NCBI GenBank assembly: GCA_021323535.1
Contig: JAJONO010000026.1
Span: 1 to 56,055, forward strand
Origin: Bacteroidota bacterium
GTDB lineage: Bacteria > Bacteroidota > Bacteroidia > B-17B0 > Aurantibacillaceae
Direction of reading: 5' to 3'
Length of the DNA stretch: 56,055 bases
Below the pieces are notes generated by a model. The model had not been told where the DNA came from. It ran no database searches and was given only the letters and a program-made list of their open reading frames with translations. Shown in pieces: positions 1 to 56,055 of the stretch. Position numbers and translations under genes: made by a program. The first letter of the stretch is position 1. The number at the start of each line of letters is the position of its first letter.

Positions 1-1097
1 TTGCTCTGGTAATTGAGAAAAGAATATCTTCTTAGTAATCTTATCTCGGAACCATAATTGTTGTAAACATCGCTGAGAAGATTTCTGTATTTGGAGGTGT
101 CGTCAACACGGTCGGGGCGACCCAAATGTCCCAATGCATCTCTTCCGGCCATGAGTCCAAATACAATAAAATTCAGTTTGGTTCTTTGGTTGATCTCGTA
201 ATCAACCACTACGGAATACAGGTTCCAATTCACTTTGAACCAGTTTCTGTTTCGTGTTACCTGGTAAGGATCATCTTTGAATTGCTTGTCTGTTAATCCT
301 CCTGGTTGTTGCGAAATGTAATTCAGAAACGTATAATCCCCCTTAATAGATAATCTGCTGTTTACTTTATATTTCACACTTCCGAAAGCGTTGTGATAAT
401 TGAGTGTTGAATTATCTCTCCAGCCATCGTAATGTTTGTATTGGTAAAACGCGTTATAAGAAATTTTACCTGCAGATCCTGCAAGCTGGTTAAATGAATT
501 AAGGAAGCCAAACGAAGCGCCTGTTTGCCTGAAATTTCCGGAAATGATTTTATTGGTTGGAGCGTCGTTGAATTTATAATTGATCATTCCTCCGAATTGT
601 GTTCCGTATTGCAGGCTGGCAGCTCCTCGTAAAATCTCTATACGCTCAATGGCTTCGGTGGGAGGCGTGTAATAACTTTCGGGATAACCAAGTGCGTCGG
701 CCGAAATATCGTAACCGTTCTGGCGCGTATTGAAGTTGGAGATCCTGTTAGGATTTAATCCGCGGCCACCAATACCGATCTGTGAACCCGATCCGTCGTT
801 TTCGAAAATATTTATTCCGGCAACTTTGGCAAATACCTGGCGGCTGTTATTAGCTGCAAGATTAGCGTTGAGATCGCCTACATAAATAGCTTCTGTTTTT
901 TTACCGGCGTAGATGGCTGTCCCTTCCACGTTTTTTAAACGGGAAATACCGAACGAATTATCCTTTGGTGTATAAATGATCACTTCCATAAGATCCACCG
1001 TTTTCTGTTTTTTCTTCAGCGTATCAGTAATGGAATCATTTTGTGAAATGAAGGCGAGCGACAAAAAAGTAAATATGTTTATCAGGACAAATCTCAT
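1..1097 (-). CDS. TonB-dependent receptor, N-terminal part (truncated by window edge)
   Basis: Reading leftwards from an ATG at 1097-1095, the frame stays open to base 1, so only about 365 residues are visible. A signal peptide (MRFVLINIFTFLSLAFISQ) is followed by a plug domain with the typical pattern 'NSRQVFAKVAGINIFENDG', then GIGGRGLNPNR, 'ERIEILRGAASLQYG' and 'GGMINY', and then the first barrel strands. These are hallmarks of FecA/FhuA-like outer-membrane receptors that import iron chelates or other scarce ligands with TonB energy. No carboxypeptidase-like (SusC) N-terminal extension is present, so this is a metal or siderophore-type receptor rather than a glycan receptor. Its ATG overlaps the stop of the upstream HTTM gene (TGATG), implying translational coupling. 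The substrate cannot be told from sequence. Confidence 0.93.
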   Translation of the reverse strand, partial: MRFVLINIFTFLSLAFISQNDSITDTLKKKQKTVDLMEVIIYTPKDNSFGISRLKNVEGTAIYAGKKTEAIYVGDLNANLAANNSRQVFAKVAGINIFENDGSGSQIGIGGRGLNPNRISNFNTRQNGYDISADALGYPESYYTPPTEAIERIEILRGAASLQYGTQFGGMINYKFNDAPTNKIISGNFRQTGASFGFLNSFNQLAGSAGKISYNAFYQYKHYDGWRDNSTLNYHNAFGSVKYKVNSRLSIKGDYTFLNYISQQPGGLTDKQFKDDPYQVTRNRNWFKVNWNLYSVVVDYEINQRTKLNFIVFGLMAGRDALGHLGRPDRVDDTSKYRNLLSDVYNNYGSEIRLLRRYSFLNYQS

Positions 1098-2434
1098 CAG
1101 TAACTTTTGATCCAGTTTTTATTTTTAAAAATCGAATTGCTTTCCAGGCTCAGGTCAACAGTAGGATCAATGAACTCTTTTGAACCTCTGCCATTAATAG
1201 TGACGTAACTTTGAGCACGTACCTTTGGATTACTGAAGCCTTTTTTTTCGTATTCCAGTTTCAGGAATTTAGCGTAGTCAATCATCATGTCAGGCTGAGT
1301 GGCCATCATTTTTTCCTGCATGTAAGTGAGGTAATCTTTATTATCAATCTCAATTTCTCTTCCCGAGTTTGGATCTGTAACAAAAAAGAAAGCTGTTCCG
1401 GCTTTTTCCATGAGCATAACGCGCCACGAAAAACGATAACCTTGTTCGGTCCAGAATAAATTTCCGGAATAAAAAAGATAACGAAAGGGTAGCAGCACTT
1501 GTATGGTTAACAAAACGGCGAACACCGCAACAACCACTTTTCTTAATTCAATTTTGGAGTCAGTGTTTTCGCGGGGATTAAAATATTTTGTGAATGACTT
1601 TAATTTATCAAGCAGTTTGATATGAAGTTCCTCTTTGAAAAAAATAATGGTGATGGTCATCATGATGTATGGGAACATACCAATGTTGAAGAAGAGCGCG
1701 GTTGCCAGGTGAAAGATCACAACAAATCCGTATGCAACATTAACAGTGCGACGGTTGAACAGAAAAAATCCAATGAGTAAATCGTAAATGCAACCGAACC
1801 AGCAAAAAACGTAAGCCATCCAATCCTGCTCCAGTAAACCCCCAACAACTGGCCAGTGTGAGAAAGCGGGTAGCCAGAGTTTTAAAGGCTGAGCTTCTAA
1901 CAACCAATCGGAATTTAATTTTGCGACGCCTGCGAAAAAATAAACGATGAACATCTGCAACTGCAGAATAAGAGTGTATGAGCGTGGAATTGTGTTTACT
2001 TCTGCGATTTTAAAAATTTTGTTGTCTGCCGAAAAGTTCTTCGCTGCCGGTAAAAATATGAGAATGAAAGAAACAAGACTCACAAAATAGTAATGGTTCA
2101 GGTAATTGGTTTTGTCGATCAGTTCAATGTAAGTAAAGAGAACGAAAAATAAAATGGCACTCAGTCTGTAAAACGCGCCGGCCATAATCCCTAAACTTGC
2201 CAGCAGAAGTAATCCGAAAACACAATACATTCCAACGTCTCCAAGAGGTTTTACCCATTCAAATCCGTAATACGGAAAAAACATTTTTGGCATAATGTAC
2301 ATGTTGTACACCCAGCCTTTTGCAATGAAACGGGTAATAGATAAAAACATCAAAGCCCCGAAAGCTATTCTGAAAATAATAAGCGGAGCAATGCTGACTT
2401 CCTGTTGGGAATATTTTTTTATGAGTTTAATCAC
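1097..2434 (-). CDS. HTTM / vitamin K-dependent gamma-carboxylase-like membrane protein
   Basis: This 445-residue polytopic membrane protein has about eight hydrophobic segments followed by a soluble C-terminal tail. The blocks 'DKTNYLNHYYF' (about residues 107-117) and 'FFAGVAKLNSDW' (about 166-177) match the HTTM family, which includes human gamma-glutamyl carboxylase. The lysine at about 172 aligns with the lysine I recall as the active-site base (AGVKKLDADW in the human enzyme). The start overlaps the end of the imelysin gene by 8 bp and the stop overlaps the receptor start, so the three genes form one operon. The bacterial function is not established. A role in modifying a partner of the receptor or imelysin is inference from gene order only. 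Confidence 0.85.
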   Translation of the reverse strand: MIKLIKKYSQQEVSIAPLIIFRIAFGALMFLSITRFIAKGWVYNMYIMPKMFFPYYGFEWVKPLGDVGMYCVFGLLLLASLGIMAGAFYRLSAILFFVLFTYIELIDKTNYLNHYYFVSLVSFILIFLPAAKNFSADNKIFKIAEVNTIPRSYTLILQLQMFIVYFFAGVAKLNSDWLLEAQPLKLWLPAFSHWPVVGGLLEQDWMAYVFCWFGCIYDLLIGFFLFNRRTVNVAYGFVVIFHLATALFFNIGMFPYIMMTITIIFFKEELHIKLLDKLKSFTKYFNPRENTDSKIELRKVVVAVFAVLLTIQVLLPFRYLFYSGNLFWTEQGYRFSWRVMLMEKAGTAFFFVTDPNSGREIEIDNKDYLTYMQEKMMATQPDMMIDYAKFLKLEYEKKGFSNPKVRAQSYVTINGRGSKEFIDPTVDLSLESNSIFKNKNWIKSY

Positions 2435-3575
2435 CGTCGCCGTCCTGGTAAGTAATCACAACACCTAATTGTGATGGCATATCTGTTTTTAATAGAACCA
2501 ATAATTTTACAAGTTCAATGTAAGCTGCGTCAACCTGTGCAGGGTTAGACATGACTTGTGCCGATAAAGGATTCTGTACCGCGCTCAGTTTTGATTTGGC
2601 AATAGCGAACTGATTTTTGATAGCTTCGTTGAGTGTTCCTCCGTTATACTCAGCTTTGATATGGTCAAGATAATCATCAAGGCCTTTTCCGTCTGTACCA
2701 TTAACACCTCTTCCTAAATAAGTATCTTCCAGTAAGTATAAGCTTTGCATAGCGTATTGCACCGATTGTCCGCCATAGTAAGCTTCACATTTGGTTGGTT
2801 CCTGTATACCCAGTGTTTTCTTCCCGAGAGGAATCCCAACTTTAGCATTTTTAATATAATCGAGCTGGTAATTGATCTGGTTCACAAGATAACCTATAGA
2901 ACTTCCCACGTCTGTTCCCTGCGAATTAATGAACGTGTTTCTATAAGTTCCCCACCCATTGATCACAAAAGTAAGTTTCGAAGACATGTCATTAAACAAA
3001 TCCGTTACATATTGTTTTTTATTGGCAGAAGCTGTGAAGGACTGTACAATACCTAACTCAGTTTGACCGTTTCCGTAGAATAAATAATCGAGGGCGGCTA
3101 ATCCTTTAGCGTCGAAGTTAGAGGCCGCGTTTAAATCATAACTTCCTGAATTGATGTTTGATTTTATAACGGGAGTATCGGTTGGAAAAACATTGAAGTT
3201 CATACGAAGGATCACGCTTTCGGCAGGACCAAATTCGTAGAGATCAATTTTCTGGTATTTTAAATAGGTATCGTTAAATTTTAATTTCAGTTGCTGGAAA
3301 TCAGTTTGCAGGCCGCTTGATTTAAATGTATTCCATGAAGCAACAAGTGTATCAAAACTTTTTTTGAAAATAGTGTAGTTGAGAAGAATAGCATTGTCGG
3401 CATAATTGGTAAGCATAGCCTCCTTATCGAATGGTTCAGTTGTTTCTTCAGGATTGTTATTGTTCTTTTTGTTTTTGCAATGAACAAGCGTAAAGATCAA
3501 CAAAACAAGTAGTGTTGACTTAGCTATTTTAATGGTATATTTTTTCAATTTCCGGGGATTTAAAAAGCTGTGCAA
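2427..3575 (-). CDS. Imelysin family lipoprotein (IrpA-like, peptidase M75 fold)
   Basis: The N-terminus is basic, then hydrophobic (about 18-30), then ends in a lipobox-like LVHC with Cys33, so the mature protein is probably a lipoprotein. The body carries the imelysin blocks 'GLAALDYLFYGNG' (about 158-170) and 'IPLGKKTLGIQEPTKCEAYY'. Imelysins are periplasmic or surface helical-bundle proteins tied to iron uptake; no peptidase activity should be assumed. The C-terminus is very acidic (DGDGD). It is the first gene of the imelysin-HTTM-receptor operon. The upstream DUF4856 gene is separated by a hairpin terminator at 3660-3688. The annotated ATG could be replaced by a TTG ten residues in; both retain the lipobox. 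Confidence 0.88.
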   Translation of the reverse strand: MHSFLNPRKLKKYTIKIAKSTLLVLLIFTLVHCKNKKNNNNPEETTEPFDKEAMLTNYADNAILLNYTIFKKSFDTLVASWNTFKSSGLQTDFQQLKLKFNDTYLKYQKIDLYEFGPAESVILRMNFNVFPTDTPVIKSNINSGSYDLNAASNFDAKGLAALDYLFYGNGQTELGIVQSFTASANKKQYVTDLFNDMSSKLTFVINGWGTYRNTFINSQGTDVGSSIGYLVNQINYQLDYIKNAKVGIPLGKKTLGIQEPTKCEAYYGGQSVQYAMQSLYLLEDTYLGRGVNGTDGKGLDDYLDHIKAEYNGGTLNEAIKNQFAIAKSKLSAVQNPLSAQVMSNPAQVDAAYIELVKLLVLLKTDMPSQLGVVITYQDGDGD

Positions 3576-3659
3576 AAATGGCTCTTATTCCCATGATTAT
3601 CAATACCAAAAACAGGGTATGTGGTTTTTAAGTTATTGTTTTTCAGTATTATATAAACA

Positions 3660-3688
3660 AAAAAGCAGTCCCGGAGAACTGCTTTTTT
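3660..3688. terminator. Bidirectional intrinsic terminator between DUF4856 and imelysin genes
   Basis: A-tract, stem GCAGT / ACTGC around CCCGGAGA, and T-tract (AAAAAGCAGT...ACTGCTTTTTT). It lies 22 bp past the DUF4856 stop on the minus strand. It probably ends or attenuates that transcript ahead of the imelysin operon. Confidence 0.8.
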
Positions 3689-3709
3689 TAACCTTGAATT
3701 AATTTTTAA

Positions 3710-4840
3710 TTAAAGTACGCTTGCGTCAAGGCTGTAGATCGAAGCAATTGTGTTGATCACATTGTCCATATCGGCAGCGGTCATGCTGTATAAGTTACTT
3801 CCGAAATAACCAATTAATGTGGCGATCTGCGAATCACTGATTTTCTTCTGAGTATTGTAACGGAAACCTTTAATGAAACCAATTCCTTCTGATAATAAGT
3901 GGTTACGGTTAGCGTCATCAGCAATGTTTGTTTTAGCCTGTTTCATGTAAGTGATGCAACGTGCAGCACCAACTTTTTCCCAGGTGTTTACAACAATTGT
4001 ACGGGCAGCATCGCGTTCAGTATCGTTTTTAGCGCTAACTGCAGCACGTCCTTTTAAGAATGCTGTCATAATAGTTGTGTTTGATTGGATAGCGTTGTTA
4101 ACATTGTTACAGTAGCTTCCCCAGTTTTTTAAACCGGTTGTGTTGGTTGGAAAATCGATAGGAACACCAAAGTATCCGAACGCTTCATCCCATGCTTTTT
4201 CCTGTGCCGTTTGTCCGTTAACAATCGTGCTATTATCAAATGAAGAAATAGTGTTTAAGATAGTTGTTGCTTTGTAATAAAGTAAAGCGCCCATTAATCC
4301 TTTTTCAACTTGTTCTTTGTATTCAAGTCCTGTAGCATTTACTAAAATAGCGCGGTTAGGAGAAACAAGTTTCCCTTTTGTGCCGTTTGAAGCAGTTGTT
4401 ACAGTTGGATTAGCAGCAGCAGTAATACTTGCAGGCTCAGCATCGTCGAACGCAGCTTCAAGTTCAGTAGCAATGTTGAATTGTGCCGAACACTGATCTT
4501 TTAATTGAATACCACTTGTGTTAGCGCCGGTAGTTGTGAATTGAGAAGCCACGTTCATGAACATGTCTTTTAATTTCTGCGCGCTTACAGTTGGCTGTGT
4601 TGCAGCAGTAATGGTGTGGGCTGCACGAATATGCCCCGCTAATTCTCCAAGCATAGCAATACGCTGCGTTGAAGTAGTAAAGTTAGCATTGGCAAAATTG
4701 TAAGTAGTTGGATACTGTAAAGCCGGAGTGCTTGGAGTTTCAACTGGTGTTTCTTCCGGTTCTTTGGTGTCTTTTTTACAGCTGCTGAATACAGTCATTG
4801 CAGCAAGAGCAACTAAAGGTAAGTAAAGTGATTTTTTCAT
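3710..4840 (-). CDS. DUF4856 domain lipoprotein
   Basis: A 376-residue protein with a lipoprotein signal (MKKSLYLPLVALAAMTVFSSC, Cys21), a charged Glu/Thr/Pro linker and a globular domain starting 'YPTTYNFANANFTTSTQRI'. That opening and the later 'SEGIGFIKGFRYN' are typical of DUF4856, a Bacteroidota family usually encoded beside imelysin and TonB receptors. It is probably anchored in the outer membrane and works with the imelysin and the receptor in ligand capture, but the biochemistry is unknown. It has its own upstream region (4841-5010) shared divergently with the next operon. I looked there for a Fur-like inverted repeat and did not find a convincing one. Confidence 0.88.
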   Translation of the reverse strand: MKKSLYLPLVALAAMTVFSSCKKDTKEPEETPVETPSTPALQYPTTYNFANANFTTSTQRIAMLGELAGHIRAAHTITAATQPTVSAQKLKDMFMNVASQFTTTGANTSGIQLKDQCSAQFNIATELEAAFDDAEPASITAAANPTVTTASNGTKGKLVSPNRAILVNATGLEYKEQVEKGLMGALLYYKATTILNTISSFDNSTIVNGQTAQEKAWDEAFGYFGVPIDFPTNTTGLKNWGSYCNNVNNAIQSNTTIMTAFLKGRAAVSAKNDTERDAARTIVVNTWEKVGAARCITYMKQAKTNIADDANRNHLLSEGIGFIKGFRYNTQKKISDSQIATLIGYFGSNLYSMTAADMDNVINTIASIYSLDASVL

Positions 4841-4968
4841 GATATCTGTTAGGGTTTATTAATTTTCGAGGGCAAATCTCTTATTTAGAATCGCTCAAAA
4901 CAATACCTAAAAAGAGGTAGTTTGTCAAAAAAAGACACTTTAAGTTTAATACTTTGTTAATCACAGAT

Positions 4969-4976
4969 TAAGTTTG
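4969..4976 (+). promoter_or_regulatory. Candidate -7 box (TAAGTTTG) for the Lgt-like operon
   Basis: Perfect match to the Bacteroidota TAnnTTTG element, 34 nt before the TTG start at 5011. I see no clear -33 TTTG at normal spacing. The same 170-bp gap serves the divergent DUF4856 gene. Confidence 0.45.
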
Positions 4977-5010
4977 CCGGACTTCAACTAAATTTAGAGA
5001 GTAAATCCGG

Positions 5011-5763
5011 TTGGACTTCCCTCTCAATATTCATTTAGGTTCAAGAGAAATCTCTACTCATTTTGTAATGGAAATAGTTTCCATCTTCGTCGGAGTCCGT
5101 TATTACAGTTACCTGCGCAAAAAAAGCAACGATTCCATCAGTTCTATAAACAGGCTTATCATTTTTGCCGCTGTTTGCTTCGGCGCGCTTATTGGTTCCC
5201 GCGTCATTGGCGTGCTGGAACAGCCTTTCGCTTTTATGAATTCTGAAAATAAATTCGTTTACATTTTCAGTAACAAGACCATCGTTGGAGGATTGTTAGG
5301 CGGATTACTGGTCGTAGAAATTACCAAGAAATTAATAGGAGTAACATCGTCAAGCGGCGATATTATGACTTACCCTTTAATACTGGGATTGATCCTTGGA
5401 AGGATCGGCTGTTTCTGCGAGGGCCTTGCCGATGGCACGATAGGTAAAGCAACATCGTTGTTTACCGGAATTGATTTTGGCGACGGAATTCTTCGTCATC
5501 CCTTGCCTTTATACGAAATTATTTTTCTGATCTCATTATGGATTTTTATACGAATGATGGAAAAGAAAGGTCTTTCCAACGGTTCTAAATTCAAATTGTT
5601 CCTGATCAGTTATCTTTTTTACCGTTTCATGATCGAATTTCTCAAAGAAGAACAGTTTACATTTTTTTATCTCAGCGTTATTCAGTTAACTTGCTTTGCA
5701 GGATTAATTTATTACCTGCCTGTTATTTTAAAACCTAAAAAGTTATTTTTACAATATGCCTGA
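5011..5763 (+). CDS. Lgt-fold paralog (prolipoprotein diacylglyceryl transferase family, altered active site)
   Basis: A 250-residue, about seven-segment membrane protein. Lgt landmarks are present: GGLLGG (about 90-97), GRIG (130-133), HPLPLYE (163-169) and RFMIEF (205-210). Against the E. coli signature GRIGNFINGE, this protein reads GRIGCFCEGL, so the Asn and Glu of the signature are lost. The histidine of the HGG motif (E. coli H103 as I recall) is also replaced. The Arg205/Glu209 pair and H163/E169 are kept. It is therefore unlikely to be the cell's housekeeping Lgt; a phosphatidylglycerol- or lipid-handling transferase of another kind is the better guess. The start is TTG. Its end overlaps the radical SAM gene by 8 bp, implying joint production. 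Confidence 0.75.
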   Translation: MDFPLNIHLGSREISTHFVMEIVSIFVGVRYYSYLRKKSNDSISSINRLIIFAAVCFGALIGSRVIGVLEQPFAFMNSENKFVYIFSNKTIVGGLLGGLLVVEITKKLIGVTSSSGDIMTYPLILGLILGRIGCFCEGLADGTIGKATSLFTGIDFGDGILRHPLPLYEIIFLISLWIFIRMMEKKGLSNGSKFKLFLISYLFYRFMIEFLKEEQFTFFYLSVIQLTCFAGLIYYLPVILKPKKLFLQYA

Positions 5764-7150
5764 AAGAAGCTGGATATATTACGATTACACCATTAGTCTT
5801 TGTCACGAATGTCTTCGTCGTGTGAGCGCCAAAATTGTTTTCGAAGATAAAAATGTTTACATGATCAAAAGTTGCCCCGATCATGGCAATCATAAAATTC
5901 TTATCGCTACCGATATCGAATATTATAAACGTATCCGTAATTACAATAAACGCAGCGAAATTCCTCTTAAATTTAATACGCCCACTTTGTATGGTTGTCC
6001 TTACGATTGCGGCTTGTGTCCCGACCACGAGCAACATTCCTGTCTCACTTTAATTGAAGTGACAGATCGTTGCAATCTTACTTGTCCTACCTGTTATGCC
6101 GAATCAAGCCCTGATTTTGGCCGCCACCGTACGCTCGATGAAATAAAACGTATGCTGGATGTTATTGTAGAGAATGAAGGAAACCCTGATGTGGTTCAAT
6201 TGAGCGGGGGAGAGCCAACGATTCATCCGCAATTTTTTGAGATTCTGGATGAAGCTAAAAAACGTCCCATTAAACATCTCATGTTAAACACAAATGGTAT
6301 TCGCATTGCGAAGGATGAAGAGTTTGTGAAAAGACTGGCCACTTACATGCCCGACTTTGAAATATATCTGCAGTGGGACAGTTTTGATAATGCAGCTCTG
6401 AATAAACTGCGCGGCGCCGATCTTGCTGATATCCGCCTTAAAGCCATTGAACATTTAAATAAATACAATCTGTCTACTACATTGGTGGTTACACTTCAGC
6501 GCGGTGTAAACAATCACGAAATAGGAAAGATCATCGAATACGGATTGCAACAACCTTGTGTGCGTGGCGTTACTTTTCAGCCCACACAAGTTGCCGGAAG
6601 AAACGATAAATTCAATCCTAAAACCGAACGTTATACCATGACAGAGGTACGGCAGGATATTCTTGACCAGGCAAAAATATTTACTTCCGACGATTTAATT
6701 CCTGTACCCTGTAATCCGGATGCCTTGGTGATGGGTTATGCTTTAAAATTAGGAGATGAAGTGATTCCTCTCACGCGTTACATTAATCCCGCCGATCTGT
6801 TGGATAATTCGAAGAACACGATTGTTTATGAGCAGGATGAAAAATTGCATAAACACGTTTTGAAAATGTTCAGTACGGCCAATTCGGTGGACGCTATTAC
6901 AGAAGATGTGAATGAGCTGATGTGTTGTCTTCCTTTTGTAAAATCAGGAAATTTATCTTACAATAATTTGTTCCGGATCATTATTATGAATTTCATCGAT
7001 GCATATAACTTTGATGTTCGCGCCATCAAAAAATCCTGCGTTCACATTGTACACAACGATAAAATTATTCCGTTCGAAACCATGAATCTTTTTTACCGTA
7101 ACGGAAAAGACAAGCAGTTAGAAACATTAAGAGAATTAAAAATTGTATAA
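5756..7150 (+). CDS. Radical SAM enzyme of the MJ0619 / tetraether synthase (Tes)-like type
   Basis: A 464-residue protein. The radical SAM cluster motif CX3CX2C is at C106, C110 and C113 (DRCNLTCPTCYAE), followed by 'VQLSGGEPTIHPQF'. The N-terminal 100 residues are rich in metal ligands: C16/C19, C40-H43, C81/C85/C88-H91 and C96, including 'YGCPYDCGLCPDHEQHSC'. The C-terminal third has C428 in 'KKSCVHIVHNDKIIPF'. This arrangement matches the archaeal MJ0619 family, whose members join lipid alkyl chains (Tes) and carry extra iron-sulfur clusters plus a rubredoxin-like iron. Methylation chemistry has also been proposed for the family. Coupling to an Lgt-fold protein supports a lipid substrate, but this is inference. 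Assignment as a radical SAM enzyme is certain; the exact reaction is not. Confidence 0.9.
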   Translation: MPERSWIYYDYTISLCHECLRRVSAKIVFEDKNVYMIKSCPDHGNHKILIATDIEYYKRIRNYNKRSEIPLKFNTPTLYGCPYDCGLCPDHEQHSCLTLIEVTDRCNLTCPTCYAESSPDFGRHRTLDEIKRMLDVIVENEGNPDVVQLSGGEPTIHPQFFEILDEAKKRPIKHLMLNTNGIRIAKDEEFVKRLATYMPDFEIYLQWDSFDNAALNKLRGADLADIRLKAIEHLNKYNLSTTLVVTLQRGVNNHEIGKIIEYGLQQPCVRGVTFQPTQVAGRNDKFNPKTERYTMTEVRQDILDQAKIFTSDDLIPVPCNPDALVMGYALKLGDEVIPLTRYINPADLLDNSKNTIVYEQDEKLHKHVLKMFSTANSVDAITEDVNELMCCLPFVKSGNLSYNNLFRIIIMNFIDAYNFDVRAIKKSCVHIVHNDKIIPFETMNLFYRNGKDKQLETLRELKIV

Positions 7151-7151
7151 T

Positions 7152-7460
7152 ATGGAAGAAAATCAATATCAATATCAGTTTCAGCCGCAAACCCCACCCA
7201 ATGCCAAAAAAGCAGCCATGTGGGTCAATATTATCAATGCAATAGGATTAGGAATTATGCTTTTGCTTTGTCTCCCGGAGGATGGAGGTTTTATAGCCTT
7301 TATTCTTGGTTGCGTGCTTGCCTGTTATAACTTCATCAGTATGATCATTCAGTTCGCTAACAAAAATACAATGGCAGCTGTATTCAATATCATCTGGATG
7401 TTATTAATGCCAATTATAGGTTTTGGCTGTTGTGCCGCTACCATTAATTTTCATGGTTAG
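7152..7460 (+). CDS. Small three-segment membrane protein, unknown function
   Basis: About 102 residues from the ATG at 7152, one base after the radical SAM stop. An upstream in-frame TTG at 7143 would overlap that gene and is less likely. The N-terminus is Gln/Tyr/Pro-rich (EENQYQYQFQPQTPP). It is followed by three hydrophobic segments (about 21-43, 48-70, 75-98) with a GCC pair near the end. It resembles small Bacteroidota membrane proteins of the CD225/TM2 style but I cannot place it in a family. Its position makes it a likely third member of the Lgt-like/radical SAM operon. It ends 6 bp before the stop of the convergent gene. Confidence 0.75.
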   Translation: MEENQYQYQFQPQTPPNAKKAAMWVNIINAIGLGIMLLLCLPEDGGFIAFILGCVLACYNFISMIIQFANKNTMAAVFNIIWMLLMPIIGFGCCAATINFHG

Positions 7461-7466
7461 AAAATC

Positions 7467-8912
7467 TTAAATGAATTTACATTTGCGGCTGGCGAAGGCG
7501 CACATTCTTAAAAGAATGAGCCCATGTTTGAAACGCGAAATATTAGTGGTTCCATAAGTACGCTCACGGTAACGGATAGGAACTTCCACAATTTTTAAAT
7601 TGAGTTTATGCGCGCCGAAGAGGAGATCAAAATCTCCGAACGGATCAAACTCACCAAAGTATTTTCTGTTTTTGGTTAGCTTAATGTAATCGTGTCTGAA
7701 CATCACTTTTGTTCCACACAAAGTGTCTTTAAATCTCTGTTCAAGCAGCCATGTAAAGGCCCAGCTAAAGAAATGGTTCCCGAGGTAATTAAGAAAACGC
7801 ATAGCTTCTTTGTCCATAGGATACACCAATCGTGTTCCATTAATAAAATCGCCTTTACTGCTGGCAATGGCGTTGTAAAATTTAGGAAGGTCCTCAGGCG
7901 GAACTGTTAAGTCGGCGTCGAGGATCATGAGAATATCTCCTGTTGCGATCTTATATCCTTCTCTCACAGCATCTGCTTTTCCTTTTCCTTTTTGTTGCCC
8001 GATTTTAATGTCGTGCGTAGCCGAATATTTTTTTTGTATCTCCTGAATTTTCTGCCAGGTGTCGTCGGTACTGTTTCCTTCAATGAAAATGATCTCCACA
8101 TGTTTTCCAAACTTTGGTAATCTCAGAATAGCGTTCTCAATGTTGCCGCTTTCATTTCTCGCGGGAATAACAACGGTGGTAGAATATTTAGTATCGTAAT
8201 TAGCCTCGTTGGTTTCAGGAAGCGGCTTGGCAAAACTGTAAATATTTAAACTGAAGAAGCGGAAGAACGGAAACTTTGCCAGGTATTTATTAAAAATGAA
8301 AGAAAGAACAGGGAAGAAGAACGGAAAGATGAGCCGCTTGCTATTACGGTAAACATCAAATCCCGAAATATAAAGCAGGTTATTAATGTCGCGTGTGCTG
8401 AGCCAGTTTTGCGTTGGTGTTTTTGTTTTTAATCCAATGAGTTCCGAAAATTTGATCACTGGTTCAAACAACGAATTGTAAAACTGTACGATCACTTTTG
8501 TATTTGAGTGACAACATTTCTTTACTTGTTCAAATACAGCCTGGATGTCGTCTACAAAACCAATAAGATTACTGATCACAATAAGATCATAGGTTTGGTT
8601 CAGCTGAATGCTATTGGCATCCATTACTAAAAACTCAATATTCTTATCGGAATGTTTTTCTTTGGCCCACTTAATATATTCTTCGCTGATGTCGATCCCG
8701 GTTTTTTTTGATCCCGCGATTTTAGCGAGAAGATCTCCGCTGCCGCAACCCACTTCCAGAACAGAACTGTCTTCATGAGAAAAATAATTCACATAATCGC
8801 TGATCTCGTTCCAGTAATACGCACTAAAAACACGCTTTTTCCTCCTGGAGGCACGCTTATTGAAATATTCCGTTTTCTGGCTCAAAAATTGACTAATTTT
8901 ATTGAAATTCAA
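7467..8912 (-). CDS. Fused SAM methyltransferase - family 2 glycosyltransferase
   Basis: A 481-residue protein. Residues about 1-235 are a class I methyltransferase with motif I VLEVGCGSGD (51-60) and a Methyltransf_11-like body. From about 245 on there is a GT2 domain of the dolichyl-phosphate mannose synthase type with 'VVIPARNESGN', KGKGKADAVREG and the metal-binding 'ILDADLTVPPEDLP'. There is no C-terminal membrane anchor. The product is probably a prenyl-phosphate sugar that could feed the GT39-like enzyme at 11422-13128. The start appears to be TTG (8912), only 9 bp from the divergent start at 8922. A -7-like CATATTTG sits just before it. Fusion of the two activities suggests they act on the same lipid-linked intermediate; this is inference. 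Confidence 0.87.
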   Translation of the reverse strand: MNFNKISQFLSQKTEYFNKRASRRKKRVFSAYYWNEISDYVNYFSHEDSSVLEVGCGSGDLLAKIAGSKKTGIDISEEYIKWAKEKHSDKNIEFLVMDANSIQLNQTYDLIVISNLIGFVDDIQAVFEQVKKCCHSNTKVIVQFYNSLFEPVIKFSELIGLKTKTPTQNWLSTRDINNLLYISGFDVYRNSKRLIFPFFFPVLSFIFNKYLAKFPFFRFFSLNIYSFAKPLPETNEANYDTKYSTTVVIPARNESGNIENAILRLPKFGKHVEIIFIEGNSTDDTWQKIQEIQKKYSATHDIKIGQQKGKGKADAVREGYKIATGDILMILDADLTVPPEDLPKFYNAIASSKGDFINGTRLVYPMDKEAMRFLNYLGNHFFSWAFTWLLEQRFKDTLCGTKVMFRHDYIKLTKNRKYFGEFDPFGDFDLLFGAHKLNLKIVEVPIRYRERTYGTTNISRFKHGLILLRMCAFASRKCKFI

Positions 8913-8921
8913 TCTGCAAAT

Positions 8922-9890
8922 ATGAGAAAAACATTACAACTTACCGTGTTTTTTTTAGCGTTTAAAGCAGCGGCACAGATTAATCTTTATTCCGATCTCA
9001 AACTGTGTATGCCCTGCGATGGAAATGCCCTTGACTATTCAGGCAATTCCAATCATGGAGCTGTTTCGGGGGCAACTTTAACAAGCGACCGTTTTGGCAA
9101 TCCAAACAGGGCCTACCAGTTTAATGGTACAAGTAATTTTATCAGTGCAGGATCATTTACAAACTACGCGCCTACCAATGAACTAACCATAAGCATGTGG
9201 GCAAAGAGCGATATAACAACATCCAATTGCCTTTTTATTATCGATCCTGATAATATGAATGATCGTTGCGTTGGTTGCGCGCAATATTCTCATCCATCAG
9301 GAACCATGATGATATGGGACTACGGTGACATACAAGGTGGGGGCAGAGTTATAGTAACCGGTATTCCTGCCGACGTTAACAGCTGGCGCCTTTACGTTTA
9401 CATTATCAGCGAGTCAGGGAATTTTAAACAGATGTATAAGGACGGACAACTAGTTTCAAATACGCCATATACAGGCAATAATATTTTTAATAAGAACAAG
9501 CCGTTTTATATTGGAGGAGGCACATCTTCAGGGGGTGGAGGAAGTATTCGCTGGCGTGGAAAAATAGACGATGTGATAATCTATAACCGTGCCCTGAACA
9601 ATAGTGAAATACAGGCAATCTACAATGGCGCAGAAATCTGTCGCCCAACCGGATTAAATGAATCTACTGGTGTTACAAAAGGATCGTTTTATGTTTCAGA
9701 TCATAAAATTATGTTTACAGCTGATCAGAATAATATTACCGATCTTAAATTATATTCTGTTGAAGGAAAATTATTAAAGTCGTTTTCAGAAGGTGATAAT
9801 CAGATCCCCGAGATCAATTCCGGCTTATATCTTATAACTTATTTCAGCGAAGGAAAATCTGTTTCGCAGAAAATCATTATCGGTAATTAA
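8922..9890 (+). CDS. LamG-fold secreted protein with type IX secretion C-terminal domain
   Basis: A 322-residue protein from the ATG at 8922. The longer frame from 8775 would run through the divergent gene and is rejected because a clean signal peptide (MRKTLQLTVFFLAFKAAAQ) begins at 8922. Residues about 25-240 form a LamG/concanavalin-like jelly roll ('LKLCMPCDGNALDYSGNSNH', 'LTISMWAKSD', 'GKIDDVIIYNRALNNSEIQ'). The last about 75 residues are a T9SS type A sorting domain ending 'SVSQKIIIGN'. It is likely secreted across the outer membrane and may bind carbohydrate. Its stop overlaps the stop of the convergent methyltransferase by a few bases. Confidence 0.9.
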   Translation: MRKTLQLTVFFLAFKAAAQINLYSDLKLCMPCDGNALDYSGNSNHGAVSGATLTSDRFGNPNRAYQFNGTSNFISAGSFTNYAPTNELTISMWAKSDITTSNCLFIIDPDNMNDRCVGCAQYSHPSGTMMIWDYGDIQGGGRVIVTGIPADVNSWRLYVYIISESGNFKQMYKDGQLVSNTPYTGNNIFNKNKPFYIGGGTSSGGGGSIRWRGKIDDVIIYNRALNNSEIQAIYNGAEICRPTGLNESTGVTKGSFYVSDHKIMFTADQNNITDLKLYSVEGKLLKSFSEGDNQIPEINSGLYLITYFSEGKSVSQKIIIGN

Positions 9891-10639
9891 ATCTTCTCGA
9901 GTTCTATGGTGCAAAACAAGCCAATCCCTCTCGAAAAGGGCGACATCAGCCACTCAAAACCTTTCACCATCGGGTACATAAAGTAGGGGAGCATGGCGCT
10001 GCGTGAAACACCTCCGCTTATCACGTAAGAAAATGGCGAATGGTACTTCACCGAATTTATTTTCAGTTTCGGAAACTCTTTTTTGAATTGTTCGAGATCG
10101 CGTTCAAAGTAAATATAAGGCAGCGCCTGGTTGCTATTGGATAAAGGATTACCGGGATTGATTTCTCTACCGCCTTTTTCATCAAAAGGTTCGTGATGAA
10201 AGCGCTTATAGATAAACCTTCCGAGTCCGCTGTTGGCAGGTTCTATCATGATCACTTTCCCGCCTTTCACCAAAGTTCTTTCCGCTTCCTTCAAAAACAA
10301 ATATGGTTTAGGAATGTGATGAAAAACATTAAGCATGACAATACTGGCCAGTTCGTTATCGGCAAAGGGCATTTGTTCGGCGCTGAACACTTTATCTACA
10401 TTGGGAAGATCAAGAATGTCGCTGGTAATGACTTCCGGGAAAACCTCTTTGTAAAATCCTCCTCCCGATCCAATCTCGAGATGTTTACCGCCTTTAATAT
10501 CTTTTGTTTTAGAGATAAATACTTTATACCAGTCTTCATACAGTTTTTTCAGAAAAGGTTTCTGAAGAATGATATCCCTGTGAGCCAGTGTGGCTCTTGG
10601 ATCGTCGAGATCGTAAGCTATGGTATACTTTTTAAACAT
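9887..10639 (-). CDS. Class I SAM-dependent methyltransferase
   Basis: 250 residues. Motif I 'HLEIGSGGGFYKEVFP', an acidic loop, 'IVMLNVFHHIPKPYLFLKEA' and 'LVKGGKVIMIEPANS' give the Methyltransf_11 pattern. A hydrophobic patch near the C-terminus suggests membrane or lipid contact. Its ATG overlaps the stop of the FkbM gene, so it follows FkbM in one operon with the GT39-like gene upstream. Substrate unknown; a glycolipid or lipid intermediate is plausible from context. Confidence 0.85.
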   Translation of the reverse strand: MFKKYTIAYDLDDPRATLAHRDIILQKPFLKKLYEDWYKVFISKTKDIKGGKHLEIGSGGGFYKEVFPEVITSDILDLPNVDKVFSAEQMPFADNELASIVMLNVFHHIPKPYLFLKEAERTLVKGGKVIMIEPANSGLGRFIYKRFHHEPFDEKGGREINPGNPLSNSNQALPYIYFERDLEQFKKEFPKLKINSVKYHSPFSYVISGGVSRSAMLPYFMYPMVKGFEWLMSPFSRGIGLFCTIELEKI

Positions 10640-11418
10640 TACCGCGATGCAAAAATATTGAAATAATGTTCTTCGCCGAGTGGTTCAATGGAAGTAACTT
10701 TTTCGACAGTTAGTTTCTCAAGAGAATTTTTTTCGAGCAGATAACAGGTAAATCCTTTTGACGTTAAAAAACTAAAATAATCGTTCACTGAACTTCCGGC
10801 CTTTCTTAAACCATAGGGCCAGAACTCTGAAATGATTTTTACATTCGGATTTTCAGATAGAGTTTGGAGCATTCCTTTTACGGCCTGCATTTCAAACCCC
10901 TGGATATCCATTTTAATAAAATCCACTTTTTTATTTCCTTGTTTGTCATGAAGCGAAAATCTCTGATTTTCTGCTTCAAGAAGGTAATCGTCAATGCTTA
11001 CGGCTTCAATTTCAATCTCTTCGTCATACTCTTCAGGTTTGTAAGTCCGGTGATCCACATTCAGGTTTTTTGAAGTATAGATCTTAAGGGTTTCGGTAGC
11101 AGGGCCAACAGCCTTATTTACCAGCGAAACATTTTTTAATTGTCCGCATGATTTTTTCAGGTGATTAAAGTTGGTACCATCCGGTTCGAAGCAATGAACG
11201 TGACCTTTTTCTCCTACAAGTTCAGAAATGATCTCGGCGTAAAAACCAATGTTGGCGCCTATGTCGAGCACCACATCGTTTTTACGGATATGTTTTTTAA
11301 GAAGTTCTATTTCAAAAGCATCCTGTTTTTTCTTGAACGAATAATACATTGGCTTATAAATGCCGAACGCGTTTTTGTAAAGAAAATTGCCAAGCTTGAT
11401 GCTTAAACTGGAAGGCAT
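10639..11418 (-). CDS. FkbM family methyltransferase
   Basis: 259 residues with 'VVLDIGANIGFYAEIISELV', 'HCFEPDGTNFNHLKK', 'SIDDYL' and 'DFIKMDIQGFEMQAVKGM', the diagnostic FkbM series. These enzymes often O-methylate sugars of surface glycans or polyketides. The gene lies 3 bp downstream of the GT39-like gene and overlaps the next methyltransferase start, so the three form one minus-strand operon. Confidence 0.9.
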   Translation of the reverse strand: MPSSLSIKLGNFLYKNAFGIYKPMYYSFKKKQDAFEIELLKKHIRKNDVVLDIGANIGFYAEIISELVGEKGHVHCFEPDGTNFNHLKKSCGQLKNVSLVNKAVGPATETLKIYTSKNLNVDHRTYKPEEYDEEIEIEAVSIDDYLLEAENQRFSLHDKQGNKKVDFIKMDIQGFEMQAVKGMLQTLSENPNVKIISEFWPYGLRKAGSSVNDYFSFLTSKGFTCYLLEKNSLEKLTVEKVTSIEPLGEEHYFNIFASR

Positions 11419-11421
11419 GGG

Positions 11422-13128
11422 TTAGTATTTTATTTCGTAAAGATAAGTTTGTTCCGCTGTTCCTTCCACATGAACCAGTCGCAAATGATGCTGGTGTTTT
11501 TCGGAATTGGCGATAGGACCAATGATGTTATGAATAGTATTGATAACACCCGCAGCAGGATTGGTCGGATCTATCCTGAGGCTTGGTAACATCACGTGCG
11601 TAACTTTATTTTTCTGGAAGAAAGCCAGGGCGCTGTCGGGATTGGACTGTTCCGTTTCAGGATCTTTTTTAATGACGCTGTAGATCGGGAAGAATTTTTT
11701 TCCTTTTCCGTATACGAAACTCATCGGCGCTTTTCTGCTAGCCACAAAAGATTCCTTAGGCAAACTATCGGCACACCATTCGCTGCATTTTAAAAAATTT
11801 TGCCAGTCGGGTGTATAACCAAAGTATTTATCACCTTTTAAGTTTTTCTGAACGATGGGAAGGTTCTTTAATCCTCTTTTGGTAGAAGAAATAAATACCG
11901 ATCCTACCACAGCTATTGCAATTATAACATAAGCCACAGCTCCAATTCCCGGTCGGTTAGTGACGTGATAGAACGTGTAAAAAATTAAAATGAGCATTAT
12001 CGGCATACACACAAGAATGATCCTTGGCTGATCCCATCTTGCCTGCAGAATAATGAACGAAAGCATTGCCTGCGCCCCGGTAAAGAGAGTAAACAATATG
12101 ATGTGTTTATTCTTGTGACGGATAATGAACCAGAAACCAATCAGAGCTAACACAATTGTTATAAAAGCAACAGGGCCGTATTCTGGAGTTTCCATCACTT
12201 TAAATTCATGGCGCCAGCCAAGGAGCTGATAGAAACGTTTTCCTATATACAGATCACAATTGTCGAAGAAACGCTGAATGAAGCCAGCGGTATCTTCATT
12301 ACCAAGAGCTGCGTTGTAAGGGTCTTTTTGCAAGAGAATTTTACTTTGTCCCTTGAACTGGTTCTGCGCGTTCCAAACCATTTTCACAATAAGTTCATAT
12401 GGGATCTTAAAGACCAGATAGGAAACCAGTGAAACACCAACGGCTTTCCAGTTTTTGTACAGGGCAAAGAATAAAAGTATGGCTGGAACAACCACAACGG
12501 CAGAGCTTTTAGCGGTGCTTATCAGAAACATGCTTAAACCCAGCATGAGCCATGTTTTTAATTGGGGCTTCAGCTGAACACCGTCTTTTGTAACCGCGTC
12601 TATTATTTTAACAGCATACAGGAAAAAAAGGCCCTGCAGGAAAAAATAAAACGCCTCGGTAAACGTCATGCTGGCGTAATAAATGATAAGATGGTTGGTG
12701 GCGTGGAAGATTGCTACCGGTACAAATACAATAGCAGGGATACGGTTACGCAACGCTTTGTAAAAAAAGACGAAGCCGAAAAAGTTAAATGCTACAGAGA
12801 AGAGTTTAAAAATAATGAGCTTGAAGCCCATGAGCTTTATGAGCAGCCCAAGGAACATAGGATAAAGCGGGGCATTTTGAGTATAAAAATAATCCGGAAA
12901 CTCATTCACATACCGCGAGCCGCCTTCAAGATAAAGAGCATCGTCATGCGCCTCGCTGATACGGGCGTTAAAAGAAATGAAAGAAAGTAGGAGACAAAGA
13001 CCGGCAAGGAAATAAAAAATTTTTTTATCGTTCTTTTTGAACCAGTTCTCAAATTTTATATAAAAGCCCTGCGGGGATTTAGCAACAGCGGTGGGGGCAG
13101 CTTTTTTATCCTTGTTCATAGGGGTCAA
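11422..13128 (-). CDS. GT39-like polytopic glycosyltransferase
   Basis: 568 residues: a cytoplasmic N-terminus, about eleven to twelve membrane segments and a soluble C-terminal domain. The first external loop carries acidic residues in 'SEAHDDALYLEGG', the position of the catalytic Asp in PMT/ArnT-type enzymes that use prenyl-phosphate sugars. The 'NAPLYPMFLGLL' block that follows is also typical. It likely transfers a sugar outside the cytoplasmic membrane, possibly from the donor made by the GT2 fusion at 7467-8912. Start is ATG at 13128 or a second ATG three codons later. An intrinsic terminator at 13163-13193 separates it from the gene upstream. Confidence 0.8.
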   Translation of the reverse strand: MTPMNKDKKAAPTAVAKSPQGFYIKFENWFKKNDKKIFYFLAGLCLLLSFISFNARISEAHDDALYLEGGSRYVNEFPDYFYTQNAPLYPMFLGLLIKLMGFKLIIFKLFSVAFNFFGFVFFYKALRNRIPAIVFVPVAIFHATNHLIIYYASMTFTEAFYFFLQGLFFLYAVKIIDAVTKDGVQLKPQLKTWLMLGLSMFLISTAKSSAVVVVPAILLFFALYKNWKAVGVSLVSYLVFKIPYELIVKMVWNAQNQFKGQSKILLQKDPYNAALGNEDTAGFIQRFFDNCDLYIGKRFYQLLGWRHEFKVMETPEYGPVAFITIVLALIGFWFIIRHKNKHIILFTLFTGAQAMLSFIILQARWDQPRIILVCMPIMLILIFYTFYHVTNRPGIGAVAYVIIAIAVVGSVFISSTKRGLKNLPIVQKNLKGDKYFGYTPDWQNFLKCSEWCADSLPKESFVASRKAPMSFVYGKGKKFFPIYSVIKKDPETEQSNPDSALAFFQKNKVTHVMLPSLRIDPTNPAAGVINTIHNIIGPIANSEKHQHHLRLVHVEGTAEQTYLYEIKY

Positions 13129-13162
13129 AAATAAGAAATATTTGTTCGGAATTGTACCAAAT

Positions 13163-13193
13163 AAAAAAGGCCCCTGTTTTAGGAGCCTTTTTG
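13163..13193. terminator. Intrinsic terminator, bidirectional
   Basis: A-tract, AAGGCCCCT, loop GTTT, AGGAGCCTT, T-tract, with one mismatch in the stem. It lies just after the stop of the T9SS protein gene (13207) on the minus strand. Confidence 0.8.
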
Positions 13194-13206
13194 AATTTTA
13201 TATTTT

Positions 13207-15936
13207 TTACCTGAGTATGCTAACATGACCCGTATACTGCTTAGGCTTGCTTCCGTTATTAAGAATAACACTGATCTTGTAGATGTAAACTCCAACCGGC
13301 ATTATATCGCCCTGTGATCTGAAACGTCCATCCCAACCAACTCCGAATTCTGTAGTTGTGAAAAGAAGTTCGCCCCAACGATCAAAGATCTCCATTTTGA
13401 ATTTTTTGACTCCAACAGCTTTAGGAGTAAACACATCATTTACGTTATCCCCGTTGGGAGTAAAGGAGTTTGGAACGTAGAACGTAGGATCTTCAACAAC
13501 TTCCAGTTTTTTAACGATACTGTCAGAACACCCGTGATTACTTTTTGCTCTCAGGAACACAAAGTAATTTCCAATTTCAGGGAATGAATAAGTTGGGTTC
13601 TGTTTGAATGAAATGGTTTGTCCATTACTGTAAAAATCCCAGTACCAGTTTGTAATAGTAGCGCCTTTTGTTTCATCGGTAAAGGTTACGTTGAAATCAT
13701 TTTCGTTCGGACTATCAGGCGAGTAAGTAAAATCAGCTTTAGGGATCGGGTATCCTTCAACTGTGTTGCTGATGGTAGCCTTGCAGCCTCTGTTATCGGT
13801 AAGCTTAATACTTACAGTATGAATACCAGGCGTTGTAACCATCTGTGTTGCATAAGCCGAATCCGCGAATGTTCCGCCATTGCTGAACACCCATTGGGCG
13901 GTTACAATGTTAGGGGCCATTCCGTGAGTTGAATGTTTTGCGGCAAAAGGAACACATCCAGCCGCTTTTTCAGGAGATATAAAACCGAATGGAAGTCCGT
14001 AAACAACGGGATAAATTACTGCTTTGTTCGAACAACCGTTTCCATCTGTTCCTACAACTGTGTAAGTGCTTTGGAGATGTTGCGAGACAGATGATACAGT
14101 AAATGAATTTCCTTGTTTGATCTCACCAAAAGTTCCGAGCCATTTGTAGATGATACCACCTGTTCCAACCCATTGGAAAGTGGCGCCTTTACAAAGCTCA
14201 GTAGCTCCGGTGAAACCGATATTAGGATTGTTATAAACAGTGCAGAATGCGGTTGATGTAGCCACACAACCTCCGGCAGCAGTAACGGTACAGGTATAAA
14301 CACCCGCGTTACCGAATTGAACACCTGTGATCTGTGGATTCTGGAGGTTAGAAGTAAAGCCGTTAGGTCCTGCCCACTGGTAAGAACTTCCACCGGAAGC
14401 AGCCAGATATAGAATATCATTCATACATGAATTATCTCCGATAACAACAGGTACAGGATTCGGATTAACGATCTGAGCAAGTGTAGTAGAATTTACGCAA
14501 CCATTGGCATCTGTTCCAACAATGGTATAGGTTCCGGTCATAGCCGCGTTCGCCGAAGCAATGTTGATCACCGAAGCAAATGAAACAAATCCCGCGGGAC
14601 CAGACCATGTATAAGCGGTTCCACCAGAAGCGCTTAATGTGAGACTTTGAGTTTCGCAAACGTTGCCTGTTGAGAAGGCCTGAATGTTTGGTAATGCATT
14701 GATCACAACATTTGTTGTTGCAATGTTTGTACATCCGTTAGTGGTACCTAAAACACTGTATGTTCCGGTATACCCTAAAATGTTATTGGTGAAACCCGGA
14801 TTCTGAGCAGTAGATGTAAAATTGTTCGGTCCTGCCCAGACATAACTGGCGGCACCGTTTGATGATAAGCCAAAACTTTGACCCACGCAATAGCTTCCCG
14901 AATTGGATGCTGTGACTGTGGGATTTGGTTTAACGGTTAATGTTGTACTTGCAGTAGAGGTACATCCGTTAGTGGCTCCTATAACGTTATATACTCCACC
15001 ATTAATGGCCTGAACGTTTGGTATAGGAGGATTAGAAAGATTGGATGCAAAACTTGCCGGGCCCGACCAGGTATAACTTGTTGCGCCGGCAGCAGAAACA
15101 TTGGCCTGCAAACCTGCGCAAATTGGCCCGTTATTGTTAAGCGCCAATGTTGGAGTAGGGATAACCGTAATTGATTTTGTTACTGCGCAGGTGTTGGTTG
15201 CAGGGTTTGTTCCGGTAGTTGTAGCAATAGCCGTGTAAACTCCGCTTGCCGTCATACTTGGAATACTGGTGTTAGGTGATGGAGATGAAAATCCTCCCGG
15301 ACCTGCCCAGGCAACACCTACAATCTGTGTTCCGGTTGCTACAGCTACAGTAGCGGTAGAGCCTGCACAAAGTGAGCTTGTTCCTGTAACCGTCATGCTG
15401 CATAATACGCCACAATTGGTTTGACCGGCACCAGGTGCCGTAGAGTTTGCCTGCTGGAAAGTGATCTGTTGATTAGAGTTAGAGAAGTTAGTAATAAGTA
15501 AGATGTAAAACTGACCGGGAACTGCGTTTTGAATAGTTAGGGTTTCTGTTGATGCGCCAGAGTAACTACAACCGTTACTACTAGGGTTCCCATAACCCGA
15601 ACCTGGTACCTGGTTAGCAGAAGTTAATTGCCCGCAGGAGTTTAAGTTTGGAAAAGGTCCCCAACTGATGAAGTCAATATCGTTATTAGCCGCCATAGTA
15701 ATTACCATGGGTCCGGAAGTTGCAGCCTGAAAATAGAACCAGGCAGGGTTAGGCTGCGAGCCTAAGCAACCGTAGTTAGGCCCAGGCGCTGCGCTACCTG
15801 CATTTACACCAGCAGGAAACTGCATGGTTTGACCAGTACAGAAAGGCTGCGGATTTGTACAAACGTTGTTGGTTTGAGCAACAAAGCCGGTAGTGATTAA
15901 GAAAAGGGAGAGAATTAATACAATTTGCTTCATCAT
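13207..15936 (-). CDS. Large T9SS-secreted repeat protein with gliding-motility C-terminal domain
   Basis: 909 residues. A signal peptide (MKQIVLILSLFLITTGFVAQ) is followed by a PPC-like domain (about 24-170). Then come Ig/PKD-like repeats of 75-80 residues marked by W(A/S)GPxxF (AWAGPGGF, TWSGPASF, VWAGPNNF, TWSGPAGF, QWAGPNGF), and a PKD domain with 'ITNWYWDFYSNG'. The last about 90 residues 'FYVPNSFTPNGDNVNDVFTP...' are the T9SS type B (TIGR04131-like) sorting domain. It is probably a surface adhesin or matrix protein. The start is the first of two tandem ATGs. A perfect -7 box lies only 4 nt upstream, predicting a leaderless message. Confidence 0.92.
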   Translation of the reverse strand: MMKQIVLILSLFLITTGFVAQTNNVCTNPQPFCTGQTMQFPAGVNAGSAAPGPNYGCLGSQPNPAWFYFQAATSGPMVITMAANNDIDFISWGPFPNLNSCGQLTSANQVPGSGYGNPSSNGCSYSGASTETLTIQNAVPGQFYILLITNFSNSNQQITFQQANSTAPGAGQTNCGVLCSMTVTGTSSLCAGSTATVAVATGTQIVGVAWAGPGGFSSPSPNTSIPSMTASGVYTAIATTTGTNPATNTCAVTKSITVIPTPTLALNNNGPICAGLQANVSAAGATSYTWSGPASFASNLSNPPIPNVQAINGGVYNVIGATNGCTSTASTTLTVKPNPTVTASNSGSYCVGQSFGLSSNGAASYVWAGPNNFTSTAQNPGFTNNILGYTGTYSVLGTTNGCTNIATTNVVINALPNIQAFSTGNVCETQSLTLSASGGTAYTWSGPAGFVSFASVINIASANAAMTGTYTIVGTDANGCVNSTTLAQIVNPNPVPVVIGDNSCMNDILYLAASGGSSYQWAGPNGFTSNLQNPQITGVQFGNAGVYTCTVTAAGGCVATSTAFCTVYNNPNIGFTGATELCKGATFQWVGTGGIIYKWLGTFGEIKQGNSFTVSSVSQHLQSTYTVVGTDGNGCSNKAVIYPVVYGLPFGFISPEKAAGCVPFAAKHSTHGMAPNIVTAQWVFSNGGTFADSAYATQMVTTPGIHTVSIKLTDNRGCKATISNTVEGYPIPKADFTYSPDSPNENDFNVTFTDETKGATITNWYWDFYSNGQTISFKQNPTYSFPEIGNYFVFLRAKSNHGCSDSIVKKLEVVEDPTFYVPNSFTPNGDNVNDVFTPKAVGVKKFKMEIFDRWGELLFTTTEFGVGWDGRFRSQGDIMPVGVYIYKISVILNNGSKPKQYTGHVSILR

Positions 15937-15940
15937 GTAT

Positions 15941-15948
15941 CAAATTTA
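15941..15948 (-). promoter_or_regulatory. -7 box TAAATTTG four bases before the start of the T9SS protein gene
   Basis: On the minus strand the order is TAAATTTG-ATAC-ATGATG. With transcription normally starting a few bases after this element, the mRNA would begin at or near the ATG at 15936. Confidence 0.65.
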
Positions 15949-15957
15949 CCTATTAAA

Positions 15958-15977
15958 AGCGATTTAGATAAATCGCT
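15958..15977. promoter_or_regulatory. Perfect inverted repeat AGCGATTT-agat-AAATCGCT
   Basis: Eight-base perfect arms lie about 10 bp upstream of the -7 box at 15941-15948, where the -33 region should be. It could be an operator for the T9SS gene. It could also be a weak terminator for marR, but no T-tract follows on the minus strand (the next bases are TTTTAATAGG). Confidence 0.5.
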
Positions 15978-16101
15978 GGCTAATTAATAGCAACAACTTG
16001 ATGGTTCATAATGTGAGTTTACTCAGTTTGCTTTTAAAGTCCTTGAAAAAGTGCCTGAAAGAGGCGGAATGATAGTGCAATTGTATTGTTTTTGGCAGGA
16101 T

Positions 16102-16551
16102 TTACTTGCGTAACTGATCCAGTAAATCGTTCAGTTTTTCAACATCTTTGACAGGAAGGGCGCCAAAAACATCCTTCATATTTTCGTCAATAAAATCTAA
16201 AGATTTCAGAAGCTCAAGTCCTTTTTCGGTAATGATGATATGTACCTGCCGGCGGTCGTTTGGACAGGATTTTCTCTCTACATACCCTTTTGCCAGTAGT
16301 TTGTCAATGATCCTGGAAGCGTCGCTCATTCTGTCCAGCATTCTTTCCTTAATAAGTTTAAGGTTACAATAATTCGGGTGTTGTCCCCGGAGTATCCTCA
16401 ACACATTGTATTGCTGCTGGGTAATGTCCTTGTTTTTAAAAAAAGCGGAGTAATGCGCATCGAGCCAGTGTACCGTATAAATAAGATTGATGGCCAGTTT
16501 CTGGTGGGGCGACTTAAATGTCTTTTGTTGTATTTCGTCTTCTAACTTCAA
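16102..16551 (-). CDS. MarR family transcriptional regulator
   Basis: 149 residues from a TTG at 16551 (MKLEDEIQQKTFKSPHQKLA). The frame extends to an ATG at 16626, but that stretch runs through the yceI terminator hairpin and yields an atypical leader. Related regulators start at MKLE-type sequences, so I chose the TTG. The winged helix shows 'ITQQQYNVLRILRGQ', 'LIKERMLDRMSDASRIIDKL' and the wing 'VERKSCPNDRRQVHIIITEKG'. Its neighbour yceI, 53 bp upstream in the same direction, has two matching palindromes over its promoter, so this regulator most likely represses yceI and perhaps itself through read-through. Confidence 0.88.
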   Translation of the reverse strand: MKLEDEIQQKTFKSPHQKLAINLIYTVHWLDAHYSAFFKNKDITQQQYNVLRILRGQHPNYCNLKLIKERMLDRMSDASRIIDKLLAKGYVERKSCPNDRRQVHIIITEKGLELLKSLDFIDENMKDVFGALPVKDVEKLNDLLDQLRK

Positions 16552-16557
16552 GTCTGG

Positions 16558-16594
16558 TAAAAAATAAAAGGGCTCCCTGATACAGGAAGCCCTA
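16558..16594 (-). terminator. Intrinsic terminator of yceI
   Basis: On the minus strand: GGGCTTCCTG-tat-CAGGGAGCCC followed by TTTTATTTTTT. One stem mismatch. It lies between the yceI stop and the TTG start of marR, so marR is either expressed by partial read-through or from its own weak promoter. Confidence 0.8.
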
Positions 16595-16603
16595 ATATAT
16601 GAA

Positions 16604-17203
16604 TTATTTTTCTTTGGTGAGCTCAATGTTGAGGTCGATTTTCACTTCTTCACTTACTGCAACTCCACCGGCTTCAAGCGCAGCGTTCCAGTTCAGTCCG
16701 TAATCTTTACGGTTTAAAGTCCCCATTACTTTAAAGCCATAGCGGGCATTTCCCCATGGATCATTAACTACTTTAGAAGCTCCGATAGCAGTTAATTTTA
16801 CTTTTTTAGTAACACCTTTCATTGTAAGGTCGCCTTCTAAATCATACGCTGTTTTTCCTTTTTTAGGATTTGCCTTCATGCTTGTGGCCTTGAAAGTGAT
16901 TTTCGGATATTTTTCAGCATCAAAAAATTCAGCGCTTTTTAAATGCCCGTCACGTTTCTCATCTTCCGTATTAATAGAAGCCGCGTCAGCAGTAAAATCA
17001 ATAGTAGCGTTTGAGAAATCTGTTTCGCTTTTAGACGTAACTTTTCCTTCATAGATCTTGAATTTTCCTTCAGTTTCGCTCACCATCATGTGAGTTACAG
17101 AGAATCCCAGTTTTGAATGACTTGCATCAAGTTTCCAGTTTGTTTGAGCTGTGACAGTTATAGCTGATAAAGCAACTGCAGCAGAGAGGATTAATTTTTT
17201 CAT
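16604..17203 (-). CDS. YceI family periplasmic protein
   Basis: 199 residues with signal peptide MKKLILSAAVALSAITVTAQ and a complete YceI lipocalin-like barrel: 'WKLDASHSKLGFSVTHMMVS', 'EDEKRDGHLKSAEFFDAEKY', 'GDLTMKGVTKKVKL' and 'GLNWNAALEAGGVAVSEEV'. YceI proteins bind isoprenoid or amphiphilic ligands in the periplasm; the physiological ligand here is unknown. Expression is probably controlled by the MarR regulator downstream, via two operators at 17236-17262 next to the -7 element. Confidence 0.95.
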   Translation of the reverse strand: MKKLILSAAVALSAITVTAQTNWKLDASHSKLGFSVTHMMVSETEGKFKIYEGKVTSKSETDFSNATIDFTADAASINTEDEKRDGHLKSAEFFDAEKYPKITFKATSMKANPKKGKTAYDLEGDLTMKGVTKKVKLTAIGASKVVNDPWGNARYGFKVMGTLNRKDYGLNWNAALEAGGVAVSEEVKIDLNIELTKEK

Positions 17204-17228
17204 GGTTGATTTGTTTAAAATTATGGTA

Positions 17229-17236
17229 CAAATGTA
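17229..17236 (-). promoter_or_regulatory. -7 box TACATTTG of yceI
   Basis: Perfect TAnnTTTG match on the minus strand, 25 nt before the yceI ATG. The palindromes at 17236-17262 fill the spacer immediately upstream. Confidence 0.7.
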
Positions 17237-17262
17237 TGTTATAACATATTATGTTCTAACAT
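17236..17262. promoter_or_regulatory. Tandem MarR-type operator ATGTTatAACAT / ATGTTctAACAT
   Basis: Two 12-bp inverted repeats with identical arms (ATGTT...AACAT) start 15 bp apart (17236-17247 and 17251-17262). They occupy the region between the expected -33 and -7 elements of yceI, so dimer binding would block RNA polymerase. The first is a perfect palindrome that extends to 14 bp (TATGTTATAACATA). Size and symmetry fit MarR sites. The regulator gene is in the same cluster. Confidence 0.75.
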
Positions 17263-17270
17263 GTAATTTG

Positions 17271-17939
17271 TTAATTTTTGAAAAAATCAAATTCACCGGG
17301 TTTTAAACTGCCAAGCTCTACTTTGTCAATTCGTATTCTTTTTAGAGTTAATACATTGTAATTTAATGTTTTACACATTTTACGAATCTGGCGATTCTTA
17401 CCTTCTTTCAATTTTACTTTAATCCAGTTGTCTTCAAGAATAACACATTCGCAAGGTTTGGTAACATGATAACCGATATTAACTCCACTAGTAAATAGTT
17501 TAGCAAAATCGTCGGTTGGTGCTTTGTCTAATTGAACGAGATATTCTTTTTCTTTTTCGAATTTAGGATTGGTTATATTCTCTACCCATTTTCCATCATT
17601 GCTCAGTAATAACAAACCTTCTGAGGCTTTATCCAAACGCCCCGCAATCGATAAACCTTTCATATCCTTAAAAAACTCAGAAAGGTTATTTTCTACATTC
17701 TTACTCAAAGTACTTTCATAGCCTGCAGGTTTATGAAAACGGATGTATACAAATTCTTTAGCCGGCCTCACTACTTTCCCGTCTACCTTTATTTCAGATT
17801 CATTTTCGAGGAAAACATTTTCTTTGATTATCACCCCGTTCATCTCTACAAGTCCTTTTTCAAGGGCCTCCTGGGCCTGATCGTTGGTCATTTTTAAAGT
17901 ATGCACCATGTAGTATTTTATTCTTCTGTAAAAGCTCAT
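17271..17939 (-). CDS. RsuA/RluF-type pseudouridine synthase
   Basis: 222 residues. An S4-like N-terminal domain (about 1-60) is followed by the catalytic domain with 'YIRFHKPAGYESTL' and the active-site block 'GRLDKASEGLLLLSNDG', whose Asp is the nucleophile. 'LKEGKNRQIRKMCKTL' completes the RsuA/RluB/RluE/RluF pattern. It isomerises a uridine in rRNA or tRNA; the RluF subgroup is most likely from the sequence 'HKPAGYEST', but the exact site cannot be told. It is divergent from the ABC ATPase gene (53-bp gap). Confidence 0.9.
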   Translation of the reverse strand: MSFYRRIKYYMVHTLKMTNDQAQEALEKGLVEMNGVIIKENVFLENESEIKVDGKVVRPAKEFVYIRFHKPAGYESTLSKNVENNLSEFFKDMKGLSIAGRLDKASEGLLLLSNDGKWVENITNPKFEKEKEYLVQLDKAPTDDFAKLFTSGVNIGYHVTKPCECVILEDNWIKVKLKEGKNRQIRKMCKTLNYNVLTLKRIRIDKVELGSLKPGEFDFFKN

Positions 17940-17992
17940 ATAATATGTGTTGAGAGGTTTTTAATTAGGATGCAAATAAACTAATTTTACGG

Positions 17993-18721
17993 ATGCTGGA
18001 AGAAATTATTTCTATATCGCACATTCAAAAAACCTATAAAATAGGCGAAGAGATAATTAACGCACTGAAAGACGTTTCGTTAAAGATCAACAAAAATGAA
18101 TACGTTGCCCTTATGGGACCTTCAGGAAGTGGGAAATCTACTCTCATGAACATGTTGGGTTGTCTTGATAGTCCAACCGGTGGCGAGTACGTTCTTAATA
18201 ATATTTCGGTGGCTAAGATGAGTGATAACCAACTGGCCGAGGTTCGTAATAAAGAAATCGGGTTTGTGTTTCAAACCTTTAATCTCCTGCCCCGCGCCAC
18301 TACTCTCGAAAATGTTGCGCTTCCACTGGTTTATGCCGGTATGAGCAAAGCCGACCGCGATACGCGTGCAAGGGAGGTGCTTGAACAGGTTGGTCTCGGT
18401 AACCGTATGAACCACAAGCCCAATGAACTCAGCGGGGGCCAGCGCCAGCGTGTTGCTATTGCAAGGGCCCTGGTGAATAAACCTGCTATTATCCTGGCCG
18501 ATGAGCCAACAGGAAACCTGGATAGTAAAACCTCAATAGAAATTATGGGACTCTTTGAAGAAATTCATAACAACGGAAACACCATCATTCTTGTTACACA
18601 CGAAGAAGATATTGCCTTGCATGCCCATAGAATTGTTCGGTTAAAAGACGGACTCGTAGAAACCGACCAGGTAAATCCTAAAATTACTACCTACAAAAAC
18701 AGAATTACACAATTTGATTAA
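17993..18721 (+). CDS. ABC transporter ATP-binding protein, LolD/MacB type, without a linked permease
   Basis: 242 residues. Walker [11 protein letters not shown]-loop '[26 protein letters not shown]', signature '[19 protein letters not shown]', Walker B '[12 protein letters not shown]' and the switch His in '[10 protein letters not shown]' are all intact. The '[14 protein letters not shown]' loop is that of the LolD/FtsE/MacB group, which extrudes lipoproteins or peptides or drives cell-envelope work. No MacB/FtsX-type permease lies beside it, so the partner must be encoded elsewhere. The next gene is a lipoprotein, which may or may not be related. Confidence 0.93.
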
Positions 18722-18772
18722 ACCTTTGTAGGTTTAAGAAGTCAAAAAGAGCAAAGTCAAAAGTCAAAAGGG

Positions 18773-19612
18773 ATGAAAAATGTAAAAAAATTAGTGTTAG
18801 CAGGCCTTGCCTTTATGCTTATTTTTTCTGCGTGTAAGAAAAAAGAAAAGGAAGAGGACAAGGACACTGATTCGGCTTCAGAGAATTTCCTTGCCACGAG
18901 CATAGGTAACGATATGGGAAATGTAGCCGATGAAGCAGGAAGAACAAAAAACATAAGCAGTTTTAAAACCACAGCAACCAGTCTTATCCTCAGTTCATGC
19001 GCCACAATTCAGTTTGATACTATTGCCGGTTCAAATGTAGATACACTCACAGTTAATTTCGGAAATGCCAATTGTCTTTGTAACGATGGCCGTTACCGCC
19101 GGGGATCGTTAGTGATCACCTTCACTGGCAAATACAAAGATTCTCTCACCACTATCACCATTACTCCTAAAAATTATTTTGTGAACGATAACGGAGTTAC
19201 CGGTAGCAAAACAGTAAAAAATCTGGGTCATAACGCACAGGGGCATTTAGTTTACGATATCACCGAAAACTTTACCATTGCTAAAGCCGGAGGAGGAAGC
19301 ATTGTGTTCTTCGGAACCCGCAAACGCGAATGGCTCCAGGGCGAAAACACGCTCATTTGGGCCGATGATAAATATTCTATTACCGGATCGGCCTCAGGTT
19401 ATAATGCTAACGGCAGAAGTTTTACTTCCTCTATCACCATCCCCCTCATCAGAGATATGAGCATAGGATGCCGCAAACATTTTGTTCAGGGAACAATTGT
19501 GCATACCCCCGATGGCCGGCCTGACCGTATCATTGATTTTGGAAGTGGAGCCTGCGATAATAAGGCTACTGTTACCATTAATAATAAGGTTTACGAGATC
19601 GATTTACCGTAA
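18773..19612 (+). CDS. Hypothetical lipoprotein
   Basis: 279 residues with a lipoprotein signal (LVLAGLAFMLIFSAC, Cys22) followed by a Lys/Glu/Asp-rich linker (KKKEKEEDKDTD), then a beta-rich, Thr/Asn/Gly-rich body with no motif I recognise. Paired cysteines (CLC near 101-103) and 'CDN' near the end may form disulfides. Immediately upstream the DNA carries short direct repeats of GTCAAAA (about 18738-18770). Likely outer-membrane or surface associated; function unknown. Confidence 0.8.
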   Translation: MKNVKKLVLAGLAFMLIFSACKKKEKEEDKDTDSASENFLATSIGNDMGNVADEAGRTKNISSFKTTATSLILSSCATIQFDTIAGSNVDTLTVNFGNANCLCNDGRYRRGSLVITFTGKYKDSLTTITITPKNYFVNDNGVTGSKTVKNLGHNAQGHLVYDITENFTIAKAGGGSIVFFGTRKREWLQGENTLIWADDKYSITGSASGYNANGRSFTSSITIPLIRDMSIGCRKHFVQGTIVHTPDGRPDRIIDFGSGACDNKATVTINNKVYEIDLP

Positions 19613-19628
19613 TGCAGGTGTAATTTCA

Positions 19629-19687
19629 GCCACAGATTAGCGTGGATGACACAGATAAAATCTGCGGAAATCTGTGAAATCTGTGGC
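19629..19687. repeat. Intergenic quasi-palindrome, 'CACAGATT' word family (copy 1)
   Basis: Arms GCCACAGATT and AATCTGTGGC are perfect complements, with inner CACAGAT/ATCTGTG copies, followed by a run of T. It may terminate the lipoprotein gene. A second element with the same word lies at 39255-39315, between the two peptide transporters. Confidence 0.8.
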
Positions 19688-19752
19688 TTTTTTTTCTAAT
19701 TTTGAAACAACAATCTCCTTAGTTTTAAATTAATGCCTTAACTTTAAAGCCG

Positions 19753-20484
19753 ATGAGACTCACGCTTATATTTCTCCTCACTTCGTTTTTTACTTTTTCT
19801 CAGAAAGATTCGCTTGAATTTGTTCCCCTGATTGGTATTCATGTGGGCGGACATTTACCGGGAGGCAATCTTAAGGAACGTTTCGGCCCCAATCTTAACG
19901 CGGGCGGTTCGTTCATTATGAAAACAAAAAAGAACTGGTTATTCGGAGTACAATCCAATTATTTTTTCGGTAAGAACGTACGGGAAGACGTATTACAACA
20001 AATGCGTGGAGCAGACGGAAATGTGATCGACAACGAAGGTTATCCGGCAGATATTCGTGTAAGTGAAAGAGGCTTGTGCGTTCATCTGATAGGAGGGAAA
20101 GTATTTCCGTTTTTATCGGCGAACCGCAATTCCGGAATTTTATTTATGGCCGGCGCAGGATACATGCAGCATAAAATAAATCTATTCGACGCGCAACAAA
20201 AAATCGCTGCCATTAAAGGTGATCTTAGAACAGGATACGACAGGCTCACTAATGGTTTTTCATCTACACAGTTCCTGGGATATTTATTTTTAAGTGAGAA
20301 CAGGATCGCTAATTTCTATGCAGGAATTGAAACGTTCCAGGGATTTACCACAAGTGTAAGAAAACTAAATTACGATACCGGTTTGCCGGATACAAAGCCA
20401 CGTGTTGATCTCCTTTACGGTTTTAGAATAGGCTGGATACTTCCGCTTTACAAAAAACGTCCCGACGACTATTATTACAACTAA
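19753..20484 (+). CDS. Predicted outer-membrane beta-barrel protein
   Basis: 243 residues: signal peptide (MRLTLIFLLTSFFTFSQ) and alternating strands such as 'GIHVGGHLPGGNLKERFGPN', 'NWLFGVQSNYFFG' and a C-terminal 'LLYGFRIGWILPLY'. The pattern resembles the small outer-membrane proteins that are encoded directly before waaA in many Bacteroidota. The gap to waaA is 9 bp, so they share an operon. A role in lipopolysaccharide or outer-membrane assembly is suggested only by this linkage. Confidence 0.75.
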   Translation: MRLTLIFLLTSFFTFSQKDSLEFVPLIGIHVGGHLPGGNLKERFGPNLNAGGSFIMKTKKNWLFGVQSNYFFGKNVREDVLQQMRGADGNVIDNEGYPADIRVSERGLCVHLIGGKVFPFLSANRNSGILFMAGAGYMQHKINLFDAQQKIAAIKGDLRTGYDRLTNGFSSTQFLGYLFLSENRIANFYAGIETFQGFTTSVRKLNYDTGLPDTKPRVDLLYGFRIGWILPLYKKRPDDYYYN

Positions 20485-20493
20485 AAACGAATC

Positions 20494-21732
20494 ATGTTCA
20501 TTTATAACCTGGTTGTACTTCTTTATGGATTTGTGATACGACTGGCTGCTATCAGAAAAAAGAAAGCCGGTCAGTGGGTGAAGGGGAGAAAGAACTGGCG
20601 GGAAAATTACCGTTCCAAAATATCTGTTTTTAATTCTTCCAAAATCATTTGGGTCCATTGCGCCTCTTATGGCGAGTTTGAACAAGGGAGGCCCGTAATT
20701 GAAGCCATTAAGCGAAACGATCCGCAGTGTAAAATAGTTCTTACGTTTTTTTCGCCCAGTGGTTACGAGGTCTTCAGGCATTGGGGCGGGGCAGAGGTAA
20801 TAGGTTATCTGCCATTGGATACACCTTCGGCAGCAAGAGATTTTATTCAGATCGTTCGCCCGTCGGCAGCCATTTTTATCAAGTACGAATTCTGGCTTAA
20901 TTATTTATCGGAACTAAAAAAACAGAACATCAAAACCTACCTTGTATCGGCTGTATTCAAACCACATCATCCTTTTTTTAAATGGCACGGTGGTATTTTC
21001 AGAAAGTCGCTCGCTACCTTTACAAAACTTTTCATACAGGATCAGAGTTCAGGGGATCTTTTGCAAACTATTGGCATTACAAACTACGAAGTTACCGGAG
21101 ATACACGTTTTGACAGGGTTGTAGAGGTAAAAGAAAACTTTAAACCAGTTGCTGGTATTGAAGAATTTAAAGGCAAGCATAAAATTATTATCGGAGGAAG
21201 CACCTGGCCCGCTGACGAACAACTTCTGATAAACAGCTTCAAAAAAATAAATTCCCCGGAGGTAAAGCTCATACTTGTTCCGCATGAAGTTGATGATGGT
21301 TCTATCAGAAAAACTGTTTCATTACTAAAAGAAAGCGGACTTTCATTCGCGTTATTTTCAGAAAAACAATCCCTGGCCGAAAAACAGGTTCTTGTGATAA
21401 ATACAATCGGTCATTTATCAAAACTTTATTTCTATTGTGATGTGGCTTACATCGGCGGGGGCTTTAATGATGGCATTCACAATTGCCTGGAAGCCGCGGT
21501 ATATCTTAAGCCTGTGATTTTTGCAGGTAACAGCCATCATAAATTCAATGAAGCAATGGAACTTCTTCAATTGAACGTTGCTACAAACATTCAGAACGAA
21601 GCCTCGGCTGTGAAAACATTTCAGGCCTATCTGAACAACCCTCAAAAAGCACTTGAAGAGAAACTGGATAAATACTTCAAAGAAAAAACAGGGACTACTA
21701 AGAAAGTGATCAGGGAATTGCAGCTTGGGTAG
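20494..21732 (+). CDS. waaA: 3-deoxy-D-manno-octulosonic acid (Kdo) transferase
   Basis: 412 residues, full length for WaaA/KdtA. One N-terminal membrane segment is followed by the GT30 domain with the catalytic Glu in 'HCASYGEFEQGRPVIEAI'. The second half has 'IIGGSTWPADEQLL' and 'DVAYIGGGFNDGIHNCLEAA'. It adds Kdo from CMP-Kdo to lipid A precursor on the inner face of the cytoplasmic membrane, so the organism makes lipopolysaccharide or at least Kdo-lipid A. No other lipid A genes are linked. Confidence 0.95.
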   Translation: MFIYNLVVLLYGFVIRLAAIRKKKAGQWVKGRKNWRENYRSKISVFNSSKIIWVHCASYGEFEQGRPVIEAIKRNDPQCKIVLTFFSPSGYEVFRHWGGAEVIGYLPLDTPSAARDFIQIVRPSAAIFIKYEFWLNYLSELKKQNIKTYLVSAVFKPHHPFFKWHGGIFRKSLATFTKLFIQDQSSGDLLQTIGITNYEVTGDTRFDRVVEVKENFKPVAGIEEFKGKHKIIIGGSTWPADEQLLINSFKKINSPEVKLILVPHEVDDGSIRKTVSLLKESGLSFALFSEKQSLAEKQVLVINTIGHLSKLYFYCDVAYIGGGFNDGIHNCLEAAVYLKPVIFAGNSHHKFNEAMELLQLNVATNIQNEASAVKTFQAYLNNPQKALEEKLDKYFKEKTGTTKKVIRELQLG

Positions 21733-21861
21733 TAGGTTCTCGCGGAAAACGCGAAGGAAGCAGGAGTTCGCTGAGGAAATAAAAAATAACTCCGCATCCT
21801 CAGCCATATTCTGCGGCCTCTGACGCTTGCGCCATAGCTTCAGCGTATGCGCTGCGAGAGC
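21733..21861. repeat. GC-richer intergenic block with short inverted words between convergent genes
   Basis: The 129-bp gap between two convergent stops holds nested inverted words: TCGCG...CGCGA near 21749, TTCGCTGAGGA versus TCCTCAGC, and GCTTGCGCC/GCGTATGCGCTGCGAGAGC. It is richer in G+C than its surroundings. It probably acts as a two-way terminator. No gene seen. Confidence 0.5.
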
Positions 21862-22986
21862 TTATCGAACCGCCTTTTCAATCGATTTCCACAAAAGATC
21901 CGCGCTTTTATCCCACGAAAATTTTTCTTTTTGAATAAGGCCCTTCTGAATAAGATCGGTTCTTAATTTTTCATCACGGTATAATTTCACCATCGCGTTT
22001 TTAATTTCGTCGGTGTTAAAAGGATCAACGAGTAAAGCCGCGTTGCCCGCTACTTCGGGCAGGCTGGTAACATTACTGGTGATAATGGGAACCCGGGCCT
22101 CCATGGCTTCTACAAGAGGAATACCGAAGCCCTCGTAATACGGAACAAAGGTGAGGGCTGTAGCAGCGCCAAGAACAGAAGCAAGGTCCTCGTCGGCCAG
22201 TCTTCCTGTAAAAACAATATCTTCCTTCAGGTTATTTTCGTCAATGGCCGAGTAAATATCTTTCACTCCCCAGAAGTGCGGTCCCGCCAGTAAAAGCTTC
22301 ATATCCGAACCTGTTTCCTTTTTAAACGCGGCAAAGGCCCGAATAAGACTAGCAATATTTTTTCTTGGATGCAGTGATCCTACATTAACAAAGTAGTTTT
22401 TGGAAGAAGAGAATTTTTTTCGGGTTGTTATTTTTTCTTCCTCCGATAATGGTCTGAAAAATGAATTGATGCCATTGTATACCACATCGATTTTAGCCGC
22501 ATCAATTCCGTAATTTTTAATGATATCGGCTTTACTGTATTCAGAAACCGTGGCAATCCTCGAAGCAGTTTTTGCAAACTTCGGGAAGTAATGGTTGTAA
22601 TATTTTCCTGTCATCCACTTTACATCTTTGGGATGGTGAATAAAGTTGAGGTCGTGAATAACAGGTAACTGTTTGCAGGTTGCACCGAGGCAAAGAAAGC
22701 CATCGGGCGACAGAAACAAATCGGGATTCATACGGTTGAGTAAAGGTTTTACCGAATGCTGGAACCAGATGTAGTAAAGAACCGGATGCCTCGCTTTAGG
22801 GGAAAGAATCATTGGCGTTACATTATCTGAAAACACAAATTCTTCGCTGTATGCACGGTCGAAAAGGAACACAAAATGACATTCGGGATGCGCAGCTGTG
22901 ATTCTTTTAAGGGTTTGGTAAGTGAACCAGCCAATACCTTCCAGGCGGTTGCTTAGTAAAAGTCGCGTATTGACTACAATTTGCAC
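21862..22986 (-). CDS. Family 4 (GT-B) glycosyltransferase
   Basis: 374 residues. N-terminal Rossmann half with 'GIGWFTYQTLKRI', and C-terminal half with 'YFVNVGSLHPRKNIASLIRAF', 'GRLADEDLASVLGAATALTF' and 'PYYEGFGIPLVEAMEARVPI', the EX7E signature of GT4 enzymes. Probably transfers a hexose (mannose-like) in surface polysaccharide synthesis. The start is GTG at 22986, with a perfect -7 box (TAGATTTG) only 4 nt upstream, so the message is probably leaderless. Divergent from the flippase gene. Confidence 0.92.
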   Translation of the reverse strand: MQIVVNTRLLLSNRLEGIGWFTYQTLKRITAAHPECHFVFLFDRAYSEEFVFSDNVTPMILSPKARHPVLYYIWFQHSVKPLLNRMNPDLFLSPDGFLCLGATCKQLPVIHDLNFIHHPKDVKWMTGKYYNHYFPKFAKTASRIATVSEYSKADIIKNYGIDAAKIDVVYNGINSFFRPLSEEEKITTRKKFSSSKNYFVNVGSLHPRKNIASLIRAFAAFKKETGSDMKLLLAGPHFWGVKDIYSAIDENNLKEDIVFTGRLADEDLASVLGAATALTFVPYYEGFGIPLVEAMEARVPIITSNVTSLPEVAGNAALLVDPFNTDEIKNAMVKLYRDEKLRTDLIQKGLIQKEKFSWDKSADLLWKSIEKAVR

Positions 22987-22990
22987 GCTG

Positions 22991-22998
22991 CAAATCTA
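22991..22998 (-). promoter_or_regulatory. -7 box TAGATTTG four bases before the GTG start at 22986
   Basis: Minus-strand order is TAGATTTG-CAGC-GTG. It leaves no room for a normal leader. Confidence 0.65.
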
Positions 22999-23043
22999 TA
23001 AAATCGTTATATAAAAACCGTTAGTTTAAACCATAAAAAAGGC

Positions 23044-23051
23044 TATATTTG
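23044..23051 (+). promoter_or_regulatory. -7 box TATATTTG nine bases before the GTG start at 23061
   Basis: Perfect TAnnTTTG match. The alternative TTG start at 23049 would lie inside this box, which argues for GTG at 23061. Confidence 0.65.
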
Positions 23052-23060
23052 CGGGCTTCT

Positions 23061-24497
23061 GTGCAAAAAAAGAAATTCATATTTGATCTTGCTATATTAC
23101 TGGTTCTTAATCTGTTGATCAAGCCCTTCTGGACCATTATCATTGAACCTAAAGTGCAGGGGCAAATTGGCGATGTTGCTTATGGTAAGTATTTCGTTGT
23201 TTTTAATTTTTCGTTGTTGCTAAATATCCTTCTGGATTTTGGTCTCACTAATTTTAACAACAAAAATATCGCGCAGAATCATCATCTTCTCAGTAAGCAT
23301 TTCAGCAAAATGCTGGGATTAAAATTTGCTCTCGGACTTTTTTATCTTATCATTTCGTTGTTTATAGGTTTTGTTTTCCTTCAGTATGATTTTAAAATGA
23401 TGCTGATACTTTGTGTCAATGTATTTTTCCTGAGTTTCATTTTATTTCTGCGATCTAATCTCCAGGCGCTTCATTTATTCAGGTTAGACAGCATTATTTC
23501 AGTACTGGACAGGGTTATCATGATCGCCATAGTTTCATGCATGTTACTTCACGTATTTGGTTTTCATATTTCAGCAATGAATTTTGTATACGCGCAAACA
23601 GCAGGATATGCATTAACCGCTGTGATATCGTTCATTATTGTTCTTAACAAAACACACACGTTCAAACTCAATTGGGATTGGGCCTTTAACATGATGGTTC
23701 TCAAGAAAAGTTTTCCTTACGCGGTACTGGTTTTGCTCATGACGTTCTACAACCGTTTCGACAGTTTAATGATTGAAAAGATGTTGCCTGGTGAACTTGG
23801 TGAAAAACAAAGTGGTATTTATGCGAAGGGATTCAGGTTGCTTGACGCGGCCAACCAGATCGCTTATCTCTTTTCAGTACAATTGCTGCCATTGTTCAGT
23901 CGCATGCTTAAACACAGGGAAAATGTGGAAAATGTGGTGAAGCTCTCTTTTACACTTCTGCTTACACCAGCATTGATCGTATCCATCAGCACTATTTTTT
24001 ATGCGAAACATTTCTTCGAAAAAATTTATACGGGAGATACGGAAGGATACATGATATTAGCTGTGCTCATGAATTGTTTCACGGCTATTTCTCTCACTTA
24101 CATTTTCGGAACCCTTCTCACGGCGAGCGGGAACCTGAAAAAACAGAACTATGTGGCGCTGGGTGGAATTGTAGTGAACGTTGTACTTAACTTCATTCTC
24201 ATTCCAAAATACTTTGCTTTGGGAAGCGCCATTTCGAGTCTTGTTACGCAATTGTTAACTGGTATTTTACAGGTTTGGATCTGTTACAAAGTTTTTAATT
24301 TCAAAGTAAACAAGCGTTTGCTCATTGCAATTTTTACGTTTATTGCGGGCCTGGTTCTTATCAATTATTTCACATTTAATCTCACCGCACAGTGGATGGT
24401 GAATTTCATAATTATGCTTATATTTAGTGGTTTATTAGCCTTTATAACCGGTATGGTAAATCCTAAATCTATACTGAGGTTCATAAAATATAAATAA
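23061..24497 (+). CDS. Polysaccharide/oligosaccharide flippase (Wzx-like)
   Basis: About 478 residues from GTG 23061 (MQKKKFIFDLAILLVLNLLI). There are twelve to fourteen membrane segments. The opening 'NLLIKPFWTIIIEPKVQ' and 'YGKYFVVFNFSLLLNILLDFGLTNFNNKNIAQ' are typical of the MOP/PST exporter family. It should move lipid-linked glycan repeat units across the cytoplasmic membrane. It starts a cluster with two chain-length proteins and an O-antigen ligase-like protein, which fits a Wzx/Wzy-type pathway. An upstream TTG at 23049 is possible but lies in the promoter. Confidence 0.9.
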   Translation: MQKKKFIFDLAILLVLNLLIKPFWTIIIEPKVQGQIGDVAYGKYFVVFNFSLLLNILLDFGLTNFNNKNIAQNHHLLSKHFSKMLGLKFALGLFYLIISLFIGFVFLQYDFKMMLILCVNVFFLSFILFLRSNLQALHLFRLDSIISVLDRVIMIAIVSCMLLHVFGFHISAMNFVYAQTAGYALTAVISFIIVLNKTHTFKLNWDWAFNMMVLKKSFPYAVLVLLMTFYNRFDSLMIEKMLPGELGEKQSGIYAKGFRLLDAANQIAYLFSVQLLPLFSRMLKHRENVENVVKLSFTLLLTPALIVSISTIFYAKHFFEKIYTGDTEGYMILAVLMNCFTAISLTYIFGTLLTASGNLKKQNYVALGGIVVNVVLNFILIPKYFALGSAISSLVTQLLTGILQVWICYKVFNFKVNKRLLIAIFTFIAGLVLINYFTFNLTAQWMVNFIIMLIFSGLLAFITGMVNPKSILRFIKYK

Positions 24498-24502
24498 AAC
24501 GT

Positions 24503-25495
24503 ATGACAGAAAACATATCAACGAGGGAACTGATTCTGAAGGTGATTAAATGGAAGAAGGTCTTCATTATTTCTTCTATCATTACCGCACTGATTACAGG
24601 TACTATTGTTCTCCTGATGCCGAAGCAATACAAATCAACCGCGGTACTTTTCGCGGCTCGCTCATTCTCGGTTTCAAAACTTGTTATTGAGGCCAATGCC
24701 GGTAACCAGGAAGATTACATGCAGATTGGCGATGAGGATGATTGCGAAAAACTGATGCAACTGCTTAACTCGGATGCTTTAAAACTCAAAGTGGCAAATG
24801 CGTTTAATCTGTGGGACCGTTGGAATATAAAAGATACACTCTTCTCGTATCACTATCTCCGTTTAAAATGGGACGATATGGTGGCGATAAAACGCACCGA
24901 ATTCAACAGTATTAAAGTTGAGGTTCACGATTACACAGCTAACGGCGCCGCACAATTGGCCAATGGAATTGCCGATTATTGCGACACTGTTAAATATGAG
25001 ATGTCGAAAGATCTTACCGGCAAAGTTCTTAAAATTGTAAAAGAGGAATACGATAATACACTCGTAAGAATGAAAATACTGGAAGACAGTCTTCAGGCTT
25101 TACGCAGAATGGGTGTGCTTCATTACAAAGAGCAGGTTAAAGCTTATTCTAAAAGTTATGCAAAAGCACTTGAAAAAGGAGATGCCGCGGCTGCAAAACG
25201 TTTAGAAGGAAAACTGGATACACTTACTAAATACGGAGGGGCCTATCAGATTATGCACGATAACCTCGAACGGTACGGTGCAAAATATCCCGATATAAAA
25301 GCAAAGTATGATGAGGCGCTTGTCAATCATAATACAACGCTTCCGGCAAAATTTGTGGTAGAAAAAGCAAAGCCTAACGAATACAAGGCCCGTCCAAAAC
25401 GTACCATTATTCTTCTGATCGCGCTCCTGGCAAACAACCTGATTGCTTTACTGTTCATGTTATTTAAGGAACGTTTTAAAAACTTAATACACTGA
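24503..25495 (+). CDS. Wzz-like polysaccharide chain-length determinant protein, first copy
   Basis: 330 residues. A membrane segment at about 18-36, a periplasmic region with strands and a long coiled coil (about 165-265, rich in Lys/Glu/Ala), and a second membrane segment at about 298-318 near 'ARPKRTIILLIALLANNL'. This is the polysaccharide co-polymerase layout. No tyrosine-kinase domain is fused. It follows the flippase by 5 bp and abuts a second, related gene, so the two may assemble together to set chain length. Confidence 0.85.
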   Translation: MTENISTRELILKVIKWKKVFIISSIITALITGTIVLLMPKQYKSTAVLFAARSFSVSKLVIEANAGNQEDYMQIGDEDDCEKLMQLLNSDALKLKVANAFNLWDRWNIKDTLFSYHYLRLKWDDMVAIKRTEFNSIKVEVHDYTANGAAQLANGIADYCDTVKYEMSKDLTGKVLKIVKEEYDNTLVRMKILEDSLQALRRMGVLHYKEQVKAYSKSYAKALEKGDAAAAKRLEGKLDTLTKYGGAYQIMHDNLERYGAKYPDIKAKYDEALVNHNTTLPAKFVVEKAKPNEYKARPKRTIILLIALLANNLIALLFMLFKERFKNLIH

Positions 25496-26422
25496 ATGAT
25501 GGAGGGTTTTAATTCTATAGGTGTTATGAAGGTGATTACAAAAAACACCAAAACATTACTGGTATTTGTATTCATTGCCGCTGTTGCTTCTTTTGGTTTG
25601 TCGTTTTTATTGAGGGACAAATACAAATCTACCGCTGTTGTTTATCCTGTTAATATGTACCAGAACTCTGAAGAATCGAACAGCGAGCAATTGCTTCAGT
25701 ATCTTTTGAGCGAGGAAGTAAAGAACAAACTTGCTTCTGAATTTAATTTGTACCAACGATATGGTATCGACACGCTTGAAAAAGGTGGTCGCGCTTTATT
25801 CAGTTACATGTACCAGGAGAATTTTAATATTTCGCCAACACTTTACGAATCAATCGAGATTTCGGTGAAAGACGAAGACCCTGCCATGGCAAAAAAATTA
25901 AACGCGAGACTCATTGTTTTAACTAATAAACTCATCCAGGAAAATAAACTTGCGGTTATTAACCAGTACCTGAACAATGCTAAAAAAGTTTTGAAAGCAT
26001 CAGATGATGAACTGGATTCCCTCGATGGCAGGATCAAGAAAATTAAAACGGAATATAACATTGTTGATGAAGTCAATCAGGCTAAGTACATCAGCAAGGA
26101 GATGGCTAAAGGAGGAAACTTTTCTGAAAATGTACAGAAACAAACAGAAGGTCTAAAACTAAAAGGTTCTGAGCTTAGGATATTAAGAGGTAAAATAAAG
26201 TCTACTCTTGGCTCTTACACCGAAATGAAAGTTCAGTATGATAAATACCTGATGGACGCCCAGGGTAATATTGATTTTATACTTTATGTTTCAAAACCTT
26301 CCCTGCCGGATAAGCGTTGTTACCCGGTACGCTGGATCATTGTTCTTGTTTCTTCAATGTCTGTTCTTTTACTCGGCGTAATTGTAACGATCATCCGGAA
26401 CCGTCTTAAACATCCTTTGTAA
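25496..26422 (+). CDS. Wzz-like polysaccharide chain-length determinant protein, second copy
   Basis: 308 residues with the same plan: membrane segment (about 21-39), 'YKSTAVVYPVNMYQNSEESNSEQLLQYLLSEEVKNKLASEFNLYQRYGID', coiled coil (about 150-235) and C-terminal membrane segment after 'LPDKRCYPVRWIIVL'. The start codon directly follows the stop of the first copy. The N-terminal part, 'KYKSTAVVYP', parallels 'QYKSTAVLFA' of the first copy, so the pair looks like an old tandem duplication. Confidence 0.85.
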   Translation: MMEGFNSIGVMKVITKNTKTLLVFVFIAAVASFGLSFLLRDKYKSTAVVYPVNMYQNSEESNSEQLLQYLLSEEVKNKLASEFNLYQRYGIDTLEKGGRALFSYMYQENFNISPTLYESIEISVKDEDPAMAKKLNARLIVLTNKLIQENKLAVINQYLNNAKKVLKASDDELDSLDGRIKKIKTEYNIVDEVNQAKYISKEMAKGGNFSENVQKQTEGLKLKGSELRILRGKIKSTLGSYTEMKVQYDKYLMDAQGNIDFILYVSKPSLPDKRCYPVRWIIVLVSSMSVLLLGVIVTIIRNRLKHPL

Positions 26423-27865
26423 TTGTTAAGGTATTTAAAGCTATACATATTCGAATTACTTATCCTTACCTATATTTTAGGTAATGCCTATATTATGGTT
26501 TACAAAAAGGATTATTTCTATCCTTATAATGTAATTCCACTTGTTATTATTGTTGTTTACGTAGCCCTTCTTCATCTCGAAAAACTTGTTTATTTTCTTG
26601 CTTTTGCGACACCGCTCGCTATTTCTCTTAAAGAACTGGGCCTCTCAGAAACCATGGATCTTAGTCTGCCCACAGAACCTATCATGGCAGGAATTATGCT
26701 GTTGTATATTTTTAATGAACTCAGCAAGAACATTACCGACAGGAAATTCATCAATCATCCCGCTTCTGTTATCATCATTATTCAGCTGGCGTGGATGCTT
26801 GTGACTACTTTTACCAGTACCGATGTAGCAGTGTCAATTAAATATATTATTGCAAGACTCTGGTTTATTTTTAGCTGTTATATAATCATGCATCATTTGT
26901 TCCGGGATAGGAAAAATCTGATCAATTTTGTTTTGTTTTACGGGAGTGGTCTTCTTATTGTTGTGTTTATTACCACAGCAAAACACGCGGCATTCAATTT
27001 TAATCACAAAGCGGCAGACTGGATCGTATCTCCGTTCTATAACGATCATACAGCTTATGGCGCGGCGCTGGCCATGTTTATCCCGGTTTGTCTTTCGTTT
27101 GTGTTCCTGAAAAGTTTATCGTTGAGCATACGCCTGTATTCACTCGTGTTATTTGTTGCATTCACAACTGCTATTATTATTTCATACGCCCGCGCCGGTT
27201 GGTTAAGCCTCGCCATCGCAATGGCAATTCTCATAACGCTGTTATTGAAAATAAGGTTCAGAACCATCATTGCCACACTCGTTGTCCTGGGAACTTTATT
27301 TTACGCTTTTCAAACCGACATTCTTATAGCGCTTGGAAGAAATAACACCGATGCCGAAGGCGGTTTTGCCAATAATATCGAATCCATTTCCAATATTTCT
27401 ACCGACGCGTCTAATCTTGAGCGTTTGAACAGGTGGAGCTGCGCCCTTAGAATGTGGGAAGATAAGCCGGTGTTAGGATGGGGGCCCGGCACTTACATGT
27501 TTAAATACGCACCCTATCAGCTCAGTAAAGAAAGAACCATTATCAGTACCAACTTTGGAACCAATGGTAACGCGCACAGCGAATACCTTGGGCCACTTGC
27601 AGAACAGGGCGTGTTGGGTTTACTTATCGTGCTGATACTTTTGTTTTATTCTACCTCGCTTGGCTACAGGCTGGTATATTCGGTGGAAGGAACCGAAATG
27701 AAAATTCTTACTGCAGCAATTTTCCTTGGACTGATGACCTATTTTGTTCACGGGTTCTTAAACAACTTTCTTGATACCGATAAATTATCGTTGCCTTTCT
27801 GGGCCTTTCTGGCAGCGCTGGTCTGCATCGATATCTATTACAAAAAGAAAGAAAAAAGCGCATAA
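26423..27865 (+). CDS. O-antigen ligase/polymerase family membrane protein (Wzy_C)
   Basis: 480 residues, about twelve membrane segments. A large periplasmic loop near residues 300-395 contains 'RWSCALRMWEDKPVLGWGPG' and 'NAHSEYLGPLAEQGVLGL', the Wzy_C signature with its His. It could polymerise repeat units or ligate the finished glycan to a lipid. The start is TTG directly after the stop of the previous gene. It belongs to the flippase/Wzz operon. Confidence 0.9.
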   Translation: MLRYLKLYIFELLILTYILGNAYIMVYKKDYFYPYNVIPLVIIVVYVALLHLEKLVYFLAFATPLAISLKELGLSETMDLSLPTEPIMAGIMLLYIFNELSKNITDRKFINHPASVIIIIQLAWMLVTTFTSTDVAVSIKYIIARLWFIFSCYIIMHHLFRDRKNLINFVLFYGSGLLIVVFITTAKHAAFNFNHKAADWIVSPFYNDHTAYGAALAMFIPVCLSFVFLKSLSLSIRLYSLVLFVAFTTAIIISYARAGWLSLAIAMAILITLLLKIRFRTIIATLVVLGTLFYAFQTDILIALGRNNTDAEGGFANNIESISNISTDASNLERLNRWSCALRMWEDKPVLGWGPGTYMFKYAPYQLSKERTIISTNFGTNGNAHSEYLGPLAEQGVLGLLIVLILLFYSTSLGYRLVYSVEGTEMKILTAAIFLGLMTYFVHGFLNNFLDTDKLSLPFWAFLAALVCIDIYYKKKEKSA

Positions 27866-27907
27866 TTTTCCGCAGGCACAATATTTGAGGCTGTCATCAG
27901 ATAGACA

Positions 27908-29806
27908 ATGCAGCCCATGTGTTCTTTTTGCTATAAACACGAAACGGCATTCAGGAGATTATTAATCATTCATTTTGTCTTCGTCTTCATTTCTCCCGCA
28001 TACTCTCAGTTTAAAGATTCATTCACTGGCAGAACAGATTCTGTTACCAGATTTAAAGATTCTCTTCGTATCTATAAAAAAATTAAAAAAATGGCTTCCA
28101 AGAACAGGTTGGTGAAACAACTTTATGACGCAGTATTCATTGATCCTGAACCGATGCAATATTGTGAGACTCCCGCCGCCTGTGAGGAAGTAAACGTGAA
28201 CCCTTATATGAAGCACGAAGGAAAGATCATTCGTATGATACGCATTGTAGTTTACGATCCATTTGGTTATTCGGTAACGGATTCGGTAAGAAAGAAAATT
28301 AATTATTTTCAGAGAGCCGGAAATCTTTCACACATCACCACACGAAGATGGGTAGTGAACAACAGGCTGCTCTTTAAGCAAAACGATTCGCTTGATGCCT
28401 TACGCTTAAGCGAAACAGAACGCTTATTACGGGGGGCGCCTTTTGTTAACGATGCAAAAATTACAGTTGAACCTTTACTTACAAGCGATGATACAGTAGA
28501 TGTACGTGTTATCGTTCACGATAAATGGGCCATTCAGGTTCCATTGATGATCACTGATGTAACAAGCAACATCCGGCTACAGAATAGAAATCTCTTCGGA
28601 TTGGGACAGCAGTTCGAGCAATATGTTGGCTTCAAACGACCCGATGTATTTGATTACAGCGGCTATTACAGTATTGATAACCTCGATAATACCTACATTT
28701 CGTCTCGTCTCGCTTATCAGGCTACCATTACTAACACAGCGGTAGGTTTAAGTTTCGACAGGGGATTTTATTCCCCCCTGGTACCCTGGGCAGGAGGCGC
28801 TTCAGCTAATCATAACTGGAACTATTATTATTACACCGACAAGGAAGACAGCACTTCTAAAAAGATGGATATTACTTCGTTTGGCTATGACCTGTGGCTG
28901 GGGCGCGCATTTAAATTCAGTAAAGCAAAAACATTCTTTAACCAGAGTACCAATATTATTTTGGGAAGCAGGTTTTATCATAACGGATATTTAAAACGTC
29001 CTTCATTTGAGATCGACACCAGCCGCAGTATTTACAACACATCGGCTTATATTGGCAATGTTGGGTTTGCTATTCAGCAATATTACAAAGACAGATTTAT
29101 TCATCGTTTTGGCGCGAATGAAGACGTTCCGGAGGGATTGATCATTCAATACATTTATGGTGGAATAAAAAAACAATATGATAATAAGATAAGGTATTAC
29201 TCAGGGATGGAAGTCGCCCGCGCGAAACATTTTGAGAAAATCGGATATTTATCCGCTACTTTCTCTTATGGTGTTTTTTTTAATACCGAGGTCCCAAACG
29301 ATATTACAACCAATTTCAATATTTATTATTTCAGCCATCTTAAGCGCAATGGAAAGTGGTTCTTCAGACAGTTTGTGTATTACAATTTTGTGTATGGCGC
29401 CAATAAATTGTTTGGAGAAACCGTGACCTTGTCGGGTGGCGAGCTCTATGGTTTTAGTCCTGGTTCATTATCAGGAAATACAAAAATGGTTTTGAATTCG
29501 GAAACGGTGGCTTATGCACCTTACAACGTAATTGGCTTTCGTTTTGCTCCGGTTGTTATGATCGGCCTTGGAATGGTTGGTGGTCCGCAACAAAACATCG
29601 TAGAAAGCAATTTATACCAGGGATATTCAGTGGGGATCATGGTAAGGAACGAAAATCTTGTGAGCAGCACCTTCCAGGTGTCTGTAGGCTTTTATCCTTT
29701 TTTACCTGACGGAAAAGAAAATGTCTTTATGTACAATCCGGTAACAAGTTTTACACTAAGAGTAAGGGCGTTTGCGGTGTCGAGACCGGAATTTGTTTCG
29801 TATTAG
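27908..29806 (+). CDS. Outer-membrane barrel protein with POTRA-like N-terminal part
   Basis: 632 residues. A signal sequence (about 15-34, ending SPAYSQ) is followed by a soluble part with a POTRA-like block 'GKIIRMIRIVVYDPFGYSV', 'TETERLLRGAPFVNDAKI'-like text (here LSETERLLRGAPFVND) and 'VRVIVHDKWAIQ'. From about 220 the sequence is barrel-like (aromatic, alternating) and ends in an aromatic residue (EFVSY). The layout resembles the BamA/Omp85 'surface antigen' family. It follows the polysaccharide cluster by 42 bp, so a role in surface glycan export is possible but unproven. ATG at 27908 or 27917. Confidence 0.75.
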   Translation: MQPMCSFCYKHETAFRRLLIIHFVFVFISPAYSQFKDSFTGRTDSVTRFKDSLRIYKKIKKMASKNRLVKQLYDAVFIDPEPMQYCETPAACEEVNVNPYMKHEGKIIRMIRIVVYDPFGYSVTDSVRKKINYFQRAGNLSHITTRRWVVNNRLLFKQNDSLDALRLSETERLLRGAPFVNDAKITVEPLLTSDDTVDVRVIVHDKWAIQVPLMITDVTSNIRLQNRNLFGLGQQFEQYVGFKRPDVFDYSGYYSIDNLDNTYISSRLAYQATITNTAVGLSFDRGFYSPLVPWAGGASANHNWNYYYYTDKEDSTSKKMDITSFGYDLWLGRAFKFSKAKTFFNQSTNIILGSRFYHNGYLKRPSFEIDTSRSIYNTSAYIGNVGFAIQQYYKDRFIHRFGANEDVPEGLIIQYIYGGIKKQYDNKIRYYSGMEVARAKHFEKIGYLSATFSYGVFFNTEVPNDITTNFNIYYFSHLKRNGKWFFRQFVYYNFVYGANKLFGETVTLSGGELYGFSPGSLSGNTKMVLNSETVAYAPYNVIGFRFAPVVMIGLGMVGGPQQNIVESNLYQGYSVGIMVRNENLVSSTFQVSVGFYPFLPDGKENVFMYNPVTSFTLRVRAFAVSRPEFVSY

Positions 29807-29822
29807 TCACTGGTCGCTAGTT

Positions 29823-29893
29823 AGTCATAAGTTGTTAGTCTGAATGTGATTTTTACCTCTTGACTAAGGATTAGAATCTAACGACTTATGACT
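29823..29893. repeat. Intergenic inverted repeat at convergent gene ends
   Basis: Arms AGTCATAAGTTGTTAG and CTAACGACTTATGACT pair at 15 of 16 positions with a 39-bp interior. It lies between the stops of two convergent genes and may end both transcripts. Confidence 0.75.
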
Positions 29894-29900
29894 ATTGACT

Positions 29901-30872
29901 TTAAGAACCAAGGACCTCGATCAATTCAATCAGATCTTTATTCAAACTCTGAATATGTTTCACCGATTTTTCAAATGGCGTAAAAACAACCTGCTTATTG
30001 ATAATGCCTATCATTTCGTTACGTCGCCCTGTCATTAGGGCTTTCACAGCATTAAAACCCATAATACTTGCATTCACGCGTTCCATACAGGTAGGATTTC
30101 CTCCACGTTGAATATGACCAAGTATACTCACACGCAGATCAAATTCCGGACAATGTTTCTTGATAAGTTCCGCTACTTTAAAAGCGCCTCCGCTTTCATC
30201 GCCTTCGGCAACAACAATAATTTTACTGCTCTTGGAAGCTCTCCAGTTTTTTATTTTTTTAATCAGATCGTCATTGTCGTGTTTTAACTCCGGAACAAGA
30301 AGTGCTTCGGCACCACTGGCGATGGCACTTCTAAGAGCAATGAGCCCGGCATCGCGTCCCATTACCTCTACCACAAAAATACGGTCGTGACTCTCGGCAG
30401 TGTCTCTTATTTTATCGATGGCTTCAACAACGGTGTTAATAGCGGTGTCATATCCAATAGTAAAGTCGGTTCCAACAAGATCGTTATCTATGGTGCCCGG
30501 GCAACCCACAATTGGAATATGAAAGCGCTTACTTAACTCCATGGCGCCTTTAAAACTTCCGTCACCTCCAATGATCACCAGTCCTTCGATCTCATGTTTA
30601 AAAAGATTATCTACGGCCGTAGAAATTCCTTTCTCGGTCATAAAACGTTCGCTGCGGGCAGTTTTTAAAGTGGTTCCTCCTTTGTGAATGATTCCCGAAA
30701 CGCTTTCACGCTTCATTTCAATGTAATTATTGTCAATTAGTCCTTCATAACCCCGAATAAAACCTATTGTTTGAATGTTATGATGAATGGCGGTTCTTAC
30801 AACGGCCCTGATGCATGCATTCATGCCGGGGGAATCGCCTCCTGAAGTCAATAAACCGATCTTTTTAATCAT
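29901..30872 (-). CDS. pfkA: ATP-dependent 6-phosphofructokinase
   Basis: 323 residues, standard length. Substrate and ATP motifs are intact: 'GLLTSGGDSPGMNACIRAVV', 'GLVIIGGDGSFKGA', the catalytic 'PGTIDNDLVGTDFTIGYDTA', 'VVEVMGRDAGLIA' and 'ILGHIQRGGNPT'. The GGDGS motif with Gly at the ATP-discriminating position fits ATP rather than pyrophosphate use. It catalyses fructose-6-phosphate to fructose-1,6-bisphosphate in glycolysis. Divergent from ruvX across a repeat-filled gap. Confidence 0.96.
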   Translation of the reverse strand: MIKKIGLLTSGGDSPGMNACIRAVVRTAIHHNIQTIGFIRGYEGLIDNNYIEMKRESVSGIIHKGGTTLKTARSERFMTEKGISTAVDNLFKHEIEGLVIIGGDGSFKGAMELSKRFHIPIVGCPGTIDNDLVGTDFTIGYDTAINTVVEAIDKIRDTAESHDRIFVVEVMGRDAGLIALRSAIASGAEALLVPELKHDNDDLIKKIKNWRASKSSKIIVVAEGDESGGAFKVAELIKKHCPEFDLRVSILGHIQRGGNPTCMERVNASIMGFNAVKALMTGRRNEMIGIINKQVVFTPFEKSVKHIQSLNKDLIELIEVLGS

Positions 30873-30875
30873 GAT

Positions 30876-30996
30876 ACTAAAGTAGTTTAAAATAGTTTAA
30901 GATGGTTTAAAAAATAGTTTAAAAAATAATTTGAAAGGTTCAAAGTAGTTTAGAAGTGTGGTTGACTTTAAACTACTTTGAACAAATTTAAACCAC
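30876..30996. repeat. Intergenic 'AGTTTAAA' word block with a perfect 15-bp inverted repeat
   Basis: The gap between divergent pfkA and ruvX has at least five copies of AGTTTAAA or GGTTTAAA. It also has a perfect inverted repeat, GTTCAAAGTAGTTTA (30938-30952) and TAAACTACTTTGAAC (30969-30983). The same words recur at 44048-44165. Confidence 0.8.
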
Positions 30997-31024
30997 ATTT
31001 ATCTTTTACGTAACTTAGTGGGGT

Positions 31025-31444
31025 ATGGGAAGAATTTTAGCAATAGATTACGGAAGCAAGCGTGTGGGATTAGCGGTGACCGATCCCTTACGGATCATTG
31101 CCAGTGGATTGACGACGATTCACAGCAAAGATGTGGTGGCTTTCATGGAAGACTATTTTAAAAAAGAAGTGGTTGATGAGATTGTTATCGGCGAACCAAA
31201 AACATTACAGAATGAAAAAAGCGACAGCGCCAGATTCATCGATCCTTTCGTAAGACATCTTGAAAAAAAATTTCCCGATAAAAAAATTGTGCGTTACGAT
31301 GAACGTTTCACCAGCGCCCTGGCAAAACAAACCATGTTAATGGGCGGATTAAAAAAGAAAGACAGGCAAAACAAGGGAACTGTGGATATGGTGAGCGCCA
31401 CTATTCTGTTGCAGGATTACATGAGTTTTATTCAGAGAGGTTGA
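31025..31444 (+). CDS. ruvX: Putative Holliday junction resolvase RuvX/YqgF
   Basis: 139 residues. 'ILAIDYGSKRVGLAVTDPLR' contains the first catalytic Asp, 'DEIVIGEPKTLQNEKSD' the Glu region, and 'YDERFTSALA' plus 'VDMVSATILLQDYM' the remaining acidic residues of the RNase H-like fold. The family is involved in pre-16S rRNA 5' end processing and possibly in DNA recombination. A -7-like TAACTTAG lies a few bases before the ATG. Confidence 0.93.
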   Translation: MGRILAIDYGSKRVGLAVTDPLRIIASGLTTIHSKDVVAFMEDYFKKEVVDEIVIGEPKTLQNEKSDSARFIDPFVRHLEKKFPDKKIVRYDERFTSALAKQTMLMGGLKKKDRQNKGTVDMVSATILLQDYMSFIQRG

Positions 31445-31456
31445 TAAAAGATTAAA

Positions 31457-31510
31457 GACAAATGACAAACGATGCTTTGGTCATTTATCCTTTATCATTC
31501 ATCATTTGTC
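31457..31510. repeat. Intergenic inverted repeat between convergent ruvX and CAP-domain genes
   Basis: Perfect 9-bp arms GACAAATGA and TCATTTGTC, with further ATGA/TCAT words in the interior. Likely two-way terminator. Confidence 0.7.
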
Positions 31511-31515
31511 CTAAG

Positions 31516-33885
31516 CTAAAGTTCCTTCCCGCAAAATTCCCTTTTAATTAAGTCGTTTCTAAGTAACTGGAAGTTGTCTTCGCTTATCCATTTATCAAAT
31601 CTTGGCCTATTCATATTCTTTACCTTCTTCACATATTTCTCCCACTCAGCTTCAGGCAATGGCATTTTTCTGAATGAGGCGCAGGTTTCAACAAACAAAA
31701 ATAAAAGATCCTGATCTTTTGTCTTATTTCTCACATAAGGCAACAGTAATTCATAGCTCCAGTCGTAACGCGCGTAAAGATTAAACAATAACGCTAATTG
31801 AATGGCTTCATACTGACTGATCTGCGCGCCCGGATAATATTTTTTGATTCCGTTCAGATGTTTATCAATGTTGTGATAAAAATGATAACTCCAGTTGCGA
31901 TATAAAGAGAGAATGTGATAATTCATGAACATGTGGTTCGTGATGACAGAGTCTTCGGCGCTTTTCATTTTAAAACACTCCTGCATCTCTTTCTCCAGTT
32001 GATTCAGAGGATAAATTGTATCCTGAAAATCCTGCAGGTAACGAATGGCCATGATACATTTATTGAATTTGATTGGTAAATAAGTAGAATCTATCTGAGA
32101 CGCTTTTATCGCTAATTCCCGCGCTTCATGACTGTAAACAAGTTCATCATCTTTCACGGCAACAGCCAGGTAATTGGTGAGGTGAGGAAGGAATTTTTTG
32201 GTAAGAGGAATTTCCACAGGCAGAAGATCTCCTCTCACAAATTCATACTTAGTAATATATTCAAGGATCTTATTCTGATACGTGAAGGCTTTAAGAGAAT
32301 CGCCGGTTTCAATACTTTTTTTATAGGCCGCTAAAAGCAGGTAGGGCCCCGAGTTATTATCAACAAAAGCTTTAAGTTTTACATTTAGCTGGGCCGAACG
32401 ACTGTTCTTAAGAAGGTAGTCAAGAGAGTCGAGCAATAGTTTTGATTTTAAGCGTTCCTTTATTTTTTCCTTCGGTAAATTTTTTAAATAGGCCACAGGA
32501 GTATTTTCTATCAGTAAAAAGAATTCGTCCCAGTTTTCTACGCTTTGAGTATTGATGGTAACATGCGCGGGTGTATAATTTTTGATCAGGTCAGAAATAT
32601 TCGCGGCCCGTTGTTCCTGTAATTTTAAATTAGTTTGCGTACTTCCTTCAATAGAACTAAACGTTTGAAGTTTAACATCTGTAATAAAAGGCTTATAAAT
32701 TTCAAGTTTCTGGCTGAGCTGTTTCTTCTTTTTTTCTGAAAGTATTACCTGGCCTCTTTCAAAAGGAATGGTGAATGAAAGAAATCCATTAAAGGAATCG
32801 GGCTGAACCTGAAGATCGCGAGTATAAATCCATTTTGGGTACAGTGCCAGCATTTCAAGGTTCTGCTCCGGCACTTCAATAAGATAAGTGTACTCACACG
32901 AAAAACCATTTTTAATGATCCCGTAACTGAGACTAATATTTTTGTCATCTATTTTTTTAGGGGTTGCACAGGCTGCAGCGTACAGGTTTCTCCCGTCTCT
33001 TACATGATTTCGTTTAAGAACATCTTTAAAATAAATGGGAGCCAGCATTTTGCCATCATAAACAGGCGAGCCATGAAGAAGATTATTTTTTTCGCAGACA
33101 AACTGGGTCCTTTGTACCAGGTCGAAATAAATTCCATCTCCAGCGTTTGTAAAAAACTTTGTAAGTGTGGGAAGGTCTTCGCTTCGTAAATAAATGGAGT
33201 CTTTCTTAATTACAAAGTCAAAACTTTTAATGGCTCTTCTTCCTTCAGATGTTTGAAGGATTTTACAAACCGGTTCAAATTCATCTTTCACTCCATAGGC
33301 ATCGGCCGGACTTTGAAACTCCTTTGTTGGAATGAAAGGTTTTGCGCCGAAAACCTGAGCGCAGTATAGTTTGCTGCTGTCTTTATCAAAGCTGAATCCG
33401 AGCCCACTTACATCATAACCGGGTGTGATCATGTTAGCATAATGCCCGGGAGAATTTTTCCAGCCAAGAAACAATGCTTCTCCGGCATCGGAATACGTTT
33501 TTACTTCAACTTCTTTTTTATACTTGGCTTTGTACACTTTTTTAACCGGGATCATGATACAATTCTCTCCAACCTGGTCATGAGTTCCATTGTAAAAGAA
33601 GACGCGTTTCTGAGGTGTTTCTTTTATTTTATTGTCGGGCTGCGTATGTGTGAGATAATGTTTTTTGTTCTGGTAGTCGGCCTGATCTTTTGCCGCTTTC
33701 TTTAAGGTGTTGTCGCTGGTAAGAAGAGAAAGATTTTTTTCCGCGCGCAATTTATTAAGGCGCTCCATAAACTCTGACTCGATCAGGTTATAATTAATGT
33801 TACTGAGATTAATTTCAGGAGAGCTTTTTTGAGAAAAGCCAATGAATGAACTGAGAAGGAAAATAAGGGGTAAGATTTGTTTCAT
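31516..33885 (-). CDS. CAP/SCP-domain secreted protein with OmpA-like region and long C-terminal part
   Basis: 789 residues with a signal peptide (MKQILPLIFLLSSFIGFSQ). Residues about 38-185 are a CAP domain: 'FMERLNKLRAEKNLSLL', 'AAKDQADYQNKKHYLTHTQ', 'GENC' and 'WKNSPGHYANMITPGYDVSG', with the His/Glu residues of the conserved cavity. Residues about 395-455 ('NLKLQEQRAANISDLIKNYT') look like an OmpA-type peptidoglycan-binding segment. The last about 330 residues are helical and resemble a repeat scaffold, without a family I can name. It may tie a periplasmic CAP domain to the cell wall. Function unknown. Confidence 0.8.
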   Translation of the reverse strand: MKQILPLIFLLSSFIGFSQKSSPEINLSNINYNLIESEFMERLNKLRAEKNLSLLTSDNTLKKAAKDQADYQNKKHYLTHTQPDNKIKETPQKRVFFYNGTHDQVGENCIMIPVKKVYKAKYKKEVEVKTYSDAGEALFLGWKNSPGHYANMITPGYDVSGLGFSFDKDSSKLYCAQVFGAKPFIPTKEFQSPADAYGVKDEFEPVCKILQTSEGRRAIKSFDFVIKKDSIYLRSEDLPTLTKFFTNAGDGIYFDLVQRTQFVCEKNNLLHGSPVYDGKMLAPIYFKDVLKRNHVRDGRNLYAAACATPKKIDDKNISLSYGIIKNGFSCEYTYLIEVPEQNLEMLALYPKWIYTRDLQVQPDSFNGFLSFTIPFERGQVILSEKKKKQLSQKLEIYKPFITDVKLQTFSSIEGSTQTNLKLQEQRAANISDLIKNYTPAHVTINTQSVENWDEFFLLIENTPVAYLKNLPKEKIKERLKSKLLLDSLDYLLKNSRSAQLNVKLKAFVDNNSGPYLLLAAYKKSIETGDSLKAFTYQNKILEYITKYEFVRGDLLPVEIPLTKKFLPHLTNYLAVAVKDDELVYSHEARELAIKASQIDSTYLPIKFNKCIMAIRYLQDFQDTIYPLNQLEKEMQECFKMKSAEDSVITNHMFMNYHILSLYRNWSYHFYHNIDKHLNGIKKYYPGAQISQYEAIQLALLFNLYARYDWSYELLLPYVRNKTKDQDLLFLFVETCASFRKMPLPEAEWEKYVKKVKNMNRPRFDKWISEDNFQLLRNDLIKREFCGKEL

Positions 33886-33921
33886 CTCAGTGTATAATCG
33901 GTTTTTTGAAATAGGTTACGC

Positions 33922-35097
33922 TTATTCAACCCACAATACCATTCCTTTCAGGTATTCTCCTTCCGGGAAATAGGGGATTACAGGATGGTCGGCAGGCTGA
34001 CTAAGATAATGCAATACTTTTACGTTTCTCCTGGCTTCAATAGCCGCGGCAGTAATGGTGTTATAAAAAAGATATTTATCTACAACCCCACTGCAACTAA
34101 ATGTAAAGAGTACTCCTCCGGGTTTAATTAGTTTCAGCGCCATAGCGTTTAATCTTTTGTAACCGATCACGGCGTTATGTTTACTATCACGACTCTTGGC
34201 AAATGCAGGAGGATCGAGAACAATAACATCATAAACATCTTTTTTATCTTTCAGAAAATCAAACGTGTCAATGGCGTAACCCTCGTGATTCGAAAAATTA
34301 TTCAATGCAATATTTTTATTGCAGAGTTCGATGGCGCTTTTGCTTACATCAACGGAGTGCACCAGTTTTGCTCCTGCTGCACAGGCATAAACTGAAAATC
34401 CCCCGGTATAAGAAAATGTATTAAGAACGTTTTTGTCTTTACAATAAGAGGAGAGAAGCTGACGGTTCTCTCTCTGATCCACAAAGAATCCGGTTTTTTG
34501 TCCGCCTATAAAGTCGATTTTAAAAACATGCGAATTTTCTTTTACAATAACTTCGGCTTCGCTTCCAAACAGAAAACCATTCTGCGCCTGTTCCGAAAAT
34601 TGTTTTGGCAATGTTTCGGCGCTTTTATCGTAAATACTTTTTAATTCGCTGCCCAGAACTTTTTTAATGGCAGAAACAATATTTTCTTTCTGCAGATATA
34701 TTCCCCAGGAGTGTGATTGAAATACAACATGTCCGTTGTAATAATCAAGAATTAAACCCGATGCGCCATCGCCTTCACCAAAAAATAAACGGCACACATT
34801 GGTAACGGGATTTAAAATGTTGAGTTGCTTCCTGTAACTATAAGCTTTGTTGATTTTTTCGAACCAGAAGTTTTCATCAATTGTAGCCTGGGTAAATGAA
34901 ATGAGGCGGATGGCAATGCTTCCATTCGCATAATAACCTGTACCAAGATATTGTTTTTGTGAAGAGAAAACTTCAACAATGTCGCCCTCCTTAAGATCGG
35001 CGTCTTTTTTTGCAATAGCTCCCGAAAAGATCCAGGGATGAAACCGGAGTGGGGAAGTCTCTTTTCCTTTATTCAGTATAATCTGTGAATAGCTCAT
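33922..35097 (-). CDS. rlmI: 23S rRNA m5C methyltransferase, RlmI type
   Basis: About 391 residues from the ATG at 35097 (MSYSQIILNKGKE); an ATG at 35118 is also in frame. An N-terminal PUA domain ('LRFHPWIFSGAIAKKDADLKEGDIVEV') is followed by the Rossmann domain with 'DFIGGQKTGFFVDQRENRQL', 'VLNTFSYTGGFSVYACAAGA' and 'VIVLDPPAFAK'. A late 'LFTFSCSGVV' carries the catalytic-type Cys. This matches RlmI (YccW), which methylates C1962 of 23S rRNA in E. coli. Confidence 0.92.
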   Translation of the reverse strand: MSYSQIILNKGKETSPLRFHPWIFSGAIAKKDADLKEGDIVEVFSSQKQYLGTGYYANGSIAIRLISFTQATIDENFWFEKINKAYSYRKQLNILNPVTNVCRLFFGEGDGASGLILDYYNGHVVFQSHSWGIYLQKENIVSAIKKVLGSELKSIYDKSAETLPKQFSEQAQNGFLFGSEAEVIVKENSHVFKIDFIGGQKTGFFVDQRENRQLLSSYCKDKNVLNTFSYTGGFSVYACAAGAKLVHSVDVSKSAIELCNKNIALNNFSNHEGYAIDTFDFLKDKKDVYDVIVLDPPAFAKSRDSKHNAVIGYKRLNAMALKLIKPGGVLFTFSCSGVVDKYLFYNTITAAAIEARRNVKVLHYLSQPADHPVIPYFPEGEYLKGMVLWVE

Positions 35098-35112
35098 ATA
35101 ACGGGCGTAAAG

Positions 35113-35212
35113 ATACATAATAATGGAAGATGTATAATGTAAAATGGAAGATGGAACGAGTTTGAAAGGGATCGCTTTACATTATCCCGTTTACATCTTA
35201 CATTTTCCATTC
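35113..35212. repeat. 'AATGTAAAATGGAAGATGG' word block (copy 1), overlapping the mpg 3' end
   Basis: Left words AATGGAAGATG and AATGTAAAATGGAAGATGG face their complements (CATCTTACATTTTCCATT). The right arm covers the last codons of mpg (EWKM-stop). Similar words recur at 37325-37368 and 49424-49490. Confidence 0.7.
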
Positions 35213-35788
35213 GATGTTATCGATCCAGAATCTGTAGGGCAGTAAAGCATCCTCTCCGGCATAATCAATACCGATCCTGGGGCCGACATGAATTTTTTTT
35301 GGATTTATTTTTATGCCTTCGTCTTCGAGCCAGATGGTTTTTCCCATGAGAGAAATATTATCGTGATTTGTGCGAATGCCCAGGGCAGCGCTTACTTTAC
35401 CCGGACCGACACATAAATTTTTTGTAAGTGATTTAGCGTTTCTTCTTTTCAGAATTTCAGGGATCCCTCTTGTAGGATGAATGGCTCTGATAAGAACTGC
35501 TTCAGGAACATCTTTCGAGTTGGTAACGATATTGAACAGGTGATGAATGCCATAACAGAGATAAACATAACTAACGCCGCCTTCACTGTACATGGTTTCG
35601 GTACGTTTGGTACGTCGCCCCCCATAAGAATGGGCTGCTTTATCAATTACGCCCGCGTAAGCTTCGGTTTCGGTAATAATTCCGGCTGTAATCTTATTGT
35701 TGATGCGAGTTACAAGCGTTTTTCCAATGAGATCTCTCGCAATCGCTACTACGTTCTTTCTTTGGTAATATGAGGCTGGTAAAAGCAT
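35198..35788 (-). CDS. mpg: DNA-3-methyladenine glycosylase (AAG/MPG family)
   Basis: 196 residues, full length. 'VARDLIGKTLVTRINNKI', 'ITETEAYAGVIDKAAHSYGG' (catalytic Glu), 'RTETMYSEGGVSYVYLCYGI', 'LNIVTN'-type text (here FNIVTNSKD) and 'LIRAIHPTRGIPEILKRR' are the family blocks. It removes alkylated purines from DNA as the first step of base excision repair. The C-terminal four residues lie within an intergenic repeat word, so the extreme 3' end may be recently remodelled. Confidence 0.94.
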   Translation of the reverse strand: MLLPASYYQRKNVVAIARDLIGKTLVTRINNKITAGIITETEAYAGVIDKAAHSYGGRRTKRTETMYSEGGVSYVYLCYGIHHLFNIVTNSKDVPEAVLIRAIHPTRGIPEILKRRNAKSLTKNLCVGPGKVSAALGIRTNHDNISLMGKTIWLEDEGIKINPKKIHVGPRIGIDYAGEDALLPYRFWIDNIEWKM

Positions 35789-36019
35789 ATGGCGCCGGTT
35801 TAAAATTTATCTGATAATTTATTTATACTTCTTTTTGGTACCAACATCGTTAAATTTTTCGCCATAAATCTTCAATTATGCCTGCAAAATTGGCCTGGTT
35901 TCGCTCAAAAACACGAAAACTTTAAACAGGCGCAGGCAAAGTTCGTACATTATTTTCAGGATTTATTTTTGAAAATAAAATTTTTGTCTCTACATTTAGT
36001 TTGAACAACAATCCAATTT
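35789..36019. other. 231-bp divergent intergenic region (mpg / MaoC)
   Basis: A+T-rich, no ORF or RNA seen. A candidate -7 for the MaoC gene is TACATTTA at about 35991-35998, one base off TAnnTTTG. No repeat words of the types seen elsewhere, except short GCGCAGG/GCAGGC steps. Confidence 0.4.
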
Positions 36020-36424
36020 ATGATAGAAGTCAACGAGGTTTATACACACGAATTCAAATTTTCACAGGAAGAAGTCAACCAGTTCGCTCAGGTTACCGGC
36101 GATAAAAATCCGGTTCACCTTGATGCGGATTATGCAGCTAAAACAATGTTCAAACGTCCTATTATGCATGGAATGCTTAGCGCCTCGTTATTCAGCAAGG
36201 TATTCGGAACACTTTTCCCGGGCGAAGGAACAATCTATCTTAAACAATCGTTGAGCTTCTTAAAACCAATGTATGTGGATGTAACTTATGAGGCCGTGTT
36301 CACTGTAAAAGAAGTAATTAAAGAAAAACACCGCGCTGTCGTTGAAACTCTGATCAAAGACAAGTCTACCGGTAATGTATGCACCAGCGGCGAAGCCACG
36401 GTTCTTAATGTAGATAAGATTTAA
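36020..36424 (+). CDS. MaoC-like (R)-specific enoyl-CoA hydratase
   Basis: 134 residues, a single hot-dog fold. 'VNQFAQVTGDKNPVHLDADYA' contains the Asp and His of the hydratase 2 motif. 'MHGMLSASLFSKVFGTLFPGEG' and 'LKQSLSFLKPMY' follow as in PhaJ. It hydrates trans-2-enoyl-CoA to (R)-3-hydroxyacyl-CoA. It precedes a PhaB-like reductase in the same direction by 80 bp, so both may supply (R)-3-hydroxyacyl-CoA for polyhydroxyalkanoate. No PHA synthase is in the window. Confidence 0.9.
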   Translation: MIEVNEVYTHEFKFSQEEVNQFAQVTGDKNPVHLDADYAAKTMFKRPIMHGMLSASLFSKVFGTLFPGEGTIYLKQSLSFLKPMYVDVTYEAVFTVKEVIKEKHRAVVETLIKDKSTGNVCTSGEATVLNVDKI

Positions 36425-36504
36425 AATAATTTAATGGTTCATTAGCTCAGACTTAATACCCCGGTTAAAAGATAAAGCATCTTCAAAATTTTAAAAACTG
36501 AAAT

Positions 36505-37254
36505 ATGGAAAATTCAAGTAAGAAACGTATCGTACTCGTAACCGGCGCCACCGGGGGATTAGGGACTGCAATGTGCAAAAAACTATTGAAAGAAGGTTTT
36601 AAAGTGGTTGGAAATTATATCACACCTGAAAAAGCGGAGAAGTGGACCAAACAAATGAACGCCGAAGGTTTTCATATCGACTTGTTTCATGGCGATGTAA
36701 GCACATTTGAAGGCGCGGGGAAAATGATCAAAGAAATTGAAAGCAAAGTAGGAGCAATTGATACGCTCGTAAACAATGCCGGTATTACACGTGATAGTCG
36801 TCTCGTAAATATGAAGCCCGACGATTGGTACGCTGTTATCAATACGAATCTTAACAGTGTATTCAACTGTACAAAACATGTTCTGGACGGTATGATTGAA
36901 CGTAAATTCGGCCGTATCATCAATATTTCATCTGTAAACGGTCAGCGTGGCCAGTTTGGTCAAACCAATTACAGCGCCGCCAAAGCTGGAATGCACGGAT
37001 TTACAAAATCACTTGCTATGGAAGTTGCGAAATACGGCGTTACCGTAAATACCATTTCTCCGGGATATATTGGTACCGACATGGTAATGGCGGTTCCTGA
37101 AAAAGTATTGAACCAGATCGTGGCCCAGGTGCCAATGGGACGTTTGGGTGGAACCCATGAAGTGGCGCACCTTGTAAGCTTCTTAGCAAGCGAAGAAACC
37201 AGCTTTATTACAGGCGCAAACTATAGCATCAACGGTGGACAACACGTTTATTAA
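36505..37254 (+). CDS. phaB: Acetoacetyl-CoA reductase-like short-chain dehydrogenase
   Basis: 249 residues. NADP(H)-binding 'LVTGATGGLGTAM', NAG motif 'LVNNAGITRDSRLVNM', catalytic Ser in 'INISSVNGQRGQFGQTNYSA' with the YxxxK pair (YSAAK), and 'TVNTISPGYIGTDMV'. The 'GQFGQTNYSAAKAGMHGFTK' stretch and the end 'FITGANYSINGGQHVY' are those of PhaB rather than FabG. It reduces acetoacetyl-CoA to (R)-3-hydroxybutyryl-CoA. Gene symbol given on motif similarity; FabG is the alternative. Confidence 0.85.
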   Translation: MENSSKKRIVLVTGATGGLGTAMCKKLLKEGFKVVGNYITPEKAEKWTKQMNAEGFHIDLFHGDVSTFEGAGKMIKEIESKVGAIDTLVNNAGITRDSRLVNMKPDDWYAVINTNLNSVFNCTKHVLDGMIERKFGRIINISSVNGQRGQFGQTNYSAAKAGMHGFTKSLAMEVAKYGVTVNTISPGYIGTDMVMAVPEKVLNQIVAQVPMGRLGGTHEVAHLVSFLASEETSFITGANYSINGGQHVY

Positions 37255-37500
37255 TAGTTTTTAATTCTCAGTTATTAGTTTTTAATAAGAAAACAACTTA
37301 AAAACTAAAAATTAAGAACTATTTAAGCTCCATTTTCCATTTTACCTTTTCCATCTTCCATTCCTGATTGGCTTTACCATAATCAGGGAATAAAGGGATC
37401 TCTTTAAACAATTTGAACCCTTAAACAACGTTTCTCCCTTCAAAGGGGGTTTGGCATATTTGAATAATTCTTGTATTTTGGGCACCTATTAAACACTACT
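37255..37500. repeat. Intergenic block with two different repeat words
   Basis: Bases 37255-37322 contain AGTTTTTAATTCTCAGTTATTAGTTTTTAAT-like words facing AAAAACTAAAAATTAAGAACT. Bases 37325-37368 carry CCATTTTCCATTTTACC and TTTTCCATCTTCCATT, the complement of the word at 35113-35212. The rest up to the ATG at 37501 is A+T-rich and should hold the promoter of the peptide transporter. Confidence 0.65.
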
Positions 37501-39240
37501 ATGGAACAAACACAGGTTAAAACAGGTCACCCTAAAGGACTTTGGGTACTCTTCGGAACTGAGATGTGGGAAAGATTCAACTTCTACGGAATGCGGGCTA
37601 TTCTCACGTTATTTATGGTTAATGCTTTAGCAATGAGGGAAGATGAAACTTCCCTGATCTATGGTGGCTTTTTAGGATTATGTTACTTAACGCCTATGCT
37701 CGGAGGTTTTATTTCCGATCGTTTTTTAGGAAATAGGAATTGTATTTTATTGGGCGGAACAATGATGGCAATAGGTCAGCTTTTATTGTTTACCAGTGCC
37801 AACATCTTTGACTCAAGTCTCGCTACAGCCACAAACATTACCTGGGTGGCACTTGCTATAATCATTTTCGGGAATGGTTTTTTCAAGCCGAATATTTCAT
37901 CAATGGTAAGCAGTCTGTATCCAAAGACTGAAAAAAGCAAACTCGATTCGGCCTTCACCATTTTTTACATGGGAATTAATCTTGGTGCATTATTCAGTCA
38001 ATGGCTTTGTCCTTTAATTGGTGATGTAAAAGATAAAATCAAATTACCGGACGGCACCTATAAAATGATGGAAGATGGAAAAACGTTTGATACCATTCAG
38101 AACGTGCATGCTTTCAAATGGGGGTTCCTTGCCGCGGCTATCGCCATGATATTAGGAACAGTAATTTTCTTCATATTAAAAAACAAGTATGTAGTTACAC
38201 CCGAAGGGAAACCAATTGGGGATTTACCATCTAAAAGTGTAAGCACTGATTTTGAAGAGGGCGAAGCACAAAAAGCAGTATTTTCTACCAAAGCTCTGGT
38301 TGTTGCAGTTATTGCATTCGTTGTTTTATTTTTTGGGATTCGTTTTTTAACTGGCGGGACCAACTTGGTAAAAACAATCATTTATCCAATCATTTATGCT
38401 AGTGGCTTAACTCTTGCGGGTCTTATTATTTCTGATACTTCACTAACAAAAGTAGAACGTCAGCGTATCATTGTAATTTACATTGTTTCCTTCTTTGTTA
38501 TTTTCTTTTGGGCGGCATTCGAGCAGGCGGGATCTTCGCTTACGTTCATAGCAAGTAATCAAACGAACCGTAATTTCTTCGGTTGGGATATGCCTGCATC
38601 CATGGTACAGATCTTTAATGGTCTTTTCGTTGTCATATTTGCTGTACCATTCAGTATCATGTGGGACCGTTTAAGGGCAAAGGGCAGAGAACCAATTTCA
38701 CCGGCAAAACAGGCAATCGGTCTGGCTATGATCGCACTCAGTTATTTCATCATTGCACATAACGTAAAGGATCTTGGAAGCGGATTTTTAGCTGTTAAAT
38801 GGCTGGTGTTATTATATCTTATTCAAACGGTTGGCGAGTTATGTTTGTCTCCTATTGGTCTTTCATTAGTTGGTAAATTATCGCCTAAGCGTTTTGCTTC
38901 TTTGCTTTATGGAGTATTCTTTCTTTCTAACGCGGCTGGCTATGCTTTAGCCGGAACTTTAGGAGCAATATTACCTGCCACAGAAGATAAATTCAGGGCT
39001 GCGCAAAAATTAGGAATCGATCTGCATGGAGTTCTTGATAAAACAATTACTCCAACGGCTGAACAATTAGCTTTGCTTGAGAAAAATCAGATCAGCGCTT
39101 CAAATCCGGTTTTTGTTGGGTTCGAAATCCATAATCTTTATGAGTTCTTCATGGTATTCGTTATACTTTGCGGTGTGGCATCAGTAATTCTTTTTGCTTT
39201 AACACCTGTTCTCAAAAAAATGATGCATGGTGTAAAATAA
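37501..39240 (+). CDS. POT/PTR family proton-coupled peptide transporter, first copy
   Basis: 579 residues from the ATG at 37501 (MEQTQVKTGHPKGLW); an in-frame upstream start at 37471 adds ten residues without homology. Family motifs: 'GTEMWERFNFYGMRAILTLF' (E-x-x-E-R-type helix 1), 'GGFISDRFLGNRNCILLGG', 'NGFFKPNISSMVSSLYP' and 'QTVGELCLSPIGLSLVGKLS'. Fourteen-segment MFS layout. It imports di- and tripeptides with protons. A related transporter follows. Confidence 0.94.
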   Translation: MEQTQVKTGHPKGLWVLFGTEMWERFNFYGMRAILTLFMVNALAMREDETSLIYGGFLGLCYLTPMLGGFISDRFLGNRNCILLGGTMMAIGQLLLFTSANIFDSSLATATNITWVALAIIIFGNGFFKPNISSMVSSLYPKTEKSKLDSAFTIFYMGINLGALFSQWLCPLIGDVKDKIKLPDGTYKMMEDGKTFDTIQNVHAFKWGFLAAAIAMILGTVIFFILKNKYVVTPEGKPIGDLPSKSVSTDFEEGEAQKAVFSTKALVVAVIAFVVLFFGIRFLTGGTNLVKTIIYPIIYASGLTLAGLIISDTSLTKVERQRIIVIYIVSFFVIFFWAAFEQAGSSLTFIASNQTNRNFFGWDMPASMVQIFNGLFVVIFAVPFSIMWDRLRAKGREPISPAKQAIGLAMIALSYFIIAHNVKDLGSGFLAVKWLVLLYLIQTVGELCLSPIGLSLVGKLSPKRFASLLYGVFFLSNAAGYALAGTLGAILPATEDKFRAAQKLGIDLHGVLDKTITPTAEQLALLEKNQISASNPVFVGFEIHNLYEFFMVFVILCGVASVILFALTPVLKKMMHGVK

Positions 39241-39254
39241 CATCAACATTTAGA

Positions 39255-39315
39255 GCCACAGATTTCACAGATTATCGCAGATAATCTAATCCTGAAAATC
39301 TGTGTAATCTGTGGC
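39255..39315. repeat. Intergenic quasi-palindrome, 'CACAGATT' word family (copy 2)
   Basis: Arms 39255-39273 and 39297-39315 pair at 18 of 19 positions (GCCACAGATTTCACAGATT / AATCTGTGTAATCTGTGGC). Same word as 19629-19687. The 3' arm runs into the region just before the second transporter, so a GTG start at 39311 would lie inside the repeat. Confidence 0.85.
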
Positions 39316-39334
39316 AAAAATCATAAGTAATCTA

Positions 39335-40837
39335 TTGACATCATTAGAACAAATTCAAAACTTTAAAGGCAAGTACCCAAAACAATTGTGGTACTTGTTT
39401 TTTAGTGAGATGTGGGAACGCTTCTGTTATTACGGAATGCGTGGTATGCTTGCATTTTTCATGGTCCATCAACTCGGAATGGACGAAGAGAATGCAGGCT
39501 TACAATATGGAGCCACGCAAGCTTTTGTATACGCCTTCACTTTCATAGGTGGTTTGTTTGCCGATAAAATTCTTGGTTACCGTCGCTCTCTTTTCTGGGG
39601 TGGTATTCTCATGATTGCCGGAAGCCTCATCCTGGTGGTTGATCCTAAAGAATTCTTTTTTCTGGGTATTGCTTTTAATATCGTGGGCACAGGTTTTTTC
39701 AAGCCTAACATTTCAACCATGGTAGGAAGGCTATATAAGGACAACGATAGTCGTCTTGATGCAGGTTTCTCGTTGTTTTATACAGGTGTAAATCTTGGAG
39801 GTTTACTTGGAGGATACTTCTGTATTGCCATTGGAAAAAGAACTATTTTCAGCGACTTTGTTCCACAAGGATTGGAGTGGAATGTAGCCTTCGGTCTGGC
39901 GGCAGTAGTAATGATCATTAGCTTACTCACATTTGCGTGGACACAAAAAAGCCTTGGCCCTATTGGATTATCTCCGCTCGAGCATGTAGGCGCTGGCAGA
40001 AAAAGAATGCTTGAGGTCGTAACGTATATTGCATCTCTTGCAATAATTCCGTTGATCATGCTTATGGTTGAAAAGACAAAATACACTGATATTTTCATGT
40101 ACATTGTTGGCCCCCTTTCTCTTGTTTATCTCATTTATGAAATGAGAAATTTTTCTGTCTCCGAAAATAAAAAGCTTATTGCTGCATTGTTATTCATGTT
40201 CTTTTCCATATTCTTCTGGGCCTTTTTCGAACAAAGTGGGGGATCACTTAGCTTCTTTGCCGACAATAACCTGAGCGACAATATTTACGGATTAAAACTC
40301 GATCCAAACGGCGTGAATAATTCAGCCAATTCGTGGTTTGTTATTGCATTTGCATGGCTGTTTGGCTTAATCTGGCTATGGATGAATAAGAAAAAGGTGG
40401 AACCGAATACGGTCGTTAAATTCGGACTGGGTTTTGTTTTTCTCGCAGGTGGATTTTATCTTTTTTATTACACAAAGTTTTTCGCAAATCCGGAAGGAGT
40501 TACGTCTCTTGAAATCTTTACATGGGGATGGCTATTGGCAACATTCGGGGAACTTTGTTTATCTCCGATTGGTATGTCGGTTATGACAAAACTTTCCCCG
40601 GCAAAAGTGCAGGCTGTAGTTATGGGAATGTGGTTCCTTGCCAGCGCTTATGGTCAGTATTTTGCAGGGCTGTTAGGCGCTAATATTGCGAAAGCTTCTG
40701 CCAATTCAACTAACCTCGAAAAACTTAATGTTTATTGCGACGGCTATAAACAGCTTGGCTTGTATTCGCTGGGAATTGGGGTTATCATGATTATTATCGC
40801 TCCTTTCATGAAAAAACTCATGGGTGAGGCAAAGTAA
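39335..40837 (+). CDS. POT/PTR family proton-coupled peptide transporter, second copy
   Basis: About 500 residues from the TTG at 39335 (MTSLEQIQNFKGKYPKQLW). The frame opens at a GTG at 39311, but that sits in a repeat element. Motifs: 'FSEMWERFCYYGMRGMLAFF', 'GGLFADKILGYRRSLFWGG', 'GTGFFKPNISTMVGRLY' and 'FGELCLSPIGMSVMTKLSP'. Similar to the first copy but divergent and shorter in the central loop, so not a recent duplication. It probably differs in peptide preference. Confidence 0.92.
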   Translation: MTSLEQIQNFKGKYPKQLWYLFFSEMWERFCYYGMRGMLAFFMVHQLGMDEENAGLQYGATQAFVYAFTFIGGLFADKILGYRRSLFWGGILMIAGSLILVVDPKEFFFLGIAFNIVGTGFFKPNISTMVGRLYKDNDSRLDAGFSLFYTGVNLGGLLGGYFCIAIGKRTIFSDFVPQGLEWNVAFGLAAVVMIISLLTFAWTQKSLGPIGLSPLEHVGAGRKRMLEVVTYIASLAIIPLIMLMVEKTKYTDIFMYIVGPLSLVYLIYEMRNFSVSENKKLIAALLFMFFSIFFWAFFEQSGGSLSFFADNNLSDNIYGLKLDPNGVNNSANSWFVIAFAWLFGLIWLWMNKKKVEPNTVVKFGLGFVFLAGGFYLFYYTKFFANPEGVTSLEIFTWGWLLATFGELCLSPIGMSVMTKLSPAKVQAVVMGMWFLASAYGQYFAGLLGANIAKASANSTNLEKLNVYCDGYKQLGLYSLGIGVIMIIIAPFMKKLMGEAK

Positions 40838-41116
40838 AACCAGGTTAAAGGTTATTCGTTACACGTTTAACCAATAACCAACCAACTCCTAATTTATTCT
40901 AAAACCCTTATCACAAGGCCTTCTCCTGGCTTTTTCGTTGTAACTTTGGGCGATCAACGGACTTATAATCCTGATTCCTGTCTCTTGGTTCCTGATTCTG
41001 GAAACAAGATTCAAGATCCAAGAAAAACAAGACTCTCTTAAAATCAAAACTCCTATGTTAAAAACATTATCCACGAGGCAGTACACGGCTTTTTTATTCC
41101 ATCTAATTTTATAGGA
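40838..41116. repeat. 279-bp intergenic region with two quasi-palindromic word blocks
   Basis: About 40849-40885 has GGTTAAAGGTTATT facing GGTTAAAC...AATAACC-type words. About 40972-41035 has CTCTTGGTTCCTGATTC words facing CAAGATTCAAGATCCAAG. No gene supported. A -7-like TAATTTTA lies about 12 bp before the next ATG. Confidence 0.6.
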
Positions 41117-44047
41117 ATGAAGAGAATCCCTTTCCTGTTGATGATTTGTGCCCTTGTTGCCGGCTTTGCCCCCGGTGATACGGAACCTCCTGTAAAAAAA
41201 GCGCCCGACTATTTAGCCCAGCAAAGCCAGTGGGTAGACTCTGTGTTTAATACCATGACGCCAAAGCAACGTCTTGCCCAGTTATTTATGGTGGCCGCAT
41301 ACAGCAACAAGGATATGAAACACGTGAAGGAGATCAAAGAACTTGTCACCGTTCACGGAATCGGAGGATTGATATGGATGCAGGGTGGCCCGGTGAAACA
41401 GGGAAAACTAGCCAACTATTACCAAAGCGTTGCCAAGGTTCCTCTTCTTTACAGTATTGATGGCGAATGGGGTTTAGCCATGCGCCTCGACAGTACGCCG
41501 CGTTATCCTAAACAAATGACGCTCGGCGCCATTCAAAACGATTCTCTCATTTACCAGATGGGAAAACAGATTGCGAAAGAATGTAAACGTATTGGTCTTC
41601 ATGTAAACTTTGCTCCCGTTGCCGATGTAAATAATAATCCTGCTAATCCTGTTATTGGTATGAGGAGCTTTGGAGAGAATAAATACAAAGTGGCACAAAA
41701 GGCCTACATGTACATGGCCGGTATGCAGGACGAAAAAATTATGGCCAATGGAAAACATTTTCCGGGACATGGAGATACGGATGTAGATTCGCATAAAGGA
41801 CTTCCGGTTATCAATCATTCCATTGAGAGATTAGATTCCCTCGAATTATATCCTTTCCAGTATCTGTTCGATCGTGGTTTGGCAAGTATCATGGTGGCGC
41901 ACTTAAATATTCCAAGCCTCGATACAACAAAAAATCTCGCGTCAACCTTGTCTCCAAAAGTGGTGAACGATCTTCTTAAAACAAAAATGGGATTCAAGGG
42001 TCTTATCTTTACCGACGCGTTAAACATGAAAGGTGTTGCTAAATTCTTTGAACCAGGAGTTGTTGATGTGAAAGCGCTTCTGGCCGGAAACGATGTTCTT
42101 CTTTTCAGTGAGAATGTTCCAAAGGCGATGGCTGAAGTGGAGAAAGCAATTAAAGATGGAAAAGTAAGTCAGGAAGAGGTGGACGCACGCTGTAGAAAAA
42201 TTCTTCAGGCAAAATTCTGGTGCGGGCTAAATGTAAAGCCGGAAATTGTTACAAGAAATCTCTACAAAGAACTCAATACAAAACAAAGTTACGAACTTAA
42301 CGATAAACTTGCCGAAGCATCGATAACGCTTCTTAAAAACGAAAATAATTTCCTTCCGCTAAAAAACACCGATAGCATTAAAATGGTAGAAGTATCTTTT
42401 GGTATTGAAGATCATAACACGCTTTACTCTACACTAAAAGAATACGGTTACATTGAACATGTTGGATTAAAGCACGACGCTAAGCCAAAGGACATTAAGG
42501 AAGCTTTTGATAAAATTAAAAATGCCGATGTAGTTATTGTTCAGATCAACAAAGCCACATTAAAAGCAGAGAATAATTACGGAGTAGGGGAGCAAACACT
42601 TCGTCTTGCCGATTCAATCGCGCGATTGAAACCTACAGCATTGGTTATGCTCACCAATCCATATCTTTTCAATAAAATAAAAGATGTAAATAATTTCCGC
42701 TCTGTTATTCTTGCATACGAATACATGCCTTCGCTTTTAAAAGCATCGGCTAATGCAATTCTGGGTATAAGTAAAGTAAACGGAAGACTGCCTGTTAGTA
42801 CAACTCTCTTCAAAGGGGAAAGCGGTTTGGACATGGAACCTTTGTATCCTTCAAAAATTAAAACCGCGCAAACCAATTTTCTAAAAAAAAAGTTTGGGGT
42901 AGTGGATAGTATTGCGCTCTGGGGTATTGAAGAAAAAGCTTATCCCGGTTGCCAGATCGTTGCTCTTAAAGATGGTAAAGTTATTTATCAGAAAGCGTTC
43001 GGAAAGTTTACGTATAATCCCGAAGCCAAAGAAGTAGACAACGGAACCCTTTACGATCTTGCCAGCGTCACAAAAATCACGTCATCGGCGCTCGCGCTAA
43101 TGAAGCTGGCTTCTGATAATAAATTCGATTATAGAAAACGTCTTGGCGACTATCTTCCTTCGCTAAAAGGTTCTAATAAAGATAGTCTCCTTATTGAAGA
43201 TGTTCTTACTCACCGCGCGGGTCTACAGGCCTGGATCCCTTTCTATTTAAAAACACTCGATAAAAAAGGCGATTATAAACCCGGAATTTATGCCACAAAA
43301 CAATCAGAAACATATTCGGTTCACGTGGCAAAGAAATTGTATGTGAAAAAAGACTTCACCGACTCAATGTATAAGCGCATCATTACTTCAAAACTCGAAA
43401 ACCCTGGAAAATATGTATACAGCGATCTTGGTTATTATTTCATGCAACAGATCATTGAACAACAGGCGCAGAAAAAACAGGATGATTATGTGAAAGATCT
43501 GTATGCCCAGATGGGGCTTGGGCTCACGTACAATCCTTTAAAATATTTTTCTGTTCAACAGATCGCTCCGACTGAAAATGATACTAAATTCAGAAAACAA
43601 ACCATTCAGGGGTTTGTGCATGATCCGGGTGCAGCTTTGCTCGGAGGCGTTGCAGGCCATGCCGGATTATTCGGTACAGCGCTTGATGTTGCAAAACTTA
43701 TGCAGATGTATCTTAACAAAGGAGAATTAAATGGTGTAAGAATTCTGGACAGTAACGTTGTAAAGGATTTTACTTCCTGCCATTTCTGTCCTGATAACCG
43801 CCGCGGATTGTGCTTTGAAAAACCTGAGCCGGATGATAAAAAAGACAGTCCCGTTACCTCAGAGTGTAGCCTGGCAAGTTTTGGTCATAGTGGATTTACC
43901 GGTACATTTGTGTGGGCCGACCCTAAAAATAATCTCGTGGTTGTTTTCCTCAGCAACCGTGTTTATCCCGATGCCGAACCAAACAAGCTTGCTAAGTTGG
44001 GAGTGAGGGGTAAGATCCACAGGGCATTTTACGACGCACTCAAATAA
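41117..44047 (+). CDS. Fusion: GH3 beta-N-acetylglucosaminidase (NagZ-type) + class C beta-lactamase-like domain
   Basis: 976 residues with an N-terminal export signal (MKRIPFLLMICALVAGFAPG). Residues about 35-385 are a GH3 domain with the NagZ-type active-site loop KHFPGHGDTDVDSHKGLPVI (about 213-232) and 'GLIFTDALNMKGVAKFF' containing the catalytic Asp. A GH3 C-terminal-like region follows. From about 610 there is a serine beta-lactamase/DD-peptidase fold with 'LASVTK' (SxxK, about 649), 'YSDLGYYF' and 'HSGFTGTF'. It probably trims peptidoglycan fragments in the periplasm. A Shine-Dalgarno-like AGGA precedes the ATG, rare in this window. Free-standing genes follow. Confidence 0.92.
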   Translation: MKRIPFLLMICALVAGFAPGDTEPPVKKAPDYLAQQSQWVDSVFNTMTPKQRLAQLFMVAAYSNKDMKHVKEIKELVTVHGIGGLIWMQGGPVKQGKLANYYQSVAKVPLLYSIDGEWGLAMRLDSTPRYPKQMTLGAIQNDSLIYQMGKQIAKECKRIGLHVNFAPVADVNNNPANPVIGMRSFGENKYKVAQKAYMYMAGMQDEKIMANGKHFPGHGDTDVDSHKGLPVINHSIERLDSLELYPFQYLFDRGLASIMVAHLNIPSLDTTKNLASTLSPKVVNDLLKTKMGFKGLIFTDALNMKGVAKFFEPGVVDVKALLAGNDVLLFSENVPKAMAEVEKAIKDGKVSQEEVDARCRKILQAKFWCGLNVKPEIVTRNLYKELNTKQSYELNDKLAEASITLLKNENNFLPLKNTDSIKMVEVSFGIEDHNTLYSTLKEYGYIEHVGLKHDAKPKDIKEAFDKIKNADVVIVQINKATLKAENNYGVGEQTLRLADSIARLKPTALVMLTNPYLFNKIKDVNNFRSVILAYEYMPSLLKASANAILGISKVNGRLPVSTTLFKGESGLDMEPLYPSKIKTAQTNFLKKKFGVVDSIALWGIEEKAYPGCQIVALKDGKVIYQKAFGKFTYNPEAKEVDNGTLYDLASVTKITSSALALMKLASDNKFDYRKRLGDYLPSLKGSNKDSLLIEDVLTHRAGLQAWIPFYLKTLDKKGDYKPGIYATKQSETYSVHVAKKLYVKKDFTDSMYKRIITSKLENPGKYVYSDLGYYFMQQIIEQQAQKKQDDYVKDLYAQMGLGLTYNPLKYFSVQQIAPTENDTKFRKQTIQGFVHDPGAALLGGVAGHAGLFGTALDVAKLMQMYLNKGELNGVRILDSNVVKDFTSCHFCPDNRRGLCFEKPEPDDKKDSPVTSECSLASFGHSGFTGTFVWADPKNNLVVVFLSNRVYPDAEPNKLAKLGVRGKIHRAFYDALK

Positions 44048-44165
44048 ATAAAATAGTTTAAACTGGTTTAAAAATTGGTTAATTTGGTACAAACAGGGAG
44101 TGATGGCGATCAATTTGTAATTAAGGTTTTAAACCACTTTAAACTTTTAAACTACTTTAAACAAT
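44048..44165. repeat. Intergenic 'AGTTTAAA' word block (second copy)
   Basis: Words ATAGTTTAAACTGGTTTAAA at the left face TTTTAAACCACTTTAAAC, TTTTAAACTACTTTAAAC at the right. Same vocabulary as 30876-30996. It lies between GH3 and the glycosyltransferase gene. Confidence 0.8.
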
Positions 44166-44170
44166 TTTAA

Positions 44171-45397
44171 GTGAAACTCTTAATACTTACACAATATTTT
44201 CCACCAGAAATAGGTGCGCCACAAAACAGGTTGTTTGAGTTAGCGGTACGGCTTAAAAAAGTGGGCGTAGATATCACCGTTCTTACGGCAATGCCTAATT
44301 ATCCGCAAATGGAAATCTATGAAGCCTATCGTGGAAAAAATTACATGTATGAAGAAATGGAAGGATTAAAGGTTCACCGTTCTTCCATTTATGTTTCTAA
44401 AAGCAAATCGTTCATTAACCGCTTAAGAAATTATTTTTCTTTTGTGATCTCCAGTGCAAGGGTCGGAAGAAAAATTCAGGGCGACTTTGATTTCCTCATG
44501 TGCGAATCTCCTCCTTTATTTCTTGGATATAGCGCCATGCGACTCGCTAAAACAAAAAACGCGAAACTTATTTTCAATGTAAGCGATCTGTGGCCCGAGA
44601 GCGCCGAAAAACTAGGAGTTGTAAATAATAAAACACTTCTTAAAATGGCTTATGATCTTGAAGAAAAGTGTTATAAGCGTTCAGTGATCGTAACAGGACA
44701 AACACAAGGCATCTGTGAAAATATTAATCAGCGTTTTCCTACAGTGAAAACATATTGGTTGCCTAATGGCGTTGATCTCAATTATTACGATCCCTCTAAA
44801 ATTGAACCAAGCGACTGGAGGAAGAAAAATGGTTTCCTCGTGGGTGACCAGATCTTTCTGTACGCCGGAATTATTGGTATTGCCCAAGGGCTGCAGATCA
44901 TTCTTAAAGCTGCAAAACATTTTATAAATGAGCCGCATCTTAAATTTGTATTAATGGGTAGCGGTCCCGAGAAAGATAAACTCATAGCACTTAAAAAAGA
45001 ACTTGGCCTTAGTAACGTTCATTTTCTCGACGCCGTTTCTAAAAAAGAAATGCCCGGGGTGTTAAGATCTGTGAACGCGGCCATTATCCCTTTAAGAAAA
45101 CTGGACCTGTTTTTAGGTGCGATTCCATCCAAAATATTTGAGAATTTAGCCATGGAGGTCCCAATTTTACTGGGGGTTGACGGGGAAGCAAGGGAACTTT
45201 TTATTACCAAAGGTAATTGTGGTATTTATTTTGAACCTGAAAATGAACACGATCTTATTTCTGCTATAACCCGATTAAACCTTAACAAAGAATTAGCGTC
45301 TCAATTAGGAAAGAATGGAAGAACTTTTGTAAACCAGAACTTTAACAGGGAAACCATTGCAAAAGATCTTTACGACAAACTAAAGAGTTTACTATGA
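44171..45397 (+). CDS. WbuB-like family 4 glycosyltransferase
   Basis: 408 residues from a GTG start. 'LTQYFPPEIGAPQNRLFELA', 'NVSDLWPESAEKLGV', 'IFLYAGIIGIAQGLQIILKA' and 'LGAIPSKIFENLAMEVPILL' are the blocks of the WbuB/WcaI-like GT4 group that builds O-antigen or capsule (often on N-acetyl-fucosamine or related sugars). Its stop overlaps the next ATG by 4 bp (ATGA), so it is coupled to the methyltransferase. Confidence 0.92.
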   Translation: MKLLILTQYFPPEIGAPQNRLFELAVRLKKVGVDITVLTAMPNYPQMEIYEAYRGKNYMYEEMEGLKVHRSSIYVSKSKSFINRLRNYFSFVISSARVGRKIQGDFDFLMCESPPLFLGYSAMRLAKTKNAKLIFNVSDLWPESAEKLGVVNNKTLLKMAYDLEEKCYKRSVIVTGQTQGICENINQRFPTVKTYWLPNGVDLNYYDPSKIEPSDWRKKNGFLVGDQIFLYAGIIGIAQGLQIILKAAKHFINEPHLKFVLMGSGPEKDKLIALKKELGLSNVHFLDAVSKKEMPGVLRSVNAAIIPLRKLDLFLGAIPSKIFENLAMEVPILLGVDGEARELFITKGNCGIYFEPENEHDLISAITRLNLNKELASQLGKNGRTFVNQNFNRETIAKDLYDKLKSLL

Positions 45398-46053
45398 CAC
45401 TTGAGGAAAGTATAAAGGAGCAATACAGCAAACGTGCTGATATGGACAACTTGTATTCAGGCACCTATTCGAGACTGGCAGATTCTGAGCGTAGAAAAAA
45501 AATTAAACTGCTGCTTGAAAAATTCCTACCAGGAGTTGAAAACAAAACGGTTCTTGAGATTGGCGCGGGGCAAGGTGATAATGTGAAGATGTTGCAGGAA
45601 TGTGGCTTTAAAAGAGACAATATTTACCTGAATGAACTTCTGGAGGACCGGATCAATATTCTTAAGATCAACCAGCCGGGAATTAAGGTTTACGCAGGAA
45701 ATGCGCTTGATGTAAACTTCGATAAAAAATTTGATTGTGTATTTCAATCTACTGTCTTTACATCCATCCTCGATAATAAAAGCAGGAAACAACTCGCTAC
45801 AAAAATGTGGGATCTTCTTGAACCGGGTGGAATTATTTTGTGGTACGATTTCATTTACAACAATCCTAAAAATCCTGACGTAAAAAAAGTCACCGAGAGA
45901 GAAGTCATGGATCTTTTTCCACTGGCCAATGAATCGCAGGTGAAAAAAGTAACACTTGCACCACCGATTGGGAGGCGGGTAGGGAATCTTTACAGTACAT
46001 TCAATTTACCTTTTTTAAGAAGTCATATCCTGGCGGTTCTTAAAAAAGATTGA
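45394..46053 (+). CDS. Class I SAM-dependent methyltransferase
   Basis: 219 residues with motif I 'VLEIGAGQGDNVKML', an acidic end of strand 2 ('YLNELLEDRINIL') and 'LEPGGIILWYDFIYNNPKNP'. It is translationally coupled to the glycosyltransferase, so it probably methylates a glycan or its lipid carrier. Closest pattern is the SAM methyltransferases found in O-antigen clusters. Confidence 0.87.
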   Translation: MTLEESIKEQYSKRADMDNLYSGTYSRLADSERRKKIKLLLEKFLPGVENKTVLEIGAGQGDNVKMLQECGFKRDNIYLNELLEDRINILKINQPGIKVYAGNALDVNFDKKFDCVFQSTVFTSILDNKSRKQLATKMWDLLEPGGIILWYDFIYNNPKNPDVKKVTEREVMDLFPLANESQVKKVTLAPPIGRRVGNLYSTFNLPFLRSHILAVLKKD

Positions 46054-46066
46054 AATAGCTTTTCGA

Positions 46067-46414
46067 TCACTCAATCATTTCAATGGTGAAAGCCTTAGCG
46101 CTTGCAGAAATCTTTAAGATGCTTTTATAAGGAATGATCATGTAATTCTTTACTTTTGCTTTCGTAATATCTTCATGACTGATCAGATAAATAGCGTTAT
46201 CTTTCAATTGAATGATAAAATAACCTGCTGTATATTCGACCTGTTCAAGAGCAGATGTGCTGTTCATATAATAGGTCCTTGTGTTTTTAAGATAAATAGA
46301 AGTCATGCTTTCAAATTTAAAATTCGAAAAGATGGCCTCAAAATCAGCTTTGCTTACTTGCGAAAATCCTTTGCCTGCAAAAAACAACAGACCCGCTATA
46401 ATTAATTTTTTCAT
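46067..46414 (-). CDS. Small secreted hypothetical protein
   Basis: 115 residues from the ATG at 46414, which gives a clean signal peptide (MKKLIIAGLLFFAGKGFSQ); the frame opens upstream at 46459. The mature part (about 95 residues) is beta-rich with 'TRTYYMNSTSALEQVEYTAG' and 'YMIIPYKSILKISAS', a layout like a small PH-like or lipocalin-like barrel. I do not recognise a family. A palindrome GGATA-tttt-TATCC sits just upstream of the start (46417-46430) and may be an operator or hairpin. Confidence 0.65.
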   Translation of the reverse strand: MKKLIIAGLLFFAGKGFSQVSKADFEAIFSNFKFESMTSIYLKNTRTYYMNSTSALEQVEYTAGYFIIQLKDNAIYLISHEDITKAKVKNYMIIPYKSILKISASAKAFTIEMIE

Positions 46415-46524
46415 ATGGATATTTTTATCCAAATTATGTAAAATAATCTGTTTCGGCATTAATGTTGGTAAGTTGTAAAACTAATTAAAGCCTGTGTTTT
46501 TCATAAGTAATAACTTAGTGAATT

Positions 46525-47745
46525 GTGACGACCGAATTAACCATAAAACAAAAACTATTTTATGTTTTTCCTGTGTTGTTTTGTTTTTGTCTGCCTTTTG
46601 GCGGATTATTACTTTCGGCTTTGGTAATTGGTTGGGTAGTTACTTCTCTTTTTAATCTGAAGGAATTATTTATTGTAAAAGGATTCAGGAATAGCACGCT
46701 CATGTTAATGTTCCTGTTTTTTATTATGACAGCTTTGAGCGCTTTATTTTCCAAAAATAAGAATGAAGCGCTTTTCAGTATTGAAGTAAAACTGAGTATG
46801 ATCTTTTTTCCTTACCTGTTGTTTTGTTTCAACTGGCCGGTTATTATTCTTAAACGCTGCCTCATCGCTTTTGTATCGGGGTGTTTTTTTGCCTGTGTTT
46901 ATCTTATCCTAAGGGCAGGCTCGTTCGCGCTACAAGGTCATAGCGAATATTTTTTCTATACCTTATTTTCCGACCTTATTCACACATCGTATTTCTCAAT
47001 GTACCTTATTCTGGCTATTACTGTTATAGTGATGTATTACCCACATTGGTTCAAGGGCCAGAAACAGATCAAGTTCATGTCGGCGTTGTTTATTATCACA
47101 TTCATAATCACCATTTTTCTTTGTTATTCGAAAATGGGAATGATTGCTTTTTTTGTTTGCTTGCCACTATTGATCATTAATCGCTTTAAAGATTTTTTTA
47201 ACTGGAAAAAGACCTTGATCCTTATTGCGGGAATTGTTGTTCTTGTTTTTTTCTTCTGGAAATTATTTCCGGCTCCATTCGAACGCCTGAATTCAATACG
47301 AAACATTTCCCTTTCAACACTTGATAAAACTTCTTCCGAAAGCACAACGGTTCGTATCCTTATCTGGGAACAATGTATTCAGTTAATCAAAAACCATTTT
47401 CTCTTTGGTACAGGTGTAGGTGATATTAACGATGTTATGGCCGCAACCTATAAAGAGCAGGGAATGACCGGCGCGTTGGAGCATCGCCTCAATGCACACA
47501 ACCAGTATCTGCAAACCTTCGTAGGCATGGGCGTTTTTGGTTTTGTTGTTCTGTTACTGCTTACGTTCGGACAACTCATCAAAGGAATTATCCGAAAACA
47601 TTTTGTTCTTACTTTGACTATGGTACTTATTGTTCTCAACTTTCTAGTCGAGAGTATGCTTCAGACAGCAGCTGGAATGTTGTTCTTCGTATTCTTTTTA
47701 TGTTTCTTCAGCTTAGAAAAAACCCGGAATGAGATTAAAAATTAA
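46525..47745 (+). CDS. O-antigen ligase/polymerase-like membrane protein
   Basis: 406 residues from GTG 46525, ten to twelve membrane segments. The periplasmic loop near 275-335 contains 'RILIWEQCIQLIKNHFLFGT', GVGD and 'RLNAHNQYLQTFVGMGVFGF', the Wzy_C pattern with its conserved His. It ligates or polymerises surface glycan. A -7-like TAACTTAG ends 6 nt before the GTG, again suggesting a very short leader. Its 3' end overlaps the M23 peptidase gene by 17 bp. Confidence 0.88.
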   Translation: MTTELTIKQKLFYVFPVLFCFCLPFGGLLLSALVIGWVVTSLFNLKELFIVKGFRNSTLMLMFLFFIMTALSALFSKNKNEALFSIEVKLSMIFFPYLLFCFNWPVIILKRCLIAFVSGCFFACVYLILRAGSFALQGHSEYFFYTLFSDLIHTSYFSMYLILAITVIVMYYPHWFKGQKQIKFMSALFIITFIITIFLCYSKMGMIAFFVCLPLLIINRFKDFFNWKKTLILIAGIVVLVFFFWKLFPAPFERLNSIRNISLSTLDKTSSESTTVRILIWEQCIQLIKNHFLFGTGVGDINDVMAATYKEQGMTGALEHRLNAHNQYLQTFVGMGVFGFVVLLLLTFGQLIKGIIRKHFVLTLTMVLIVLNFLVESMLQTAAGMLFFVFFLCFFSLEKTRNEIKN

Positions 47746-49405
47746 AATAACCACGGCAATTTTATTGCTATGTATCACATTTGTAGAATCGCAGAATTAT
47801 GCCTGGCCAATTGATTCGCCACGTGTGCTTACGGGAAATTACGGTGAATTACGTCCCCAGCATTTTCACACCGGCATTGACTTTTCTACCAATGGAAAAA
47901 TAAATTATCCCGTGTATTCCATAGACGAAGGATATGTTTCCAGAATAAAAGTGAGTTCGGTAGGTTATGGTCGAAGTGTTTATGTAACGCACAAAGATGG
48001 TAAAGTAACTTTGTACGCCCATCTTAATTCATACAATCCTGCCATTGCGGCGCTTGTAAAAAAGGAGCAGTATGCGAAACAAAATTACGAAGTAGAGATT
48101 TTTCCAAAGCCAGGACAAATACCTGTAAAGAGACGTGAATACGTTGGATTATCAGGAAACACAGGAGCTTCAACAGGTCCGCATCTACACTTTGAGATTC
48201 GTGATGGCGTTACGGAAACACCGTTGAATCCCCTTGAGTACTTTCATGTAGACGATACTGTTGCTCCAACTATTCAGAACATCGCGTTTTATAACCTGGC
48301 CGATACATGTTCGCCAAAATTTATAAAAGCCTTTCCTGTTATCACTAATAAAAAAGGAGAGGTTGCAATTAAAAAAGATTCAATTATTCTCAGTTATGGC
48401 ATTCTTGGCTTTGCTTTCGAGGGTTTCGACCGCTTTACAGCGAAGGGTAGTCCGAATAATATTTTTAACGCGAAACTGGAGTATGATGGAAGACAGATTT
48501 ACGGACATACTTTGAATCACATTCATTTCGATGACCAGCGTTTCGTGAATGAGTTTTGTGAGAACGTTGAAGTAAATAAGAAGGAAAAATACAGAATGCA
48601 GAAATGTTTTGTACCCACGTTGTTCCCACCGAATTTTTACGACACATACAGAGTTAAAGGAAGAATACTAATTGTGGATACCAACTGGCACAAAATCAAA
48701 TTATCGGTTCACGATGAAAATGGAAATGAAACCGTGCTGCAGTTTACATTTAAAACCCGGAAATTAAATTATTACTCAAAGCCTTCCATCAATAGCGATA
48801 TTTATGCCGACTGTATGGAGGATTTCATGATCGCGAAGAATAAACTTCAGATCTTTATCCCGGGAAGAACTTTGTATTACTCGACAGGACTTATTTTTGA
48901 AAATACAATTGAAAGCACCGGGAAATTAATCATCCTTCCAACTGATGCCAACCTGCGAACCACAAGTATTGTGGGCTTTGAGGTTCCGCAGAAATACAGG
49001 CGCATTAAAAATAAGCTGGTACTTAAGAGTGGCGACAATGTGTTGAATCCTATTGTACATAATGATTCGGTATTTTATTCTGTGAAAAATCTGGGATGGT
49101 TTTTGCTCGATCAGGATACGGTTTCTCCTAAGGTGAAAACGCAGTTGGCGCCTTCTCAATTAAAATCTGCTGCAAAAAAACTAACTGCATTGGCTTTTGT
49201 TGTAAGCGATAATCTCAGCGGAATTTATAAATACAATTTAACGCTGGATGGAAAATGGATACTTGGTGAATATGACGCCAAGAGTGGAATTATTAATTAC
49301 ACCTTTGATGAAAACACGCCCAAGAGTGGTACGCTCAACTTTAAACTGGAAGTGGACGACAGGGTAGGGAATAAGACTGTGTTTGATTTTGCGCTGAAGA
49401 GATAA
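47729..49405 (+). CDS. M23 family peptidase (LytM-type) with C-terminal extension
   Basis: 558 residues with a signal peptide (about 1-22, ending VESQ). Residues about 28-170 form the LytM domain: 'RPQHFHTGIDFS' (first zinc His and Asp), 'LYAHLNSY' and 'GNTGASTGPHLHFEIRDG' (HxH). All metal ligands are present, so it should be an active peptidoglycan endopeptidase. The 370-residue C-terminal part is beta-rich, with a late Ig-like fold ('DNLSGIYKYNLTLDGKWI'). It starts within the preceding ligase gene. Confidence 0.92.
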   Translation: MRLKIKITTAILLLCITFVESQNYAWPIDSPRVLTGNYGELRPQHFHTGIDFSTNGKINYPVYSIDEGYVSRIKVSSVGYGRSVYVTHKDGKVTLYAHLNSYNPAIAALVKKEQYAKQNYEVEIFPKPGQIPVKRREYVGLSGNTGASTGPHLHFEIRDGVTETPLNPLEYFHVDDTVAPTIQNIAFYNLADTCSPKFIKAFPVITNKKGEVAIKKDSIILSYGILGFAFEGFDRFTAKGSPNNIFNAKLEYDGRQIYGHTLNHIHFDDQRFVNEFCENVEVNKKEKYRMQKCFVPTLFPPNFYDTYRVKGRILIVDTNWHKIKLSVHDENGNETVLQFTFKTRKLNYYSKPSINSDIYADCMEDFMIAKNKLQIFIPGRTLYYSTGLIFENTIESTGKLIILPTDANLRTTSIVGFEVPQKYRRIKNKLVLKSGDNVLNPIVHNDSVFYSVKNLGWFLLDQDTVSPKVKTQLAPSQLKSAAKKLTALAFVVSDNLSGIYKYNLTLDGKWILGEYDAKSGIINYTFDENTPKSGTLNFKLEVDDRVGNKTVFDFALKR

Positions 49406-49690
49406 TGAAATATTTACGGCAAAGGGAACATGGTAAAATGTAACATATTGTGCATTTTCTCTCTTCCGTTTTACATTTTACATTTACCTTTTTAATTAGT
49501 GTTACAACACATGTCATTTTATACCCTTGAAAAAACGAATCCACTCGTGTAAACTCACAAATTCGACGAGCGTAACTTTCTTGTAATCAGTAAGTTTTGA
49601 TAATGTGCTATTTTACCTAGGTGTTCACCTAGGTGTTTCTACCCAATCCAAATTAGGCCCGTTTGTCGTAAATAACCTAAATTTAAAAAC
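49406..49690. other. 285-bp regulatory/repeat region before the small protein gene
   Basis: Bases 49424-49490 hold a hairpin of the 'GGTAAAATGTAA' word (GGTAAAATGTAACA ... TTACATTTTACATTTACC), probably the terminator of the M23 gene. Bases 49615-49635 hold the ACCTAGGT pair described separately. The rest is A+T-rich without an ORF. Confidence 0.65.
49615..49635. promoter_or_regulatory. Tandem ACCTAGGT palindromes
   Basis: ACCTAGGTGTT is directly repeated (49615 and 49627); the second copy is embedded in the perfect 10-bp palindrome CACCTAGGTG (49626-49635). It sits about 55 bp upstream of the small protein gene, where an operator would be expected. Confidence 0.55.
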
Positions 49691-49894
49691 ATGCAAAACC
49701 GGACTTTACCAGAACCGGAATGGTACCAGCAAAAGATTTTTTTGAGTAGCAAGGTAGATAGAATGTTCTGGTGCAAAATGCTAAACTGTAATGAACGGAA
49801 TTTGCAGAAAGCAATAGGAATTATAGGTAATTCGCCGAAGCTGGTAAATAAGTTTTTAGAACTTAACCGCTTAAAGGAAAATACGAATTACTGA
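49691..49894 (+). CDS. Small DUF3606-like protein
   Basis: 67 residues. The pattern 'VDRMFWCKMLNCNERNLQKAIGIIGNSPKLVNKFL' matches DUF3606 (consensus like V.YWTKKLGVSEEELR.AV..VG.S...V..YL). The family is small, widespread and uncharacterised, often stress-induced. Its own promoter region (with the ACCTAGGT pair) and a following terminator suggest it is a single-gene unit. The 25-residue N-terminus is not conserved in the consensus I recall. Confidence 0.7.
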   Translation: MQNRTLPEPEWYQQKIFLSSKVDRMFWCKMLNCNERNLQKAIGIIGNSPKLVNKFLELNRLKENTNY

Positions 49895-50115
49895 AAAAAA
49901 CTGCTACGCTGTGTGTTTGTGGTAGTTTAATAGAGCACAGGGAATTGTGGTGCGTGAAGATCTGGTCGCAAGACCGTCTTTTTTTGCTCAGGTTAAGGGG
50001 GGAAATTTAATTTGAGCGCCACTACATTCCCTTTGTTTTTTTTGGTTTGTCTTATCTCGTATGTAGTACACAGTTTCTTTTTTAATCATCCTAATTTTAT
50101 TAATTCATTACCCCA
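49895..50115. other. 221-bp gap: terminator and possible small RNA
   Basis: A strong hairpin lies at 49957-49985: AAGA-tct-GGTC-GCAA-GACC-g-TCTT then T-run. Upstream, GCAC (49935-49938)/GTGC (49949-49952 region) words can pair around AGGGAATTGTG. Short structured transcript possible, or simply the terminator of the small protein. The remaining 130 bp are A+T-rich and hold the promoter of the TPR gene. Confidence 0.5.
49957..49985 (+). terminator. Intrinsic terminator with GCAA tetraloop
   Basis: Stem AAGA...TCTT enclosing GGTC-gcaa-GACC, followed by T7. It ends the DUF3606-like transcript or a small RNA. Confidence 0.75.
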
Positions 50116-51465
50116 ATGAAAAAATCTGTTTTTTCTAAACAAAAAGAAGAAATTGAAAATAATCTGACTACAACAAGCTGGATGGGCTTTACACCAGGCC
50201 TGGTTGGAATAGTCGGATACAGTTTATTCCTGGAAAAAGATTCCTGGAAATTTTTATTTCTTTCCATTCTATTAGCATCTGCTTCTTATATCATAGGTTT
50301 TTTTCTTGGATTTCTGTTTGGTATTCCTAAGAGGAACAGCGAAAAAGAAACAGCATATAACTTAAGTACTAATCTTGTTGATATATCTGACTGGCTCACA
50401 AAAATTATTATTGGCTTAGGCTTAATTGAAATTAGAGGTATAGGAGCTTATTTAATGTCAATTGGCGAGTATGTTCAAAAACAAACAAATGGAGAGAATT
50501 CTATTAAAGTATTTGTGATATGTTGCGTGTCCTATTTTTTCATTTTTGGTGTTTACTATGGTTATAATTACATGAGGTTATACCTTTCCGGGCAGTTTAA
50601 AGTAGCCGATGATAATTTACTTAAACTGAACGAAAAAGCGGAGGTGCTCGATGAACTCGTTTCAGAGCCAACAATCGAAATAAATTCGTCAATGAAAAAA
50701 AATCTGGAAGAGTATGAATTATTATTAAAAAATACAAAAGAAGTTGATGAATATAGCTTTGATGATTGGTTCTATAAAGGGATGGCAGAATATGGTAAAA
50801 AGGATTACAATAAAGCTATTGACTATTTTGGAAAAGCTTTAGAGAAAGACAAAGATGGAAATAACGCTCCAAAAGCACATCTATACATTGGATTAGCCTT
50901 TGAAAGGCTGAATGTTTTTGAGAAAGGGATTGAAAAATACAATTATATTATTTCTAATTTTCCGAATTACAACTTCATTTATGGTGTTCATTCAAATCGC
51001 GCAATTTTATATCACAAACTTGAAAACTATAATAAAGCATTAGAAGATTTTGATAAAGCCATTAGTTTAAACCCTAATTACGAAAATGCGTATTGGGGTA
51101 AGGCCAACACACTGCGCAAACTCAGGAGGTATGATGAAGCGCTGATAGCCATAGAAAAATCAATAGAGAAAAAAGGTGACAACGATGTTACATGGGCTAT
51201 AAAGGGATCTATATTAATTAATTTAGACAGGCTGGATGAAGCTTTAAATGCATTGAGCACTGCCATCCGGATAAATTCAAAAAATGAGTCGGCCTGGTAT
51301 AATAAAGCTTGTATCTATTCTTTAAAAAATGAAAAAGAAAATATGCTGGTTCATCTCGTAAAAGCTATCGAATTGAAAGAAGAGTATAAAGGATTAGCGA
51401 TGGCTGATGAAGATTTTAGAAATTACTGGAATGATGATGCATTTAAGAAACTTATCGAAATGTAG
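50116..51465 (+). CDS. Membrane protein with N-terminal transmembrane domain and TPR repeats
   Basis: 449 residues. Two membrane helices (about 26-68) lead to the block 'GFFLGFLFGIPKRNSEKETA' and 'TNLVDISDWLTKIIIGLGLIEI', then a third helix (about 137-155). From about 215 there are five to six TPR units ('AWYNKACIYSLKNEKENML', 'ALEDFDKAISLNPNYENAYW' and relatives). The 'FGIP...NTNLxxISDWLTKIIxGxGL' motif is one I associate with signalling or conflict-related membrane proteins in bacteria, including pYEATS proteins. No nuclease or other effector is fused. The gene is richer in A+T than its neighbours and may be accessory. Function unknown. Confidence 0.75.
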   Translation: MKKSVFSKQKEEIENNLTTTSWMGFTPGLVGIVGYSLFLEKDSWKFLFLSILLASASYIIGFFLGFLFGIPKRNSEKETAYNLSTNLVDISDWLTKIIIGLGLIEIRGIGAYLMSIGEYVQKQTNGENSIKVFVICCVSYFFIFGVYYGYNYMRLYLSGQFKVADDNLLKLNEKAEVLDELVSEPTIEINSSMKKNLEEYELLLKNTKEVDEYSFDDWFYKGMAEYGKKDYNKAIDYFGKALEKDKDGNNAPKAHLYIGLAFERLNVFEKGIEKYNYIISNFPNYNFIYGVHSNRAILYHKLENYNKALEDFDKAISLNPNYENAYWGKANTLRKLRRYDEALIAIEKSIEKKGDNDVTWAIKGSILINLDRLDEALNALSTAIRINSKNESAWYNKACIYSLKNEKENMLVHLVKAIELKEEYKGLAMADEDFRNYWNDDAFKKLIEM

Positions 51466-51519
51466 TATCTGTCGGAGGCCTTGCATTTAATTTTGTAAAA
51501 TAATTTTACCTTTACTTCC

Positions 51520-51999
51520 ATGGAAGCCGGAAGTATCCAGGAGGTAAAACACGAACTCAAAGAATTAAGTCAGAAAGATCTCGTTGAGCTTTGTCTTAAA
51601 CTCGCCAAGTATAAAAAAGACAATAAAGAATATCTCTCGTATCTTCTTTTTAAATCACACGATAAAAATGCGTTTGTTTCAGAGGTAAAAGAACAGATCG
51701 ATGTTTATTATTCTGAAATTTCTCCAGCAACAAATTTGTATTATGTAAAAAAGAATCTTCGCAGAACTTTACGCATAATAATAAAGTACAGCCGTTATAT
51801 GGATGATAAGGCCCTGTCAATGGATCTATACATTTATTTTCTCAATAAACTTCTCGATTCACGCATTCCATTCCGTAACAGTAAACTCCTGGTGAATTTA
51901 TACGATCAGCAGATCAAAAAAATAAACGCTTTGCTTTCTTCACTGCACGAAGATTTAAGAGCCGATTATAAAAAGGATATAGAGCGATTCACAAAATAA
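51520..51999 (+). CDS. Conserved hypothetical helical protein
   Basis: 159 residues, all helical, no signal peptide, strongly charged. 'LKELSQKDLVELCLKLAKYKKDNKEYLSYLLF' and 'NLYYVKKNLRRTLRIIIKYSRYMDD' are recognisable as a cytoplasmic protein family common in Bacteroidota, without assigned function. It ends at a shared terminator with the convergent disrupted transsulfuration gene. Confidence 0.75.
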   Translation: MEAGSIQEVKHELKELSQKDLVELCLKLAKYKKDNKEYLSYLLFKSHDKNAFVSEVKEQIDVYYSEISPATNLYYVKKNLRRTLRIIIKYSRYMDDKALSMDLYIYFLNKLLDSRIPFRNSKLLVNLYDQQIKKINALLSSLHEDLRADYKKDIERFTK

Positions 52000-52001
52000 A
52001 A

Positions 52002-52025
52002 AAAGCAGAACGTTTGTCCTGCTTT
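52002..52025. terminator. Bidirectional intrinsic terminator
   Basis: AAAGCAGAAC-gttt-GTCCTGCTTT with one mismatch, A- and T-tracts on either side, between convergent genes. Confidence 0.8.
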
Positions 52026-52046
52026 CTATTCATTCATAATTAAAAT

Positions 52047-52986
52047 TTATTTTAAAGCCTGTTGTAAGTCTTCGATCAGATCTTCAATGTCCTCAACGCC
52101 TACGCTTAAGCGTAACAGATTTTCTACCACACCGGCTTTGTCTCTTTCCGCTTTTGGTATAGAAGCATGTGTCATGGTTGCTTCGAGACTTGCATCTTTG
52201 AGAACAATAGAGATCATTCCTCCGAAATCGCTCATCTGGCGTTTCGCTACTTTATGATTAGGATGTTCTTCGAAACCCGGCCAGTAAATTTTTTCGATAC
52301 GTGGATGTCCTTTTAAAAACTCAGCAATTTTTCTGCCGTTAAAAAAGCGCTCCCATTACAACGTCGCTGTGACCGCCTAAATATTTTGTAACGCTGTGCA
52401 TCACAATATCAGCTCCGTGCTCGAGAGGATTTTGTAAATACGGCGAGGCGAATGTATTATCTACAGCAAAGAGAATATTATTTTTCTTAGCAATTTTTCC
52501 GCAGGCTTCAAGATCGATGATCTGCATTGTAGGATTGGTAGGAGTTTCTACCCAGATTAGTTTTGTGTTACTGTTCACTGCTTTTTCAATGTTAGCAGGG
52601 TCGCCCATATTCACGAAATTAAATTTGATTCCGTAATTGGCGAATACTTTGGTGAACATGCGATAACTACCACCGTAGAGATCGTCACCTGTAATAACTT
52701 CATCTCCGTTTCGCAGTAATTTAATAACGGCGTCCATAGAACCCATTCCGCTGCTGAAGCAGAGACAATATTTTCCATTCTCTAAGGCTGCAATGTTTTT
52801 CTGCAATGCTTCACGAGTTGGATTCTTACCACGCGCGTAGGCGAAGCCTTTATGTTTTCCAGGGTACTCCTGAACATAGGTGCTGGTTTGATAAATTGGA
52901 GTCATGATGGCTCCTGTTACCGGATCCGGATCAGCGCCAGCGTGAATAGCTTTGGTGCCGAATTTATGTTTGCTGAAATCTTTCAT
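52047..52986 (-). pseudogene. metB: Cystathionine gamma-synthase-like PLP enzyme, disrupted by two deletions and a frameshift
   Basis: Residues 1-213 read 'MKDFSKHKFGTKAIHAGADP' to 'SVTKYLGGHSDVVMGAL', including the PLP lysine in SVTK, and then reach a stop at 52339. In another frame, from about 52363 on, the reading continues 'NGRKIAEFLKGHPRIEKIYW' to 'GLVENLLRLSVGVEDIEDLI'-like text (VVENLLRLSVGVEDIEDLIE) ending at 52047. Family members have about 45 residues between 'VMGAL' and 'KIAEFL' that are missing here, and about 28 residues missing between 'DASLEAT' and 'MTHASIP', which include the conserved 'SLGGVESLIEHPA' substrate block. The shift occurs in a run of six T. Coding about 275 of 380 residues, it cannot be a normal enzyme. 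Confidence 0.85.
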
Positions 52987-53018
52987 AAAAACCCCGAAGC
53001 AGTAGCCTCAGGGTTTTT
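52987..53018. terminator. Terminator of the cytochrome oxidase operon
   Basis: AAAAACCCCGAAGC-agta-GCCTCAGGGTTTTT, one inner mismatch. It directly abuts the ATG of the disrupted metB-like gene, leaving that gene no visible promoter. Confidence 0.8.
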
Positions 53019-53035
53019 AATGTTTTGATCATTTA

Positions 53036-53536
53036 TTAATGGTGTCCACCATCTTTGTGCTCGTCATGACCAGAATCCTTAGTGTCGTGCCCTGCATCAT
53101 GTGCAGCACCGTGACCATGACCAGCGCGTAAAGCTTTTTGCTGTTCAACCAGGATAGGGTCCACTTTAGTAAAACGTCCTGATTCACCTGCATAAGAACC
53201 TTCAGTTAAAATAATGAAGATCCCGTATAACATAAATGTGATATAAGGAACGAGAATAACATATTTGAAGAATTTTACTTCGTGACCTAAGTGCATGAAC
53301 CAGATAACGATAAATGCAGCTTTGGCGATAGTTAAACCAATGAACAGGGTTTTTAACCACCATGTTCCGCTCCAACCGTGAGAAGGAGCCATAAAACCAA
53401 TAATTAATTCAAAAATGGTGATGGCAAGCATGATCCAGAATACGTTCCATAATGTACGACGTGCTTTTTTACCATAAGCATCATCATGGTTATACATGGT
53501 TTCGTATGAAGGGTAATCATCGTGAAATTCTGACAT
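53036..53536 (-). CDS. Cytochrome c oxidase subunit IV family protein
   Basis: 166 residues with three membrane segments (about 31-51, 61-82, 93-115): 'LWNVFWIMLAITIFELIIGF', 'TLFIGLTIAKAAFIVIWFMH' and 'YVILVPYITFMLYGIFIILT'. The C-terminal tail is extremely His-, Asp- and Gly-rich (HGHGAAHDAGHDTKDSGHDE), a likely metal-binding or low-complexity tail. It is the last gene of the oxidase operon and matches the small subunit IV of aa3/caa3-type oxidases in Bacteroidota. Confidence 0.85.
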   Translation of the reverse strand: MSEFHDDYPSYETMYNHDDAYGKKARRTLWNVFWIMLAITIFELIIGFMAPSHGWSGTWWLKTLFIGLTIAKAAFIVIWFMHLGHEVKFFKYVILVPYITFMLYGIFIILTEGSYAGESGRFTKVDPILVEQQKALRAGHGHGAAHDAGHDTKDSGHDEHKDGGHH

Positions 53537-53591
53537 AATCTTATTTTTTAAACTTTATAATACTTTAAACTTAAAATTTTGAATTGTAAAA

Positions 53592-54329
53592 CTAGAGTAG
53601 GTAAAAGAAGGTAAACACGAATACCCAAACTAAATCTACGAAGTGCCAGTATAAACCAACCTTCTCGATCATTTCGTAGTGACCGCGTTTTTCGTAAGTT
53701 CCTTTTAATACGTTTAAAAAGATAATGAAATTGATAACAACTCCTGAGAATACGTGAGTTCCGTGGAACCCTGTAATAAAGAAGAAATAATTCGCAAACT
53801 GAGGCACGCCATATTCATTGACGGCCATATTGGCACCGTGCCAGACCTTGTTCACATAGCCTCCGGCTCCGTTGTTGGCCCCCTGATCCCAAACGCTACG
53901 AACCCATCCTTCTTCAGTTCCTCCGATAAAGTGATACCACTCCCACGCCTGTGACAATACGAAAGCAAGACCTCCGACAATCGTCCAGAGCATCCACACG
54001 GTAACACCGCGACGATCCATACGCTTACCGGCCTCCACAGCTAATACCATGGTAACCGAAGACATAATGAGGATGAATGTCATTAACCCTACATATGCAA
54101 GAGGTAAGTGTTGTTCAACAAACGGAAAGTGAGTGAAAACGTTCTCAGCTTTTGGCCATACATCAGCGTATTTGTGACGGATAAAACCATAAGACATTAA
54201 TAAACCTCCGAAGGTTAAAGCATCGGAAATAAGGAAGAACCACATAAACATTTTCCCGTAACTAACGGCGAAAGGTGATTTGCCGCCGCCCCAGGCGTCT
54301 TTTGTGTCTATTTCTGCTGTGTGAGCCAT
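53592..54329 (-). CDS. ctaE: Cytochrome c oxidase subunit III
   Basis: 245 residues, seven membrane segments. 'SDALTFGGLLMSYGFIRHKY', 'AWEWYHFI' and 'FFFITGFHGTHVFSGVVINF' are the subunit III blocks. 'EKVGLYWHFVDLVWVFVFTF' is the conserved end. It supports proton uptake and stability of the heme-copper oxidase. Subunits I and II are not in the window. Order here is ctaB, a second subunit III-like gene, this gene, then subunit IV. Confidence 0.92.
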   Translation of the reverse strand: MAHTAEIDTKDAWGGGKSPFAVSYGKMFMWFFLISDALTFGGLLMSYGFIRHKYADVWPKAENVFTHFPFVEQHLPLAYVGLMTFILIMSSVTMVLAVEAGKRMDRRGVTVWMLWTIVGGLAFVLSQAWEWYHFIGGTEEGWVRSVWDQGANNGAGGYVNKVWHGANMAVNEYGVPQFANYFFFITGFHGTHVFSGVVINFIIFLNVLKGTYEKRGHYEMIEKVGLYWHFVDLVWVFVFTFFYLL

Positions 54330-54366
54330 ATTTAGATTAAAATAATGTTAAAAATCAGATGCAATA

Positions 54367-54972
54367 TTAACGATAAAAATATAAAAACAAAAACAAATAT
54401 ACCCACAGGAGATCCAGAAAATGCCAATATATCGCAGTTAGCTCTATACCAAGGTAATCAGCCGATGAATATTTTTTCAACAGCGTTTTTGTTAATGAAG
54501 TTCCTAAAGCGATTAGCCCGCCAATCATGTGAAACATATGAATAAGTGCTATGAAGTATAAAAACGACCCGGCTGCATTGGAATACTTACCAACAAAATA
54601 GATTCCCTGCGCTGTGAGCTGCTTCCAGGCCTCTACCTGGGTATAAAAGAAAGCCAGACCAAGGGCAAGAGTAAGAGCCAGACCAATTGTAGTAAGCTTG
54701 TAATTGTTCTTTTTTATGGCTCTTTGTGCCACAAGCATGGTTAAACTGCTGGTTACAATAATGGCTGTACTGATAATGGCTATATCCGGCAAATTGAAAA
54801 CGAGCCAGTTTCCATTGTCGGCCCTTACAACATAAGCGCTGGTAAGACCCGCGAACAACATCACAATACTCACAATGCCGATGTAAAGCAGGGGCTTTGC
54901 GGTTTTACGCTGCGCCGCTTTTATCTCTTCCTTGCGGTGATTGGGTTTCTTTATTTTAATTGTATTTTCCAC
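54367..54972 (-). CDS. Cytochrome oxidase subunit III-like protein, second copy
   Basis: 201 residues, five membrane segments after a basic N-terminus (NHRKEEIKAAQRKTAKPLLY). 'IALIHMFHMIGGLIALGTSL' and 'ELTAIYWHFLDLLWVYLFLF' match the C-terminal half of subunit III. It lacks the first two helices of a full subunit III. Two subunit III-type proteins side by side are usual in this phylum. The gap to ctaB is 9 bp. Confidence 0.88.
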   Translation of the reverse strand: MENTIKIKKPNHRKEEIKAAQRKTAKPLLYIGIVSIVMLFAGLTSAYVVRADNGNWLVFNLPDIAIISTAIIVTSSLTMLVAQRAIKKNNYKLTTIGLALTLALGLAFFYTQVEAWKQLTAQGIYFVGKYSNAAGSFLYFIALIHMFHMIGGLIALGTSLTKTLLKKYSSADYLGIELTAIYWHFLDLLWVYLFLFLYFYR

Positions 54973-54981
54973 TATAAATAA

Positions 54982-55881
54982 TTAAGATTTCGTCATTAAA
55001 GCCAGTTGCACCACCGGGAGATACACAAGCGTTACCATAAACAGTTTTTTAGCGTTGGCATCTGTAGGTATCCTGTAAAAGTTATAGGCCTGGAGAAGCA
55101 GTGCCAGTCCGCATAATATGCAAACTCCCGTACTGATCAATCCTACAAAATGAAACACGAACGGAAGCGTGCTTGTTAATAATAAAAATACAGAGTAGAT
55201 GAGGATCTGAAACTGTGAAGCCTGATCCTTTCCGCCTTTTGAAGGCAGAAGATAGAAATCGGCCTTGGCATAATCGTCACTATTGAACCAGGCAAGTGCC
55301 CAGAAATGGGGAAACTGCCATATAAACTGGATAAGGAAAAGCAGTATAGCAAAGAATTTTATTTCACCAAAACCATGGGTTGCAGCAACGGCTCCGATCA
55401 GAGTAGGGAGGGCGCCCGGAAAAGCTCCGACAAATACCGAAAGCGGCGTAACGCGCTTAAGTGGCGTATAAACTACAGCATATAATATAATGGATATGAA
55501 TCCGAGAATACCCGATAAAGGATTGGTATATATCCAGAGAAGTATTGTTCCGGTTATTCCGCAGATAGTACAAAAAACAAAGGCCTCTGTAACGGATAAA
55601 ACGCCTGTAGGCATCGGTCTTTCTTTGGTGCGGTTCATCAATTTGTCAAGATCTTTCTCAATGATCTGGTTAAAACCGTTAGCCGCAGATGTTACTAAAA
55701 AACCACCTAATCCAAGTGCAAGAATAGTGAGCCAGTTGATTTCTACAGCTACTGTTAAGTAAGTAATAATGGCTGAAAAAACCACGAGTGATCCGAGTCT
55801 GAATTTAGTCAGCTTTAAATATCCCGAAATCTTAGAAGGAGAGGCGCTCTGCACTGATATTTGTGATGATGTGGTTTCCAA
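54982..55881 (-). CDS. ctaB: Protoheme IX farnesyltransferase (heme O synthase)
   Basis: 299 residues of the UbiA superfamily, eight to nine membrane segments. 'AANGFNQIIEKDLDKLMNRT' and 'KERPMPTGVLSV' form the first prenyl-diphosphate/magnesium-binding block, and 'TPLKRVTPLSVFVGAFPGAL' follows. It farnesylates heme B to heme O for the heme-copper oxidase encoded in the operon. The start is TTG at 55881 with a perfect -7 box 8 nt upstream. Confidence 0.94.
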   Translation of the reverse strand: METTSSQISVQSASPSKISGYLKLTKFRLGSLVVFSAIITYLTVAVEINWLTILALGLGGFLVTSAANGFNQIIEKDLDKLMNRTKERPMPTGVLSVTEAFVFCTICGITGTILLWIYTNPLSGILGFISIILYAVVYTPLKRVTPLSVFVGAFPGALPTLIGAVAATHGFGEIKFFAILLFLIQFIWQFPHFWALAWFNSDDYAKADFYLLPSKGGKDQASQFQILIYSVFLLLTSTLPFVFHFVGLISTGVCILCGLALLLQAYNFYRIPTDANAKKLFMVTLVYLPVVQLALMTKS

Positions 55882-55889
55882 AAACTGTG

Positions 55890-55897
55890 CAAATTTA
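55890..55897 (-). promoter_or_regulatory. -7 box TAAATTTG of ctaB
   Basis: Minus-strand order is TAAATTTG-CACAGTTT-TTG. The TTG start would be about 3-5 nt into the message. Confidence 0.6.
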
Positions 55898-55986
55898 GTA
55901 CTTAAATCGGTACAGCCTATACTTTAAATTAGACTGTCAAAAACATGTTTATATATAAAAAAGCTTTTTTTGTTAAAATATTTTTT

Positions 55987-55994
55987 TACTTTTG
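55987..55994 (+). promoter_or_regulatory. -7 box TACTTTTG before the gene at 56018
   Basis: Perfect TAnnTTTG match, 23 nt before the ATG. A TTTG at 55969-55972 is too close (14 bp spacer) to serve as a standard -33. Confidence 0.55.
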
Positions 55995-56017
55995 CTTCGA
56001 ACATTTAAAAATTAACG

Positions 56018-56055
56018 ATGAATTCAAAATTTTTACGCACAATCGGAGCCGGACT
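56018..56055 (+). CDS. Start of a gene cut by the window end
   Basis: ATG at 56018 opens MNSKFLRTIGAG with the frame open to the last base. Too short to identify. In related genomes heme A synthase or oxidase genes often lie here, but nothing visible supports that. Confidence 0.5.
   Translation, partial: MNSKFLRTIGAG

Follow-up and report, generated by a model that had tools for sequence, protein, structure and literature searches.

A conserved three-gene module of Bacteroidota that may attach an unusual lipid to protein: Lgt-fold paralog, Tes-like radical SAM enzyme and cysteine-tailed membrane protein

Layout and conservation of the locus

The window analyzed here, a stretch of 56,055 nucleotides from a Bacteroidota bacterium, carries at positions 5011-7460 (+) three overlapping or abutting genes. 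Their products are a paralog with the Lgt fold, a radical SAM enzyme resembling Tes and a small membrane protein. The paralog gene (5011..5763, +) has a TTG start and codes for 250 aa. Its ORF overlaps by 8 bp with that of the radical SAM enzyme (5756..7150, +; ATG start, 464 aa), and the ATG of the small membrane ORF (7152..7460, +; 102 aa, about three TM helices) lies one base past the radical SAM stop. An alternative in-frame TTG start for the latter is located at 7143. These ORF coordinates confirm the gene spacing of the original prediction, which regarded the three genes as one unit.

The expected conservation of gene linkage was found across the phylum, and the linkage recurs on plasmids of Actinomycetota. 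In the named Bacteroidota records the paralog resided inside the locus in 77 out of 80 cases, and in 65 of the 77 records having both genes in the locus it was at most 100 bp away from the radical SAM ORF. Two of the three other records encoded the paralog elsewhere in the genome. The proposed co-occurrence survey gave a corresponding picture. Among 395 genomes of the phylum the clade enzyme was present in 32, all of which also possess the paralog, even where the genes are unlinked; 31 of these paralogs were called at a score of at least 140 bits and one, in G152, via a wider profile. Only one of the 395 genomes (G075) encodes a paralog of at least 140 bits without the enzyme. The paralog profile matched in 177 genomes, and below 140 bits the matches inspected were those of fourteen fetched Lgt-family proteins and G152.

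Two plasmids of Mycobacterium also carry the module, and two Cys-tail proteins are encoded on each of them. No tail-Cys protein was seen among the ORFs listed for a Nonomuraea pair of Lgt-like and radical SAM genes, nor adjoining either of the unlinked genes of G092 (L154 and L164). Gene linkage is far from chance. Distance matrices of the Lgt-like and radical SAM proteins from 104 loci correlated with r 0.85 (0 of 2000 permutations), a result that shared species history alone could yield. Our full set of 111 loci contains some species twice, from two collections (e.g. L070/L156 and L084/L157, as judged by sequence); L151 and L152 were excluded as other Tes subfamilies. Among the literature matches listed in PMC, no paper on the Lgt/radical SAM pair was found.

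The radical SAM enzyme

The enzyme matched the Pfam families Radical_SAM (97.9 bits) and Zn_ribbon_HMPTM (PF23545; 62 bits), both above cut-off. All sequence features initially ascribed to it were recovered: the CX3CX2C motif as SAM cluster C106/C110/C113, the Cys/His-rich N-terminus as a rubredoxin-type C-x2-C-x20-C-x2-H site (C16/C19/C40/H43) followed by an N-terminal cluster site of C-x3-C-x2-C plus His (C81/C85/C88/H91), and the late cysteines as C319, C390, C391 and C428. The N-terminal cluster site is missing from the L146 enzyme and from the two Mycobacterium enzymes. M411 corresponds to M439 of GDGT-MAS. According to the passages found of PMC9433317, the source of the metal ligands of the GDGT-MAS sites, Met439 and Tyr459 are conserved across 1000 archaeal GDGT-MAS homologues, and the variants Y459F/L and M439A are active. 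The enzyme of the window keeps this Met and has Ile431 at the Tyr459 position.

The structure model of the enzyme (pLDDT 82.3, with residues 369-391 under 50) aligned to GDGT-MAS (7tom) with Z 43.0 and rmsd 2.6 over 413 of 464 residues. Together with the retained metal sites this match bears out the anticipated relationship to Tes/GDGT-MAS. The description as tetraether-synthase-like holds for fold and sites, but not for membership in Tes by the curated cut-off: the NCBIfam Tes model (NF045702) yielded 270.8 bits against a cut-off of 450. Hence, we rejected Tes as a name and retained it as a guide to fold and chemistry. Of the other module enzymes, five scored between 272.6 and 305.8 bits with this model and two divergent ones reached 149.5 and 142.6 bits. 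Another genome of the same phylum (G122, L151) encodes an enzyme above the Tes cut-off (494 bits). In a tree of 30 enzymes with long branches, the 26 module enzymes fell on one side, with a support of only 72/83.

The best NCBIfam score was obtained for the radical SAM (seleno)protein TrsS (NF045646). At 324 bits against a cut-off of 490 TrsS was discarded as the identity of the enzyme, and all eight module enzymes scanned fall short of this cut-off. The placement of the enzyme did not connect it with a known non-lipid substrate: for TrsS, the nearest named family, the review passage found gives no substrate (PMC13188914). A role in a defence system was also dismissed, as the radical SAM core matched viperin-like proteins only in part.

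The Lgt-fold paralog

The paralog matched Pfam LGT with 80.4 bits (cut-off 24.9). Its AlphaFold model (pLDDT 91.8) found as best PDB match the Lgt structure 5azb with Z 14.4, rmsd 4.8 and 242 residues (next row 7.4), a Z value to be read in the light of the tool's warning that helical models often reach about 14. Family and structural match support the Lgt fold assigned by the original prediction. The donor-pocket residues R143, E202, Y235 and R239 of E. coli Lgt have their equivalents in R131, E169, Y201 and R205 of the paralog, and each is kept in 112 out of 112 paralogs. Other positions are altered. In the paralog of the window V92 stands at the H103 position and Cys134 at the N146 position. 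Across the 112 paralogs the former is occupied by V (54), M (42), L (9), I (4), A (2) or T (1) and never by His, the latter always by Cys, and Lys replaces R246 in 105. The equivalents of E243 and R246 are missing from the unlinked paralogs L219 and L220. In E. coli Lgt, H103 is essential, no tested substitution of R246, not even that by K, is tolerated, and the segment around H103 was proposed to hold the acceptor peptide.

The genome of the window contains one other LGT match, of 224 bits, which looks like an ordinary Lgt, and a further LGT gene, available for ordinary Lgt work, was present in all seven module or paralog genomes checked, this one included. Nine of the fourteen lower-scoring Lgt-family matches were of the ordinary type with His at H103 and Asn at N146 (ten counting the ordinary Lgt of the window's own genome); G122 has no Lgt match other than one of this type. 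In four further members of the Lgt family in the phylum (G224, G358, G318 and G145) Tyr at H103 is combined with Cys at N146, and the third LGT gene of G287 encodes Cys at N146 and no His at H103. Changes at both positions are thus only partly module-specific, which makes them weaker evidence for a new acceptor. In G224 and G358 the gene with Cys at N146 is the sole LGT-family gene. Hence, this residue is compatible with Lgt work, which removes an objection to Lgt chemistry. Judged from the proteins compared, the sole feature that appears to distinguish the module paralogs is the hydrophobic residue replacing H103, with Thr in one case. When ORF starts were read in the 8 kb region surrounding the Lgt gene in G224, G358 and G318, no radical SAM gene of the module kind was apparent.

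The paralog could be an ordinary second Lgt that serves ordinary lipoproteins and is placed beside the enzyme incidentally. The shared fold, the Pfam score and the Cys at N146 in the sole Lgt of two genomes are in line with such a role. However, the paralog stayed below the cut-offs of all three NCBIfam Lgt models matched (51.5 versus 118.9 for TIGR00544, 41.3 versus 334 and 36 versus 409), His or Tyr at H103 occurs in 0 out of 112 paralogs, and the tie to the enzyme in 32 out of 32 genomes includes unlinked cases. We therefore consider this explanation highly improbable and ruled out ordinary Lgt as identity of the paralog on the basis of the NCBIfam scores and the H103 residue.

The small membrane protein and a possible lipidation module

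The small protein carries close to its C-terminus the tail motif G90-F91-G92-C93-C94 (7419..7433, +). C94 lies where the last TM helix ends, 8 residues ahead of the C-terminus, and aligns with the tail cysteine of its relatives. A tail Cys in this position was found in 105 out of 111 loci and in 78 out of 80 named records. Near the module genes tail-Cys ORFs reach a density of 0.56 per kb, and elsewhere one of 0.012 per kb. These densities refer to 140 ORFs, 5 of which were later dropped for overlapping the Lgt or enzyme gene by more than 60 bases. Two of the dropped ORFs, at L146 and L150, appear to be genuine proteins whose start was called wrongly, but these loci were counted as missing. 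The other loci lacking a tail Cys are L035, where the protein is 2 kb off behind an inserted gene, L077 and L153, which are at contig ends, and L154 with its unlinked genes.

M1 and C94 were the sole invariant columns among 52 diverse relatives, nearly all of which were chosen by the tail-Cys criterion, so that the invariance of C94 partly stems from selection. If the first small TM ORF downstream was taken without this criterion, a Cys was present in the last 26 residues in 74 out of 77 cases, while among the remaining small TM ORFs at the same loci this applied to 12 out of 39; for the motif [GS]x[GSA]xC the numbers were 70 out of 77 and 6 out of 39. The motif occurs in 118 of the 135 small proteins. 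Basic residues prevail before the last TM helix (K/R 2.96 versus D/E 0.34) and are rare after the Cys (K/R 0.24), and from this topology the tail Cys is predicted to be periplasmic. With a mean column identity of 15% versus 57% and 42% for the other two members, the small protein is, by sequence comparison, by far the fastest-evolving member of the module. It matched no Pfam or NCBIfam family, and its own genome contained no further copy above chance (best other E 0.096). The prediction was right in including the small protein in the unit. A role as bystander was not supported. The small protein is instead the most informative member, since a C-terminal Cys that stays fixed while the rest of the sequence varies freely speaks for a protein as acceptor.

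Other functions of this Cys have to be weighed. As radical SAM enzymes require reductants, the small protein might assist the enzyme in electron transfer or metal binding, with the fixed tail Cys as cofactor ligand. We consider this very unlikely, because in 56 out of 135 proteins the tail Cys is the only Cys, no other ligand residue is fixed, and the Cys is predicted at the periplasmic end of the helix. Tandem copies of the small protein, two in 28 loci and three in one, resemble precursor peptides in being short, variable partners with one fixed Cys. In a RiPP-like system the enzyme would modify the small protein directly, e.g. by linking the tail Cys through a thioether with another carbon or with a lipid tail; the Lgt-like protein would be a membrane carrier or lipid trimmer. 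Passages of PMC9433317 describe the GDGT-MAS chemistry as proceeding via a C-S bond to a cluster, which fits this idea. In contrast, the lipid-tail enzyme is by far the best structural match (Z 43 versus 19.2 or less for the peptide maturases among the matches listed), and the Cys is predicted across the membrane from the enzyme. This makes a RiPP-like system improbable in our view.

The probable lipid link of the operon was rightly foreseen, as were the Lgt fold and the Tes relationship. The suggestion that the operon makes or moves an unusual membrane lipid comes closest to a free-lipid pathway, in which the tails of membrane lipids are coupled or thiolated by the radical SAM enzyme and their headgroup is exchanged or presented by the Lgt-fold protein. 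The small protein would then be a membrane subunit or lipid chaperone with a structural or redox Cys. The GDGT-MAS fold and metal sites, the retained Lgt donor residues and a crystal density of GDGT-MAS interpreted as phosphatidic acid (in passages of PMC9433317) are consistent with this pathway. Yet the fastest-evolving member in one to three copies would be unusual as an obligate subunit, and a chaperone needs no single fixed C-terminal Cys. We regard such a pathway as unlikely, and the suggestion as worded is unsupported, because this Cys suggests a protein acceptor.

We favor, with slightly less than even confidence, a protein-modification module: the small protein would serve as acceptor, its tail Cys would be lipidated by the Lgt-like protein, and the Tes-like enzyme would alter the lipid tail. 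The last TM helix would have its positive side in the cytoplasm and end in the periplasm with [GS]-x-[GS]-x-Cys. The Lgt-fold enzyme, judged by its donor residues, may bind phosphatidylglycerol as Lgt does and would transfer the diacylglyceryl group to the tail Cys; the hydrophobic residue replacing H103 would suit a new acceptor. On the cytoplasmic face, the Tes-like enzyme may abstract a hydrogen from the lipid-tail end and form a C-C or C-S bond, a reaction inferred from fold and metal sites. The product would be a protein with an altered, possibly membrane-spanning, lipid anchor. Gene linkage, co-occurrence, the fixed tail Cys, the retained and altered enzyme residues and the modelled folds are observations, whereas the topology, the acceptor role, both reactions and their order are all putative. 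Several observations speak against this module reading: the enzyme is cytoplasmic and the tail Cys predicted periplasmic; H103 is lost and R246 mostly Lys, at positions critical in E. coli Lgt; the unlinked paralogs L219 and L220 are devoid of the E243 and R246 equivalents; G075 has a paralog without the enzyme; the tail Cys rarely fits a lipobox; and G092 and the Nonomuraea pair showed no tail-Cys protein.

The joint occurrence of a lipid-transfer relative, a lipid-tail-welding relative and a Cys-tail membrane protein in many bacteria suggests an undescribed attachment of an unusual lipid to protein. The wider claim of a new class of lipidated membrane proteins in Bacteroidota and on actinobacterial plasmids, in which an Lgt-derived enzyme attaches a phosphatidylglycerol-derived lipid to a C-terminal Cys at a TM end and a Tes-derived enzyme then thiolates the tail of this lipid or joins it with another lipid, is possible but doubtful. 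If true, a relative of Lgt would lipidate the C-terminal end of a membrane protein, and to our knowledge tail-coupling radical chemistry has not been linked to protein anchoring before. Passages of PMC8941075 and PMC9433317 report hundreds of bacterial Tes homologues, with no products shown there. The module provides one distant Tes branch with two fixed partners and a concrete candidate acceptor, one Cys in a protein of about 100 residues. Because the genes accompanying this branch are different ones, the module also argues against taking bacterial Tes matches as markers of tetraether or branched GDGT producers.

Among known systems, the NCBIfam "lipo-invert putative C-terminal anchoring domain" (NF058595), whose name denotes a membrane tail at the C-terminus as a putative inverted lipoprotein anchor, resembles the small protein by name only, although it may be a related idea. 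Of all families it had the largest number of matching members, 4 out of 52 small proteins with E values not above 1 and a best E of 0.013, but its best score among the matches listed was 13.8 bits compared to a cut-off of 37, and it exceeded this cut-off in 0 of the 395 genomes. Due to these scores it was ruled out as family of the small protein; the literature matches listed for "lipo-invert" contained nothing relevant. Lipoprotein signal peptides are similar to the small-protein tail in layout. They are N-terminal and followed by the lipobox [LVI][ASTVI][GAS]C, whereas the tail Cys is C-terminal and fits this consensus in only 3 out of 135 cases. Lgt (5azb; TIGR00544) shares fold, Pfam family and donor-pocket residues with the paralog, which differs in having neither His nor Tyr at H103, in scoring under the TIGR00544 cut-off and in its proposed acceptor without lipobox. 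The bacterial membrane-spanning lipid synthase Mss is likewise lipid-coupling, and models share the Tes catalytic architecture according to passages of PMC13274423, a likeness by description only. The closest structural counterpart of the enzyme is GDGT-MAS/Tes (7tol/7tom), with which it has in common the fold, the rubredoxin, N-terminal cluster and SAM sites and the position of the labile Met ligand. In contrast to GDGT-MAS/Tes, the module enzyme reaches only 271 of the required 450 bits, carries Ile431 for Tyr459, is missing an insert of approximately 20 residues, contains C96 and the C390/C391 pair without Cys counterpart in the aligned sequence, and is linked to an Lgt paralog and a Cys-tail protein.

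Linkage of the three genes in Bacteroidota

The module consists of three ORFs arranged head to tail on the plus strand: an Lgt-fold paralog (5011-5763; Pfam LGT), a Tes-like radical SAM enzyme (5756-7150; Pfam Radical_SAM and HMPTM zinc ribbon, PF23545) and a small membrane protein (7152-7460) assigned to no Pfam family. The first two overlap by 8 bases and the third follows after a 1-base gap. The source, a draft genome of 5.3 Mb from the Bacteroidota phylum, has two LGT matches, the window copy at 79.9 bits and a second copy at 224 bits. Within the genus the enzyme is patchy (6 matches above 200 bits among 36 congeners). Elsewhere in the window, a minus-strand group at 1097-4840 encodes a vitamin K carboxylase-like protein with HTTM and lumenal domains beside an imelysin (M75) and a DUF4856 protein; this gene content suggests a surface cluster connected with iron or other metals. 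A single plus-strand ORF at 41117-44047 combines glycoside hydrolase family 3 domains with a beta-lactamase-fold domain C-terminal to them.

The scan of named genomes used the best 80 of 557 relatives, these 80 all from Bacteroidota. The Lgt paralog was found in 77 of these 80 loci, its ORF ending at most 100 bp from the enzyme ORF in 65; in the other 12 the distance ranges from 139 bp to 5.5 kb. For two of the three paralog-free loci, a paralog lies elsewhere in the genome (about 330 bits); the third locus is truncated at a contig end, and no paralog match was obtained from its genome. In an even sample of the phylum (395 genomes), PF23545 exceeded its cut-off in 34 genomes, and the paralog profile matched 32 at 140 bits or more, followed by a gap down to 67. 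Two of the 34 enzymes represent other Tes subfamilies (26-28% identity), and genome G152 carries a divergent adjacent paralog/enzyme pair scoring 58 bits with the first paralog profile and 186.7 with a wider one. Thus, the paralog is present in 32 of 32 genomes with an enzyme of this clade. Both genes occur on separate contigs in two genomes (G092, G328). Among paralogs of at least 140 bits, lower-scoring Lgt relatives being sampled in part, one genome (G075) had a paralog and no enzyme. This lone copy (L166 3953-4798), in a genome without an enzyme-profile match and with no Cys-tail protein nearby, is either a relic or serves a second role.

The small Cys-tail protein and the Lgt paralog

The third gene was taken to be the first small TM-containing ORF downstream of the enzyme, irrespective of Cys, and was present in 77 of 80 loci. 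A Cys lies within the last 26 residues in 74 of these 77 ORFs versus 12 of 39 among the remaining small TM ORFs at those loci. A tighter definition leaves 105 of 111 loci (78 of the 80 named) with at least one Cys-tail protein, 135 in total (one in 76 loci, two in 28, three in one). Their genes are located behind the enzyme in 129 cases. In two genomes of one family the gene lies between Lgt and enzyme (L163 5063-5296, L179 4439-4672), an order different from that of the window; in L149 it lies behind Lgt, and in L035 past an inserted gene. The commonest tail is [IV]-[GS]-[FL]-[GS]-x-Cys, after which the protein continues for a median of 7 residues. Across 52 diverse small proteins mean column identity was 15%, compared with 57% for the enzymes and 42% for the paralogs, and the only invariant positions were M1 and the tail Cys, which the selection of the set favours. 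Positive charges precede the last helix and hardly any follow the tail Cys, which by the positive-inside rule is therefore predicted at the periplasmic face. Only 3 of the 135 proteins match the lipobox consensus.

Among PDB entries, the model of the Lgt paralog (pLDDT 91.8) clearly matches only E. coli Lgt (5azb; Z 14.4, rmsd 4.8, 242 residues), the next entry scoring 7.4. In E. coli Lgt, as described in PMC4728403, F102, R143, E202, Y235, R239, W256 and Y259 surround the donor glycerol, H103 and R239 are essential, Lys at R246 is not tolerated, and a role in holding the lipobox peptide has been proposed for the HGGL motif. In all 112 paralogs the residues equivalent to R143, E202, Y235 and R239 are unchanged. 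At the H103 position 111 paralogs have V, M, L, I or A and one has T; at the N146 position all 112 have Cys. Ten ordinary-type copies, the own-genome ordinary Lgt plus nine matches of lower score, carry His and Asn at these positions, and L, I or V at Y235 versus Tyr in 112/112 paralogs. Four other Lgt-family copies (G224, G358, G318, G145) have Tyr at H103 and Cys at N146. Since G224 and G358 have no second LGT gene, Cys at N146 is consistent with ordinary Lgt function; hence, the module paralogs are set apart only by their hydrophobic residue (Thr in one) at H103. Judged by sequence, the sole LGT-family gene of these two near-complete genomes (L223, L234) is a natural Lgt variant at positions regarded as essential or conserved in the E. 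coli enzyme. Lys at the R246 position in 105 of 112 paralogs speaks against plain Lgt chemistry, a point weakened because the own ordinary Lgt also has Lys there. Two unlinked paralogs (L219, L220) are without the E243 and R246 equivalents. A further LGT gene was present in all seven module or paralog genomes checked (own, G057, G075, G152, G177, G212, G287).

A possible function in protein lipidation

The small protein looks like an acceptor because it is short, fast-changing, often duplicated and placed beside two enzymes, with one Cys kept. It would receive a glyceride on this tail Cys from the Lgt relative, as suggested by the intact donor residues, and the Tes relative, by its kinship, would act on the lipid tail. 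Alternatively, the radical SAM enzyme may modify the small protein directly, or the module may act on membrane lipids and not on a protein. The combined scheme of acceptor, glyceride transfer and lipid-tail chemistry is put forward tentatively, at slightly below even chances; its bolder form, a protein with a tail-coupled lipid anchor, we regard as rather unlikely. The NCBIfam lipo-invert putative C-terminal anchoring domain (NF058595), which matches 4 of the 52 small proteins weakly, may embody a similar idea for a different protein set, which somewhat lowers the novelty. No paper among the matches listed from the PMC literature dealt with the Lgt/radical SAM pairing or the Cys-tail protein.

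Relation to known Tes systems

Outside the phylum, two Mycobacterium plasmids each combine a gene of the Lgt family with genes for two small membrane proteins and with a radical SAM gene that shares 31-32% identity with that of the window. The small-protein tails are ...AGICTGLNP, ...AGYCTGLNP, ...GGLCTGLNP and ...VGVCTGLNP. A Nonomuraea record contains the Lgt/enzyme pair; none of the ORFs listed for it encodes a Cys-tail protein. At H103 and N146, all these Lgt copies carry Leu and Cys, respectively. Another two-gene context of this enzyme family is a Tes-like gene directly followed by a methyltransferase gene, found on Mycolicibacterium (L181 4971-7339) and haloarchaeal (L183 4893-7171) plasmids; no Lgt gene is annotated in the surrounding stretch. 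Near the Mycolicibacterium gene there are also CcdA and another radical SAM gene.

Zeng et al. found 456 Tes homologues in bacteria and suggested that they have a role in branched GDGTs (PMC8941075), and Lloyd et al. reported bacterial homologues in organisms from which no biphytanyl chains are known (PMC9433317). The names Tes and TrsS were rejected for the window enzyme because it scores under both curated NCBIfam cut-offs (271 bits against 450 and 324 against 490), as do seven further module enzymes. Another member of the phylum, G122, encodes a radical SAM enzyme exceeding the Tes cut-off (L151 4464-5918; 493.8 bits), a candidate bacterial lipid-coupling enzyme by its sequence; the single paralog-profile match in this genome (80.9 bits) is an ordinary-type Lgt.

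By far the nearest PDB relative of the window enzyme is the Methanocaldococcus GDGT-MAS (E 4.4e-65; a profile search was also used). The AlphaFold model of the window enzyme (pLDDT 82.3; residues 369-391 below 50) matched 7tom with Z 43.0 across 413 residues, the next different protein being MoaA at 19.8. The metal-site ligands of GDGT-MAS published in PMC9433317 are present for the rubredoxin site, the N-terminal cluster and the SAM cluster. Met439 of GDGT-MAS is kept as M411, whereas Tyr459 is replaced by Ile431.
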